Positions 1 through 64,000 of a DNA stretch of 64,000 bases are shown here, in pieces (position 1 is the first letter of the stretch; each line of letters starts with the position of its first letter). Made by a program: the position numbers and the translations under genes. The DNA comes from Candidatus Harpocratesius repetitus (GTDB taxonomy: Archaea; Asgardarchaeota; Lokiarchaeia; Sigyniarchaeales; Promethearchaeaceae): contig JAIZWK010000001.1 in the NCBI GenBank assembly GCA_021498095.1, positions 1,909,666 to 1,973,665 on the forward strand, in the 5' to 3' direction. Under the pieces are notes generated by a model. The model did not search any database and was not told where the DNA came from. It saw only the letters and a program-made list of their open reading frames with translations.

Positions 1-262
1 GGTTTGCATCCTAAAAAGGATTGGATAATTTGATGATCGTTTATATTGTATTTCTGCAAGCTTTTTGATAACCATCGGGACATCGAGCTATTTTTATATT
101 CATTCATTATTAGTAAAGAAAATATTTTTAATGATTTCAATCTTTGGAAGAAGATTTACATTCGGTTGATGAATATTTTTGATTTCAATTTAAAATTGGA
201 ATAAATAATGATCACTTTTATAAATAGGAGTATTTAAATTTGTAAAACACAATATTGTAGAC

Positions 263-874
263 ATGGAAGCGCAACCGTCATCTAATTTAGGTAAAAGCGG
301 ATTGGAATTAGATAAACTTGATGAAGCTTTAAAATTAGTTCGTACAACTAAAACTAATATATCACATCTATTTAATGAACTTGAAAGAGTGATTTCTACG
401 ACTAAACTGGACATAATTGAATTACGGGAACAGCAAGAATATTTAGAAGAAGAAAAGATTCGATTACAAAAAAAAGCTCAAGATCAACAAAAAGCTATCT
501 CTGGTTTAACACAAGAACAGCATCAACTACTCGAAGAATATGCAAACGTCAAGCTTGAACTTGAAAAACTCACAAAATTAGCAAGTGGGGATGAAAATGT
601 GAGTATTCAAGACATGCGCGCCACTTTAGCCATATACACATCCTTATTCAGTGAAGTATATTCCACAGAAGCTCATTTTAAGATTTTACTATTGTTACAT
701 GGTGAATCAGGAGAAATGACTATAGAACAATTGAAAAACGCATCAGGTATTGGGGGGGCGATCATTCTTCGAGCTTGTCACGAACTACATAAAGCCAATT
801 TGATTCATTTTGATTTTGAAACAAAAACTGCTACTCTCGTTAATCGCCTATTTCCAGAACGTAAATCAAATTAA
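263..874 (+). CDS. Coiled-coil protein with C-terminal winged-helix-like region
   Basis: 203-aa ORF; heptad-rich N-terminal half (EQQEYLEEEKIRLQKKAQDQQKAISGL) followed by helix-turn-helix-like MTIEQLKNASGIGGAIILRACHELHKANLIHFD. Confidence 0.6.
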   Translation: MEAQPSSNLGKSGLELDKLDEALKLVRTTKTNISHLFNELERVISTTKLDIIELREQQEYLEEEKIRLQKKAQDQQKAISGLTQEQHQLLEEYANVKLELEKLTKLASGDENVSIQDMRATLAIYTSLFSEVYSTEAHFKILLLLHGESGEMTIEQLKNASGIGGAIILRACHELHKANLIHFDFETKTATLVNRLFPERKSN

Positions 875-934
875 GAAGATGAAAAATTATAACTTATCAA
901 AAAATTCAAAAAGAATAATTAATTTTATTATAAT

Positions 935-1041
935 GGGTCCGTAGTCTAGCTTGGATAGGGCGGCAGCCTTCGGAGCTGCATGTCAAGGGTTCAAATATTA
1001 AATTTTCTTTTAGAAAATTATTGAAAATCCCTCCGGGCCCA
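935..1041 (+). tRNA. tRNA-Arg (anticodon TCG) with probable ~32-nt intron in the T-loop; no encoded CCA
   Basis: Acceptor GGGTCCG/CGGGCCC pairs over 7 bp; anticodon arm GCAGC-CTTCGGA-GCTGC; T-arm GGG TTCAAAT interrupted before CCC by ATTAAATTTTCTTTTAGAAAATTATTGAAAAT (about 997-1028, boundary ambiguous by a base). Confidence 0.85.
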
Positions 1042-1128
1042 TTTTTATTTATTAGTTTTTTTTTGATATTTTTAATAAAAAAATAATTCCTTTTTTGTAA
1101 AAACCTATTTTTCCCATGATATGATGTT

Positions 1129-1191
1129 CTAGCAATTTTTTTTATCTTAATCAAATTTTATCTTTTGAGACAAAATTTTCGATAATACTTC
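1129..1191 (+). repeat. Dispersed repeat family A, copy 1
   Basis: TCTAGCAATTTTTTTTATCTTAATCAAATTTTATCTTTTGAGACAAAATTTTCGATAATACTTC closely matches 46496-46560. Confidence 0.75.
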
Positions 1192-1253
1192 TATTTGATA
1201 CAAACTTTTTTAATTTTAATTTACGGGTTTTAAATTGTCTTTGTCATAAATAC

Positions 1254-2597
1254 CTAATCATTTATTACCCATTTCCAAAAAGGTATTATCTGAATCTTTT
1301 TAGAAGATTTGAATTTTTTTTGAGTTTTGAGTTCTATTGGATGATTTTCTTCATCAAATGTAATGATTAGAAGTTCACAAGTAGGATATTGTTCTGAAAA
1401 TTTAACTAGAGAGCGGGTTTCACGGGAATATGTATTAGAATCTTTTAATGAATATGATACTTGCAATGCTTGAATTGGAATATTTCGTTCTGTGATTATA
1501 AAATCAATCTCCCAATCATTAGATGATCGCCAGAAATAAAGATGGATTATTGGATTGTTAGAAACACGTCTTTTCAATTCCAGAAAAACTTGATTTTCCA
1601 ATTGTTTAGTTGTTGAATCAATCAAAAATAGTTGTAAAAATCCTGTATCACTTAGATAGAATTTAGATATATTTGTTGAGCTTTGGTGCACTTTTGTAGA
1701 AAAACGTGGTAAGCTGTGAATAAAGGCTACATCTTCAAGCATACTGAAATATTCATAAAGCGTATTTTTATCAATTTTCACACCTTGAGAGCGAAATGTG
1801 TTATAAATTTTATTTACGCTTATGGATTTGCAAGAATTCCGAATTAGAAAATGGATTAAGTTTTTTATCATTTTTGTGTTTCGGATACGATATCTATCAA
1901 TTAAATCCCGATAAATGGTCAAATCAATGAGATCATGTAGAATTCTTGTTTTTACAAGAAAATCTGAATTGAGGACAACTTCAGGAAATCCTCCAAATTC
2001 TAAATATTCTTTGATTAACGTTAAAATCGTTGCCTTTTCTTTAGTTGAAAAATGGGTTAAATTTGGTGATATGTTCTTGAAAATAAGGAATTCTTTAAAA
2101 GAAAGTGTGGAAATGAATGTTGTTAAAGTTCTACCTCGTAGATGTGTGGAGATTTCTTTACTTAACAGTTTGGATGATGAACCTGTAATAAAGATGGGAA
2201 AAGCATAATCATCATGAAGTGCACGTAGAAATCGTTCCCAATACATAAGATTTTGAGGTTCATCAATGAAAAAATATAAAGTGCTTTGGAGTGTATTAGA
2301 AAAAAGTGACCAATAAATTTCTAAAAGGCTTTCCAAATCATCAAATTGAATGCTACTTAGAAGTGGATGTTCAAAATTAAGGTAAATGATCTGTTCTTTG
2401 GAAATATTATGCTTTTCAATCAATTCTTGCATTATTTGGAAAAAAAAGTATGTTTTACCTACTCGACGAGGTCCAATTAAAACTTGAATTCTTGTTGATG
2501 GTTGAAGAAGGATATTTGAATAGTCACGTGGGAAAATGGTAGGGAATCTTCTTTCAGAAAAATCTAAAAAATATTTCCTAATTTGTTCTGGATTCAT
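1254..2597 (-). CDS. AAA_14/DUF4143-type archaeal P-loop ATPase
   Basis: Walker A GPRRVGKT, Walker B-like FFIDEPQN, ITGSSSKLLSKEISTHLRGRTLTTFISTLSFKEFL typical of the family. Confidence 0.9.
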   Translation of the reverse strand: MNPEQIRKYFLDFSERRFPTIFPRDYSNILLQPSTRIQVLIGPRRVGKTYFFFQIMQELIEKHNISKEQIIYLNFEHPLLSSIQFDDLESLLEIYWSLFSNTLQSTLYFFIDEPQNLMYWERFLRALHDDYAFPIFITGSSSKLLSKEISTHLRGRTLTTFISTLSFKEFLIFKNISPNLTHFSTKEKATILTLIKEYLEFGGFPEVVLNSDFLVKTRILHDLIDLTIYRDLIDRYRIRNTKMIKNLIHFLIRNSCKSISVNKIYNTFRSQGVKIDKNTLYEYFSMLEDVAFIHSLPRFSTKVHQSSTNISKFYLSDTGFLQLFLIDSTTKQLENQVFLELKRRVSNNPIIHLYFWRSSNDWEIDFIITERNIPIQALQVSYSLKDSNTYSRETRSLVKFSEQYPTCELLIITFDEENHPIELKTQKKFKSSKKIQIIPFWKWVIND

Positions 2598-2631
2598 ACA
2601 GTATATAAAAAGAAATTATGATATTAAAATA

Positions 2632-2730
2632 TCTGTACATACCCAGAAAAAAAAAGAAAAAAAATCTGTACATACCCAGAAAAAAAATGATAAAATTTCT
2701 GTATAAGCCCAGAAAAAAAAATAGATAAAA
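2632..2730. repeat. Three imperfect direct repeats, 33-bp period, upstream of the ATPase gene
   Basis: TCTGTACATACCCAGAAAAAAAA / TCTGTACATACCCAGAAAAAAAA / TCTGTATAAGCCCAGAAAAAAAA starting at 2632, 2665, 2698. Confidence 0.85.
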
Positions 2731-2786
2731 AACGATCTCACATTTCTTATTTTATCAACTATTCATACAATTCATTCTGGGTTAAT

Positions 2787-3125
2787 TTAAAATGGATAAA
2801 ATAGATCTTCCAACCAAAACTTTGCAACAGTGCCTACCTTCTTAAGAATCAAATCTGACTCAATTTTTCCCCCAAGAGTTCGTTGGAACATTTTTACAAT
2901 TTTATGAAGTTCATCATGCTTATCTCTATCTGAAACATGGAATAAAGCGGATATTTCTTTATGATTTTTTTCTTCCCATTCGTTAAGTATCCGTTCACAA
3001 GATTTTCGGATGGATTTTGGATCGATTTCTGTGATATCGCTAATTCTTTTTACCATTTTTGCAAATTTTTCTACTTGGGTGGATTTGCTGATAAATAAAT
3101 TTTTCATTATGCTATTTTCCTCCAT
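2787..3125 (-). CDS. Hypothetical small helical protein
   Basis: 112-aa ORF, no recognised motif. Confidence 0.5.
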   Translation of the reverse strand: MEENSIMKNLFISKSTQVEKFAKMVKRISDITEIDPKSIRKSCERILNEWEEKNHKEISALFHVSDRDKHDELHKIVKMFQRTLGGKIESDLILKKVGTVAKFWLEDLFYPF

Positions 3126-3299
3126 TGATGTTGATTATTATTGATGAATATTTTAATCGAGATGAAATGTATAAAGGTTTGTATGGGTGGAAGTGAGAAG
3201 TATAAAAAAAATAATAAAGCAAAAAGAATGAAAAATAAGAATCTTAAGAAAGTAGCTTATGGAGATTGTGAATAAAATGGATATGATCTTTTTAAAGTA

Positions 3300-4685
3300 T
3301 TGCTTACTTATTTGGCAATTATGAGTCTTCATCAATTATCATTACGAGATAAAAGAAAATTTTTTGTTGTAATACTAAGTATTTTTGCTCTATTTCCTGT
3401 TTCTATGCTAAATGTTTCTGCTTATACTACGATTTCTAACAGTGTTATTCAACAAGATGATTGGAAAGTAAAAAAAGGAATGGAATTAAAATACACACTT
3501 AATATTCAAAAATCAGACCTGAACTCTTCATTTTTTAATAGTATTGTCAATGAATATCAGTATGAAAATTTGAGTAAAAATTTCTGGGGAACACCTCAAA
3601 TTACAGTCAGAATTGATGAAATTCCATTAAATATGAGTTTTAGGGATATATGTTTCCAAATTCTCCAACTATCTGGCCCTATTCCCGTTTCTCAGCAAAT
3701 TGATGATAATTGGAATCAAAAATCAAATATAATCCTCCCCTTTGTTATTCCTATAAATTACTGGGATCATTTAACAGATGAATTCAAATCTTTACCTAAT
3801 GTAATGGATGTAGACCAAAGTTATTCTTCATATACAGGTGAATATAGCTACAGTATCCATCAAGCTAGTATGTTAGATGGAAAAATTACTCATTTCTACT
3901 ATTATCCAACATGGCAAGATGATGACGGAGTTTTACAAGCTATTACGATTGAGTTAGTGAATCATTATCAGCATGATCAAATAGAATTTGTATTATCAGG
4001 TCAAACTAACTTTGTTTCTCCTAATAACACTGTTGTTATAATTATTTATGGGATATTAGCTATTATTATCATTTTAGGATTACAGTTTTATCAAAAAAAA
4101 CGATTGAAAGAAAAAAGAATCATAATTGAGCAAGAAACTAAATTGGAAAAAGAACATGGGATAACACATGAGCGTCGAGGTGAATTAGAACATCTACTCC
4201 AGAATCTATCTGTTTTTAAACAGAAACATACTAAACGATGGACTATTTCAAATTTAATCTCTCTTGGAATTGTGATTGGGGCTATTAAAATACTTGAAAA
4301 CATTAATCCAAGTGCAAATGATGAAGTGCCAATTATATTGACAATCTCAGGTGGAATATTTATTGCAGGTATATTAGTTTCTTGGCTTTCGATTCCATTA
4401 TTTCAATTTGGGAAAAGATTATTTCCATTAGATAGCCAAAAACAAGGAAAAATGATCGATCCAAGCCCATTGCTCGTCGTTATTGGAACAATTGCTGTAA
4501 TTTTAGGTGTCTCTAGTCTTCAAAGTTTAGAAACCATTTCTTCTTTGCAAGGAAAATTAGTGATTGCTGGTGAATCATTATTATTAATAGGCATTGTGTT
4601 GGTATTTTTCTCTCTACTTAATCCTTGGCATCGGTTCAAAATATTTGAAGAAGAAATTAAACATCAATTGACTAATGCATTGTAA
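3300..4685 (+). CDS. Membrane protein with N-terminal signal/TM and several C-terminal TM helices
   Basis: 461-aa ORF; hydrophobic segments VVILSIFALFPVSMLNVSAY, VVIIIYGILAIIIILGL, LLVVIGTIAVILGV, LVIAGESLLLIGIVLVFFSLL; true start may be internal Met. Confidence 0.65.
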   Translation: MLTYLAIMSLHQLSLRDKRKFFVVILSIFALFPVSMLNVSAYTTISNSVIQQDDWKVKKGMELKYTLNIQKSDLNSSFFNSIVNEYQYENLSKNFWGTPQITVRIDEIPLNMSFRDICFQILQLSGPIPVSQQIDDNWNQKSNIILPFVIPINYWDHLTDEFKSLPNVMDVDQSYSSYTGEYSYSIHQASMLDGKITHFYYYPTWQDDDGVLQAITIELVNHYQHDQIEFVLSGQTNFVSPNNTVVIIIYGILAIIIILGLQFYQKKRLKEKRIIIEQETKLEKEHGITHERRGELEHLLQNLSVFKQKHTKRWTISNLISLGIVIGAIKILENINPSANDEVPIILTISGGIFIAGILVSWLSIPLFQFGKRLFPLDSQKQGKMIDPSPLLVVIGTIAVILGVSSLQSLETISSLQGKLVIAGESLLLIGIVLVFFSLLNPWHRFKIFEEEIKHQLTNAL

Positions 4686-4743
4686 AAAAAATGAATTTTC
4701 CATAAATTTCATAGATATCAAAAAAATAAGGAGATAAAAACAT

Positions 4744-5403
4744 TTGGAAGAAGAATTATATTTGTTAAAACTAAAGGATGTTAAAATGGCTGGAGATCGT
4801 TTAGCTGAAATATTCTTCGAAGATCCTACGAGCATCTATGGATTACCTGATATCAATAAACGCCAAGACAAATTAAGGTATGCATTTCGATCAATTGCCC
4901 ATGTTTGTTTAAAATATGGCTCGTTATATGCAACATCACCTGATCTTGAAGGATTAATTGGATTTCTAAATGTATCTAATTACAATCAATTTGAACGACG
5001 ATTTATTCTCAGTAGTATAAAAAAAGGTATATTTAGAATGGGACTTGGGACAATTCACCGCCTCAGTCTTTTTGGGAAAGAAATAAAAAGAAATCATATA
5101 CTCTATAAATTAAAGTCAATAAAACTAATTACAAACCAATCAAAAACTGCAAAAATTTTTCATCCATATATCTATCTAATGGTAATTGGTGTTCAAAAAG
5201 ATCATCGAGGTAAAGGTATCGGAACTAAAATGCTTAGATTTGTTATTGATGAAAGTGAAAATCAGCAGCTTCCCATTTTTTTGGAAACTGAGTTGGAGCA
5301 AAATGTTCGCTTTTATGAAAAAAATGGTTTTAATATTGTAGAACAAGTAAATGTTAAGAAAGCAGGAGTGACTATATGGTTTATGAGCAGAGAATTAAGT
5401 TAA
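4744..5403 (+). CDS. GNAT-family N-acetyltransferase
   Basis: Acetyl-CoA loop motif VQKDHRGKGIGTKMLRFVI and LETELEQNVRFYEKNGFNIVEQ; TTG start. Confidence 0.85.
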   Translation: MEEELYLLKLKDVKMAGDRLAEIFFEDPTSIYGLPDINKRQDKLRYAFRSIAHVCLKYGSLYATSPDLEGLIGFLNVSNYNQFERRFILSSIKKGIFRMGLGTIHRLSLFGKEIKRNHILYKLKSIKLITNQSKTAKIFHPYIYLMVIGVQKDHRGKGIGTKMLRFVIDESENQQLPIFLETELEQNVRFYEKNGFNIVEQVNVKKAGVTIWFMSRELS

Positions 5404-5474
5404 AATAATAAAATAGTTGGATTTTGTAAATAAGATGAAAAAAAAGGAAAAAAAAAACTTCTAATTAGTATGTT

Positions 5475-6968
5475 TTAGTATATATGTTCCATTAATTGAA
5501 ACCAACCCGCTGATGTTGCCCAAGGAACGTGTGTACTACTATAGGCAACAGGGAACCAATAACCAGAAGATTTAGGACAATAAATACTCAATCCATGACA
5601 ATAATCATAACTTGTTTGCCAATTTGTTTTACTTGTATGACAAATAACTTGATTTAGTATATCTATTATATTTTGAGCTTGGATTCGAATATAACTCGAA
5701 TATGGATGAGTTGCACACATTTCTAGAAAATCTATAACATCATATATTTGATCATCGGAACATTCTAGCATAACATGTTTTCCTCTATCATCAGGCATAT
5801 TTTGAAGAGAATTAATAAATGTTCTCGTTATCTCATCAAACATGAGCCCTCCTGTTCTCATTTCACTGCACATAGCGCTAAATTTTGATGTAAGATCAGA
5901 CCATTTAGTTAAATCACACGTTACTAAAATTTGGACTTTTGATGTCTTCAGTTCAATATAATTAACAATTTCATCACAAATGCTATTTGCTAATGTTTTA
6001 GGTGTCTGAAAGAGACTATTTTTTAGTAATTCTAAAACTCCAACGATATTTGATTGACTATCATAAAATACAAGAGGATGCGCATAACCGTCATTAGATG
6101 AGGTACCTGAAAGCATAAATTCAGTTCCAACATAATAATCCACTTTACCTGCCAAACCTCCAACAAATTCGATTGCCCCCGCAAAACAATTCCCTGCAAC
6201 AAGAATATCAATATTTTTTCCAGAAAAAGCTGTTGCTAATTCTCCAGCTGTTAGTAAATTCTGTTCTCTTTCATGTAAGCCATAAAAATCTTCTACTTTA
6301 TCTACTCCAGTTGGCATTATTCCTCCAGGAGAATTTGGAAATTGCTCTTTTGAGAATTGACTATGGCCATGTCCTGTAAAGCAAAAAACATAATTATTCG
6401 CAGGACAGTCTTCTTGACTATCATCAATAAAGCTTTCTAAAGTATCTGCAGAAGACATAAAGTTTGCAATAATTGTTGGTTCTTTATTCTCAATTATAAT
6501 GTCCCCATTTATGATCTTAATGAATTTACTATGTTGATCTATAAAAGAGTATTCAGTCGATTGTCTATAGTTATCAACCATCATAGTAATATAGACATTA
6601 TTCCAAAAAGTGGAAAGATCAGATAATTCACAAAAATTCATAATTTGTTGATAAATCTCATTTAAAGCAGTTTTTGTAAATGAAATTCTCTCAAGTTGCA
6701 AATCTACGTATTCTTCAGCTGAACAATACCACATAACAGTCCATTGTTTAGTTCGCGGATTTGGAATATCCCTATTATATGGATAAGGATCATTTGAGTC
6801 AATTACACCGTCTCCATCTGAATCAATAGGTTCAGGAGGAGGTGGAAAGAAAAAGAGTGCTGCCTTAACTGTACTTGGAAAAATAGTCATTAATAGACAC
6901 AAACCTATTAATATCTTAATTGTGCTCTTTGCTAACTTATAACTTTTCATAATTATTTCACTTTTCAT
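5475..6968 (-). CDS. Secreted clostripain-type (C11) cysteine peptidase with Ca-binding DxDGDGV motif
   Basis: Signal/TM N-terminus; DSDGDGVIDSNDPYPYNRD; catalytic-type FCFTGHGH and VAGNCFAGAIEF; WTVMWYCSAE start of C11 domain. Confidence 0.85.
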   Translation of the reverse strand: MKSEIIMKSYKLAKSTIKILIGLCLLMTIFPSTVKAALFFFPPPPEPIDSDGDGVIDSNDPYPYNRDIPNPRTKQWTVMWYCSAEEYVDLQLERISFTKTALNEIYQQIMNFCELSDLSTFWNNVYITMMVDNYRQSTEYSFIDQHSKFIKIINGDIIIENKEPTIIANFMSSADTLESFIDDSQEDCPANNYVFCFTGHGHSQFSKEQFPNSPGGIMPTGVDKVEDFYGLHEREQNLLTAGELATAFSGKNIDILVAGNCFAGAIEFVGGLAGKVDYYVGTEFMLSGTSSNDGYAHPLVFYDSQSNIVGVLELLKNSLFQTPKTLANSICDEIVNYIELKTSKVQILVTCDLTKWSDLTSKFSAMCSEMRTGGLMFDEITRTFINSLQNMPDDRGKHVMLECSDDQIYDVIDFLEMCATHPYSSYIRIQAQNIIDILNQVICHTSKTNWQTSYDYCHGLSIYCPKSSGYWFPVAYSSTHVPWATSAGWFQLMEHIY

Positions 6969-7137
6969 CTAGATTCTAATATCAAAACTTAAAAAAAAGA
7001 AAAACAAATTACTGAATTAAATAATTTGTTATTATCATAACAAAATATTTATCAAAACATATTTAAATCTTTTGAAAAAACAATATTTGTTATGAATAAG
7101 TTTTTATATATCAATCGTATTTCACTAAATAAGGGAT

Positions 7138-7563
7138 ATGGCTTCACTAGATGAACAAAATAATTTGCAATTTGATATTTCTATTTTAACTTTGTTTAAA
7201 TTAATTGACTATATTGAATTACTAGCAAATAACCCTGAAGGTCTTTCAAGAACAGAAATTCGTAAAATGCTTCCTATTTCTTCAACACCTGAAATGAATT
7301 GCACAGAAACTTTATTTAAAGCAGGGTTCATTGTAAATGCAAAAATATTGAAAGGTAAGAAATTTAAATTAACAAAGAAAGGAATAGATTTTTGGAAATT
7401 ACTTCAATCTCTTGATATTTTTATAAAAAAAAGCACTAATAAATCAACTGCCTCAAATGAAGAACTCCTAATTTTAAAAGATGCAAAACAAATTATGGAG
7501 AAATATATAAAAGCACTTGAAGAAAAGAATCATCAGATCAAAACTCTAAGTGATTTATTTTAA
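7138..7563 (+). CDS. Winged-helix DNA-binding protein
   Basis: LLANNPEGLSRTEIRKMLPISSTPEMNCTETLFKAGFIVNAKILKGKKFKLTKKGIDFW, wHTH plus wing pattern. Confidence 0.65.
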   Translation: MASLDEQNNLQFDISILTLFKLIDYIELLANNPEGLSRTEIRKMLPISSTPEMNCTETLFKAGFIVNAKILKGKKFKLTKKGIDFWKLLQSLDIFIKKSTNKSTASNEELLILKDAKQIMEKYIKALEEKNHQIKTLSDLF

Positions 7564-7612
7564 AAGAATGGTTAGATTTTTATACTTTCCAAATTACACT
7601 TAAGTCAATCCT

Positions 7613-8338
7613 ATGCAAATGATTCATATACTTGAATTGCTATTTTCAGTGATTTCAACTATTCTTGTGTTTACTTTTTCATGGATTACTTATCGGATGA
7701 ATAAATCTAAATGGTTGAATCGTTGTTTTGCACTTTATGGCTTATTTTTGGGAATTGGATTTATTTTTTATGGCATTTATCATTTAGCATTGCATTCTCC
7801 TTCCTTGATTATTATCGTTATGATTACCTCTCATATTATGTATAATATTGGATTTTCTTTTCTTTTTATTTCTGTATTTGTAGTTCAATATATTAAGATT
7901 TCCAACATTCCATTAAAAATATGGGCATTAATTTTTGGATCTTGCTTTATTTCTTGCATTGTTTATGTAATATTTCCCCCAATATTAAATAAAATAAAAT
8001 TTGAAGAATTGATTGTTGATACTATAACACCAGTTCCTGCATTTATTATAACGAATTTTTATAGAGTGTGTGTGATTTTTTATATTACAATTCGTTTTCA
8101 TCAATTCATCAAAATATCTCCCAATTTTTCTGCAAAGAGAAAGTTTATGTATTTTAAATATGGAAATTTCTTTTTTATTGGCGGATTAGCTTTAAATTTT
8201 ATTGGTGGAATATTAACATCGTTTTTTGAAATTGTTGGTTTGACGATGGTTGTGATTACATTTATTTATTACATTATTGGATTCAATCAAGATCAAAAAA
8301 TTAAGCAGATTTCCCAAAGTCCATTATTAACAAATTAA
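7613..8338 (+). CDS. Multi-pass membrane protein
   Basis: 241-aa ORF with about seven hydrophobic segments. Confidence 0.6.
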   Translation: MQMIHILELLFSVISTILVFTFSWITYRMNKSKWLNRCFALYGLFLGIGFIFYGIYHLALHSPSLIIIVMITSHIMYNIGFSFLFISVFVVQYIKISNIPLKIWALIFGSCFISCIVYVIFPPILNKIKFEELIVDTITPVPAFIITNFYRVCVIFYITIRFHQFIKISPNFSAKRKFMYFKYGNFFFIGGLALNFIGGILTSFFEIVGLTMVVITFIYYIIGFNQDQKIKQISQSPLLTN

Positions 8339-8404
8339 TGAATAAACTCGCTTTTTTTAAAAAAGAAAAGCAGAATAATGAAAACCAAAAAGAAAGAGTA
8401 AAGA

Positions 8405-9379
8405 TTATTTCCATGTATCATTAAATACTCTATAAAAATTACCAAATGCTATTTTCTCGAGATCTTGGCGGCTGTATCCATGTTCTAATAGATAATCATA
8501 AAATTTTGGCATCTTATCCACTGAATCAAGACATTTTGGTACATTTGTTCCATCATAATCGGTACCAATGCCCACTGTGCTTATATCCGTTAATTCTACA
8601 ATATGATCGAGATGCTTTAATATAACATCAAAACCTATATTTGGGTCGGTATGTGAAAAATCTTTTGGCGATACTTTAGGATCAAGAAATGCTGTGCCCC
8701 AATTCAAACCAATCACACCGTGGTGTTCATGAATGGCAATAATCTGTTCATCAGTTAAGTTTCTGCCGATATTACATATTGATCTGGCATTTGAGTGAGA
8801 TGCCATTACTGGTTTCTCGATAATTTCCATTACATCCCAAAAAGATCGGTCATTTAGGTGAGATACATCAACTGTAATTCCCAACTTTTGAGCTTCACGG
8901 ATAAAGTCACGTCCTTCAGCAGTTAACCCTCGATCAAGTTGAGGAGACCTAAAAAGAAAACCAGTTCCGAATTGATTCACATTTGCCCATGTAATTCCTG
9001 TAGAACGCAAACCTAAACGATAAGCTAAGCGTAAAGTCTTTAATTCTGAATCAAAACCTCCAGCACCTTCCGTATGTAAAATTGCCCCTATTGAATTTGA
9101 TTTTTTAACTTTATCAAAATCATCAATTTGTTTTATATGAATTAGGTGATTGTTTGGATTATCAATTTTTTGAAACCATTCGTCCATTCCAGATAAGATA
9201 TGATAAGGTGCTGCTGCTGGATAGATGGCAAATAGAGCAAATCGGAGATTGTTGCGATACATTCTTGGATAATCGCATATTCCTTTTTTTGATTCAGTTG
9301 CAAATGTTCTCCATTGATGTTTCAAAGCCATAAATGTATCAATATGACCTAAAATAGTCAGAGGATATGATTTTTCCAT
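8405..9379 (-). CDS. Membrane (renal) dipeptidase family, peptidase M19
   Basis: GAILHTEGAGGF, GITVDVSHLNDRSFWDVMEIIEKPVMASHSNARSICNIGRNLTDEQI, GVIGLNWGTAF, VGIGTDYDGT. Confidence 0.92.
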   Translation of the reverse strand: MEKSYPLTILGHIDTFMALKHQWRTFATESKKGICDYPRMYRNNLRFALFAIYPAAAPYHILSGMDEWFQKIDNPNNHLIHIKQIDDFDKVKKSNSIGAILHTEGAGGFDSELKTLRLAYRLGLRSTGITWANVNQFGTGFLFRSPQLDRGLTAEGRDFIREAQKLGITVDVSHLNDRSFWDVMEIIEKPVMASHSNARSICNIGRNLTDEQIIAIHEHHGVIGLNWGTAFLDPKVSPKDFSHTDPNIGFDVILKHLDHIVELTDISTVGIGTDYDGTNVPKCLDSVDKMPKFYDYLLEHGYSRQDLEKIAFGNFYRVFNDTWK

Positions 9380-9483
9380 AATTTTTTATCACTAGTTGAT
9401 GAAAAAACGTATTACTCAAAAAGATTTTGATTAATCATTATTAACTCTTGCATTCTTTGATTTATTTATTTTAATATTCTTTT

Positions 9484-10503
9484 TTATAATTTTTCTTTTA
9501 TCCAGTGAAGAATTTTTGTTAATACGATCGTTTCTTGACCTCGTAAATAATGATCTCCCTCGTTAAGAATCAAAACATTTTCAGGAAGCAATTTCAAGCG
9601 CGCTTGAAGAGGTAAAAAATGTGCTTCATACAATAATACATTATCATTACGGGCATGAACAATTCGGATTTTATCTTTGTATTTTTTCGAATTTTCAGAG
9701 GTAAAGAAAGCTTGTGGAGAAATAAGTGGATCAAAACTCGTAATTTTTTTTACTTTAATTTGTGAGTTGATAAATAAGCGAATAACCCATGGTTCAGTGA
9801 AAATTTTATGGCTTTCGGGGGTATTTTGGAAAGTTTTCCATGAAAAATATGGTGAAAGAGCAATGACCATGCGAATTCTCTCATCTTTAAGCCCTTGTGT
9901 TAAAACTAATCCTCCGCCCATCGATGTACCGATTGCAGCTATACGATTATTATCTATTTCTGAAATATTGCAAACATAATCAACGATTCGTGAAAAGTCA
10001 GGAAAAATTCCTGTTGATTCAGTAATATACCAATCATCAGAATGAAATGCAGGATAATTTTTGAGAGTCTCTCCATGACCTCGTGCATCAACTAGCAATA
10101 CAGCATATCCTGCAGCAGCAAGCGGGGCTGCTAAAGAAAAGTTTCGTTCTTTTTTACCTAAAACTCCATGATGCATGATTATTACAGGAAGTTTTTCTTG
10201 TGATTTTCGAGCTGAATGTTTCAACATCAGTAATAATCCAGATAAATGCACTTCATCAGTCATAGGAATTAGGATTTTCTCCGTTTTAATATTAAGGGCG
10301 TCCAAATCAACTAAATTTGCCCAGTCTCCATCCATCATTGTAAAATAGTTCCATAAAAACAATCCAAAACTTGCTATACTGGAAAGGAAAACTATAGTTG
10401 CAAATAAACAAGTTATCCATTTTGCAAAAATAAGTGTTAGAATCCAAAACATCAAACTACAAAGTGTAGCAATTGCTACAAATCGCAATCTTTCGAAATA
10501 CAT
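9484..10503 (-). CDS. Alpha/beta hydrolase with N-terminal TM anchors
   Basis: IIMHHGVLGKKERNF, VLLVDARGHGET, nucleophile elbow GTSMGGG, catalytic His region EGDHYLRG. Confidence 0.88.
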   Translation of the reverse strand: MYFERLRFVAIATLCSLMFWILTLIFAKWITCLFATIVFLSSIASFGLFLWNYFTMMDGDWANLVDLDALNIKTEKILIPMTDEVHLSGLLLMLKHSARKSQEKLPVIIMHHGVLGKKERNFSLAAPLAAAGYAVLLVDARGHGETLKNYPAFHSDDWYITESTGIFPDFSRIVDYVCNISEIDNNRIAAIGTSMGGGLVLTQGLKDERIRMVIALSPYFSWKTFQNTPESHKIFTEPWVIRLFINSQIKVKKITSFDPLISPQAFFTSENSKKYKDKIRIVHARNDNVLLYEAHFLPLQARLKLLPENVLILNEGDHYLRGQETIVLTKILHWIKEKL

Positions 10504-10631
10504 TATTAATTCTCCATTTCTATTGATTATTATTTTTTATTTTATTACTTTTTACTGTTAGCTTTTCATTGCTAAAAATTGTTTATTGGTTTTCCTTATT
10601 TAATTTCCCTACTTTTTTCCATCAAAGTATT

Positions 10632-11633
10632 TTATTTTGAGATTCGCAGTACTGCTGCACCAGAAAATCGACTATATTTTAAATCTTCTAAAGCTTCATT
10701 TGCTTCAAAAAGCGAATATTCATTAACTTCGGTCAAAATATGCGTTTTTTCAGCAAATTTCAAAAATTCTATTGCATCTTCACGAGTTGTATGAGCCACA
10801 CTCCGCAAAGTTCGCTCGTAATAAATCTGATCATATGAAAAGGATGGTATATCAGTTAAATGAACTGCGTTTATTGCAAGTGTTCCTCCTTTATCTACGC
10901 AATTTAATGCTCGTAATACAATCTCTCCAACAGGAGCGAAAGTTATTGCACTGTCAAGCATTTTTGGAGGTTGTTGATTTGGATTTCCCACCCATGTTGC
11001 ACCCAATTCTCGAGCGTGTGATTGATGATTGGGAGATCGTGTAAAAACATAGGTCTCACAATCCATTGCTTGAGCAATTTGTAATACGATGTGTGCAGAA
11101 GCACCAAACCCAAACAAACCGAGGCGCTGTCCAGGTTGAATGTCACTCAATTTATAAGATCGATATCCAATGATTCCGGCACATAAGAGTGGTGCAGCAT
11201 GTAGATCAGAATATAATGAAGGAATTTGATATGCATAAGCTTCGTTAACTGCGATATATTCGGCAAATCCTCCATCTGCAGTGCATCCTGTAAAAATTGC
11301 ACTACTACATAGATTTTCTTTTCCAGTCTTGCAGTATTTGCAATTAGAACAGCTAGAATTAAGCCATGCAACGCCAACACGACTTCCTATTGTATGCATT
11401 GTAACTTTGGGACCTATATCTTTCACTATTCCGATAATTTCATGTCCTGGAATTCTGGGATAGGTTGTCATTGGTAAATCTCCTTCGACCACGTGTAAAT
11501 CTGTATGACAAACACCGCAAGTTCGGATTTTTATTAAAATATCTTTAGGACCAATCATGGGTATTGGTATTTCTGTTTGTTTTAGCGGATGACTCTCAAT
11601 TTTTCGAGGTTGATCGATCTTCATTATTTCCAT
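10632..11633 (-). CDS. Zinc-dependent alcohol dehydrogenase family (MDR)
   Basis: CGVCHTDLHVVEGDLP, PGHEIIGIV, structural Zn CSNCKYCKTGKENLC, Rossmann GLFGFGASAH. Confidence 0.92.
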   Translation of the reverse strand: MEIMKIDQPRKIESHPLKQTEIPIPMIGPKDILIKIRTCGVCHTDLHVVEGDLPMTTYPRIPGHEIIGIVKDIGPKVTMHTIGSRVGVAWLNSSCSNCKYCKTGKENLCSSAIFTGCTADGGFAEYIAVNEAYAYQIPSLYSDLHAAPLLCAGIIGYRSYKLSDIQPGQRLGLFGFGASAHIVLQIAQAMDCETYVFTRSPNHQSHARELGATWVGNPNQQPPKMLDSAITFAPVGEIVLRALNCVDKGGTLAINAVHLTDIPSFSYDQIYYERTLRSVAHTTREDAIEFLKFAEKTHILTEVNEYSLFEANEALEDLKYSRFSGAAVLRISK

Positions 11634-11762
11634 AATGTTACACTCGTGAGAAAATTACATTTTATTCATTTTAAAAGATCCTTTTTTGGTTGTGCAATAA
11701 TATTGCATAACTTTATAAATATAGTTTCTATATACTGCATAGAGTGTTATAAGTGAGAAGAT

Positions 11763-12131
11763 ATGATTGTAAAGCAAATTGATCTTCCTGAATTCAACAT
11801 AATAATTCCACCAGAAGTGCTTGAATTTTTAAAACAACGAGAAATTGTGCAAATTTATATCGATGTACGATTGGAAGAAGAACCTTGTATTCAAATTTAT
11901 ACACCTACAGTTCGATTGGAATCAATGAGTTCCAAATCTGGCGAAAAATCCAAATCTTCTCAATATCCAGTAAAACAAGAGAAAAATGGTATAAATTTTA
12001 ATTTTTCTCAAGATTTTGTCCAACGTTTTTCACTTAATTCAACTGTTGAATTAAGGCTGAAAGGATTTTTTCGAAAACGTGTTGATATTGGGAATATCGA
12101 TCCTATTCTGATAAATGTATGTAAAGTATAA
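11763..12131 (+). CDS. Hypothetical protein
   Basis: 122-aa ORF with ATG start; no recognised family. Confidence 0.6.
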   Translation: MIVKQIDLPEFNIIIPPEVLEFLKQREIVQIYIDVRLEEEPCIQIYTPTVRLESMSSKSGEKSKSSQYPVKQEKNGINFNFSQDFVQRFSLNSTVELRLKGFFRKRVDIGNIDPILINVCKV

Positions 12132-12193
12132 TCGTATTTATAACAATTTATCTTCTCAAACTAAGAAAAAATTTAAACAACTCACTAAATGCT

Positions 12194-12892
12194 GTGATTA
12201 TCATGGCTAAATCAAAATATCAAAAAAATGCTAAAAAAAATCTAAATCGAAATAAAAGTAAGCAAAAACGCCCTGTTTACTATGATGAGAATATAAAAAC
12301 CAAAAAAACACCAGCGATTGCTATTTTTATGCTATTTATAATTGCAATTGCAGGTGGTGTTGCAATTATTGGCTCTCTCTTGAATAATAATAGTGCTAGT
12401 AATGTAGACCAAGCTGAAGTTAATCCCAACTATACTCAGAATACTCAAAATTCAATAATAGATAATTCTGATACTTCAGGTTATAAGACTCCTATTACCA
12501 TTACTACTATATCTGGTGAAAAGTTGATATTATCAAACTATGCAGGAAAAGTGGTGGTGTTATATTTTCATTTCCTACAGTGTAGTGCATGTAAATATCA
12601 CTCTCCTGCCTTACAAGCCGCTACCAGTGCTTTAGGTAGTGATAAAGTAATTGTAATTGCAATATCTGTATCTGCTGCTGATACATCAGAGTTATTAAAT
12701 GAATGGGCAACTTCAAATGGGTATAATTTTAAATTAGCCAAAGATACCGATTATTCTTTATCTTCATATTTTGGGGCTCAATATACTCCACACACTGTCT
12801 TTTTCGGTCCTGATGGTGATTCTTCTACTCGTCATACAGGTGTACAATCAGAAGCTGAAATTACTGCAACTATTGAATCTCTTTTATCTTGA
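12194..12892 (+). CDS. Membrane-anchored thioredoxin-like (TlpA/redoxin-type) protein
   Basis: N-terminal TM AIAIFMLFIIAIAGGVAIIGSLL; thioredoxin-like VVVLYFHFLQCSACKYHSPALQ with CxxC and cis-Pro region YTPHTVFFGPDG. Confidence 0.85.
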   Translation: MIIMAKSKYQKNAKKNLNRNKSKQKRPVYYDENIKTKKTPAIAIFMLFIIAIAGGVAIIGSLLNNNSASNVDQAEVNPNYTQNTQNSIIDNSDTSGYKTPITITTISGEKLILSNYAGKVVVLYFHFLQCSACKYHSPALQAATSALGSDKVIVIAISVSAADTSELLNEWATSNGYNFKLAKDTDYSLSSYFGAQYTPHTVFFGPDGDSSTRHTGVQSEAEITATIESLLS

Positions 12893-12985
12893 AATTTATT
12901 CTATAATAAAAAAAATTACTATTTTTATTTTACTTATTTACTGAAAATCACAAAATTTGAAATAATTTAAAAGAATCGATTAAAT

Positions 12986-13834
12986 ATGGCAACAATTACA
13001 TTATTTGCAACTTCTCTGGGTGCTGGAATTGTTTCGTTTATTTCTCCTTGTAGTTTAGCATTAATTCCTGCATTTCTTTCTTATATAATAACAACTGCAA
13101 AAAATCGTCGTGAAAGCTTCTTTATGAGTCTACTATATGCAATCGGATTTTCTGTTACATTTGCTGTTATTGGAGTGATTTTTTTAGCGGGTGTCATGAG
13201 TTTAAAAAATAGAGTAATGTTAAATATAATGGCAGGGAGTATCACCATTATTTTAGCTATTTACGTTTTTTTTAATAAAGAAATTCAAAAGTTTTTCCGA
13301 AAACTCAAAAAGACTCATTTAAATGGAAATGGAGATCTCTTAAACAATAATAAACAATATATTCAAAAAAATTCCACCAAACAAGAGGAAACACTAAAAC
13401 AAACCGATTTTAATGGTGAAATAGGAAAAACAGAAACCTCTGAAAAATCAGTGGTAAACGAGAAATTAGAAGTAAATGAAAAATCAGAGACAATTGAATA
13501 TTCTAAATATGGAGGTGCCTTTATTCTTGGTTTTTCTACAGGATCTTCTTGGATTGCTTGTGTTACTCCTGTTTTTACGACTATTTTAGCTATTGGTTCT
13601 GTTCAAGGTGATTATGCAACAGCACTTTATCTTATGATCACATATGGAATTGGAATAATGGTTCCATTTATTATAATTGGAACAATTGTTGGTACACTAA
13701 ACTCTAGATTATTAGCCAAAGTTATACATATCGGATCGATAATTGAGCGTTTGTTTGCTATTCTTCTTTTATGGATTGGAATTGAGATACTTCTAAGTGC
13801 TTTTAATATTCCTGGTATTTTAAATGCATTTTAA
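12986..13834 (+). CDS. CcdA/DsbD-type transmembrane thiol-disulfide reductant carrier
   Basis: GIVSFISPCSLALIPAFLSYI and SWIACVTPVFTTILAIGS typical paired Cys-Pro motifs; about 6 TM; charged cytosolic linker. Confidence 0.88.
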   Translation: MATITLFATSLGAGIVSFISPCSLALIPAFLSYIITTAKNRRESFFMSLLYAIGFSVTFAVIGVIFLAGVMSLKNRVMLNIMAGSITIILAIYVFFNKEIQKFFRKLKKTHLNGNGDLLNNNKQYIQKNSTKQEETLKQTDFNGEIGKTETSEKSVVNEKLEVNEKSETIEYSKYGGAFILGFSTGSSWIACVTPVFTTILAIGSVQGDYATALYLMITYGIGIMVPFIIIGTIVGTLNSRLLAKVIHIGSIIERLFAILLLWIGIEILLSAFNIPGILNAF

Positions 13835-13929
13835 CCATTTTTTTTTTGTTATTCTATTTTTTTCCTTTTTCGACAAATTCGTAATGGTTAAATTCTTCAA
13901 AAATGAAGGTTAATTTGAGGCGAACTTGA

Positions 13930-15465
13930 TTGAGTAATAGAGGGAAGCAGCAAAAACAGTTATATGTATGTACTTACTGTAAACAAGGGTTTTTCTATTC
14001 TGAAGTTGAAGGAAAGAGTAAGATCTGTCGAAATTGCTTGCAAAACACTCTCAAACTTCAAAAACGGCGTACTATTTTAGTCTGTCCGACATGTCATCGC
14101 TATTATGATAGTTCAGATATTATCAATCTAGATATTCCACGTGAAAAACGCCCTGTTTTTGAACTTGGAAAATTATTGTGTAGTAAGGATAAAACACCAC
14201 TCTTAATTCGCGAGTTAAAGGAAGATATTCAACAATTGAATCAACAATTATATGGCAAGTTTAAGCATGAAAAAGAATCTGAGATTTCAGCTGAAAGACA
14301 ATTTCTTGAAAAATTGAAACAATTACGATCTGAAGAAGATGTTGAAAGAGATAAAGAATCGGTTAAACCTGTTGCTCCTATAGAAGAAGGTGTACCAGCA
14401 CCATCTGAATATTTTTCCCGAAAATCAACTTGGCCAAGCGGTGAAAAACTGAATACTCCTCATGCAGATGAATTTTGGAAGTACTATTTTATTGATCGAC
14501 AAATTTATGATCCTTCAAATTATCTTGGTGATGAGAAAAAAGTCCTAAAAATTAAGGGTTTACTGGATGAAATTAACCTTTATTTATTCAATCCAGATAA
14601 ATTGAATCCTGGGCTTCCTGTTGTTGATCATCTTGAAAATGGAAAGATCTTTTATGTTGGAGATACTCATGGATCGATATTTGATCTTGATCAATGCATC
14701 AAATTTTTCGTAAGTGAAATCGAACAGTCTTTAAAGGAAGGTTATCATGTTTTAATTGTTTTTCTGGGAGATTATGTAGATCGCCATGAAATGGATATTC
14801 ATAATTTGTTATATCTCTTTAGTTTTGCCCTCCAATTTCCTCAAAATGTCCGATTATTACGTGGAAATCATGAAGAAGTTACAATTAACATGCAATATGG
14901 GTTTTGGAGCAACATTAATCGTTATCTTCCCAATTCTTATTTGTTCAATGATTTTGAATATACTTTTATCAATCTACCGTTAATTCATGTTGTTAGAACT
15001 CCAGAAAAAGCAGTAATGGCTTTACATGGTGGAATTCCTTTTTATCCAAAAGAATATGAGATAATTCCTAAAATACCACGGATTGTCGATGGAACTGTCT
15101 TATTAAAACCTTCATTTTCAACGGTCGAAGAAATGGATGTTCTTTCTAAGCAAATTCTCTGGGGTGATCCTGAAGAAGAACTGCCGCCTAATGTTTACTA
15201 TCTTCCCAGTCGACGTGGTGTGGGATATAGTTTTGGAAAAGAGATTTTTATGAAATTTCTCGATATTAATAATATTGATAGAGTAGTACGTTCTCATGAA
15301 GTCTTTATTGATGGACATAAAGAATACTTTGACGATAAAATGTTCAGTATATTTTCCAGCTCGAGTTATGGAAAGCGTGATATTGATGCAAAAATCTTGG
15401 AAATTGATCTAAGAAGACCATGGGTACAGAATTGGAAATTATATACTATTTTAACAGATTTATAA
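13930..15465 (+). CDS. PPP-family Ser/Thr phosphatase with N-terminal double zinc ribbon
   Basis: GDTHGS, GDYVDRHE, LRGNHEE, LHGGIP, RSHE PPP motifs; N-terminus CTYC..CRNC..CPTC..C; TTG start. Confidence 0.92.
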   Translation: MSNRGKQQKQLYVCTYCKQGFFYSEVEGKSKICRNCLQNTLKLQKRRTILVCPTCHRYYDSSDIINLDIPREKRPVFELGKLLCSKDKTPLLIRELKEDIQQLNQQLYGKFKHEKESEISAERQFLEKLKQLRSEEDVERDKESVKPVAPIEEGVPAPSEYFSRKSTWPSGEKLNTPHADEFWKYYFIDRQIYDPSNYLGDEKKVLKIKGLLDEINLYLFNPDKLNPGLPVVDHLENGKIFYVGDTHGSIFDLDQCIKFFVSEIEQSLKEGYHVLIVFLGDYVDRHEMDIHNLLYLFSFALQFPQNVRLLRGNHEEVTINMQYGFWSNINRYLPNSYLFNDFEYTFINLPLIHVVRTPEKAVMALHGGIPFYPKEYEIIPKIPRIVDGTVLLKPSFSTVEEMDVLSKQILWGDPEEELPPNVYYLPSRRGVGYSFGKEIFMKFLDINNIDRVVRSHEVFIDGHKEYFDDKMFSIFSSSSYGKRDIDAKILEIDLRRPWVQNWKLYTILTDL

Positions 15466-15522
15466 GAAAATTGTAGCCGTATGAATGAAAATTTTTAAAA
15501 ATCAATTCTTTTTTCTCTTCTT

Positions 15523-18489
15523 ATGGGTTCAGCACGCGATAGATCTTACCAAAAAACAGGGGAATTAGGAAGATGTTCTGGTTCAGAGCGACTAGATCCG
15601 AACCAATTTTCAGAGCGAGATATAGATAACCAAAAGAGCGCACAACATTGGTTGGATGATCAAATCCATCAACCAAGCTTTCGAAAAGAGATGGAAGATC
15701 TATTTCATCAATGGGAATTTATTCTAAAACCTGAATCCTTTTCAACTTATCATATACATATGGTTGGGCAATCTCACATTGATATGGCATGGTTATGGAG
15801 ATTCGAGCAGACTCGTCAAAAAGGGATTAAAACTCTACAAAAAGTTATTTTTCATGCTGAGAGATTTCCAGATCAATTTAAATTTGCTTTATCAAGCCCA
15901 CAATTACTACAATGGGTAAAAGAAGATGATCCTGAATTGTTTGTGAAAATTAAAGCACTACAAAAACAAGATATTATAGAATTGGTGGGTGGATCTTGGG
16001 TTGAACCTGATTGCATGATGCCTAGTGGTGAATCTATAGTACGACAGCGTTTTTATGGAATGAAGTTTTTTTGGGAAGAATTTGGGACTTTACCCGAAGT
16101 AGAATGGTTTTTAGATTCATTTGGATACAACCGTGGATTACCACAATTACTCATCAAATCTGGTTCTAAATATTTTTGGACATCTAAATTAACATGGAAT
16201 AAACAGACTGAATTTCCATTTGTCTATTTTAATTGGAAATCTCCTGATGGTGCCTCCCTTTTAACTGCTAATTTTGGACAGAATCGTGAAATTTTCGATC
16301 AATGGAAGGATTTTCAATCTGGACGTTATACTTTATCCGAAGAAGCACCAAAATTATGGGATTATTCAAAAGATTATTCAAATTTTCAAAATTTTGTTAA
16401 TTCATCTAGTTCTATTGTTCCACTGGGCCTATTTTGGGGTGCTGGGGATGGTGGACATGGACCCAGTCATTGGGAAGTTGCCCAAATGCAAGTTTTGTCT
16501 CAAATTGCTCAAGAACGTGGAATCTTGTGGAAATGGTCTGAAGTTCGTTCATTTTTCTCAGAACTTAAGCAATACCAATCAAAATTAGCTACATGGCAAG
16601 ATGAACTTTATTTAGAAACTCATCGGGGAACTTTTACGGTACATAGTGAAGTTAAACGTCAAAATCGGCGATTAGAAAATTTAACCCTGGATATTGAAAG
16701 ACTGGCAACATTAGTAGAGTTGTTAAATCCAAAATACAAATTTCCTACTAATTTGTTTGATATAATTTGGAAGCAAATATTGCTTAATCAATTTCATGAT
16801 GTATTGCCTGGGAGTTGTATTCCAGAAGTATTGGATGATACATTTAAACATGGAAAACAATGCGATAACCATTTAGAAGAGATTATTCACCAAATTATTC
16901 CTTTTTTACCAATTAAAATTCCTTCTGAATTTGAATCTTCGAATTTAGTTGTGATTTTTAATCCATTGAATTGGAGTCGGAAAACTCGAGTTTTCATTCC
17001 AAATAAAAATATTTCTATTCCAACCAATGCAAAAACTAATAATTCTTACAGTCTTCCTTATGCTCGTTTGTATTATTTTAGTAAAGAGAATCTGGTCTCT
17101 TCAATTTGTCAACCCGTTAGAGCCGAATTCGATGATAACATGCATAATTATGGTGAAGGTTGGTGGACGATATTAGAACTTGGTGCTCATGAAATTCTGA
17201 TTGGCGAATTACGATTTGAATCTGTTCAATCACCTCCGCTATTTGTAACTCTAAGAAAATCACCCAGAATTACTAATGGAAAAGTGACATTAGAATTTGA
17301 TTCTCATCTTGGAAGTTTAATTTCATTAAAAGCTCGAAAAATTAATCGAGGAGAAAATTTGCTATATGGAAATCGAAATCTTATTTTGGAAGGTTATCAA
17401 GATAAAGGTTCTCATGAATATCCTGCATGGGATTTGCAGAATGAATATTGGAAATTTCCCCTTAATTTTAACCAAAGTCAGGAATTAGAAATTTCAATTT
17501 TAGATAAAGGGCCTGTATTCAGTACTCTTCAATTTCGCCGAATTCTTGCAGATACAAATGTTATTCAGAAAGTTCGCCTATTTCACGATGATCCTGTTAT
17601 TTATTGCAGTTGGGAAGCAGATTGGAAGCGACCAGAAACTTTATTAAAACTAGGATTGTATACTCGAACTCAAGCAACTAAAGTAATTGCAGATCAAATG
17701 TACTGTGCTACTGAGTCATCAACTTTACCTGAGACACCCGCTGATAAAGCTCGCTTTGAGAAGGTAATGCAAAAATTTGTAGATCTCTCCACCCCAGATA
17801 ATTCTTGGGGAATTGCAATTTTAAATGAAGGAAAGTATGCATATGATGCTTCAGGTGGAAGAATTCGAATTTCAATGCATCGAAGTCCTAAGTATCCACG
17901 ACCATCTGCTGAATCATGGGTCCAATATGAAAGAAAACAACGAAAACAAGAAGGCAAAGGAAAACCCCCTAAATATTCTGGATTGGGACCAACAAGTTGT
18001 CGATTTGCTATTCTTCCGCATGTTGGAGGTTGCTTGGTAAACTATAAGAATGAAAGTTCTTCTTATGTCTCAAAAATGGCTGAAGAATTTAATCATCCTC
18101 CAATAGTTATTAAAATAAATCCCACTGAATTACTTAATGCAGAGCAAGCAAATATTCAAAAATCTAAACAAAAAGATGAAGAAATATCCCCTTTTGCTTT
18201 TTCTTTACCCTCAGCTGTGAATCTGGCAGTTATTAAACCAGAACAATGGATTGGTGATGGAACTTTAATCTTAAGATTTGCAGAAAGAACTGGATTTAAC
18301 CAGAAAAATTGTGTAATTAAATTACCAAACAATATTGGTAATAAAGTCGACCAAATAATGGAAGTGGATTTACTTGAAAGACCAATTGAATCATCATACC
18401 TTAAATGGGATCCTTCTTCGATGGAAATCACGCTTAATTTTGCACCTTTCGAAGTAAAAACGCTTAAAATCATTCTAATATCACAATAA
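15523..18489 (+). CDS. Alpha-mannosidase, glycoside hydrolase family 38
   Basis: HMVGQSHIDMAWLWRFEQTRQKG, VGGSWVEPDCMMPSGESIVRQ, WFLDSFGYNRGLPQLL, WGAGDGGHGPS, QILLNQFHDVLPGS. Confidence 0.95.
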   Translation: MGSARDRSYQKTGELGRCSGSERLDPNQFSERDIDNQKSAQHWLDDQIHQPSFRKEMEDLFHQWEFILKPESFSTYHIHMVGQSHIDMAWLWRFEQTRQKGIKTLQKVIFHAERFPDQFKFALSSPQLLQWVKEDDPELFVKIKALQKQDIIELVGGSWVEPDCMMPSGESIVRQRFYGMKFFWEEFGTLPEVEWFLDSFGYNRGLPQLLIKSGSKYFWTSKLTWNKQTEFPFVYFNWKSPDGASLLTANFGQNREIFDQWKDFQSGRYTLSEEAPKLWDYSKDYSNFQNFVNSSSSIVPLGLFWGAGDGGHGPSHWEVAQMQVLSQIAQERGILWKWSEVRSFFSELKQYQSKLATWQDELYLETHRGTFTVHSEVKRQNRRLENLTLDIERLATLVELLNPKYKFPTNLFDIIWKQILLNQFHDVLPGSCIPEVLDDTFKHGKQCDNHLEEIIHQIIPFLPIKIPSEFESSNLVVIFNPLNWSRKTRVFIPNKNISIPTNAKTNNSYSLPYARLYYFSKENLVSSICQPVRAEFDDNMHNYGEGWWTILELGAHEILIGELRFESVQSPPLFVTLRKSPRITNGKVTLEFDSHLGSLISLKARKINRGENLLYGNRNLILEGYQDKGSHEYPAWDLQNEYWKFPLNFNQSQELEISILDKGPVFSTLQFRRILADTNVIQKVRLFHDDPVIYCSWEADWKRPETLLKLGLYTRTQATKVIADQMYCATESSTLPETPADKARFEKVMQKFVDLSTPDNSWGIAILNEGKYAYDASGGRIRISMHRSPKYPRPSAESWVQYERKQRKQEGKGKPPKYSGLGPTSCRFAILPHVGGCLVNYKNESSSYVSKMAEEFNHPPIVIKINPTELLNAEQANIQKSKQKDEEISPFAFSLPSAVNLAVIKPEQWIGDGTLILRFAERTGFNQKNCVIKLPNNIGNKVDQIMEVDLLERPIESSYLKWDPSSMEITLNFAPFEVKTLKIILISQ

Positions 18490-18534
18490 AAAAGAATGGA
18501 ATATATCTATATAATATCTCTGAATAGAAATTAA

Positions 18535-19371
18535 TTAGATGAATAATCTAAGCACGGGTTCAATGTAGTTATCTAAAAACATCATAATTACAAACCCTGC
18601 AATAATTCCAAAGGTAACTTGGCGGGAATGTTTTTTTCCATACATTTCAGGAATTATTTCATCTGTAACTACAAAAATCATTGCTCCAGCGGCAAAGGCC
18701 ATTCCAAAACCCAAAAAAAACTTCGCAATATTAACAATTGCAGCTCCAATAAATGCTCCGATTGGTTCAACTAATCCTGTACATGTTGCAATCCAAAATG
18801 CTTTTCGACGGGAATACCCTTCACGCAATAAAGGCATTGCCACCCCTGTGCCTTCTGGAATATTTTGTAAACCAATTGCAATTGCTACAATTAATCCTGA
18901 AGTAATTTGTTCTGAATCACCTGTTCCAAAGCTCACGCCTACTGATAATCCTTCAGGAAAATTATGAATAGTAATCGCAATTATAAATAACCAAGTAGCA
19001 GCTAACCTTTTTGAAATCTTTCCTTCATGACCTTGAACAAAATGCTTATGGGGTGCCCAACGGTCAATAAGATCGATAAATAGCGCACCTACTACAATAC
19101 CTATTACTACAATCATTACAACCCATAAATTTTGTAAACTGGGTGACAAAGATGCTGGTGCTCCTCCATCTTCTGCAGAAAGAGACAAAGCAGGAACTAA
19201 TAAGCTAAAAGCGGATGCAGCTAGCATAACTCCTGCTGCAAAACCTAAAAGTATATCTAAAGTCTTTTCTGATATCTCTTTCTTAGAAAACACTGGGATT
19301 GCACCAAAACTCGTTGCAAGACCTGCACCAAGTGAAGCCAAACTTCCATATAGGACCACAATCCAATTCAT
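18535..19371 (-). CDS. ZIP-family metal (zinc) transporter
   Basis: IHNFPEGLSVGVSFG and GLQNIPEGTGVAMPLL signature helices; 8 TM. Confidence 0.93.
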   Translation of the reverse strand: MNWIVVLYGSLASLGAGLATSFGAIPVFSKKEISEKTLDILLGFAAGVMLAASAFSLLVPALSLSAEDGGAPASLSPSLQNLWVVMIVVIGIVVGALFIDLIDRWAPHKHFVQGHEGKISKRLAATWLFIIAITIHNFPEGLSVGVSFGTGDSEQITSGLIVAIAIGLQNIPEGTGVAMPLLREGYSRRKAFWIATCTGLVEPIGAFIGAAIVNIAKFFLGFGMAFAAGAMIFVVTDEIIPEMYGKKHSRQVTFGIIAGFVIMMFLDNYIEPVLRLFI

Positions 19372-19503
19372 AAAATAAAATACGAAATAGACTTTATGAA
19401 TTCTCTGATTTTATTTGAAAAATATAGAAAGTATAATTAGAAATTCAGAACACAATGTTATTAAGAATCAACAACAATGTGATCAATGTTGGAGTAATCA
19501 AAA

Positions 19504-22500
19504 ATGAGTGAGTGTAATCAATGCGGTGCTACTATTGAAGACGAAAACGCTCGATTTTGTCGTGCTTGTGGTGCAGAAATTCGCCCAGCCGAAGTAATTT
19601 TCGCCTCAACTTTGGATGAAGATGCATCTACCATTCAAAAAATGGTTCATAATTTAAAAAATACATATTATGAAATTTACTATAAAATCAACACCTTATT
19701 CTATGAAAAAACATCAAATCTATTTCATAAAAGGATGTATTTGGAAAATAATCTTAAAATTCTTGAAAAAGCAGATTTAGATGATCGTTCTGAAAGATTG
19801 GATGAAATTAATCTTGGTCTTAAATCTGTTGCTCAAAATATAAGAGCAGAAACTGAAAATTTGCAGACTAATTTTTCCAATGCATCAAGGTTATATGATG
19901 AAGGAGAATTTATTCCAGCAAAAATCGCATTTCATGACCTTCATAATACAACACGGAAATTAGGATTTTACTCTTGGTTGAATGAAATCATAAGAAATCA
20001 ACATCAGATACAAGAAAATATTAAATGTTTGCATGCACTTGAGCGAGTTTTAATTCCAGAAGAAAGATCTGATATTACTCCTGAAGAACTCAAATCTCAA
20101 CTAAGTTATTTATATTACAAAACTCTACAAATAGAGAATTTCATCAAAAATCGAAATGAATCGGTTAAAAATCCTTTAAAAATTCATAAAACTGTTTTAG
20201 ATCGATTAGAAAGTCAAAAAACTCAACTAATTAGTCAAATTGAGAGTGATTTTAAAAAACTCCCTGAATTTAATTTTGGAAATAAAATAAACTATTTCTT
20301 CAAAACCACCATCCAAAATATAAAGATCACTTTACACTTGATTAAATTTGATAGATTACTAAAAATCGGACAAGATTATAGTAATCTTCCTAGAGCATTA
20401 AAAAGCTTGCAGGATGCTCAAAAATTATCAGAAAATCCTGATATTTTGATTTATTCTGATAAAAAATTGGAAATGGAGTTAATAATCAAGCAAATTATGG
20501 ATATGATTGCTGATTTCACAAATGAAAAAGATCAAGCTGTAAATCAAGCTTTAGAATTGGCTTTGGATTTTGAATTCGATAAAGCTATACAAATTTTGAA
20601 TGAAAAAGAGCAATATCTAACTCAATATTCAATGGAAGGATTAATAAAAGAACTTCAAATACAGCAAAATATATGTAAATTTAATAAGGAAATTAATTCC
20701 GAATTAGAGCAAATTAACTCTGTTTATGAAAATGGTGATTATTTAGAAGCTTTTCAATTAATGGAGACAACTAAAAAGAAATTAGATGAAATTGATGAAA
20801 ACTTAGAAATATTAGAAAATATACAAACAAAAATTAAAGATTATGAAAACAAAATATTGAAAAGCCGAAATGAGGGAGAATCCTTATTAAATCAAGAATT
20901 GGATGAAATTTGGAAATCTCTTGCTGAAGATCTTGATTTTGAGAAAGCGCGTAATGCAATAAATGATCAACTTTCGATAGTTAATAAACAAAAATATCAC
21001 TCTACTCAAAAAAGAATTGAAGATTTACTAGAAAATTTGGAATTAAATTACGAAGCATATAAAGATTATAATGAAATTGTTAACCTTCATCAACAAAAAC
21101 AATTGAAGATCGCTCAAGAAAAATTAAGCAATTTAAAGAAAAAGATCGAAAAGAATGCAAATAATTACATAAATGAGCTTCAACAACTTATTTCATCATT
21201 AGAAAAGGAATTAAATATTTTAACTGAAGAAGAAGCTAAAACAATTCAACAAGATATTAATAAAGCCCAAAGTTTACTTGTAAATCAACTAGAATTTTTC
21301 CAAGCAACAGAAATTCTATCTAATTGCAAAAATAGAGCTATAAATGCAGGATTAGAAAAATTTATTAAAATAATTGATGATTTGGCTCAAAGAATTGTCG
21401 ACAATCAACGAATTCAAACAGAGCAAGTTAGTTATGAATCGAAGATTCAAGAAGGATTTCTACAACAAGCCAAAGATGGATTAACTTCCCTTTTACAAAC
21501 TGTAACTCATAATCAAGAGAAATATGAACCTCTTCTAATAAAGCAACTACAAAAAGTAATCGAGAAATTAGATAATAAAATTAAAGAAAAAGAGCATGAA
21601 ATTGAAACAAAGATTGATGCATTCCATGATAAAATGGATGAATCTTTGGATTTTGCTCCTGCTGAATTATTACTTAACGAGATTGATCAACAAATTCAAA
21701 CATCTGGATTGGAGAAATTTAATAAAGTTCTATCAGAATTACGCCAAAAGGTAGAACATAATCGGTCGAAATTGATGGAATATGAAGAATTACAAAAAGT
21801 ATTTGAAGAGGGAGATATTCATCAAGCCGAGCGTCAAGCCAAAAACCTTTTGAATTCAATTGAAAAAGAATTAAAGAAATCCCCACGATTTTATAGCGTT
21901 GCACTCAAAGATGCAGTATCCTTATTATATTCTGAAATTCAAACTGCATTGAAGGATGGAAAGGAAAAACTTACAACAGATTTTCAAGAAATTCAAAAAC
22001 GAGTACATACTGCATTAGATTTTACTGAAATTCTACAGTTATTAAAGAATTATCAAATTCGAGCTCAAAGATTAGGAGAAGATGTATTAAAAACTCAAAT
22101 TGTTGTGTTAGAAAATCAAGTACTACAAAACTCAGAAATCATCGAAAAACACAATTTACTTGCCCAGAAATATTCAAAAATGGAAGATTTTATTGTTACA
22201 CTTAGAGAAATAAAAAACCTCGTTAATCAAGTTAAAGATAATATTGCTATTTTTGATCAAATTAAAATTGTGGTTCAGTCATTACAAAATCGAGTTGAAA
22301 GTGATAACGAAAAACGTGAAGAACAAATTAGGAAATCTTTACAAAATATTGTTGAAACTGAATTGAATGCCTTAGATTTTACTAAAGCTGCAGAATCTTT
22401 AATGAAATTAAAGGAAAGTGCACAAAGTTTAGCAATTAATCAATTTAATGCTGAAATTAATCAATATTTGCTAATGTGTCAATCCCATAAGAATTTCAAA

Positions 22501-23307
22501 ATTAGAATTGATAATGCTTTAGTAAAAGAGAAGGCTGGCCAGATTATTGAAGCTCGAGCTGTACTCGAAGATATTAAAAGTGATTTAGATCACCACGATA
22601 GTCCAGTTTTAGATGCATTAAATCATTATTTGGATAAAAACTATGAGCGGATAAGTAATTTAATTTCAAGTGAAATTGAAAAAATAACTAAAGATGTAAA
22701 AGATCGACTGTTTAAATTAATTGAAGGTAAACAAGGAGAAGTTGCATATTTTGTTTTAGAAGAACATCTTGAACGCGCGCGCTATTTACAAGCATCTGAT
22801 TTAGTAAAAGAAATAAATGATTTAATGAAACTTTGCACTTTACAATTCGATCCTACAGATAAAAAATACCGTAAGAAAAAGAAAAAGCGCCAAAAAATAG
22901 ATATTGAATCACAAATTGAACAAGCTTTAGAAAAAACAACGATGATCGCTACTTCAGAACAAGCGCAAGTAGTTGAATCGAAAAAAGCAGGTATTCAAAC
23001 CATATTGGTTAAATATGATTTTGATGCTCAAGAAAAGACTCCACATTTTAACACGACTAAAGAATTGCGTGAATACAAACGAAAACAGCGAATATTAAAA
23101 CAAGCAAGAGTTATTAAACCCCCTAAGGTAACAGAAAACTTGAATAATCATGTAAGATCTTCTGTAACTCGTGCCAGATTGCAAGCTTTTGATCGTCAAG
23201 CAAATAGACCTTTAAAGCGCGCTGAGAATAAAAAATGTTTATCTTGTGGATATATTCAAAAACAGACTCATAACGTTTTCTGTGAATTTTGTGGTAATCC
23301 TTTATAA
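19504..23307 (+). CDS. Large helical-repeat/coiled-coil protein with zinc ribbons at both termini
   Basis: N-term CNQCGATIEDENARFCRACG; C-term CLSCGYIQKQTHNVFCEFCG; 1267 aa, repeated A/SLDFxxA modules. Confidence 0.9.
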   Translation: MSECNQCGATIEDENARFCRACGAEIRPAEVIFASTLDEDASTIQKMVHNLKNTYYEIYYKINTLFYEKTSNLFHKRMYLENNLKILEKADLDDRSERLDEINLGLKSVAQNIRAETENLQTNFSNASRLYDEGEFIPAKIAFHDLHNTTRKLGFYSWLNEIIRNQHQIQENIKCLHALERVLIPEERSDITPEELKSQLSYLYYKTLQIENFIKNRNESVKNPLKIHKTVLDRLESQKTQLISQIESDFKKLPEFNFGNKINYFFKTTIQNIKITLHLIKFDRLLKIGQDYSNLPRALKSLQDAQKLSENPDILIYSDKKLEMELIIKQIMDMIADFTNEKDQAVNQALELALDFEFDKAIQILNEKEQYLTQYSMEGLIKELQIQQNICKFNKEINSELEQINSVYENGDYLEAFQLMETTKKKLDEIDENLEILENIQTKIKDYENKILKSRNEGESLLNQELDEIWKSLAEDLDFEKARNAINDQLSIVNKQKYHSTQKRIEDLLENLELNYEAYKDYNEIVNLHQQKQLKIAQEKLSNLKKKIEKNANNYINELQQLISSLEKELNILTEEEAKTIQQDINKAQSLLVNQLEFFQATEILSNCKNRAINAGLEKFIKIIDDLAQRIVDNQRIQTEQVSYESKIQEGFLQQAKDGLTSLLQTVTHNQEKYEPLLIKQLQKVIEKLDNKIKEKEHEIETKIDAFHDKMDESLDFAPAELLLNEIDQQIQTSGLEKFNKVLSELRQKVEHNRSKLMEYEELQKVFEEGDIHQAERQAKNLLNSIEKELKKSPRFYSVALKDAVSLLYSEIQTALKDGKEKLTTDFQEIQKRVHTALDFTEILQLLKNYQIRAQRLGEDVLKTQIVVLENQVLQNSEIIEKHNLLAQKYSKMEDFIVTLREIKNLVNQVKDNIAIFDQIKIVVQSLQNRVESDNEKREEQIRKSLQNIVETELNALDFTKAAESLMKLKESAQSLAINQFNAEINQYLLMCQSHKNFKIRIDNALVKEKAGQIIEARAVLEDIKSDLDHHDSPVLDALNHYLDKNYERISNLISSEIEKITKDVKDRLFKLIEGKQGEVAYFVLEEHLERARYLQASDLVKEINDLMKLCTLQFDPTDKKYRKKKKKRQKIDIESQIEQALEKTTMIATSEQAQVVESKKAGIQTILVKYDFDAQEKTPHFNTTKELREYKRKQRILKQARVIKPPKVTENLNNHVRSSVTRARLQAFDRQANRPLKRAENKKCLSCGYIQKQTHNVFCEFCGNPL

Positions 23308-23367
23308 TTCTTGAATATATGAAATTTAATCGTGAATTCTATTTTTCACATTTTTAGTTTCCCTTCT

Positions 23368-25065
23368 TTAACAGAATTTTGCTTTCAGACATGTCATTAA
23401 TCCAGATCCCCACGATTGGGTAAGAAATTCTCCGGCTGATAGGGTTTGAGTAATTTTTGCTAGTATTTTTCTATTCACATTTTTATGCCAGATTTTTGCT
23501 TTCCGGATTGTTTGCGGCTTGTATCTTGAAGATTTCAGAGATTTTATCAGTCTGTAATAATGCCATGAATTGCAAAGTAGAGAGGCGATGATAAAGCGAA
23601 TATGACGGGCTTGGACACTCCGTTTTTTACATGGGATCCAAAATTTGTCCTTAATGCTTTGAAAGGCACTTTCTATGCCCCATCGCTGGTGGTAGCCTGT
23701 AGCAACTTGCATAACTTCATCTTTAGCTGAATCTATCGTTTCATCTAAGCGACAATTGACACAAAAAAACATCAGACGCTTACATAAATTTTGTTTCTTC
23801 TTTCTCAGGTTTTTTAGTTGAGCATAAAGCCCTCTACATGTTTCATAGTGGGACCTTTCTTCATCAATCTTGAATCCTTTCCGATGTTTGCCTTTATAAT
23901 TTAATTTTTTTGCGTTGTCCTTTGAATAATACTTCAATCGAAATTTAATATAGTGTCTCTCTGCGAGCTCTAGTTCCGATTCCAGTTTAAGAAGGTTTTG
24001 TTCTATTTTTTGTGCCTTTTTACGTGCCCACGACAAGCTTTGCTTCCGTTTACGGTTTGAATAGGCATCAAATGTCGCTATTGAGTAGAATGGTACCAAA
24101 TGTCGAGTTCCTTTTGAATTAGACGCGAAATAGTGAAGCGTTGTCTTGATCAAGCCTTTATCATAATGTCCAAGTTCAATTTTGTCAATTTCAATATCTT
24201 TTCTTGAAGAATCCAGCAAAAATTCCCATTTTTTTGAAATGCCATCACGCATTTTTTTGGGGATACAAAAGCGTGGATTATGTGTAGGGTCTTTTGAGGG
24301 TGAAAATTTTCCTAAAGTGGCCCATGCAAACCCAATCCCTTGATAATACTCTCGATCTCCATAAATTGCCTTCACATTGATATTTTGAGATTCAGCTTTT
24401 ATTACTTCTTTTGCTATCAGTGAAAGCCAGTCAGGAGGGGCTTTTCGTTTATAGTGGCTTCCTGTTGCATATTTTGGTTGAGTTTGAATAATAAATTGGC
24501 TAGTAGTGTCGTATATGCCAACTTCAGAAAAGGCTTTACCATACATTTCCTTTTGTCCAATATATCCAACAGGTTGACAATGATTGGGCTTGATTCCGGT
24601 ATATTCCTTAACTGTAGGATCGATTGCAGTAGAGATGGTTTGGTTTTGCAGTGCTTTTTTCTTTAAATTTCTCCGCATAAATGTCTGTTGCTCTTGCAAT
24701 ATGCGATCTGCTTTCACAGGTCTAATTGTGTCAAAAGTTTCGTTTTGCGTTTTATACGTAGTTCTAAAGAGAGATTTGCCTCTATTCTTTCTATTATTCA
24801 TTAAAAATGCTTTCATCATTCCGATAGGGTCTGTTTGTTCGCTTATCCATTGAATAAGCGAGTATGTATATTGTCCTATCTCACTTAGCAAATGTTGGGC
24901 TTGTTTGAAACTTGTATGGCATATAATTTGGGTCAAAGTTGACAAAACAAGATTGTTTGACTGAGTGGGTGTTATTTTGGGTTGCTTTTCCTTGACACGC
25001 TCAGCATTGAATAATGTGGTCAGAATACCGAAAGCTTTATTGGTTGGCAATACTTGGTTTGACAT
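23368..25065 (-). mobile_element. IS4-like DDE transposase (element ends not resolved)
   Basis: AIDPTVKEYTG, IYGDREYYQ and YHQRWGIESAFQSIKDKFW (Y-R-E-K signature); intact 565-aa ORF. Confidence 0.88.
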
Positions 25066-25386
25066 TGGATGGTGTGCCCTCGGGCAGTAATTTGGAATAG
25101 TTCGGCGACTTAACCAAATTCGCCATCCCTTTTGAATCTATCGCCATATTTCTTGTTGTTTTGTAGATTCGATTTCCATGTCACGCAAGTTATTTTGATT
25201 CTAAGATTTTTCTCTCATCCTTCTTTGAAAGAATTCCGTTTTGCTTTATGAATGCCGAAGCTTGAAATGAATGGAGTGAATTTGAGTCGAAAATCTTTGT
25301 TTTGAAAAAGAAATTAGAATAATTAGAAATAATTATTTATGTGTTTTTTTTCTTCATTTTTAATACACTTAAATCTTCATTCAATT

Positions 25387-25899
25387 ATGAATTCTGAAGT
25401 AAAAATCTGGATTGAAAAATTATCTCTAACTCCTTATCCAGAAGGTGGTTATTATCGTGAATCTTACCGCAGTTCTCAAATTATTCCCGGAAATGTATAC
25501 GTACCTCCTCGATCTGAAAATCGTGTTTCTGCAACCAGTATTTATTTTCTACTTGAAGGAGATCAACATTCCAGCTGGCATAGGCTGAATTCTGATGAAA
25601 TTTGGTATTTTCATTCAGGAACAACAGTAATTATTCACACTTTTTCTCAAGAGGGCAAATATTGTCGATTTTTCCTAGATAATCAACTTCAACCAAATCA
25701 TTATCCACAAATTTTAATATCTGCTGGAACAATTTTTGGAGCAGAATTGCTGGATAATTCTCAATATGCTTTGATGGGATGCATGGTTACTCCAGGTTTT
25801 GATTTTACTGACTTTAGTATTATTTCTCATCAAGAACTGCTTATAAAATATCCCAATTTATCTACAATAATACTAAAATTAAGAATAAAAGAAGAATAA
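25387..25899 (+). CDS. Cupin-superfamily (DUF985/Cupin_5) protein
   Basis: PEGGYYRESYRSS, STSIYFLLEGDQHSSWHRLNSDEIWYFHSGTTVIIH; start assigned at MNSEVK. Confidence 0.88.
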   Translation: MNSEVKIWIEKLSLTPYPEGGYYRESYRSSQIIPGNVYVPPRSENRVSATSIYFLLEGDQHSSWHRLNSDEIWYFHSGTTVIIHTFSQEGKYCRFFLDNQLQPNHYPQILISAGTIFGAELLDNSQYALMGCMVTPGFDFTDFSIISHQELLIKYPNLSTIILKLRIKEE

Positions 25900-25957
25900 A
25901 TATAAAATTGGGAAAAAATTAGTAGAAAAATTAATTTTATCATTTCAGATATCTAAA

Positions 25958-26668
25958 TTATTTTAAATCGGCAAAAATACGTACCAAAATGATAAAAATT
26001 CGAATTAACACAATAATGAAATCAAGAAATATATCAATAACTGCCACCATCCAATATCCAGCAGCAATTTTTAAAGGTAATGTAGCACCATCATAAACAG
26101 TTATTCCCATGATCCATATTAAACTTAAAATACTTATGAAAATAAACCATCCTGACATTTGGCTGATAAAAATTGATAAGCTCCATTCCATAATGATTAT
26201 TATAAAGCCAAAAATCAGAAAAGAAACAATATATTTATGACTGAAATTTTTACGGAAAGTATAGCCAATAAATAAAGCACCTCCAACAGCAAAAACTCCA
26301 ATAATTGAAGCTGCAACAAATAAATCCTTTGCTAAAGATAATCCAACTTCAAGAGCACCTGAATAAAGAACGAATGAATTTAAAATACCTGTAATAAACG
26401 CTGCTGCAAAAAATAATAATCGAGAAATTTCATTTTGTTGGCGTGCAGCTAATATTATTGTAACAATCCAAATAATAAAATAACCAATACTTAAAGCAAT
26501 GATTATTCCAATTGAAGGAATGATTGCTTTACCTGTAATATAACCTGAGAAAAACAACGCTGAAAATGCCCAAATTGCTGCTCCAAAAAACAGCGTAGGC
26601 ATTGTTTTACTATAAAAATCATCACCAATTGGTTCTTCTTCTACATCGACTTCTCCAAAATATTTCAT
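25958..26668 (-). CDS. Bax inhibitor-1/YccA-like 7-TM protein
   Basis: Seven TM segments; SKTMPTLFFGAAIWAFSALF, FVAASIIGVFAVGGALFIGYTFRKNFS, C-terminal IDIFLDFIIVLIRIF resembling the BI-1 LYLDFINLF tail. Confidence 0.7.
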   Translation of the reverse strand: MKYFGEVDVEEEPIGDDFYSKTMPTLFFGAAIWAFSALFFSGYITGKAIIPSIGIIIALSIGYFIIWIVTIILAARQQNEISRLLFFAAAFITGILNSFVLYSGALEVGLSLAKDLFVAASIIGVFAVGGALFIGYTFRKNFSHKYIVSFLIFGFIIIIMEWSLSIFISQMSGWFIFISILSLIWIMGITVYDGATLPLKIAAGYWMVAVIDIFLDFIIVLIRIFIILVRIFADLK

Positions 26669-26737
26669 TATAATTCACCCTTTTTCCTTTTATATCAATA
26701 ACTTATTAAAAAATCAGAAATAATAAAGTTTTTGCAC

Positions 26738-27925
26738 TTAGTGTGAAGTTTTAGCATGATAATACTGCATCAATTGATGTTCTAAAAATTCCTTGTTCAC
26801 CCATACAATACCTTTTCGCTGCTCTTCTTCAGGTCCAATTTCTGAAATGCTTGTTTCAGGTAATAATCGCAGAAAACGAGCATTGCCAATCTTTTTTCCA
26901 TCATATGTTGAAGTACTAAACAAAGAAATTAAACGATTATCCCAAAATAGATGATAACCTTCGCTAAATTTTTGATGACCTCTAATAAATAGATTAAAAC
27001 CATTTAGTTCCATAAAATCTCGAAAAGCTTGCTCGCTAAATCTTGGTCGTCCAGTTCTGGGTGTTGGAGCAACCATTTCTTTTAATTCAGGATCTGGATC
27101 TGACCAAAGAATTGTTTGGGAATAAACATCCATATCAAAATGTTCAAGTTGATAACAATTTAGATTAGATTCTATCTCATCTATTCGAATTGGGGCATAA
27201 TTTGAGACATCAAATGGTATTCCTCCATGAACTACTAGTCCCTGTTTATTCCCACTTCGAAATATTAATCCTAAAGGTAATTTGCTGAAAAAATCTGTAA
27301 TAAGCTTCCATATCATTTCAAAACGCTCACGGGATTGTGCTTTTTCAAATAGATGCTGCGAAAAACCATATCTGGAGCAAACTGATGAATCTTCGTGATT
27401 TCCACGTAAAATAAATACATTATCTGGAAAAAGGATCCAAAATGAGAGAATAAAGGCTAAATTTTGTAAATCATAAGGATTTCGATCCACAATATCTCCA
27501 ATCCAAATTACTTTGACTTTTGGATTTACTTGAAATACCTTTATGAAGTAATCAATCATTAAATACGTATCATCAAATGAACCATGTGTATCTCCAACAA
27601 AATAATACGTATAATCTGGTGTTTGCATGTCTCGAATAAATTTATGATATTTCTCAGTTGTATATTTATGTTCTAAGAGTTTTTCGGCCATTAGAAATAG
27701 ATTCTCATAGTTTTCTAACAAATCAACGGGTTCTGATTTGAATTTTTCTGAACCAGCAGCAAAATACCGAAAAAACCATTGCCACACATATTGAGGTGGA
27801 TTCAAGTTTCCAATATAATAAAGTTGATCTCTTAATTCATTTGGGATTTGATTTGCATTTGATTGTGTAATTTTAATCAACCTCTTGAGCGTATATTTTA
27901 AAGGGAATTCGATATGTTTTTCCAT
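26738..27925 (-). CDS. PPP-family Ser/Thr phosphatase
   Basis: YFVGDTHGSFDD, IWIGDIVDRNP, LRGNHEDSS, VHGGIP, IRGHQKF. Confidence 0.93.
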   Translation of the reverse strand: MEKHIEFPLKYTLKRLIKITQSNANQIPNELRDQLYYIGNLNPPQYVWQWFFRYFAAGSEKFKSEPVDLLENYENLFLMAEKLLEHKYTTEKYHKFIRDMQTPDYTYYFVGDTHGSFDDTYLMIDYFIKVFQVNPKVKVIWIGDIVDRNPYDLQNLAFILSFWILFPDNVFILRGNHEDSSVCSRYGFSQHLFEKAQSRERFEMIWKLITDFFSKLPLGLIFRSGNKQGLVVHGGIPFDVSNYAPIRIDEIESNLNCYQLEHFDMDVYSQTILWSDPDPELKEMVAPTPRTGRPRFSEQAFRDFMELNGFNLFIRGHQKFSEGYHLFWDNRLISLFSTSTYDGKKIGNARFLRLLPETSISEIGPEEEQRKGIVWVNKEFLEHQLMQYYHAKTSH

Positions 27926-29849
27926 CCGGTGCTACAAATGGGACTTCAATTAACATATTTCCCAAATTTGCCCGGGATAGTTGAATCGAGACATTATCTA
28001 AATTTTTTATTGCAACATTATTATAAACTTGTCGATTTGGCATAGTTAAATTTGAAAGGTATGTTCCCATCGGTGAATAAATATCCCTAATATATGCAAT
28101 ATCACCGTCAATATATAATTGAAAAGAAAATTTACCTTCATCTGTTGGTAGTAATGCGTTGTAAATATGTCCGTCCATTTCATGCGTCCGACCCACGTTT
28201 AAAATTTCCTCTCTTCCTATATTAACTATTGTTTTAGGCGGTATTTCTAAAAATCCTTGATTATAATCGCAATAAAGATAATATTTAATTCTTTTTTGAG
28301 GGGATTGGATTTTTTGAATTAATTTTCCTGCTGCGTCATAAATCCATTGTAATGCATCATAAACTTTAACCATATCTGCCATTCGATCTGCCGGCTCATA
28401 TTGTGTCATATATTCTACTAGTTTATTGAATTCTTCTGGTAATTGTGGATTAAAATCGCTAGGATGAAGCACAAAATCTTCATTAGTGGCAGCAGCTCCT
28501 GCATAATGTCCTCCACTAAAAAGATAGAACATAATATGACCCAACATGTATATATCTGTTGTTGCAATTGGCTCAAATCCTGCCATTACTTCTGGAGGTG
28601 TGCCTCTATTTCGAATTCCTGTCGCTTCCGGCGTTGCTGATACGTAATAGGGTTTACGGGGATGATACATTTGATCCATTCCAATCTCTTTAGCCACTCC
28701 CCAATCAATAATTATTGGATAATAGTTTCCATCTTCTTGAGTTACAATCATTACATTTTGAACTGTTAAATCTCGGTGAACAATACCTTTTTGATGACAA
28801 AAATACATATGGCGAGTAATCGGCATTAAGATGTTCTTGATTAAATCTTGTAATGCAGTTAGAGTTAAATGGTCAAGATCAGGGAAATTTTGAATATACC
28901 ATTTATCTAATGGAATTCCATCAATGAATTCTAAAAAGATATAGTATTCTGGATTTTGAAATTGTGTTAAATGAAGATTACCTAAGTATTTCATAGTTTT
29001 TTCAGGGGATTCACTTTGAATTTCGGTGATCTTTGATTCTCTTTTCCAGTATTTTTCACAGAAGTTTTTACCTGATTCTGGATCATGAAATCGAGTGAAA
29101 TAAAACTCTTTCAAAGCTGCAATTCGATCGGTGTTCATGTTTTTTACTTTATGAACTGCTCCCATACCTCCAGTTCCAATTTTTTCGATAATTTGGTATT
29201 TTTCACCATTTAATATTAAAATATCTCCATTTTTAATCCCTGCATGAGTTTTTTCTACTAAAGCATTATCTGGTTTTGTAGGAGATGGAGGAAATGCCTG
29301 AATATTTTGAAAAATAGGATTTTTTTGGGCATTTAAATTAGAATTCTTTGAACTGACCTTTTGAGATGATGATTCTTCATTTCCTTCTATAATTGGGAAA
29401 GGTAAAAATGCACTTTTTTTTATTTTAGGTTTTGGTTGTGCTGCTAATGTTTTTGCCAATTCCAAAGCTTCATGTGAACTTGATGCAGCTAATTTCCTTC
29501 GTTTTGGGATTTTTGGTGGTAGTTTTGCATCAAAACCTTTGATTGGTGAACTATTTTTAGATCTTAATGTATTACTATTACTCTTTGGTTTTACACCAAT
29601 TCTAATCGCTTTTAGCTGACCCTTACAATTTGACGATTGGCATATTAATTTTGAATTGCCATGTAGTTGAATGAAGCTATTTTTATTTTGAGTCAAACCA
29701 CATTTCCGACATCGAAGAATAAATCTACCGCTTATTTTTTCTAAGCGAAGATTATTGCATTGTTCACAAGTATGTGTTCCTTGGCTATCTAAAAGATAAA
29801 TATTTTTACATTGAGGGCATTGAAAGAATTCTTTGGGAGAAATCGACAT
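27873..29849 (-). CDS. Eukaryotic-like Ser/Thr protein kinase with N-terminal double zinc ribbon and C-terminal FHA domain
   Basis: IGTGGMGAVHKV, AALKEF, HRDLTVQNVM, IIIDWGVAKE, TDIYMLGHIMFYLFSG; C-term VNIGREEILNVGRTHEMDGHIYN..YIRDIYSPMGTYLSN FHA-like; N-term CPQC..CEQC..CRKC..CQSSNC. Confidence 0.92.
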   Translation of the reverse strand: MSISPKEFFQCPQCKNIYLLDSQGTHTCEQCNNLRLEKISGRFILRCRKCGLTQNKNSFIQLHGNSKLICQSSNCKGQLKAIRIGVKPKSNSNTLRSKNSSPIKGFDAKLPPKIPKRRKLAASSSHEALELAKTLAAQPKPKIKKSAFLPFPIIEGNEESSSQKVSSKNSNLNAQKNPIFQNIQAFPPSPTKPDNALVEKTHAGIKNGDILILNGEKYQIIEKIGTGGMGAVHKVKNMNTDRIAALKEFYFTRFHDPESGKNFCEKYWKRESKITEIQSESPEKTMKYLGNLHLTQFQNPEYYIFLEFIDGIPLDKWYIQNFPDLDHLTLTALQDLIKNILMPITRHMYFCHQKGIVHRDLTVQNVMIVTQEDGNYYPIIIDWGVAKEIGMDQMYHPRKPYYVSATPEATGIRNRGTPPEVMAGFEPIATTDIYMLGHIMFYLFSGGHYAGAAATNEDFVLHPSDFNPQLPEEFNKLVEYMTQYEPADRMADMVKVYDALQWIYDAAGKLIQKIQSPQKRIKYYLYCDYNQGFLEIPPKTIVNIGREEILNVGRTHEMDGHIYNALLPTDEGKFSFQLYIDGDIAYIRDIYSPMGTYLSNLTMPNRQVYNNVAIKNLDNVSIQLSRANLGNMLIEVPFVAPDGKTYRIPFKIYAQEVD

Positions 29850-29959
29850 TTTTTTTTACCGAAATGAGTGATCGCTATTAATAAATGGTTGATTTTGCTT
29901 AAAAAATTTATTTCATTAAAAAAATTCTTTTAACTTTAAATTGTATATATACTATTATT

Positions 29960-30178
29960 ATGGAATTGAATTCTAAAAAAACCGCTTTTATTCGTTATAT
30001 GACTTCTGGTGATAAACCAATATTTCGAAACGAACAAGATTATCCACTCGAAGATTTAATTCATCCATTAATATATAATGATCTTACCTCAAATAAAGGT
30101 AATTTATTAAAAATTCCTATGGCATATCATTTTCAACGCCAATTTACAGCATTTGTTAAAAGTTTATTGCAAGATTGA
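29960..30178 (+). CDS. Hypothetical small protein
   Basis: 72-aa ORF with ATG start in an otherwise empty gap upstream of tRNase Z. Confidence 0.5.
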   Translation: MELNSKKTAFIRYMTSGDKPIFRNEQDYPLEDLIHPLIYNDLTSNKGNLLKIPMAYHFQRQFTAFVKSLLQD

Positions 30179-30234
30179 CAATGAAGTTAATCTTCCCTAA
30201 TAAATAAATCAAAGTAATCATTAATTCTTTTGAT

Positions 30235-31317
30235 ATGGAACTGATATTTCTAGGAACAAGCGGAGCCACTCCCACTAAGGAGCGAAATTTACCATCTGTT
30301 GCTCTTAGGTTGGATTCTGGGCATATTTTACTATTTGATGCAGGTGAAGATGTTCAACGAAGATTTGAAGCTGCAAATTTAAAATTTAATGTTCCATCAA
30401 CAATTTTTATTTCACATTTACATGGAGATCACGTTATTGGTCTTCCAGGTCTTTTATTTAATTTTCATCTTAATTCCCGCACAAAACCTTTAACAATTGT
30501 TGGTCCATTAGGTATTGCTTCTTTTTTATTAATGCATTATCAAATTGTTGGATTAAAGGCTCAGAATTATCCATTAACTGTCATTGAAATTGTTCCTCCA
30601 AGATTGAATAATTCCAATTTCAAAAATTCTACAAATAACGTTGAAAATCATCAAAAGAATCAAATTTCTCAAAATACTCAGATAATTGTTTATTCTCGCT
30701 TTTTAACACCTGAATATGAACGCAAATTTTTAACTAAAGAAGATAATATCATTTTTTCTGCAAAAAAGTATCACGTAAAACACTATTGGTTGAATCATTC
30801 TGTGCCTACTATGGGTTTTAGATTTGAAGAACATCCATTAAATGGAAAATTCAATCCAATACAAGCAAAAAAAATTGGTGTTCCTGAAGGAAAGTTGTGG
30901 AAACGCCTTCAAAATGGTCAATCAATCACATTAAAGGATGGACGAATAATAAATCCTGTCGAATCTGGTATTGTTACCCCTCCTCGACCTGGAAGGATTA
31001 TTTGTTACGGTGCTGACACAGCAAAATGTGATTCACTCGTTAAATTAGCTGAAAACGCAGATATTTTCATATGTGAATCTACATTTGGTAAAGAACTCCA
31101 AGATATAGCTATAGAAAAAAAACACCTTACTGCAGAAATGGCAGCAGAAATCGCCAAAAAGGCAAGAGTTCAAATGCTATTTTTAACTCATTTTTCCAGT
31201 CGTTATAAAGATGTAAAGGATTTATTAATTGAAGCCAAGCAAATATTCCCATCAACACAAACGGCTAAAGATCTTTTATCTGTAAATATAAAAGTTCGAA
31301 ATCAAAAAAAGAATTAA
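30235..31317 (+). CDS. rnz: Ribonuclease Z (tRNase Z), metallo-beta-lactamase fold
   Basis: MELIFLGTSGATPTKERNLPS, FISHLHGDHVIGLPGLL, PPRPGRIICYGADTAKCD, LFLTHFSSRY. Confidence 0.93.
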   Translation: MELIFLGTSGATPTKERNLPSVALRLDSGHILLFDAGEDVQRRFEAANLKFNVPSTIFISHLHGDHVIGLPGLLFNFHLNSRTKPLTIVGPLGIASFLLMHYQIVGLKAQNYPLTVIEIVPPRLNNSNFKNSTNNVENHQKNQISQNTQIIVYSRFLTPEYERKFLTKEDNIIFSAKKYHVKHYWLNHSVPTMGFRFEEHPLNGKFNPIQAKKIGVPEGKLWKRLQNGQSITLKDGRIINPVESGIVTPPRPGRIICYGADTAKCDSLVKLAENADIFICESTFGKELQDIAIEKKHLTAEMAAEIAKKARVQMLFLTHFSSRYKDVKDLLIEAKQIFPSTQTAKDLLSVNIKVRNQKKN

Positions 31318-31372
31318 TAATAGTAAAAAGAAATAAAAGTAAAAGGAAATAAAAAAAGGTTTACTATGGTGG

Positions 31373-31582
31373 TTAAAATCCACCAGCAATTTTAGGTAAA
31401 ATAGTGATTTCGCTTCCTTGCTCAATTACATTATCTAAGCTAACTTTTTTTCCATTAGCTAAAACAACAAAAACTTTACTTTCTAATTTTAAATCTTTCA
31501 GCAATTCTCTTACCGTGCGTGTAGTTTGAACGCGGTAAGTCTTAAGTGTTCCAATTGTGTTAATTTCTTGAAGACTCTGCAT
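31373..31582 (-). CDS. Beta-grasp MoaD/ThiS/SAMP-like protein ending in GGF
   Basis: 69 aa; RTVRELLKDLKLESKVFVVLANGKKVSLDNVIEQGSEITILPKIAGGF; terminal codons GGT GGA TTT TAA. Confidence 0.82.
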   Translation of the reverse strand: MQSLQEINTIGTLKTYRVQTTRTVRELLKDLKLESKVFVVLANGKKVSLDNVIEQGSEITILPKIAGGF

Positions 31583-31806
31583 TGTTTTTCCCTTCTTGAA
31601 AATAAAACTTCTTCATTTTAATTGTGAAAAACAACCCATTTAAATGTTATTCATATTATAAATTCGATTTAGTTGGAAAGATCAAGATTATGGAAGAATG
31701 GAAGAATTAAATATAGATTTTTTTTCAAAAGATAACCTTTTTCAAAAATTGATTGTTTTTTTAGATAGCACTTGAATTATTTCAAGATTTCCCGTGATCT
31801 TTAATT

Positions 31807-33714
31807 ATGGATGATTCCCACATTTTTGCTGAACAAGAAGCTATTATTAATTATGTTAAACAAGCTATCCTCAAAATTAGTCATTGTTCAACAGAAACAG
31901 AAAAAGAACAGAGATTGTATGATTTATTAGCATATCTTATATCTTCTTCTAATGACATCGCTCAGCGACATGATTTTTATGAAGCTGCTGGAAGGTTATA
32001 TAGTGCAGCTTACTATTTAGAGCAACTTCATCCTTTAAAAGCCCAAGAAATCTATTTTCAAGTAATCAATTATTATCAAGCTTATACAGAACATCTAATT
32101 CATAAAAAAAACTTCTCAGAAGCAGCGAATGTAGTTTTGAAAATAGCATCTATATATAAAAAAAAAATAAAAAATCAAAATGAATATCTCGAACAACTAA
32201 AACTCGGAATAGAATTGTTGAAAAAATCATTTAAAATTATTGAAGGTCCTCTTGAAAATTTATCAAACTTAAAATTAAGAGAAATTTGTCATAATCATCA
32301 AAATTTAGCTTTATTATATGAAAAAATAAAGAACTGGAATTTAATGCTTTTTGAAGCAAGAACTGCCCTAAAAATTGCTAAAAAGATACCTGATTATATG
32401 GTAGCTGCTAATTCTTTCCAATATATATCTCGTAGTATAAGCAATTTACAAAATAGAACCAAAGGAATAAATATACTTCTTGAAGCTATTGATTATTTTG
32501 CAAAAGAAGCAGAAAATTGCGAAATTAAAAACGAATTCATACCTTTAGCTCAACTTTACCAAATCATTAAAAATTTGTATGATCAAATGAATAATGTTGA
32601 AAGATATGAATATTTTGCAAGAAAGGAAGCAGGTGTATATCTTGCCTTAGCTAACCAAGGAATACGAAATCGGATTAAAAATGAGCAAATCGCATCCTAT
32701 TACAGAGGGGCTGCTTTGTGCTACCAGACTTTGAAAGGAAATTCAATTGATGCGGCCAGTTGTTTTTTTTTAGCGGCACACTATTCCAAAAAAGCGAAAA
32801 AATTTTATGATGCTGCAATAAGTTATGAGGATGCTGCTAAATTACTTGAGAATTTGCTTAAATATCAAAAAGCTTGGGATCTCTATCAACAGGCAAGTTC
32901 TTGTGCAATTCGTGTTAATGATTATGAATTAGCAATTTTAAATTTGATTAATGCAGAAGCAGTTGGAACAAAAATAAATCAAGATCTTCAATGTTTATAT
33001 CATAAAATGTATAAATACCTCTTAAAATATGCACAAATTCAACATTATAAAGAGAATTATTTTATTTCAGGAACACTTTTCTTAGAAGCTGCTGAAAGTC
33101 TCTCAAAACTTCCTGAAATACCAATTGATAAAATTAAAGGGATTCTTTATGCTTGTTATTGTGAATATCTCTCTCTTTTTCAAAAAACAGATATAAAATC
33201 TTATCCTTCTTCAACAATATATTATATTGGAGTTTTAGTAAATTTTCTAGATCCAATTTTTTCATCGATGACAGAAGAAGAGATTAAGTATTTAGAAGAT
33301 ATAAAAAAAAAAGTCGAAATATTTAATGAAAAAACTAATAAAAAGAAAAAGAAAGATGAAAAAGATGTTAGATTTTTAATAGGTAATCATCATATTAATC
33401 TTAGTTCTTTAAATAAATATGAAAATCGAAATCTTAATGAGAATCAAGAGAAATATGAGAAATCTTTTTTCAAACTTCAATCTTCCCAAGAAATTTATGA
33501 ATATTTAATTTCTCATGCTCCTAAAAAATATATTGACTTAATTTCAACTCTGCGCGATTTTTTACATTCACTTAAACCTCTTAGAAAATCATTTTTCATA
33601 AAAAATAGAATTGTTTTTCCTGATCATGGAATTGCTGAAATCCTAAAAATCCATGATTTAATTCTTAAATATCCGTTACTATTAAAATCAAGTAATTCGA
33701 TTTCTTTAATTTAA
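31807..33714 (+). CDS. TPR/alpha-SNAP-like helical solenoid protein
   Basis: Repeated YEAAGRLYSAAYYLEQ, ASCFFLAAHYSKKAKKFYDAAISYEDAAKLLENLLKYQKAWDLYQQAS. Confidence 0.7.
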   Translation: MDDSHIFAEQEAIINYVKQAILKISHCSTETEKEQRLYDLLAYLISSSNDIAQRHDFYEAAGRLYSAAYYLEQLHPLKAQEIYFQVINYYQAYTEHLIHKKNFSEAANVVLKIASIYKKKIKNQNEYLEQLKLGIELLKKSFKIIEGPLENLSNLKLREICHNHQNLALLYEKIKNWNLMLFEARTALKIAKKIPDYMVAANSFQYISRSISNLQNRTKGINILLEAIDYFAKEAENCEIKNEFIPLAQLYQIIKNLYDQMNNVERYEYFARKEAGVYLALANQGIRNRIKNEQIASYYRGAALCYQTLKGNSIDAASCFFLAAHYSKKAKKFYDAAISYEDAAKLLENLLKYQKAWDLYQQASSCAIRVNDYELAILNLINAEAVGTKINQDLQCLYHKMYKYLLKYAQIQHYKENYFISGTLFLEAAESLSKLPEIPIDKIKGILYACYCEYLSLFQKTDIKSYPSSTIYYIGVLVNFLDPIFSSMTEEEIKYLEDIKKKVEIFNEKTNKKKKKDEKDVRFLIGNHHINLSSLNKYENRNLNENQEKYEKSFFKLQSSQEIYEYLISHAPKKYIDLISTLRDFLHSLKPLRKSFFIKNRIVFPDHGIAEILKIHDLILKYPLLLKSSNSISLI

Positions 33715-33729
33715 ATCAGAAAGTATATT

Positions 33730-34524
33730 GTGCTTATGATAATTTCTGAGATTAATAAAAAAGATATCATTGAAGTTGAAAATGTTATAATAGGAAGAGG
33801 AGTTATTTTTTATGTTATGAATGAAAAATTACTGATAAATTTATTAAATCTACAAGATCCAATTAATAATCGACTATTTAGATTCTTGGATTATATAAAT
33901 CGGATTTTAAATGCAACAAAAGCGCCTTATGTGCGAGATTTAGTTACATTAGATTATCTTACAACAACCTTAGAGATGGATTACAAAACTGCAGAAGGAT
34001 TTTTAGATTTATTGGAAAAATTAGGAATTATTGAATCTGATCAACATGGTGCTTTTCCAGGTTGTTTTTTAACCCCAAAAGGAAAGAAAATACTTGAAGA
34101 ATTACGAACCATCTTTAATAATTCTCAAGCAAAGCAAGATATAATTAAATCAAGTTCAAAAAAAGTATTTATTTTAGGAAAAACTCAAGATCAGGAAATA
34201 TCCGATGATTCTGAAACGATTTTAATAAAAGATCATTTAAATAATTACTCAGAAGAACTAATTTTTAGATTCTTAAAATTCCATCTTGGTGTAATAAAAA
34301 ATGCTCAAGTTCCCTATTTACGTGATTTAGTTGCAGAAGATTTTCTTAAAGATTGTGAACATCTAAGCTTCAAACAAACGTCAGATTTTATTTCTTCCCT
34401 CGTTGATAAGGGAATTTTAGCATATAATCAATTTGGCGCATTTCCAGGAACAACTGTAACAGATTTTGGAAAAAACATTTTCAGAAAGCTTAAAAAGAAA
34501 ATAGGAAAAAATGAAAATCATTAG
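33730..34524 (+). CDS. Protein with tandemly duplicated winged-helix-like domain
   Basis: Two related segments containing APYVRDLV...GAFPGCFLTPKGKKILEEL and VPYLRDLV...GAFPGTTVTDFGKNIFRKL. Confidence 0.7.
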   Translation: MLMIISEINKKDIIEVENVIIGRGVIFYVMNEKLLINLLNLQDPINNRLFRFLDYINRILNATKAPYVRDLVTLDYLTTTLEMDYKTAEGFLDLLEKLGIIESDQHGAFPGCFLTPKGKKILEELRTIFNNSQAKQDIIKSSSKKVFILGKTQDQEISDDSETILIKDHLNNYSEELIFRFLKFHLGVIKNAQVPYLRDLVAEDFLKDCEHLSFKQTSDFISSLVDKGILAYNQFGAFPGTTVTDFGKNIFRKLKKKIGKNENH

Positions 34525-34542
34525 GTATTTTCATTCACAGAG

Positions 34543-34995
34543 TTAGAGCCATGGTTCTTTGGGTGAATCTAAAGCAATTCCATCCATTCCCTTTAATATT
34601 GCAATTTCTTTTTTAAGTAGTTTATATAAATACATTGCATTTAACGGTTTATGAACAAATAAATCGCAATTAAGCCATTTTCGCGCTTCGCTAGTTTGTG
34701 CATCAATGTATATTCCAAACCGACTATGAGCTCCAGATAATGCAATAAGAAAAATATGATTTAAATTCTTATTATGTTTTACTCGATAGCAAAATTGGAA
34801 AGCTTCAGCATAATCAGTATCCATATTAATTACAATTATCTGAACACTCTGTGATCCTAAAACATGATAAGCTTCTTCAAATGTTTTTACATGATAAAGT
34901 GAAAATCCTTTTTCTTCAAAAACATCTGTAAATCTATTAATAGAAGGTGAATCCTCCATATTTATAAGTAAAATTGTATTGTATCCATATTCCAT
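34543..34995 (-). CDS. Receiver-like (CheY-fold) protein, probably atypical
   Basis: ILLINMEDSPSINRFTDVFEEKGFSLYHVKTFEEAYHVL..QIIVINMD..IFLIALSG..DLFVHKPLNAMYLYKLLKKEI; downstream of the hydrogenase operon, same strand. Confidence 0.7.
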   Translation of the reverse strand: MEYGYNTILLINMEDSPSINRFTDVFEEKGFSLYHVKTFEEAYHVLGSQSVQIIVINMDTDYAEAFQFCYRVKHNKNLNHIFLIALSGAHSRFGIYIDAQTSEARKWLNCDLFVHKPLNAMYLYKLLKKEIAILKGMDGIALDSPKEPWL

Positions 34996-35040
34996 TTTAT
35001 TTTCCTCCTAAATTTGTCTATTTTCTTTAATAGATCTCAT

Positions 35041-36804
35041 TTAATGTCTCCTTTCACTACGTGGATAATAGTGAGTATGTAGTAAATGATGGGCTTCATT
35101 GCTACCTAAAGTCTTTAAAAAGTTAGCATATAACCGTTGTACTGCTGTATTTTCATGAGATAATCTGATTGTATATTGCTCATCCAATTTATAAAGTGCC
35201 TGTGCACGTTGTTTAATTACTTCCAAATCCATTCCTCTTGGTTGGCCTCCTCCATTGATACATCCACCAGGACAAGCCATAATTTCAATAAAGTGATAAT
35301 TGTTTGGATTACCTGCTCGAATTTCATCACAAATAATTCGTGCATTTTTTAAACCACTAGCAGCAACACAATTAACTGTTAACTCTGGAGTTAACTGAAT
35401 TTTTGCCCTTTTTATTCCTTCAATACCACGTACTTGAGTTATTTCAAGATGTTCCAAATTTTTTTTGTTCACCAACCAATAAGCAGTTCTTAAAGCAGCT
35501 TCCATGACTCCTCCAGAAGCTCCAAAAATTTTTCCTGCTCCTGTACTTTCTCCTAATGGATCATCATATTTTGAATCTGGAAGAGACTTTAAATCTAAAC
35601 CAAACTTTTTAATTGCTCTAATCAATTCACGTGTGGTTAAAACTGCATCAGTATTGGGAAGTCCATCATTAACCAGCTCAGAACGATCAGCTTCGAATTT
35701 TTTTGCCATACATGGCATAATTGCTACTTGGAAAATTCGTTTAGGCATGATCTGTTGATTCTTTGCCCAATAGCTCTTAATAATTGCACCTTGCATGCTC
35801 ATAGGAGATTTACACGTAGACATATATGGGATTAAATCTGCATATTCATGTTCCATAAACTTAATCCAACCTGGGCTGCAGGTAGAAATTAACGGGAGAG
35901 TTTTATTTTCTGTAATTCGCTTGATTAATTCATTTGCTTCTTCTAAAATAGTTAAATCTGCTCCAAAAACTGTATCAAAAACAGCATCAAAGCCCATTCT
36001 TTTTAAAGCGGTTACTAATTTTCCAGAAACATCTGTACCGATGGGAAATCCAAATTCTTCGCCAATTGTAACCGAAATACTCGGTGCAACTTGAACAGTT
36101 ACAATGGTGTTTGGATCATCAATTGCTTCTCTGACTTCTGTGCTTACATCTCTTTCTTTTAATGCTCCTGTGGGACAAACTCTTACGCACTGCCCGCATA
36201 GTACACACGAAGATTCATGAATTGTTTTTCCAAATGCGCTGGTAACTATAGATTCAAATCCACGTTTTGTAACATCAATTGCGTGTACTGATTGAACTTC
36301 ATCACATACTTTTACACAGCGTTGGCATAAAATACATTTATTAGGATCCCGTACAAGAGCCATGCTTGTTTGATCCAAAGGATTTTGTCGTTTTGATCCT
36401 AAAAACCTGTGATCTCTTATATTATAGATTTTTGCTAGATCTTGTAATTCACACTCACCATTTCTTTCACAATATAAACAATCCATTTCATGATTTGCTA
36501 CTAAAAGCTCAACAATAACTTTCCTTATCGCTTGAATTTTTGGACTGTTGGTGTGAATTTTCATTCCTTCTTTTACAAATGTACTACATGAAGGAACAGG
36601 TCGAGGGAAGCCTTCAACTTCAACCACACAAATTCTGCATGATCCCGTAGGTGTTATTTCATCCAAATAACATAATGTAGGAATATGGATGCCATGATTA
36701 CGTGCCACTTGAAGAATTGTTTGAGTATCTTCCACTTTCATGGGTTCATCGTTCATCCAAATATTAACTGGTTTTGATATAAGTAATTTTGTTGATGTTG
36801 CCAT
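35041..36804 (-). CDS. hydA: [FeFe]-hydrogenase catalytic subunit (HydA/HndD-like)
   Basis: 2Fe2S GSCRICVVEVEG; HEMDCLYCERNGECELQ; two 4Fe4S motifs; H-cluster motifs STCSPGW, MPCMAKKFEADR, EIMACPGGCINGGGQP. Confidence 0.95.
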   Translation of the reverse strand: MATSTKLLISKPVNIWMNDEPMKVEDTQTILQVARNHGIHIPTLCYLDEITPTGSCRICVVEVEGFPRPVPSCSTFVKEGMKIHTNSPKIQAIRKVIVELLVANHEMDCLYCERNGECELQDLAKIYNIRDHRFLGSKRQNPLDQTSMALVRDPNKCILCQRCVKVCDEVQSVHAIDVTKRGFESIVTSAFGKTIHESSCVLCGQCVRVCPTGALKERDVSTEVREAIDDPNTIVTVQVAPSISVTIGEEFGFPIGTDVSGKLVTALKRMGFDAVFDTVFGADLTILEEANELIKRITENKTLPLISTCSPGWIKFMEHEYADLIPYMSTCKSPMSMQGAIIKSYWAKNQQIMPKRIFQVAIMPCMAKKFEADRSELVNDGLPNTDAVLTTRELIRAIKKFGLDLKSLPDSKYDDPLGESTGAGKIFGASGGVMEAALRTAYWLVNKKNLEHLEITQVRGIEGIKRAKIQLTPELTVNCVAASGLKNARIICDEIRAGNPNNYHFIEIMACPGGCINGGGQPRGMDLEVIKQRAQALYKLDEQYTIRLSHENTAVQRLYANFLKTLGSNEAHHLLHTHYYPRSERRH

Positions 36805-36822
36805 TTTTTGATTCCTCCATAT

Positions 36823-38790
36823 TTATTCTAAAAATATTGCGCCAAATTTACAATTTGATTGACATAGACCGCATTTTACACATTTTTCTTCAATAATATA
36901 ATGTGCTTGTTTTTTCTCTCCCAATATTGCTTCATTAGGACAGTTAAGTTTGCAAAGACCGCATCCAATACATTTTTCTGCATCTATTTTAAATGATAAT
37001 AATCCAATACATGCTTTTGCAGGACATCGGTTTTCATAAAGATGAGCTTCATATTCACTTCTGAAGTATTTTAAAGTTGTTAAAACTGGATTTGGAGCAC
37101 TGATTCCAAGACCACATAGAGCCGTGTCTTTAATTACATGCGCTAATTCCTCGAGAGAAATCATGTTATTCATTCGATCTACTACTTCCTGATCATTTTT
37201 TGGTTTTTGTGTTAATTTTGTTAATGTTTCAAGAAGTCTTCGGGTTCCTTCACGACATGGTATACATTTACCGCACGATTCATCTTGGATGAATTTCATG
37301 AAAAAACGAGCAGTATCAACCATACATGTCGAATCATCCATGATTACTAATCCTCCAGAGCCCATCATGGCTCCTACTTTCTTCAATTGTTCATAATCTA
37401 TTGGTGTATCAATTAAGTGACTTGGAATGCAACCACCTGAAGGTCCACCAATTTGTGCAGCTTTAAATTTGTGCCCATTTGGAATGCCGCCTCCAATTTT
37501 TACAATATCACGAATTGTTATTCCCATAGGAACTTCGACCAATCCAGCACGACAAATTTTTCCAGTAAGTGAAAATACTTTAGTTCCACGAGATCTATCG
37601 ATACCCCATTGTGCAAATTTCTTAGGACCATAATTTAAGATTTTGGCAATTTGAGCAATTGTTTCTACATTATTAATATTAGTTGGTCGACCCCACAATC
37701 CAACTGTGGCAGGATAAGGTGGTTTAATACGGGGCATTCCTCTTTTTCCCTCAATCGATTCCATTAGAGCTGTTTCTTCACCACATACAAAAGCTCCGGC
37801 ACCTTTTTTGATTTCAATATCAAAAGTAAAATTTGATTTTAGAATATTCTTCCCTAAAAGACCACGTTTTCGACTTTGCTCAATTGCATTAGTTAATTGT
37901 TGGATAGCTATTGGATATTCTGCACGACAATATATTATTCCTTTGGTCGCTCCAATAGCATATCCCATGATAAGCATACCTTCAATAATTGAAAATGGAT
38001 CTGATTCTAATACTGCGCGATCCATAAACGCTCCTGGATCTCCTTCATCTGCATTACAAATGACATATTTTTGGCCATCTGGACTATTTGCATTTCGACA
38101 AAATTGCCATTTCTCTCCAGTTGGAAATCCTCCACCTCCACGACCACGAAGACCGCTGGATTTAATATCATCAATAACTTTTTGGGGGTTTCCCTGTTCT
38201 AATACATTTGCAAATGCACTAAAGCCTTGTTCATATGCAATATATTCTTCAATTGAACGAGGATTGAGTACTCCGCAATGAGAAAGAACAAATTTTTGTT
38301 GATTTTTGAAAAATTCATTAGCAGATATAGGAAGTATATCTGAAAAATCTTCGTCACCAGAATTTTCCTCAACTGGATACTTCCCCAATACCCAATCTTT
38401 GATAATTTCCCCTTTTTGTATCGTTTTTTGAATTATTTCAACAACTTTTTCTTTAGTGATTTGTTGATAAGCCACTCGAGCTTTTTTTGGTAATTTTATA
38501 TCAACAATTGGCTCAAGATAACATGAACCAATACAACCAACTGGGATGATTTCTGCATCTATTTTATATTTCTGTAATTCTGCTCTAAATGTAGTATAAG
38601 TTGATTGTGCTCCTGAAGCAAGACCGCATGTTCCCATTCCAATGAAAATTAATGGTTTTGAATTTTGGATATGCTTTGCAGCATAATATTGCTCTTTAGT
38701 TAATGTAATTGGTGATTTATCGATTTTTTCTTTTGTAATTTTTTTTTTGGGAGATAAGTTTGCTTTCTTTACTGAATTTGTTTTACTCAT
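36823..38790 (-). CDS. hydB: NuoF-like hydrogenase subunit (HydB/HndC-like)
   Basis: N-term thioredoxin-like 2Fe2S domain; GLRGRGGGGFPTGEKWQFCR; NADEGDPGAFMDRAVLE; ESCGKCIPCREGTRRL; two C-term CxxCxxCxxxC clusters. Confidence 0.95.
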   Translation of the reverse strand: MSKTNSVKKANLSPKKKITKEKIDKSPITLTKEQYYAAKHIQNSKPLIFIGMGTCGLASGAQSTYTTFRAELQKYKIDAEIIPVGCIGSCYLEPIVDIKLPKKARVAYQQITKEKVVEIIQKTIQKGEIIKDWVLGKYPVEENSGDEDFSDILPISANEFFKNQQKFVLSHCGVLNPRSIEEYIAYEQGFSAFANVLEQGNPQKVIDDIKSSGLRGRGGGGFPTGEKWQFCRNANSPDGQKYVICNADEGDPGAFMDRAVLESDPFSIIEGMLIMGYAIGATKGIIYCRAEYPIAIQQLTNAIEQSRKRGLLGKNILKSNFTFDIEIKKGAGAFVCGEETALMESIEGKRGMPRIKPPYPATVGLWGRPTNINNVETIAQIAKILNYGPKKFAQWGIDRSRGTKVFSLTGKICRAGLVEVPMGITIRDIVKIGGGIPNGHKFKAAQIGGPSGGCIPSHLIDTPIDYEQLKKVGAMMGSGGLVIMDDSTCMVDTARFFMKFIQDESCGKCIPCREGTRRLLETLTKLTQKPKNDQEVVDRMNNMISLEELAHVIKDTALCGLGISAPNPVLTTLKYFRSEYEAHLYENRCPAKACIGLLSFKIDAEKCIGCGLCKLNCPNEAILGEKKQAHYIIEEKCVKCGLCQSNCKFGAIFLE

Positions 38791-38833
38791 TTAATTTTCC
38801 TCCGAAATTACTTTTTTTTATTTTTCTTATTCC

Positions 38834-39286
38834 CTATTTGTATTTACGCAAGATTTTCTTAATTTCTCCAGCAGTCAAATTACCGTAAAAATCAGAATCG
38901 ATATTCACAACAGGACTTAACGCACAAGCACCTAAGCATGCAACTAAATTTAGTGTAAAACGACCATCTTTAGTCGTTTCTCCTGCCTTACACTTTAATT
39001 CCTGCTCAAACACTGGAATTAATTTTTCTGATCCCTTTACGTGACAAGCAGTTCCAGTGCATAGATTGATGACATGTCGTCCAGGAGGTTGTAGGCGGAA
39101 TTGTGCATAGAATGTTGCTACTCCGTAAATTTTTGAACTGGGAATGTTAAGATATTCCGAAATTTCATATACTGATTCTTCAGAAATAAACCCATATTCT
39201 GCCTGCACCGCTTGAAGTATAGGAATAAGTTCTGAAGAATTTCCTTGGGTAAAATGGGATAAAATGTCAGATATTTTTGTAGGCAT
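38834..39286 (-). CDS. hydC: NuoE-like hydrogenase subunit (HydC/HndA-like)
   Basis: IYGVATFYAQFRLQPPGRHVINLCTGTACHVKGSEKL..NLVACLGACALSPVVNI. Confidence 0.95.
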   Translation of the reverse strand: MPTKISDILSHFTQGNSSELIPILQAVQAEYGFISEESVYEISEYLNIPSSKIYGVATFYAQFRLQPPGRHVINLCTGTACHVKGSEKLIPVFEQELKCKAGETTKDGRFTLNLVACLGACALSPVVNIDSDFYGNLTAGEIKKILRKYK

Positions 39287-39544
39287 TTTGTATCTATCCT
39301 CCTAAATTGTTAAAATAAAAAATGATTGTCAGAAAAAGAATATATTCTGAAGGAAATCGGTAATTTCATAGACGAAATGAATTCATTTTCCAAGAAATCT
39401 AATTTTTTTATCTTTATCAATGATGGTAAAGCGACAATGTTATGTCGCAGATAGATCATTTTTTCGCAAAAGGAATATTTAATTACCAAAAATATAAATA
39501 TTATTTTAAAATTAAATTTATGATTTTTTAAAAAATTGCTTATA

Positions 39545-40177
39545 TTAGCTAAATCCACGACTTTCAAGAGAAATGGAGAGGTTTATTGAAAAGTCCATGA
39601 TTCTTAATAGTGCTGGAATTGCAATAGGTCCTGGTTTAAATAGATTAATTTTGTATCCTCTGGATTTTTGAATTACAATTATTTTCTGAACTTCTTGAGT
39701 TAAAAGGGGTAACCAGCTAATTGCGATTACTATTGCAAGAATATATTTTGCTGGAATTCTAACTTTACGTAGTTCAGTTATTAATTCAATCGGTGGGGTT
39801 GCATGCGTGAAAAGAAATGATGCGATTATCATTATTAAAATAGTTACTGCGAAATTTCCAAATAATATAAGTGCTGATTTCCATTCTTTGGTTGCAAAAT
39901 AAAAAATGAGAAAAATACTAAGAAAATTTAATATTAAGACTTTAAAAAATCCATTCATTATTCTCCAAGGTAATCGAACTAAAAAAGCAAAAACACATTC
40001 AATTAAAAGGATGATCCATCTTAGGTGTTTAAAACTAGAAGAAAATGCCAACAAATTAAAACTAATAAAAATGCTTAATTTAATAATGGGATGAATATGG
40101 TATTTGAATGAGTAACTCTGGATGTCTTCATTACTTAATTTTAAATTGGTTGATTTCCTTTTCTGGTTATGTTGCAT
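39545..40177 (-). CDS. ECF transporter T component (EcfT/CbiQ family)
   Basis: HPIIKLSIFISFNLLAF; LRKVRIPAKYILAIVIAISWLPLLTQEVQKIIVIQKSRGY; LESRGF. Confidence 0.85.
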   Translation of the reverse strand: MQHNQKRKSTNLKLSNEDIQSYSFKYHIHPIIKLSIFISFNLLAFSSSFKHLRWIILLIECVFAFLVRLPWRIMNGFFKVLILNFLSIFLIFYFATKEWKSALILFGNFAVTILIMIIASFLFTHATPPIELITELRKVRIPAKYILAIVIAISWLPLLTQEVQKIIVIQKSRGYKINLFKPGPIAIPALLRIMDFSINLSISLESRGFS

Positions 40178-40913
40178 GATTCCACATCCAAAGTGATCGT
40201 TTGCTCATTAACTCGCTTTTTAATTTACGAGAAATTTGATGATCTTTAATATACAAGATTTCTTCACACATTTGCCCAATTAACCAAGGATCATTACTCG
40301 CAATTAAAATAGTCATATTCATTTCTAAATTCAACCGAGTAAGCCAATGCATAAGTGCAATCTTATTTCGATAATCTAGATGAATAGATGGTTCATCTAA
40401 TATCAAAATTTTCGGTTGTAAAGCGATTATTGACGCCAATATAACTCGTTGTTTTTGACCTGCAGACAAATTCATGGGAATTCTGTCTTTTAGATCGATA
40501 ATATTCAAATTTTGTAAAGCATCTAAGGCTAATTTAGGATTCATTTTTAGATTAAGAAGCCCGAATTTCACTTCATCTAAAACGGTATTGCTGAATAATT
40601 GAGCATTTAAATCTTGAAAAACCATACCAGTTGTTTGGGCTAAAGAGGCTAATTTTGTTTTGTGTACAAGGTGACCATCAACAATAATTTCTCCTGAATA
40701 TCTATTTCCTTTAATGGCATGAGGAATAATTCCTTTTATTAAATATGCTAAAGTAGTCTTTCCAGAGCCTGAATTACCTGCAATGCCCAGTATCTCTCCT
40801 TTGTTAATTGAAAAATTAATATTTTCATAGATAGATCGTGATTTCTCATAAGAAAAGGATACATTGTGAAATTCTATGATAGGAGAAGGAGAATCGTTTG
40901 AATCTTGTTTCAT
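40167..40913 (-). CDS. ECF/cobalt-type ABC transporter ATPase
   Basis: Walker A GNSGSGKTT, signature LSAGQKQRVILASII, Walker B ILILDEPS. Confidence 0.93.
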   Translation of the reverse strand: MKQDSNDSPSPIIEFHNVSFSYEKSRSIYENINFSINKGEILGIAGNSGSGKTTLAYLIKGIIPHAIKGNRYSGEIIVDGHLVHKTKLASLAQTTGMVFQDLNAQLFSNTVLDEVKFGLLNLKMNPKLALDALQNLNIIDLKDRIPMNLSAGQKQRVILASIIALQPKILILDEPSIHLDYRNKIALMHWLTRLNLEMNMTILIASNDPWLIGQMCEEILYIKDHQISRKLKSELMSKRSLWMWNHAT

Positions 40914-41055
40914 TGTTGTAGATCACCTAATTATTGGTTATCCATAATAAAAAAAAGAGTATATTATTGTTAAAAAAAAGGACACTCTTTCAATTATTCA
41001 TTTCTCTCAATTAATAATAATCAATCAAACTCCTCAGAGATGAAAGTGACTATTT

Positions 41056-41757
41056 TTACATTTGAGAAAAGCGCGCATAAATTGCTGTTTTTTTAAGTTT
41101 TAAAAATAATCCCCATGAAATATAACACATAATTATTGTGGGTAAACTTGATGTGATTCCACAAACAAGGGAAAATTTAACCAAATTCCAAGAAATCCCC
41201 GTGACTGGAATTGAAACAAAACTACTGATATTCCAAAACGCATTAAATAAATTACTAAAACCCATTACATAAGGAAATTGGAAAAGGGTCCAAATAGTAA
41301 AAGTAGATAACCACCAAATAGTACTACCTAAAATGCCAACCAAAATTGGGCGAATAATCCGAATTTTAATAAGATATACTGCATCCAATACAATACCAAT
41401 AATTATTCCTACAACGATTTTATAAATTCCTGGGACTGAACCAAAAAAAGTTGTAGGTGCCGCAATGGTGCCAAAAATTATCATATAAAGAGTTAATGAT
41501 CCAAAACGATCATCTATGAGATATTTGGTAAGTGAAATAAATAAAAAATTAAGTGGAAGCATAATCAGAACCCCTGCAATTATATGTGAAAAAAGCAGGA
41601 TGAATGAAGGACTTAATAATAAATCAATTCCAACGTTTGTTGCACTCATCAGTGCAATGAAAATTATATTAACTAAACTTAATGATTTTTTTACATTTTG
41701 ATGTGTTTCTTGTTTTAAAAGCGGAGAAGATCTGTTTTTTTCAGTCATTATAATCAA
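41056..41757 (-). CDS. ECF transporter S (substrate-binding) component-like membrane protein
   Basis: 233-aa multi-TM protein preceding the A and T genes on the same strand; composition like YkoE/ThiW-type S components. Confidence 0.65.
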   Translation of the reverse strand: MIIMTEKNRSSPLLKQETHQNVKKSLSLVNIIFIALMSATNVGIDLLLSPSFILLFSHIIAGVLIMLPLNFLFISLTKYLIDDRFGSLTLYMIIFGTIAAPTTFFGSVPGIYKIVVGIIIGIVLDAVYLIKIRIIRPILVGILGSTIWWLSTFTIWTLFQFPYVMGFSNLFNAFWNISSFVSIPVTGISWNLVKFSLVCGITSSLPTIIMCYISWGLFLKLKKTAIYARFSQM

Positions 41758-41963
41758 TGATAGAATAAGTTCAGTATTATCTAAATGCTTGTAAAATGAT
41801 TATTACATATTTGATTTTCACCATTTGAGGATCAAAGATGATCATCTAATTGTCATTTTTCGATCTTTTTTATTAGATAATATGAATTATAATCAAAAGT
41901 CGAAGATAATCAGAAGAAAGTAAAAAAAATAGAGGTAAAAAAAATTAAGAAATCGTAGGAAAA

Positions 41964-43460
41964 TTATCGTCGTTTCCCTGCTTTATGGATTGCCATTCCG
42001 TGAGTATCTTCAACAGCTTCTAAAACTATCTCACTTAATGTAGGATGAGAGTGAATGACACTAGCTAGCTGATGAGTGGTCAATCCTAAACGCATTGCTA
42101 CAGAAATCTCTGAAATTAATTCTGGTGCAGCTTCACCAATACATGATGCACCAACAATTAGATCTGTGTGTGCATCGACAATGACCATCATGAATCCATT
42201 TTCTTCTGCCATACATTTTGCTTTGCCAGAACTGGCGTATGAAAATCGGCCAATTAAAATATCACCATATTTTTCTTTTGCTTCTTTTTGTCGTAATCCA
42301 ACAGAACCAATATTTGGGTGAGTAAATGTTGTGGCTGGTACAGTGTTGAAATCTGCTTTCTGAGGATAAACTCCTTTAAATCCTCCAATACTGCTTAATG
42401 CATTCATAACTGCAATATCTCCTTGATAAGATGCAAAATGTGCTAACATCAATATTCCTGTACAATCACCAATTGCGTAAATTCCCGGAAAACTGGTTTC
42501 CATTGTTTCATGGTTAATTGGAATAGAACCTCGTTGAAGTTTTATTTGAAACTTTTCCAATCCTAATCCATCAGTGTATTTTTGTCTTCCAATACTAACC
42601 AAACACATTTCTGCTTCTATAACTTGTTTTTCGGCTTGTTCTATTTGATCTCGTTGGGTTTTTGCATCGCAAACTACTGCTTGAACTCCATTTTCTGTTG
42701 TTTTAACTGAAAGAACATTTTTTGATTCGTGAATATCAATTCCAAGATGTTTTAATTTCTTTTTAAGAGTTTTAACAACTAGTTTTTCTTCATTAGCTAA
42801 TATTGTAGGAAGATATTCTAAAATCGTCACCTTTGTCCCGAACTCAGCAAAAATATTCGCAAATTCACAACCAATTACTCCTCCTCCTATTATAATAAGA
42901 GTTTTTGGTAATGTTTTAAAATCTGAACGGAGAATATCATCAGAATCAAGGATTCTTTTATGATCAATATTGAATGCAGGAATTGCTGCTGGTTTAGAAC
43001 CTGTTGCAATTATGATTCTTTTAGCTTTAATTTGAATATTTGAGCCATCATCTTTCTGAATATTGACTGTAATGTTTGTATAAATATTACCTTCCACTAA
43101 AGAGCCGAATCCTTTAAAGACTTGAACTTTTTTAACTTTACACAGTTGAGCAATACCATCAGTCAGTTCTTTTACAACCTGATTTTTTCGTTCAACTGCT
43201 TTTGCAAAATCATACTCAATCGGACCTTTAACATGTATACCAAGGAGATCTGCCTTTTCTTTTAAATCAGCAATCATTTTTGCAGATGAATAGAGGGCTT
43301 TTGTTGGAATGCAGCCCCAATTACTGCATGTACCTCCCAGTCGGGACTCCTTCTCAATTAGTGCAACTTTAGCACCATAAGAAGCTGCTCGAAGAGCTGC
43401 ATGGTATCCTCCTGGTCCAGAGCCAATTATCGCAAGATCATAAATATCTTCAACACACAT
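41964..43460 (-). CDS. lpdA: Dihydrolipoamide dehydrogenase
   Basis: AIIGSGPGGYHAALRAASYGAKVALIE; redox GGTCSNWGCIPTKAL; GGGVIGCEFANIFAEFG; C-terminal HSHPTLSEIVLEA. Confidence 0.95.
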   Translation of the reverse strand: MCVEDIYDLAIIGSGPGGYHAALRAASYGAKVALIEKESRLGGTCSNWGCIPTKALYSSAKMIADLKEKADLLGIHVKGPIEYDFAKAVERKNQVVKELTDGIAQLCKVKKVQVFKGFGSLVEGNIYTNITVNIQKDDGSNIQIKAKRIIIATGSKPAAIPAFNIDHKRILDSDDILRSDFKTLPKTLIIIGGGVIGCEFANIFAEFGTKVTILEYLPTILANEEKLVVKTLKKKLKHLGIDIHESKNVLSVKTTENGVQAVVCDAKTQRDQIEQAEKQVIEAEMCLVSIGRQKYTDGLGLEKFQIKLQRGSIPINHETMETSFPGIYAIGDCTGILMLAHFASYQGDIAVMNALSSIGGFKGVYPQKADFNTVPATTFTHPNIGSVGLRQKEAKEKYGDILIGRFSYASSGKAKCMAEENGFMMVIVDAHTDLIVGASCIGEAAPELISEISVAMRLGLTTHQLASVIHSHPTLSEIVLEAVEDTHGMAIHKAGKRR

Positions 43461-43691
43461 AAATACTTCAAAACGGAATTAAACAAAAATCTTACGAAAA
43501 AAGTTCAAAAGGATCGTTTCTTAGCTCATTCTGCAGTGAATTTAATGGTGATTTGCAAATTTTCGATAATTAATCAAATTCTTATGTCGAAAATCAAATA
43601 ATTGATCATAAATTTTCGTCATTAGAATATAGTTGTTATTCATATAGATAATTTATTTAAAAATTAAAAATAATATTATTAGTAAATAAAA

Positions 43692-45071
43692 ATGATACTT
43701 ACAACCCCAGATGAGAAATCATTAGTTATTTCAAAAAAAAGAGCGTCAAGGCTAATATCTATTGATTTTTTACGCGGTTTATCAATGCTATGTTTAATTT
43801 TTTTTCATGCTTTTGAAAAAACAATTTCATCTGACTTCTATGATCAGTTTTTTCAATTACCCAAGTTTCAATTTGTTTTATTAGGAATATTTTTTTATTT
43901 TGCAACTTGGAGAAGTGTTTTTCTCATAATATCTGCGATTGTTTTAATGTATACATGGCAAAAAGCGACCCAAAAGGGCGTACCTTCTTATAAATTGTAT
44001 TTCCAAACCATCCTTTGGGCTATTTTGCTGTTTGGTCAAGGAATAATGATTCAAGTTTTTTGGAATCCTTATACTGGTCTTTATCAATGGATAAATACAG
44101 GAGAAGCAAATATTTCAAGATGGTTGAGAGGAGTACAATGGTCTGATGCAGTGGAAACCATAGCAATTGGGATTTTTTTAACTGCAAATATTCAATTTTT
44201 ATTGGATATTATATTAAAACCTTTAAAAAATAAGAATCGTTCTATTTCAAATATTCAAGTTGCGGTTTATATCATTTTCTTCTTTATTACATTATTTTCA
44301 ACTAAGTATCTAGGAAATTGGGTTCTTAATACCTATGGTTTGGGTATTAATCAAATTCAAAGTGCTCCAGCTAGTTCATTTAGCGATAGTATGAAATATT
44401 TAGGATTAGCACTGTTAGTGGGATATCAAGAACCTATTTTTCCTTATTTTACGGCTACTTGCATTGGAAATATAATCGGAATCATGCTTACTGTTCCAAT
44501 TTTTAACCGAAAAAGATTTTTGTTACGAGGTTTTACACTAAGTTTTATTTTATTAATTACTGGATTTGGTTGGTGGATTTTCCATGATCATTTGTACTTT
44601 GGAGGAATGTTTATGATTCCACCAGATTGGTTGTTACTTGTAAATACCGGCATTCAACTAGCAGTTATTTTAATCTTTTTATGGGTTTTTGATTTAAATA
44701 CAGATCATACCATTAAAGAAAAACATCGTAATAGAACTAAAATAATTCGGAGTGCAGGAGTAATTTCGTTAACAATATTTTCTCTACAAGCGGTAGATTA
44801 TATACCTCGATGGATCTTAAGCAAAATATTTAACAAAGATTTCTTAGGGTTTGGAAAACTTTCCTTAGGTTATGCTATCATCTGTGGATTTGGTGCTTTG
44901 TTATTCTGGATTATTTTAATAATAATCTGGAGAAAGATTTATTTTATCGGATCTTTTGATTGGTTTTTTGCTTTAATTAGAAGGAAAATAAAAAATAGTC
45001 CAGTTTCATGGAAAGATCCTCTATTGTCTAATATTATAATATATCAACCAGATTTTGCATTTAAATACTAA
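43692..45071 (+). CDS. Multi-pass acyltransferase-like protein (DUF1624/HGSNAT-like)
   Basis: SIDFLRGLSMLCLIFFHAFE N-terminal motif; 10+ TM. Confidence 0.7.
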   Translation: MILTTPDEKSLVISKKRASRLISIDFLRGLSMLCLIFFHAFEKTISSDFYDQFFQLPKFQFVLLGIFFYFATWRSVFLIISAIVLMYTWQKATQKGVPSYKLYFQTILWAILLFGQGIMIQVFWNPYTGLYQWINTGEANISRWLRGVQWSDAVETIAIGIFLTANIQFLLDIILKPLKNKNRSISNIQVAVYIIFFFITLFSTKYLGNWVLNTYGLGINQIQSAPASSFSDSMKYLGLALLVGYQEPIFPYFTATCIGNIIGIMLTVPIFNRKRFLLRGFTLSFILLITGFGWWIFHDHLYFGGMFMIPPDWLLLVNTGIQLAVILIFLWVFDLNTDHTIKEKHRNRTKIIRSAGVISLTIFSLQAVDYIPRWILSKIFNKDFLGFGKLSLGYAIICGFGALLFWIILIIIWRKIYFIGSFDWFFALIRRKIKNSPVSWKDPLLSNIIIYQPDFAFKY

Positions 45072-45413
45072 AAAACAAAAAGATTTTTTAATTTTTCTTG
45101 GATCTCCAATAATTAGGATTTTATTACCGTCTATATCCCAACAATCGAACATTGAAACCATTTTGGGAATATCCCTAATTTCAGAAATACGAACTCCATT
45201 TTTTTTTAAATATTCTTGAGTTACTTCGAGATTATTTACATTCAAAGTTAATGTAGTGGATCCATGAATAATTTCTCCTTCTTTCTTAAGATCTAACCCA
45301 ATTCGAACTCCTTTTACAGGAAGTTCAAGTTCGCACCATCCAACTTCATCTCCCCCTTCCCAAGCAATAGAAAAACCAAAAATAATTGTATAGAACTTTT
45401 TTGCTCTGTTCAT
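45021..45413 (-). CDS. Glyoxalase/VOC-superfamily protein
   Basis: AKKFYTIIFGFSIAWEGGDEVGWCELELP..GVRIGLDL..DIDGNKILIIG. Confidence 0.78.
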   Translation of the reverse strand: MNRAKKFYTIIFGFSIAWEGGDEVGWCELELPVKGVRIGLDLKKEGEIIHGSTTLTLNVNNLEVTQEYLKKNGVRISEIRDIPKMVSMFDCWDIDGNKILIIGDPRKIKKSFCFLVFKCKIWLIYYNIRQ

Positions 45414-45489
45414 ATCTTGTTACTCTATAAATACCATTTTAGAACAATCTCTTCGGTCTTTTTTCTTGTACTTACTACATATATTAAAA

Positions 45490-46428
45490 TTAATCCTTAA
45501 ATTTTAGTTCATTATCGAGATCTTCTTCATTATCTTTAATATCACTTTTTAAAGGACCTCGTGAAACTTTAATTTCATACTGTTTATCCAAAGGCTTAAG
45601 TTGATCTACAAATCGATCTTTTAATAGATAAAAGAGAATTGCTTCAATCGTTGCTGCAAAAAAGAAGAAACTTTTTCCAAATGCTATATTTACCTCTGGA
45701 TCGTTTGGGGTATATTTTTCTATTACATAAATCCAAATACTCACAAATAACCCAATTGCTCCTATAATTAACGCAAAGTTTCGACGAATTTCTTTACGTA
45801 TTGGACCAATATTTGCTACTGAAGGATGAAATTCAGAACGATAGAATTCAAATGAAAACATTCCAAATCGAAAAGTCTTTATTGTAAAAAGAAGAATACC
45901 AATGCTGACTAAAATTGTGCTGTGAAATTGAATATTTAGGATGAAATCTTCAAAACCAGTTGTATGAACAGGATATTCCCAAAGGAAGAAGAATGTTAGA
46001 AATTGGGAAAATGAATAAACTGCAAATATAAAAATATATCCATAAACCAAATAGCTAAAGTAGAGCACAATTGGAGCTGTCCATTTATATTTTTTATAAG
46101 CTTCTGCAGATTCTGTTTGTTCTCCTACGTATTCTAAAGTTCCACCAATTATTCCAAATCCTGCAAGAATGTAAACAATAAAGCTAAAAACATAGGCTGT
46201 TTTAAAATGAAGCAAATTTTGAAAATAGTTTTCAATATTGTTTAGAATTGTATTCCAATCAGGATGATCTGTTAGAAAATAAATAACTATAGTAAGAATA
46301 ATTGAGACTATTAAATAAACAAAAAAGATTATTTTATTTTCCATTTTATAAAATATCCTACCTAAAATTGGACATATTATCCCCACCACTACGATTATAA
46401 GAAGAAGAATCCAAATACTTATCTCCAT
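45490..46428 (-). CDS. Multi-pass membrane protein, hypothetical
   Basis: 312-aa ORF, about eight hydrophobic segments. Confidence 0.65.
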   Translation of the reverse strand: MEISIWILLLIIVVVGIICPILGRIFYKMENKIIFFVYLIVSIILTIVIYFLTDHPDWNTILNNIENYFQNLLHFKTAYVFSFIVYILAGFGIIGGTLEYVGEQTESAEAYKKYKWTAPIVLYFSYLVYGYIFIFAVYSFSQFLTFFFLWEYPVHTTGFEDFILNIQFHSTILVSIGILLFTIKTFRFGMFSFEFYRSEFHPSVANIGPIRKEIRRNFALIIGAIGLFVSIWIYVIEKYTPNDPEVNIAFGKSFFFFAATIEAILFYLLKDRFVDQLKPLDKQYEIKVSRGPLKSDIKDNEEDLDNELKFKD

Positions 46429-46495
46429 AACTAGAATCTTAGTTGGATCTCCTTTTCAAGATTTGCCTTTTTTTAAATATTAAAACTTATGAGGC

Positions 46496-46560
46496 TCTAG
46501 CAATTTTTTTTATCTTAATCAAATTCTATCTTTTGGACCAATATTTTCGACAATATTCCA
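46496..46560 (+). repeat. Dispersed repeat family A, copy 2
   Basis: TCTAGCAATTTTTTTTATCTTAATCAAATTCTATCTTTTGGACCAATATTTTCGACAATATTCC matches 1129-1191. Confidence 0.75.
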
Positions 46561-46582
46561 GCGCATCCAATTACTATTTTAG

Positions 46583-46779
46583 TCGGTATTTTTAAACCCT
46601 TAAATGCGGTCAAGAATTTCACATTTCCATCATTTTTCTTTGAATTATTGACTTAATTATATATTTTTTTCTTAAGCGATGTTTCGACAAATTTAAAATT
46701 GGGATAGATTTGGGTTTTGTGGATAGTCGATGCAAGATTTTCGGATTTCCTTCAATTTTTTAAATTCTGCTATAACCTC
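46583..46779 (+). repeat. Dispersed repeat family B, copy 1 (197 bp)
   Basis: Aligns without gaps over 197 bp with 57338-57534; about 24 differences by eye. Confidence 0.92.
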
Positions 46780-46896
46780 TTATCAACAGCATAAAAATTT
46801 TTAATCAAACTTGATCAGTAAAAAATTATCATTATCATTATAAATTGTTGTAACAAATTAACCTTAATAAAAGTTCTAACCTAGATTAATTTAACA

Positions 46897-47970
46897 ATGG
46901 AAATTGAAACTTTATTTGAAAATTTAATCAAGGGAGATAATCCCATCATACAAATTCAAGCTGCTTATGATTTGGGAAATCATCCAAATCATGAAAAAGC
47001 TTTAGATGCTCTTCTCAAAGGTTTAGTAGTACCTGATTCTGATGTTAAGCTAACTATTTTGGATATTCTCCTTCAACCAGAATTTTTTGGTGAAAAAATA
47101 GTTCTTCCATTATGTGATTTACTAAAGGATGAAGATGCAGAAGTGCGTTCACAAGCAGCAGAAATTTTAGGAACAACAAAAGATAATCGCGCAATTGCTC
47201 CATTAATTTCTTCGTTGCATGATTCTGATAAAGTTGTCAGATATGCAGCAATGGCTGCTTTAGCAAATATTGGGGATCGCAAATGCGTTCCTTCGATAGA
47301 AGAATTTGTAGATTCTGATGACTGGGAAGATCGTTATCAAGCTGTCGATGCAATTGGAATGATTGCTTCCCCTCAATCAGTCCCTATTTTATTGAAAGCA
47401 CTTCATGATCCAAAATGGAAGGTTCGTGAAAATGCTGCTTTAAGTGTAGGACATTATAATCAAAAAGAAATAATTCAAGCATTATTTCAATTACTGGATG
47501 ATGATCAAGAAGAAGTCCAAGCAGCCGCTGTATATACTTTAGGTGATTTTCGAGCTAGGCAGGCTGTTCCTATTTTAATTGATTTCTTAAAATCTGATTC
47601 AGATGATTTACTTTTAGTAGCTTTAGAAGCTTTATCAAAAATAAAAGATCCAACTTCCATTCCACCAATTATTACATTGTTAAACCATAATTCTCCTGAA
47701 ATATCACGTGCAGCTCAAGAAACTCTTGATGTATTTAGGGATGTTGTTTTAATCGAACCACTAATCTCATCACTTCGAGAAGATCCAATTATTCGATATC
47801 TCACACACAGGTTAAAAAAAGTTTCTAATAATCAAAATAAAAAGAAATCTCTACATAATCTAATTAAAGAAATGCAACTTCCAATATGGGTTGAAATGCT
47901 TCTGAATGAAATTATGATTAAAGATCAAGAATCTGAAAGAGAATCAGAATTAGAAAATAGAGAATCATAG
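46897..47970 (+). CDS. HEAT-repeat (PBS-lyase type) protein
   Basis: Repeats such as DAEVRSQAAEILGTTKDNRAIAPLISSLHDSDKVVRYAAMAALANIGD. Confidence 0.92.
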   Translation: MEIETLFENLIKGDNPIIQIQAAYDLGNHPNHEKALDALLKGLVVPDSDVKLTILDILLQPEFFGEKIVLPLCDLLKDEDAEVRSQAAEILGTTKDNRAIAPLISSLHDSDKVVRYAAMAALANIGDRKCVPSIEEFVDSDDWEDRYQAVDAIGMIASPQSVPILLKALHDPKWKVRENAALSVGHYNQKEIIQALFQLLDDDQEEVQAAAVYTLGDFRARQAVPILIDFLKSDSDDLLLVALEALSKIKDPTSIPPIITLLNHNSPEISRAAQETLDVFRDVVLIEPLISSLREDPIIRYLTHRLKKVSNNQNKKKSLHNLIKEMQLPIWVEMLLNEIMIKDQESERESELENRES

Positions 47971-48024
47971 AATAAAATAGAAAAAAATGTTTGGATTAGA
48001 TCCAAAAAAAGTGTATTTTAGAAA

Positions 48025-51000
48025 TTATGAATTTAATTTTTCATTTTTTAATTTACGCGCTACTTTATCCGGATTTTCTTTCACTTGCTTGAGAAAATCT
48101 TCTTTTTGTTGTTTTGTTTCTTGAACCATTTCTTTTCTTAATTCTACATTTGCTTCTGCTTGACGCATTGCTTGCTTTAATGTATAATGCGCTTCTTTCA
48201 GATCATGTTCTTTTTTATAAATATCATAATCAATTGAAGCTTCTTTTGCACTTAGATAATATTGCAATTCATGTTTTTCTCGCTTTTCTTGTACCTGTGA
48301 GTAGTAGTTCTTAGCTTCGTTTAACAATTTTATTGCTTCATTAATATTTTTCTTTGCTTCTTTTAGATCTTTTTCTGCTTGAACACGTTCTTCACGTTCA
48401 GATACTAATTCTTTTTTCGTTTCTTCCCATTCGGATAATTCGTCTTCTTTTGCTTTTAATTCGGTTTTTGCTAATTTCAATTGTTTCTTTGCATCTTCGA
48501 GTGCATCTTCTGCATCATTGAAAGTTGTTTGAGCATCATCAAGTATTTTTTGAGGTTCTATTCTTTTTTGTTCTAATTTTTGAAGATCTTCTTCTTGTGC
48601 TTGTATTGTTTCTTTTATTTGTTTTATATCAATTTGTTGTTCTTCAAGTTTCTGCATTCGTTTCAATTTCTGCTCCAATTCATCTTGAAGTTTCTTTGTT
48701 TCTTTTATTTCACGCTTTTTATCTTTGATTTTGTCTCCTACTTCATCAAGTTTCAAAATTATTTCATCAATTGCATTTTGATCTATTGGATCTCTCTTCT
48801 TCTCTAGTTTTAGATCTGATTTTAATTCTTTTTCTTGAGCTTGAAGATTATCCAAATCCTTTTCCAAGATATCAAGTGCATTTACCTGCTCTAGATCTTG
48901 CTTAGCAATATTGTAATCTTCACTTGCATTTTTAAATTCTGCTTTTAATTCTTCCCCTTTCTCAAGTAATTCCGACGATTTAGCTAATTCTTTTTTGGCT
49001 TTTTTGATTTGTTCATCAATTTCTTCTAAGTTCGATTGTGCTTCATCTAACGCATTTTTAGCCAATTCAAATTCATTAAGTTTCTCTTCCTTTAACTTTT
49101 CCTTTGAACTAAGATTTTTTTGTGCTTTTTTTACTTCATCTGTTAATTTATTAATATTATCTTCAGCATTTTCGATATCAGCATCAATAACAGATATTTT
49201 GCGAGAAGAATCAACTGCATTTTGAGTTTCAGTTAGTTTATCTTGAGCCATTTCATGATATTGTTGTGCTTTTGTTAATTTTTCTTCTGCTTGTTTTTCA
49301 ATTTTGGATGTATTAGCAAGCAATTTATAGTCTTCAAATTCCTTTTCTGCAGATTTTAAGGCGATTTTAGCTGCTTTGATAACAGGTTGGGCTAATTCTG
49401 CTCTCATTTTTAAATAATCAAGATTTTTCTCCACAGCCAAAATTTCTTTATTAACACTTTCGATATCTGATTCAATGGAAACTAAGCGTGCTTTCATATT
49501 ATTAGTTTCATCTACTTTATTTTGAATTTCAGTGAGTTCTGCTTGTTGTTTTTCATATTTCTTCTGGACTTCTGCTAAGACTTTATCTTCTTTTTCAACT
49601 TTTTTCTGTAATTCTTCATAAGCCCTTAATTTGGTGTTGTATTCTTTCATTAAAATCTCCTTAACATCTTCATCTTCCGTTCCATCAGCAGTTTTAGGTA
49701 TTTTTGGCTCTTTTGGAGGTTTTCTTGATTTAAATTCTTTTAAAATAGTATTATAATTCAATTGTTGTTGTTTCAATTTTTGATTTTCTTGCTCAAGTAA
49801 TTCTTGTTTTTGCGTTAGTTTTTCGTTAAGGTTTTTTGGAATTTTGTTAATTGCCTGTTCTAGTTCTTTTTGTTCATTTTCAAGAGATTTTAACTTATTT
49901 TTCAAGTTTTTCAATTGTTGTATTGCTGCTTCATATTCCTGCTGTTCTAATTGAGATTTTTCAAATAGCAACTTCATATGGGCAAGTTTTTCTTCACTAT
50001 TTTTCTCTTCTTCTTTTTCTTCTAAATCTTCAACTAAGCTTTCTTCTTTAGTTCCTTCACCTAATATTATTTTTTTAGAAAGCAGATAATTGTTAAGTGT
50101 ATTTGTAATTATTTGTTCATTTTCAATTGTTTGTAACATTTGATCTTTAATCTGTTTGCTTAATTCGGTTAACATTTCTTTTACTTCAACTAAAGTAAAA
50201 GAATGTTTTCTCACAAAACCTCGACGTTCTAAAACCCATCCACTATACCAATAGTAAAAGCCAATATATACAATAACTACTACAAGAGAAGTTGCAATGT
50301 TTAATCCTTCTTTAGTTAAACCTTGTCCTGTAATGAGTGACCATTGTCCTCCCCAATAGCTGCCAACTAATAGAAACATCAAAAATGCAAGATTATATTC
50401 CGTAATTTTGGAACTTTTAAGTGTAGTCCGTATTTTTTTACCGAATCCTCGAAGTAAATTAAAAATTGTGATCAGCATTAATAAAATACTTGTTATCCAA
50501 TCAATAATTTGACCTACTAGTTGATCTGGAGGATTTTCTCCTGAAATGGCACTCATTCCTATTCCTGTATTTAAAATCGAAAAGAGTTTCAAATAGAGGA
50601 AAATACTGAATATTAAAAAGAACATACCTGAGAAAACATTTGGAGTATCATTCTTTTTGCTTAGTTTATAAAGCGAAATTTGTTTTGTGAGCAGAAATAT
50701 TAATAAAACTAAAACTAAAACCGACCAAACTAGTACAAATAGCAGTGAGTTATTTGCGAACCATACTTCAGGAAAATACCTTGTAAGGAATAATACAAAA
50801 TCAGATAAACCTGTAATATTCGTTGCTTGGTCTTTCCATTCTCCATAATAAAATACTTCTGGTGTAAATTTACCTATAAAACTTGGAGGTGTGTCAGTAA
50901 AAATTTGATAAAATTCAGCTGTATCCATGAAAATATATAGAAGTGTGAATATAATATGAATTAATAGGGGAATAAAGACAATTAGGTAATTCCTCACTGC

Positions 51001-51885
51001 AATTTTTCTCAGTACTTTACTTTTCTCAACATTTTCATTTTTAACTTGAAATTTAGCTTCTGAACGAATCGCTTGACTTTCTATAGTTGTTTTAACAAAA
51101 AAGATTTGACCTGCATTCCAACCAAAATAAATCAACGCCAAGATTATTCCAAATAATGCTTGAAATGTTAGAAAATCTAATTGGTTTTCTATTGCTGCAT
51201 CAATTACATTCCACCAAAATATACAAAATCCAAAACCTACAAAAAATGTAATCAAAGATAATACCAATTTAATTATCCATCCACCTTCAACAAAAAGAAG
51301 TTTATGAATTTTTAAATTACGGCTCATCCAAAATAAAAGTGCATTTGCAATGATCAGTCCAATAGCTAGGGTTATAATTAAAAATTGCTTGAAATTTTGA
51401 ATATTCTTTTTCCCCAAAAAATTATCCACTGGACTTGGAAAATCAATTGCAGCTGCAATCCCGATAAGAGTTGCAAAAATGATAAATAAGATCGTATAAG
51501 GAAGAACTCGTTTATCAAAAACTTTCATAAATTGTCCTTCAACTATTTCTGAGGTTTTTGCATTTAATTCTTGTTTTTTTTGCTGAATCTTTGCACGGAA
51601 CTCCTTACGTTTAGATATTTTTAAATGACGTTTCATAGCAGGAGTGCTCATTTTTTGTTGTAAATCTTCTTCCCATTTTTCACTAGAAGATTCTTCTTGA
51701 TTTTGTTCATTTTCTTCTTTAGAGGTATTTTCTAAACTTTGATTAACTTCTTTTTCTTCTCTTGATTCTTCTTTTAGACTTTCAATATCTTCATTGCCAT
51801 CACTTTCATCGCTTAATTTATCTTGTTCTTCTTTAGAATCAAGCATTTTTTCTTTTATATCATCATCAGGTGATTTCTTACTCAT
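48025..51885 (-). CDS. Giant membrane-anchored coiled-coil protein
   Basis: 1286 aa: acidic N-terminus, a multi-TM block, then about 700 aa of heptad-rich Glu/Lys/Leu sequence. Confidence 0.85.
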   Translation of the reverse strand: MSKKSPDDDIKEKMLDSKEEQDKLSDESDGNEDIESLKEESREEKEVNQSLENTSKEENEQNQEESSSEKWEEDLQQKMSTPAMKRHLKISKRKEFRAKIQQKKQELNAKTSEIVEGQFMKVFDKRVLPYTILFIIFATLIGIAAAIDFPSPVDNFLGKKNIQNFKQFLIITLAIGLIIANALLFWMSRNLKIHKLLFVEGGWIIKLVLSLITFFVGFGFCIFWWNVIDAAIENQLDFLTFQALFGIILALIYFGWNAGQIFFVKTTIESQAIRSEAKFQVKNENVEKSKVLRKIAVRNYLIVFIPLLIHIIFTLLYIFMDTAEFYQIFTDTPPSFIGKFTPEVFYYGEWKDQATNITGLSDFVLFLTRYFPEVWFANNSLLFVLVWSVLVLVLLIFLLTKQISLYKLSKKNDTPNVFSGMFFLIFSIFLYLKLFSILNTGIGMSAISGENPPDQLVGQIIDWITSILLMLITIFNLLRGFGKKIRTTLKSSKITEYNLAFLMFLLVGSYWGGQWSLITGQGLTKEGLNIATSLVVVIVYIGFYYWYSGWVLERRGFVRKHSFTLVEVKEMLTELSKQIKDQMLQTIENEQIITNTLNNYLLSKKIILGEGTKEESLVEDLEEKEEEKNSEEKLAHMKLLFEKSQLEQQEYEAAIQQLKNLKNKLKSLENEQKELEQAINKIPKNLNEKLTQKQELLEQENQKLKQQQLNYNTILKEFKSRKPPKEPKIPKTADGTEDEDVKEILMKEYNTKLRAYEELQKKVEKEDKVLAEVQKKYEKQQAELTEIQNKVDETNNMKARLVSIESDIESVNKEILAVEKNLDYLKMRAELAQPVIKAAKIALKSAEKEFEDYKLLANTSKIEKQAEEKLTKAQQYHEMAQDKLTETQNAVDSSRKISVIDADIENAEDNINKLTDEVKKAQKNLSSKEKLKEEKLNEFELAKNALDEAQSNLEEIDEQIKKAKKELAKSSELLEKGEELKAEFKNASEDYNIAKQDLEQVNALDILEKDLDNLQAQEKELKSDLKLEKKRDPIDQNAIDEIILKLDEVGDKIKDKKREIKETKKLQDELEQKLKRMQKLEEQQIDIKQIKETIQAQEEDLQKLEQKRIEPQKILDDAQTTFNDAEDALEDAKKQLKLAKTELKAKEDELSEWEETKKELVSEREERVQAEKDLKEAKKNINEAIKLLNEAKNYYSQVQEKREKHELQYYLSAKEASIDYDIYKKEHDLKEAHYTLKQAMRQAEANVELRKEMVQETKQQKEDFLKQVKENPDKVARKLKNEKLNS

Positions 51886-52053
51886 CTAACCATCTCCATT
51901 TTTGTACATTATTCGCAATTATTAAGTATAAGGTGATTATACACGCTTTTTACTTTTATTAATTTATTTTAATTACACAATAGTTTTTTATATAATCAAA
52001 GTAGATAAAATATAAGAGAAAAAATTTAAAAAAGATAAATAAAGGTTATTTAA

Positions 52054-53634
52054 TTAAGACTTTTGGGCTTTTCTGGCTTGATATGCTTCTTTCCCTGCTG
52101 AATTTAGGATTTTTGGAAGTGCAGATGAATATGCTTTTAGATCGACTTTGTGTTTTGTTTCAATAGCAGTTTTTAATCGAGTTAATGCTTCATTCAATTG
52201 ATTTTTCGTATTTTCGCTCAAAAATTCCGCATCTTCTGTCAGCATTTTTTCCGCTCTTTGAATGTAAAGTTCTATTACCTTCGCATTAGTCTTTTCTTCA
52301 TTTTTTCGTGCCTTTTTCACGAATCGATCAATACTCATCATCGTAGTCGCTTTTAAACCAGCTTCAATAATCATTAATTGAATGTTACGATGACCTCCAA
52401 GGACTTCCATTAGCCGTGCTACATTTTCTCCTCGATTGATCATATTTTGTGATCCTGGTTCATTTATTGCACCTCTACCGCCCATAGTTTGTACTACTTC
52501 GTAAGCAGCATGAAGTGAATACTTAGCAGCTAAATATTTTGCTTGTGCGGCTAAAATTGCTACAGTTCCTTCATCCATTGGATTGGGTTTTTCTCCTTGA
52601 TGGATTTTTTTACCTACTTTTTTATCGTAAAAATCTGCAACTTGAAATGCAAATGCAGTATAAGCTGCAATATGTGCATAAAGATCAGAAAGAACATGGC
52701 TGATGCCCTGATATTTTAACAATGGTTTTCCAAATTGATATCGAATTTGTGAGAAAATAGCTCCTGTAGCTAATGTATGCCATTCTCCTGCCAATGAGCC
52801 TGAAGTAATAGCAATCCTTTCTGGAGTCAAACCACGGAATAATCGACGATATCCTTCTCCTGGTTCTGCAATCATACGATCTGCAGGGACTGTAACATTA
52901 TCATAAGTCACCTTTGCAATTCCAATACCTGGTGCGGCTGGAATACGCAGTCGTTCGGCTTTCAGACCTTCATCTCCTCTTTTGAACAACCCCAACATCA
53001 TTGTTCGTCTTGGATTTGATATGTCGGTAACTCCATATGTACTGTAATAATCTGCAACTGCCCCATTAGTTGTATATATTTTTATTCCATTATATGTAAA
53101 ACTCTTATCATCGTGAATTGTGGCTTGAGTCTTCATATTTACTGCATCGGAACCATTTTGCATCTCAGTGATTCCAATTCCTCCGATTGCTGTTCCGTCC
53201 CAAATTTCTTCTAAAGCTTTTTGTTGGACATCAGTCCTTTTTGGATTGTGAAAAAGAGAATTTCCAACAAGAATGGATGATGCCGTCATTGCAAAATCTA
53301 CTTCAGGTGCCATCCCATTTACTGCGATATTCAATAACATCTGATGTTTTGATGAACCTTCAATCCCGTCATATGGATTCATTCGTTGGAGCATTCTTTT
53401 TTCTCCCAATTTGGGAGCTATTGTATAAACATCATCACGATTTACATCCTTTTGAAGTTTGATACAATTTTCTTCAAATTCAAGCAATAACTCTTGCTCT
53501 TCTTTACTTAATAATGGAAATATATTCGCATTAATAAACGAATAACGATTACGAAGGCTTAGAGCCTTATCAAAATTTTTTTCCAATAAATTAGTATACA
53601 CTGCGTCTGAAAGTTTAATAGGCATAGTTATCAC
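52054..53634 (-). CDS. Acyl-CoA dehydrogenase family protein
   Basis: GGIGITEMQNGSDAVNMKTQA, KIYTTNGAVADYY, VTYDNVTVPADRMIAEPGEGYR, QYQFGKPL-like RYQFGKPLLKYQGISHVLSDL, VVQTMGGRGA. Confidence 0.9.
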   Translation of the reverse strand: MITMPIKLSDAVYTNLLEKNFDKALSLRNRYSFINANIFPLLSKEEQELLLEFEENCIKLQKDVNRDDVYTIAPKLGEKRMLQRMNPYDGIEGSSKHQMLLNIAVNGMAPEVDFAMTASSILVGNSLFHNPKRTDVQQKALEEIWDGTAIGGIGITEMQNGSDAVNMKTQATIHDDKSFTYNGIKIYTTNGAVADYYSTYGVTDISNPRRTMMLGLFKRGDEGLKAERLRIPAAPGIGIAKVTYDNVTVPADRMIAEPGEGYRRLFRGLTPERIAITSGSLAGEWHTLATGAIFSQIRYQFGKPLLKYQGISHVLSDLYAHIAAYTAFAFQVADFYDKKVGKKIHQGEKPNPMDEGTVAILAAQAKYLAAKYSLHAAYEVVQTMGGRGAINEPGSQNMINRGENVARLMEVLGGHRNIQLMIIEAGLKATTMMSIDRFVKKARKNEEKTNAKVIELYIQRAEKMLTEDAEFLSENTKNQLNEALTRLKTAIETKHKVDLKAYSSALPKILNSAGKEAYQARKAQKS

Positions 53635-53797
53635 AACTTTATCTCAAAAATTTTCCTTTCATAAATACCCTAAAATATCTGGTAAGGAATTCTTTTCCTT
53701 CTACTTAAAAAAAGATATTTTCGGTTTTTTCACTGAAAATAATAATATCCTAGATGATAATTTTAGCAAAAATATGATTTGAAAACAAAATTTTGGT

Positions 53798-55405
53798 TTA
53801 ATTTGTTAAATATTTTTGAAGTAAAGTTTCCAATATCGCTTCAGATTGATTGTCTGGGAACGTTTCATTTATGTTGATGCCTTTTGACCTACAAATCTGT
53901 AAAATCGAAATAAGATGTGGTGAAATAATCATTTGATGGTTGTTAATTATTTGTATAATTTTTTGTAAATCATATCGTTGATGCCAAAAGGTAAAAACTC
54001 CTGTACTATGTTCTGCTTTTGGACGAATGTGAAACTTTTGTTCTAATATATAATTCATTTTTGCTGTTAATTTTGCAATTCTACCATACATTTTTCTAGA
54101 ATTTGAGGCAAAATCACTAACATTCACAGGTATTCGAACATGAAGTAATAATCCTTGACCTTTTCTGAAGTTTAAATGTCCGTAACCAATAATTATAGGA
54201 GGGAACTCAAATTCAACTAAATTGGTATTAATTTCATCTAATACTTTTTTTAATTTATTTGGGGGCATTAGAATATCTTCAAATCCAGGAAATCGGATAA
54301 ACTCTTGTGAAGGATCATTTGATTTTGTCTGAATTGCTAAACCTGTTCGTTCATCCAGAAAATTCTTATACTGATTTACGTCAAGTTTTTTCTTTGAAAT
54401 GTTTCCGAAACTGCTAACGACGTTTGAAAATCGAGTAGTAATGTTTTTAGTATCCTTAAGTAAAATGGCCCAGCGGATTGGTTTATTTTGTGATAATTCT
54501 TTAAATTTACCTGGAATGTCTGTAGTTGATAGAATAAACTCGCAGTTAAGTGGAAAAATCTTCTGGTTTTGAATTTCTTGAAGTGCTTCGAAAATAAAGT
54601 CGAAATTATCACCGAACAAGACGAAATGTGTTAAATCTTGTGGATCTGAGGCGCGTGCTAATCGAATCTTTGCATTTAAAATAACTCCGTATAATCCCAT
54701 TCCTCCAATAATTCTGTTGAATAGATTGTGCTCAGATGGATTTCCCATTTTATGAACTGTTCTGATTTCACCCGTCGGGAGCAATATTTGCATCGAATCT
54801 ATCCAATCATAAATGGGTCCGAGTTTTCCAGATGTAATACCACTTGCGTTTGTTCCTATAAGACCACCAATTCGAACAGGGAGTTTAAATGCACTACTTG
54901 GTTGACATGGAAAAATAAACCGATTTTTTGTTTGTAAAGGCACATATCGAATTAGTTTAGAAACCAAAATGGATTGATCAACTTGTATAGTGTAAGAATC
55001 AACGTCCATTATAATTGAAGGTGTTTGGGTTACAAGCTTCTCAAGATCAACTAAAACAAAGGATGTGGCAAATCCACCACTTAATCCCGTTTTTCCTGAG
55101 GCAAATGTAAGAGGAATATGTAAAATATCAGCGGTTTGAAGTATTTTTTGCAATTGAGAAACTGTACGTGGTTGACAAATGATTTTTGGATTTAAATGAA
55201 GAAAAGAGCAATCTCTTATACTATATGCTAATATTAGGTTATCAACAATAATATCATACCCTAAGATTTCTTTAGAATTTTCAGATTGGTTCTGAGGTTT
55301 ATATCTCCTTTGAAATCCTTGATCTTCTAATTTTCGAATGAAATCTTCTAAATTATTTTGGTTATTTATTCGATCAAGGTTCATATTTAATAAAATAAAA
55401 TGCAT
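53798..55405 (-). CDS. FAD-linked oxidase/dehydrogenase (GlcD-like)
   Basis: PRTVSQLQKILQTADILHIPLTFASGKTGLSGG; GTNASGITSGKLGPIYDWIDSMQILLPTGEI; GYGHLNFRKGQGLLLHVR. Confidence 0.87.
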   Translation of the reverse strand: MHFILLNMNLDRINNQNNLEDFIRKLEDQGFQRRYKPQNQSENSKEILGYDIIVDNLILAYSIRDCSFLHLNPKIICQPRTVSQLQKILQTADILHIPLTFASGKTGLSGGFATSFVLVDLEKLVTQTPSIIMDVDSYTIQVDQSILVSKLIRYVPLQTKNRFIFPCQPSSAFKLPVRIGGLIGTNASGITSGKLGPIYDWIDSMQILLPTGEIRTVHKMGNPSEHNLFNRIIGGMGLYGVILNAKIRLARASDPQDLTHFVLFGDNFDFIFEALQEIQNQKIFPLNCEFILSTTDIPGKFKELSQNKPIRWAILLKDTKNITTRFSNVVSSFGNISKKKLDVNQYKNFLDERTGLAIQTKSNDPSQEFIRFPGFEDILMPPNKLKKVLDEINTNLVEFEFPPIIIGYGHLNFRKGQGLLLHVRIPVNVSDFASNSRKMYGRIAKLTAKMNYILEQKFHIRPKAEHSTGVFTFWHQRYDLQKIIQIINNHQMIISPHLISILQICRSKGININETFPDNQSEAILETLLQKYLTN

Positions 55406-55513
55406 AATTCTTTAATTTCTTGATTAGATATGTAGTTAAAGGTGATAAAGAGGAATAAGAAAAAATGTCAAAAAAATACCTCATTCCTTTGATCAAGAAG
55501 GAATTTAAAAGAT

Positions 55514-55753
55514 TTATTCAAAATCTTCTTTTTGAATGGTAATTCGTTTCAATTCGCCTTTCGACGAACCTTTAGATTTTCGCGGCAGTTTGTTGATTAA
55601 TTCTTTAGCCGCTTCTTCAACCGCCTTATCTAGGTATTCGTGGACTAAATCTTTAGCTTCGCCAGAAATTCTTATTTTTTTGTCTCCTTCCACGAATAAA
55701 TCCTTTACTTTCGATACACGAATATATTTTGTGTCATAGCCCAAATTTATCAT
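55514..55753 (-). CDS. Small histone-fold-like protein, apparently lacking helix 3
   Basis: 79 aa; VSKVKDLFVEGDKKIRISGEAKDLVHEYLDKAVEEAAKELINKL..KRITIQKEDFE resembles archaeal histone helices 1-2 plus the KTIKAEDI strand. Confidence 0.65.
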   Translation of the reverse strand: MINLGYDTKYIRVSKVKDLFVEGDKKIRISGEAKDLVHEYLDKAVEEAAKELINKLPRKSKGSSKGELKRITIQKEDFE

Positions 55754-56271
55754 GCTCCTACTTGATAGTTTTCGAATCAGAACAAAGATCTGACTCTTAA
55801 TAGAAATACTGAGGCCGTCTATTTAAATATATGCTTATTTTAGCAATTTGAGTGAGAAAAGCGACAAAAATAACATAAAACTTTCAAATTTGCGTTGATA
55901 TCTGTGTGATCTTCATGGAAAAATTGCTTTGAATTTCAGTTTTGAGATGAAGTCGTTATAAATTAGCAAAATTGGGAGTAAATTTCGATGATCTAAATGA
56001 TACATGCTTCTTTGATTATTTAAATGTTTTGCCCGAATCGACAAAAGTTTTGACCAGATTTCCCACAAAGTTGCATATTTTGGCTCGTTTTTAACTTTAA
56101 TAAAATGTGATATATTTCTCTAAAATGGTATTTTAAGCGACTTTCATATTTAGCTCTATTTTATTATTAAGTTTTATTTCCAATATAAGAAAAGATGTTC
56201 CAGATGAAATTTCTCTCCAGCAAATTTATGGATTTTCTGGTAGTAAATAAGTGTATTTTTTGTGGGAAAAT

Positions 56272-56346
56272 AATTGGCAATGGGCTATTTTTAATTAATT
56301 GGCAATGGGCTATTTTTAATTAATTGGCAATGGGCTATTTTTGATT
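56272..56346 (+). repeat. Three tandem copies of a 25-bp unit
   Basis: AATTGGCAATGGGCTATTTTTAATT x3, the last with a single G. Confidence 0.97.
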
Positions 56347-56354
56347 ACGAAGGA

Positions 56355-56700
56355 TCAATTCACTAACACCTCGGTTTGATTTTTTTTCCCCCATTTTCCG
56401 ATTAATTGAAATATTCGCTTAATCTCTAAATCATTCGACTCATTAAAGAGAATTTTTGGGCTAAATCGGTGTGGAACAATGGCTATTCCTAAGATTTCTG
56501 GTTTATTTGTGATTGTAATATATGCCTGAAGTTGCTGTTCTAAAACCTCAGGTGTTTTAGGACCAGTTTAATGCACGCGAATCTCAATCACACTAATTAT
56601 ATCCTCTGCAGGATAAATCGATTGACTTTTGCCACAAATAGTCTTGTATTTCCTTTATAACAACTGTAACTGCGGAGAGTACATTTTTTACCAGTTTGAG
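56355..56700 (-). pseudogene. Decayed CDS fragment
   Basis: Minus strand reads YPAEDIISVIEIRVH*TGPKTPEVLEQQLQAYITITNKPEILGIAIVPHRFSPKILFNESNDLEIKRIFQLIGKWGKKNQTEVLVN* with an internal stop; upstream continuity appears lost by frameshift. Confidence 0.7.
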
Positions 56701-56949
56701 AGTTTTATGAAAAATATCAATTTATGCATATCCCTGCTTTTCCTTGTCAAAAGTTTTAAATTATTGTACGTTTTACTTATAAATTTCAATGAAATTGCCA
56801 ACAAGATTTTTTTGAAGGATAGTTTTGAAATAATTTAAAAAATAAGGCTTCTCTTAATTGATCCTTTATTCTTAAAAATAGTCTGGTACAAAAATTTATA
56901 TTTTGAATTACTTGATGTAATGAAAAAAAAACTTGAAAAATAAATTTGG

Positions 56950-57177
56950 TTATTTTCTTAATTCAATTAAATTTCCTGCATCCGCTTTTTTTAATGGATT
57001 TTTCTTAATATAAAGATAAATTAACACGCCTGCATAAAGCAAAGAGAGTAAGCCCATTGTTATAGCTAAAGCACTATTATGAGTTATTAAACTTGTAATA
57101 AATTTGTAGATTGGAAAAAGTAAAAACAAAGCTGATAATCGGAGGCGATTACGATATCGTTGAACTGGTGTTGACAT
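56950..57177 (-). CDS. Small membrane protein
   Basis: 75 aa with two hydrophobic segments and an ATG start. Confidence 0.55.
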   Translation of the reverse strand: MSTPVQRYRNRLRLSALFLLFPIYKFITSLITHNSALAITMGLLSLLYAGVLIYLYIKKNPLKKADAGNLIELRK

Positions 57178-57337
57178 GAATAGTTACATAAAGATAAAAA
57201 ATAATAAAAATTTTAATATATCGGTTAAAAAATTAAATGAATTGTATTGTTACAGCGAACATATCATGATTTTTCATAATTGGGTTAATTAAAAATAAAT
57301 TGCAGGATATAATTTGTAATCCATAATCCTGGCTTTT

Positions 57338-57534
57338 TCGGCATTTTTAAAACATTAAATGCGGTCAAGAATTTCACATTCCTATCATTTTTCTTTGAAT
57401 TATTGACTTAATTATATGTATTTTTCATAAATGATGTTTCGACAAATTTAAAATTGGGATAGATTTGGAGGTTAGGGATAATTGATGAAAGATTTTAGAA
57501 TTTTCTTCAATTTTTCGAATTCTGTTATAACCTC
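57338..57534 (+). repeat. Dispersed repeat family B, copy 2 (197 bp)
   Basis: See 46583-46779; ungapped same-length match in the same orientation. Confidence 0.92.
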
Positions 57535-57596
57535 ATAAAAAATGAATAAAAAAGGATTGAAAAATATCTTTGAATTAAATTATTTACTGTGGTTAA

Positions 57597-59060
57597 TTAA
57601 CCCGCTATAAGGTGATGAGGGTTATATTTTTTCACAGCACTGATATGTTGCAATCCATTCAAATATTTCTTCTCCCAAACCTGCCAACGTCGATTCAGAT
57701 GATTTGCATAGATTCCAACTAAAAATTCTGTGATCTTTCCATGAAATAGTTTGTTGAAGACATATCTATATCTGTAAAATCTTCCATGTGCCCAAATTTG
57801 CATCTGTTGTAAATCCCAAAGTGTAAAATTTTTTGGAACAAATTTTACATGGTGAGTATCGAATTCCTGCCAGTAACTATCTATCCAACGATTAGAATTC
57901 TTCATTTCGTAATAAAACTCAGTCCCAGGTAATGGTGTTAAAATGAGAAATTGTGCCGTTCCAATTTTTTGTTTAATCGCAAATTTTACGGTAGCTTTAA
58001 TTGTTTCTTTTGTATCAGAATCAAAACCAAGTACAAACATTCCATGAATCATAATATTGCGTTTGTTAATTTCTTTGATTGCCCACTTAATATCTTCAAC
58101 AGATTGATGCTTTTTCATCTCTTTTAGAGCATCTGGGTTAATGGATTCAAAACCAATGTACAACGTCACACATCCTGCTTCTTTCATTAAATCTAATAAT
58201 TCTGGATCTTTAGCAATATCAACACGCACTTGCGTACTCCATGAAAATACTCCTCCAAATTCCTTTTTATGTGATATAATCTCTCGTAGAAGTTTTTTGG
58301 TACGGGACTTATTAGCAGAAAAATTATCATCATAAAAGAAAATGATATTTTTTTTAGGATCATACTGTTTCATTTCATCAATGACATTTTCTACTGAACG
58401 ATAACGATATTTTCTTCCAAACATGGCGGTTACTGAGCAAAATTTGCAATCAAATGGACACCCTCGAGATGTTTGAAATGCTATTGTGGGTTTAAGAGAA
58501 ATTCCGTTCATTTCTACTCCACCTGTATCGAGAAGATTATAATCTGGAAACGGAAGTGAATCTAAATCTTCAATGGGCGGTGGGAGTGCATTATGTTGTA
58601 TGATTTCTCCATCTTTCCAAGAAAGTCCGGGAACATCTTTTAATGGCTTATTTTCATTAAGTGCCTGCACCAAAGCTGGAAGTGGGATTTCTCCTTCACC
58701 TCGGATTACAAAGTCGCAGTAGTCCAATGCTTCTTCAGGAAGTGCGGTGACATGAGGTCCACCAATTACAGTTGTAATACCACGCTTACGGAAATCTTGA
58801 GCTATTTGATAAGCTAACGGGGCAGTGGTGGTAATAGTTGATAAACAAAGTAAATCTGGCTTTAAATTCAACGCTAAAAAATCACTTTTTTTTAAATAAT
58901 ATGCTTTGGTAATATATCCGAGATCACGTAAGATCGTCGCCAAAAGGGTTGATCCTATTCGTGGTAACTGAAACTTTGAGTAAATATGTAGCTTTTCAGT
59001 TTTTGGTTCACAAAAAATGATCGTTTTTATTTTTTGAGGCATAATAATCATCCCCAACAA
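57597..59060 (-). CDS. B12-binding domain radical SAM protein
   Basis: N-term cobalamin-binding-like Rossmann domain; VIGGPHVTALPEEAL; TSRGCPFDCKFCSVTAMFGRKYRYRS. Confidence 0.93.
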   Translation of the reverse strand: MLGMIIMPQKIKTIIFCEPKTEKLHIYSKFQLPRIGSTLLATILRDLGYITKAYYLKKSDFLALNLKPDLLCLSTITTTAPLAYQIAQDFRKRGITTVIGGPHVTALPEEALDYCDFVIRGEGEIPLPALVQALNENKPLKDVPGLSWKDGEIIQHNALPPPIEDLDSLPFPDYNLLDTGGVEMNGISLKPTIAFQTSRGCPFDCKFCSVTAMFGRKYRYRSVENVIDEMKQYDPKKNIIFFYDDNFSANKSRTKKLLREIISHKKEFGGVFSWSTQVRVDIAKDPELLDLMKEAGCVTLYIGFESINPDALKEMKKHQSVEDIKWAIKEINKRNIMIHGMFVLGFDSDTKETIKATVKFAIKQKIGTAQFLILTPLPGTEFYYEMKNSNRWIDSYWQEFDTHHVKFVPKNFTLWDLQQMQIWAHGRFYRYRYVFNKLFHGKITEFLVGIYANHLNRRWQVWEKKYLNGLQHISAVKKYNPHHLIAG

Positions 59061-59135
59061 TTGTTAAATCTACATATTGTTGGTTCTATATATTGTTAGA
59101 TCTACTATCTTATAAACTTTTTGTTAGATCTACTT
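59061..59135. promoter_or_regulatory. Iteron-like direct repeats upstream of the radical SAM gene
   Basis: TTGTTAAATCTACAT, TTGTTGGTTCTATAT, TTGTTAGATCTACTAT, TTGTTAGATCTACTTA at about 59061, 59077, 59093, 59121. Confidence 0.65.
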
Positions 59136-59382
59136 ACTCAACTTTTTTCATAAAAAGAAAATGATTACTACTTCAATTAAAATTCATACTCTAAAATTGA
59201 AAAATTAGCGGTAAATGTAATACATATCAGAAAAAAAGCAAAAAAATTCAAGATACTGGCTAATTTCACTGTAATCGTGTAAAAAAATTGATTTATAAGT
59301 AATTACATCATTTGTAATAATCCCACAAAGGAAATTCGCTATAAATTTAAATATTTCTTAGCTTAATATTAAGACAAAAATA

Positions 59383-59769
59383 ATGATAAAAATGAATTCC
59401 AAAAGAAGCATTAAAAGTGATGCCTACTGCATTCGTTGTAGGTTCGCCATATCATATGATCCAGAAGATCCTTTTTGCTTTGAATGTGGACTAATTTGGG
59501 AGAAATATCATAATAAATATTATAAAGAAAAATATTGTCACAGATGTGGTAGAAGATGGAGAACAAGTAAAGTTCATCCGTTTTGTGATAAGTGTGTCCA
59601 TTTACGCCCCCCTAAAGATCGGATTCCTAAGATCACAAAATCCAAAGAAGAAATTTTAAAGAAAGCAATTCATCCTGATTGTCCACCTCATGATTGGGTA
59701 ATTATTGATTGGGTGGAAGATCGCAAACAAGAACGATGCAGTAAATGTGGAAAAATACGAAAATCTTAA
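59383..59769 (+). CDS. Multi-zinc-ribbon protein
   Basis: Five CxxC pairs: CIRC, CFEC, CHRC, CDKC, CSKC. Confidence 0.8.
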   Translation: MIKMNSKRSIKSDAYCIRCRFAISYDPEDPFCFECGLIWEKYHNKYYKEKYCHRCGRRWRTSKVHPFCDKCVHLRPPKDRIPKITKSKEEILKKAIHPDCPPHDWVIIDWVEDRKQERCSKCGKIRKS

Positions 59770-59828
59770 AGAATTTACAAATTATTATCTGATTTTATTA
59801 GATTATATTGGCTTTTTTAAAAAAATTT

Positions 59829-61073
59829 TTAGAAAATAATAAGTAAAGCAATCAAAATACCTAATCCACATAAAAATCCAACCAAAAATGCTCCAAACTT
59901 TGAAAATAAGAAATTCCTAACGATTGGAACCTTAAATTGGATCGCTTCATATGGACATAATTCAGTGCAACAATAACACGTAATGCATGCATTTCCATCC
60001 CAAATTGGTATATCTTTTCCAATTTCTATTCCATTAGGTGGTGTGAGTGCTTCTACAGGACAATTTTGCCAGCAAGTCCCACACAAACGACATTTCTCAG
60101 GTGATACCTGCCAACGAGATCGATAGAGAATTTTAGCTGCATAATTATGAATTTTCCGCGGAACCAATTTAAGAAGGCCGAGTGGTAATTTCTTTGGGGG
60201 TTTAAATTTTCGATAAACATGCTCAAGGGCTTCGCCTTTAATAATAAATTTTTCTAAATTTAAAGAGCCAATTCCTTTTTTGGCTCCATGTTCAAGATAT
60301 AAAACTTGGTTGTGATCTAATCCTGTAAGTTTACATACGAGGCGATCTAAAGCTAATCCATCATATCCCGCCAAAATAAGATTCCATTTAACTACATCAC
60401 CAGCTGCAGGACCAAATCCCTCCATAGCATAATATCCATCAATAACAGTTAATTGTGGTTTTACAACTGAATAGATATCGACTAAAGCTGCTGTAAATTC
60501 ATCTACTCTTGGAAAAAGTGTGTGCATTTTAGCTTTATTACCTAAAAGTACTGTTCCGAAAATATTCTTGATACAACATGTAAGTGTACATAATTCATGG
60601 GTTTTAATTTTAGGCAGATTTATTATAAGATCTGCTTCATCAATTAATGAACTGCTGATGAATTCGCTAAGTACTAAAGGACTTGGCACATGATAGGTTT
60701 TACGAGGAGATTTCTCAAAAGGAAAGCACTCCACTTCTTCTTTTTCGCAAATGGCTTTGATTCCGGAACCCCTCATTGCTTTTTCAGTCAAACCTGGATT
60801 TCTTCCACCAGAGCTGTCACAAACAATAATTCGCTCGGGAGAAAATTGTTTTACCCATCGAATGACTGCTTGTAAAACTAAAGGATGGGTAGTAACTGCT
60901 CTTTCAGGAGGTTTACCTGAAAGAATATTCGGTTTAATAAGAATTTTCATTCCTTTTTTAGGGAATAGTCGGGATGCATGAATATCTTCTAATGCTTTAA
61001 ATACAGCACTTTCAACATTTTCTTCCCGAATTCTTTGTAACGAGATTAAATCTCCATCTTTAGAATAATTCAT
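59829..61073 (-). CDS. DUF362-type iron-sulfur protein with ferredoxin domain and C-terminal TM
   Basis: ILIKPNILSGKPPERAVTTHPLVLQAVIRW..CDSSGG; CRLCGTCWQNCP and CITCYCCTELCP clusters. Confidence 0.92.
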   Translation of the reverse strand: MNYSKDGDLISLQRIREENVESAVFKALEDIHASRLFPKKGMKILIKPNILSGKPPERAVTTHPLVLQAVIRWVKQFSPERIIVCDSSGGRNPGLTEKAMRGSGIKAICEKEEVECFPFEKSPRKTYHVPSPLVLSEFISSSLIDEADLIINLPKIKTHELCTLTCCIKNIFGTVLLGNKAKMHTLFPRVDEFTAALVDIYSVVKPQLTVIDGYYAMEGFGPAAGDVVKWNLILAGYDGLALDRLVCKLTGLDHNQVLYLEHGAKKGIGSLNLEKFIIKGEALEHVYRKFKPPKKLPLGLLKLVPRKIHNYAAKILYRSRWQVSPEKCRLCGTCWQNCPVEALTPPNGIEIGKDIPIWDGNACITCYCCTELCPYEAIQFKVPIVRNFLFSKFGAFLVGFLCGLGILIALLIIF

Positions 61074-61211
61074 GAAATAACATATACTTTTTTTTGCAAA
61101 TAAATCTATTACTTATAATACAACTTAATCTGAATATTAAATGATTAAATACAAATATCAAAGAATTTTGTTCAATTCTTTCTGTTATTTGCTTTTTTCT
61201 CTTGGTTAGGC

Positions 61212-61841
61212 TTAATAATTTATTAAATGAGAAGTATCGTTGAATTTTCTCAAAGTATGTTGTTTATATTGATTTATCAGCAAATATGATAAACTGGCTG
61301 TTGAACTCCAAAAATGAGCCTTTTTTAGCAAAGATTCATCAAATTTTAGCCACCAAGCAACAATATATGCTAAAGTCCATCCATGAGTTACAATAATTAA
61401 ATTCTTTTCTTGTGAAGAAGTAATTTGCTCCATACATGCACAAACTCTATTAAAAAACTGTCTTCTAGATTCGCCTTCATTAAATTCTTGATAATCTAAA
61501 TCAAATATTTCCTTATTTTCGGGATTTCGATGCTGTTTTGCCCATTCTTTGGTTTTTCCAGCTGCAACTCCCGTATTTATTTCCCGTAGATTTTTTTCTA
61601 CAATAAATGATAAATTGAGATAATTTCCGATAATTTCAGCTGTTTGTAAAGCACGCTTTAGATCAGATGAAAAAATTTGAAAATTATTTGGATCTATTTC
61701 ATTTTTTAATCTTTTTCCGATGAGTATTGCTTGTTTTCTTCCTAATTCAGTTAAAGGAGTATCCGTCCATCCTCCACTTAATTCATTAACGTGATGTTCA
61801 GATTGACAGTGCTGAATTAAAATAATTTCATGCATAAGCAA
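61212..61841 (-). CDS. Histidine phosphatase (phosphoglycerate mutase-like) family protein
   Basis: ILIQHCQSEHHVNELSGGWTDTPLTELGRKQA; SSDLKRALQTAEII; VTHGWTLAYIV. Confidence 0.87.
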   Translation of the reverse strand: MLMHEIILIQHCQSEHHVNELSGGWTDTPLTELGRKQAILIGKRLKNEIDPNNFQIFSSDLKRALQTAEIIGNYLNLSFIVEKNLREINTGVAAGKTKEWAKQHRNPENKEIFDLDYQEFNEGESRRQFFNRVCACMEQITSSQEKNLIIVTHGWTLAYIVAWWLKFDESLLKKAHFWSSTASLSYLLINQYKQHTLRKFNDTSHLINY

Positions 61842-61900
61842 TTATATTTATTCATCGTTTTTTTAATTTATTTTTTTGCATTTTTATGCATGAATTGATT

Positions 61901-62794
61901 TTAAACCATCTCAAATTTTATCACATGAGGAATATATTTGGGAAACCTTGAAGAAAGTCTTTCTTTAATTAGATTTAGACGTTCCAAAGCGATTTTGCAA
62001 TATTTTTCTGAAATATCAATTCCAATAAATCTTCGGTTGAGCATATATGCCATTTTTGTTGTTGTTCCTGCACCATTTAGTGGATCTAATATTAAATCAC
62101 CTTCATTCGACCATGAAAGGATATGGTCTTTTGCTAATGCTTCAGGAAACAGCGCTGGATGTTCATAAGCAATAGCATCTGTTGTTGTATGCCCTCTACC
62201 TGTTTTATATCGCCATATGTTGAAACGCATTCCGTATTCATTTACTTTTATTCGTGTTGTATCATCTTTATGTGAAATTGTTCCATCTTTTTTCCTTCTT
62301 TTTTTTGAAAAAGTATATTGTGATTTATTTGGGCGATCTATTAATGGATTAAACGTTTTAGGTTTCCCTTTTGAGAAGACGAACATATATTCAAAAATCT
62401 GATGATAGCGAGTCTTGGAAGGAAATGCAAACCCACTTTTTTGATATATCATAGTATCATGTAATTTAAATCCCTTCGAAATAAAACCTAAAGCTTGTTT
62501 AAACGAGCTACCTGTTTCAGATCCATTTATTGTGCTATCTCCAATGATCCAAACTATAATACCCCCTGGTTTTATTACTCGAAACAATTCTTGGGCGAGA
62601 AGATCAAAATTAAAGTGAAATCCTTGATAATCACGTAAATTGTCGTAAGGTGGGCTCGTAATTGTAAGATCTATCGAATTTGACGAAATTTGTGGTAAAA
62701 CTTCGAGACAATTTGCGTTAATGATCGAATTAATCGGAATATGATTGTGGGGACTAATTTCTATAGAGTGATCTTGCTTTTTAAGATTATTCAT
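61901..62794 (-). CDS. Site-specific DNA methyltransferase (TSPPY motif)
   Basis: DLTITSPPYDNLRDYQG; DLILDPLNGAGTTTKMAYMLNRRFIGIDISEKYCKIA. Confidence 0.92.
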   Translation of the reverse strand: MNNLKKQDHSIEISPHNHIPINSIINANCLEVLPQISSNSIDLTITSPPYDNLRDYQGFHFNFDLLAQELFRVIKPGGIIVWIIGDSTINGSETGSSFKQALGFISKGFKLHDTMIYQKSGFAFPSKTRYHQIFEYMFVFSKGKPKTFNPLIDRPNKSQYTFSKKRRKKDGTISHKDDTTRIKVNEYGMRFNIWRYKTGRGHTTTDAIAYEHPALFPEALAKDHILSWSNEGDLILDPLNGAGTTTKMAYMLNRRFIGIDISEKYCKIALERLNLIKERLSSRFPKYIPHVIKFEMV

Positions 62795-63225
62795 TTCAAT
62801 CAGCTGGAATTTCCTTGCATAATTTATGGATTTCTTGATAAATAAAGCTTTTCAACTAAATTTAAGAGATTATTGGCACTATTTCATCCAATCGTCACAT
62901 ATTTTTAAATTTAAAAATTATTAAACATATTTACTACATATAGACTACATAATTTCTATATATGTTCTATCCATCTAAAATCATCTGTTTTCGGAATATT
63001 TTTGCGTACGAAAGAGATTCATGAAATATATTCAAAATAGCTATATGTCTTCACAATTTATCATCTGTTTTGCTGTGAATGTATTGCAAAGATAAGGAAA
63101 CTAACTTTTGCTTATTTGAGATCATACATCTCCTACTCGGAATGAAACAAAAAAGGTTTTAAAGGTTCTGATCAAAGTAATATTTGTATAAATGATTTTT
63201 TGATTAAATATCAATGATGATTACA

Positions 63226-64000
63226 AATGGGTAAGCTAATGAAAAGGTTTGTCAAACACATTATTCGTTATAACCCGTTGGACTATTTTATTCCGCGGTT
63301 GCGAGCATTTTATCGAAAATTGGGGATATTGGATTATTTAGACCGTCAGACATATTGGGTTTTATGGAAAATTGTTAGAATACTCAAACGAAAAGCGTTC
63401 CCAGGCGAAACTACAGGAATAGCGAATGTTCCCATGTCTGGTGCAGGAATATTTATTTCAAACCATAGCCATTTGTTCGACCCATTCTTATCTGCTTCTC
63501 AAGTTCACCGCCCGGTTCATTGGCTTTCAAAAATTGAGAATTTTTATACTCCTTTCTTCAGACCAATTTTACAAACTACGGGATGTATTCCAGTTCGAAG
63601 AGGTCAATCTGATCAAAATGCTATTCGATTAGTTAGACAAAAGTTAGAAAAAGGTCAAATGGTAGGAATCTTCCCAGAAGGAACTCGAACACGAACCGGC
63701 AAATTAGGTCGATTTCACACAGGTGCTGCACGAATGTGCTTAGAATACGGCATCCCTTACGTTCCATGTGTTGTTATTAATTCTTATAAATGTAAAATTG
63801 GTGATAAAATTGACGTACACATTGGAAAACCAAGATATCCTCCAAAAGGAATTGAAGTGAATTATGAAAATTCAAAGTGGTTTACCGATTTAATGCGTCA
63901 AGATATTGTAAGATTATTACAGAAATATGATGTAAATAAGACGATTGAAATTCCTGCTGCAATGTTAGAACCTCCTGTAATTCCTGCACAATTTAAGGAA
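63226..64000 (+). CDS. 1-acylglycerol-3-phosphate acyltransferase-like (PlsC) protein, truncated by window edge
   Basis: My translation from ATG at 63226 stays open to the edge: FISNHSHLFDPFL (NHx4D) and VGIFPEGTRTRTGKLGRFHTGAARM (FPEGTR); absent from the supplied ORF track. Confidence 0.92.

Follow-up and report, generated by a model that had tools for sequence, protein, structure and literature searches.

The window analysed here is a 64,000-nucleotide stretch (positions 1,909,666–1,973,665) of a 4.36-Mb single-contig Asgard genome. It carries a gene for a PPP-family Ser/Thr phosphatase with N-terminal zinc ribbons, here termed P (13930–15465, plus strand; 511 aa, TTG start), and, about 12 kb away on the opposite strand with unrelated genes in between, a gene for a Hanks-type protein kinase, K (27873–29849, minus strand; 658 aa), which possesses an N-terminal double zinc ribbon and a C-terminal FHA-like domain. 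Directly downstream of K, overlapping or abutting it, lies the gene for a second PPP phosphatase, PPP2 (26738–27925, minus strand). A sequence-only reading of this DNA had paired K with P; PPP2, K's own neighbour, is missing from it.

The kinase domain of K (residues 218–491; 28377–29198, minus strand) was identified through a Pfam Pkinase match (E 6.4e-21). By sequence reading it has the glycine loop (GTGGMG), the VAIK lysine (ALK), the HRD motif (HRDLTVQN) and the DFG aspartate (DWG) of Hanks-type kinases, and its catalytic residues are kept across the aligned orthologues. The double zinc ribbon (residues 11–75; 29625–29819, minus strand) consists of two complete four-Cys ribbons in the array C11-x2-C14-x13-C28-x2-C31-x15-C47-x2-C50-x19-C70-x4-C75, and all eight cysteines are invariant in the alignment of five genomes. 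The AlphaFold model of K has a mean pLDDT of 48 and is usable only for the first ribbon (residues 11–40, pLDDT about 80) and most of the C-terminal domain; Foldseek returned only kinases among the matches listed.

The C-terminal domain (residues 520–655; 27885–28292, minus strand) had been called FHA outright. Pfam matched no FHA domain in K, the region falling below threshold, but comparison with the profile of ArnA-like FHA domains bears out an FHA-like relationship (hhalign E 1.6e-5, score 35.8, shuffle maximum 20.1), and the modelled tail is beta-rich, with pLDDT mostly 70–83 and a weak stretch at about residues 550–575. As to the phosphothreonine pocket, the arginine of the GR motif is invariant, the serine of SxxH is absent and NGT has become xGT or xGS. 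Because this usual FHA serine is missing, phosphothreonine binding by the tail is uncertain.

The catalytic domain of P (residues 239–457; 14644–15300, plus strand) contains a Metallophos domain (Pfam E 3.6e-19) and the motifs GDTHG, GDYVDRH, GNHE, HGG and RSHE, again by sequence reading; the enzyme classes originally assigned to P and K are thus both real. PPP2 likewise has a Metallophos domain (E 7e-23) together with GDxHG, GDxVDR, GNHE and HGG. Where Gly usually follows VDR, P has His and PPP2 has Asn. The solved structures nearest P are BSU1, PP5 and PP1. An AlphaFold model of P, computed from one sequence, had a mean pLDDT of 35 and was discarded.

The ribbon region of P (residues 14–87; 13969–14190, plus strand) comprises one complete ribbon plus C52, C55, C84 and D87, in the array C14-x2-C17-x15-C33-x2-C36-x15-C52-x2-C55-x28-C84. 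The alignment of both species carrying these ribbons shows seven cysteines, with Asp in the eighth place (CxxD). The cysteine arrays are therefore present at both N-termini as first written, and K has the double ribbon ascribed to both proteins; judged from the alignment, P is not a complete double ribbon, its second ribbon being three cysteines and CxxD. The "same spacing" once claimed for the two holds for the Cys-to-Cys distance, but 13 residues in K and 15 in P precede the CxxC, so that a two-residue gap is needed. P orthologues of the sister genus (G134 and G197) lack the ribbons and have an acidic segment at the N-terminus, and the frames upstream of P in G134 contain no ribbon either. 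The simplest history would be a gain of ribbons by P in one genus, since PPP-B, a related phosphatase discussed below, is also without them.

With an ATG start PPP2 overlaps K by 53 nt; in the window its start may instead be the in-frame ATT at 27925 (minus strand), where G035 has ATG. The two genes are separated by 1 nt in G035 and by 15 nt in G134. In each of the three complete neighbourhoods P and K have between them a gene for a coiled-coil protein, which in the window is 1267 aa long and bears zinc ribbons at both ends (19504–23307, plus strand); the sister-genus protein has the C-terminal ribbon only. The order P, mannosidase, coiled-coil ribbon protein, PPP2, K, RNase Z-like gene is kept in G000, G035 and G134, which represent two genera, and in G134 the gene order diverges beyond P. 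This synteny is modest evidence and may be plain inheritance of local order; with only two genera, synteny and co-occurrence together count as about one event. A Bax1-I family membrane protein gene adjoins PPP2 in the window (25958–26668, minus strand; E 1.3e-8) and was seen in neither the G035 nor the G134 block. A 635-aa repeat protein (31807–33714, plus strand) has weak similarity to SNAP (E 4e-4), and a similar gene is also found near K in G134, G196 and G197.

Elsewhere in the same genome, at 630–648 kb, is an Arn/TerY-P-like operon (L009:5154–15807, minus strand), conserved in G035 and seen in part for G134 and G196. Its genes specify a vWA protein, a protein composed of a ribbon, a Pro-rich linker and an FHA domain, a CpXC/ribbon protein, two more ribbon proteins of which one is Z547, a kinase carrying an FHA-like tail, a PP2C phosphatase (the sole PP2C found in this genome) and two PPP phosphatases, PPP-A and PPP-B. 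The best match of the vWA family is 8s05_A (E 1e-18), probably the ArnA–ArnB complex as we take it, and its profile also matched Sulfolobus VWA2 (5a8j). The ribbon–FHA family finds ArnA best (5a8i, E 3e-8), over the ribbon and Pro-rich linker only, and also matches the Rad53 FHA domain. Among solved structures, Sulfolobus ArnB and ArnA are thus probably the best counterparts of these two operon proteins.

In a tree of 49 PPPs, P groups with the operon PPP-B (support 98/95), and PPP2 falls in a clade with PPP-A and a solo PPP (100/99), within which the sisterhood of PPP2 and PPP-A is weak (88/44). From these placements the window set repeats the operon's content of kinase, PPP-A and PPP-B. The kinase domain of K is 33% identical to that of the operon kinase (E 1.8e-51); in the tree, however, K's closest paralogue is not the operon kinase but a solo one that lacks an FHA-like tail, and the tails of K and the operon kinase gave no direct alignment (hhalign E 0.04). 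A Pkinase match at 1.87 Mb near a PPP gene, considered as a third pair, was rejected, as sequence reading identified it as a Kae1–Bud32 fusion; this fusion gene (L010:4494–6332, plus strand) lies 2.5 kb from a solo PPP gene.

Full-length K occurs in 5 of the 8 genomes of the family and in no other of 196 sampled Asgard genomes. Among 228 genomes, the Arn-like ribbon–FHA family had hits in these five and in three f14 genomes, and one f20 genome gave a weak match; within the family the co-occurrence of K and the Arn-like FHA protein represents about one evolutionary event. Three f14 Asgard genomes (L076, L077 and L078) have genes for vWA, ribbon–FHA, kinase–ribbon–FHA-like and PP2C proteins in a row, and the gene beside these rows (546 aa in L077 and L078) may be kinase-like.

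We read the window set as a paralogous satellite, confined to this lineage, of an Arn/TerY-P-like phospho-switch, with known parts in a new arrangement. We lean towards the view that K, PPP2 and P together make up a soluble Ser/Thr phosphorylation set which arose in this archaeal family as a partial duplicate of the Arn-like operon retained elsewhere in the genome. In Sulfolobus, ArnB is phosphorylated by ArnC and bound by the FHA domain of ArnA, and PP2A, a PPP phosphatase, undoes the modification (PMC6509490, PMC7472852, PMC10470591). By analogy K would be the writer, phosphorylating one or more partners; its FHA-like tail would be the reader, engaging phosphothreonine or phospho-partners; PPP2, presumably made from the same transcript, would be the cognate eraser, and P a second eraser, the phosphatases perhaps opposing K on common substrates. 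The phospho-signalling system suspected from the start is in this respect supported, by the abutting K–PPP2 pair, the synteny with P and the paralogy to the Arn-like operon. On this view the ribbons would be ordinary protein- or nucleic-acid-binding heads fused to each enzyme separately. Ribbons on such kinases are not unprecedented, since TerY-P kinases carry one at the C-terminus, with a proposed role in metal sensing or nucleic-acid binding (PMC11090510).

The sequence-only reading had gone further and proposed that K and P share one dedicated double-ribbon adaptor which brings the two opposing enzymes to the same partner or site. Profile–profile comparison of the two ribbon regions does give a match (hhalign E 1.5e-5, probability 80%); none of 400 Cys-fixed shuffles reached its score, the best coming within 0.7 of it, and a repeat gave none of 200 (z 3.7). 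The resemblance is beyond shuffles, yet it is not specific because unrelated ribbon proteins, including DNA methylases and a PolD-like protein, reach z 3.5–6.3 in a similar test. With K, a 252-aa ribbon protein scored z 6.1 and a DNA methylase 4.5, both being unrelated double ribbons; with P, such ribbons scored z 6.3 (the 1241-aa PolD-like protein), 4.4 and 4.2. These controls were drawn from selected loci enriched for K/P-like ribbons, and the specificity test is therefore conservative. Searches of eight genomes with the K ribbon profile failed to recover P at E≤1, the foreign matches being TFIIB-like and other ribbons. The P profile found as its best foreign matches Z547 of G134 (E 1.4e-4), a 93-aa stand-alone protein of G035 and the sister-genus K orthologues (E 0.0055–0.048), the last scoring as generic ribbons do; the K encoded in the same genome as P was not found at E≤1. 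P thus matches the 93-aa protein and the operon protein at least as well as K. It also shares with the 93-aa protein the 15/15 spacing and the CxxD ending, while K has eight cysteines and Cx4C. The 93-aa double zinc-ribbon protein (L169:318–599, minus strand; G035:C27) is encoded just downstream of a lokiactin-like gene (748–1902, minus strand); a broken relative occurs in G197, and the window's genome yielded none. Run against the PDB, the ribbon profiles had chance-level or biased matches only, and a PRDM9 match (E 1e-6) was set aside, as no stretch of it passes alone. K and P do carry genuine zinc-binding heads, but these could not be distinguished from common zinc ribbons, and the two are not nearer to each other than to other ribbons. 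What still speaks for the shared adaptor is the profile match itself, the recovery of sister-genus K by P, and the resemblance of Z547 to both (z 4.6 and 5.8); given the controls, the one-sided searches and the sister genus, where K keeps its ribbons and P has none, we consider it quite improbable. A broader version, in which K, P, Z547 and the 93-aa protein all bear ribbons of one docking family that places this lineage's kinase and phosphatases on a common partner, in cis for K and P and in trans for Z547 and the 93-aa protein, is only slightly less improbable.

Alternatively, K and PPP2 might be a self-contained pair, P being an unrelated PPP which lies nearby by chance and acquired its ribbons independently. 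The tight coupling of K with PPP2, the distance and opposite strand of P, and the limitation of its ribbons to one genus all agree with this, and we roughly estimate from gene counts that a random PPP would fall within 14 kb of some kinase at a frequency of about 0.15, so that such a placement is not rare here. P nonetheless stays in the G134 block though the order beyond it changes, and P and PPP2 represent the two PPP types which the Arn-like operon, too, combines with a kinase; chance is thus possible, if on the unlikely side. A TerY-P-like or phage-defence kinase system is a very unlikely reading. The kinase domains of K and the operon kinase match the defence kinases mad6 (1.5e-26) and PD-T4-6, and the operon has the TerY-P combination of vWA, PP2C and kinase (PMC11090510), but these matches are limited to the kinase domain and lie far under the curated NCBIfam cut-offs, the neighbouring genes included no recognised nuclease, restriction or Ter gene, and the window set is without vWA and PP2C.

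The preferred reading, a partial duplicate of the Arn-like operon, can be set beside known systems. Sulfolobus Arn consists of ArnA (zinc ribbon/finger-FHA), the vWA protein ArnB, the kinases ArnC and ArnD, and the PPP phosphatase PP2A. Like it, the window set has a kinase, PPP phosphatases, FHA-like and ribbon domains, and the operon adds ArnA- and ArnB-like proteins. Unlike Arn, the window set has neither a vWA protein nor a separate ArnA, both being in the paralogous operon instead of beside K; the kinase itself carries the FHA-like domain and ribbons as fusions, and there are two PPPs, one with ribbons, while the operon has a PP2C as well. The window set may work like Arn and we do not class it as a member. 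The TerY-P triad is made up of vWA, PP2C and a kinase with a C-terminal zinc ribbon; in the window, too, a ribbon is fused to the kinase, and the operon and the three f14 genomes combine vWA, PP2C and kinase. The ribbon of K is, however, N-terminal and double, its phosphatases are PPPs, and vWA, PP2C and a C-terminal ribbon are all lacking from the set. In bacterial PknB/Stk1 and PrpC/Stp1 systems the gene for a Hanks kinase is adjacent to that of its phosphatase, as K is to PPP2, but here the phosphatase is a PPP and not a PP2C, and K was found to have neither an extracellular sensor nor a PASTA domain. Asgard eukaryotic-type PPPs have been described (PMC8249667), and P, likewise nearest to eukaryotic enzymes, differs by its N-terminal ribbons; the words "zinc" and "operon" are absent from the main text of that paper. 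Our literature search produced no paper evidently describing a link between Arn and Asgard archaea.

Reversible Ser/Thr phosphorylation in Asgard archaea has been little studied, although eukaryotic PPPs are thought to derive from Asgard PPPs (PMC8249667). The host of this locus is an archaeal relative of the eukaryotic ancestors. The Arn-like operon connects the Sulfolobus Arn switch with the Asgard archaea and, intact with its PP2C and two PPPs, offers together with the compact kinase–PPP pair of the window defined, testable kinase–phosphatase pairs.
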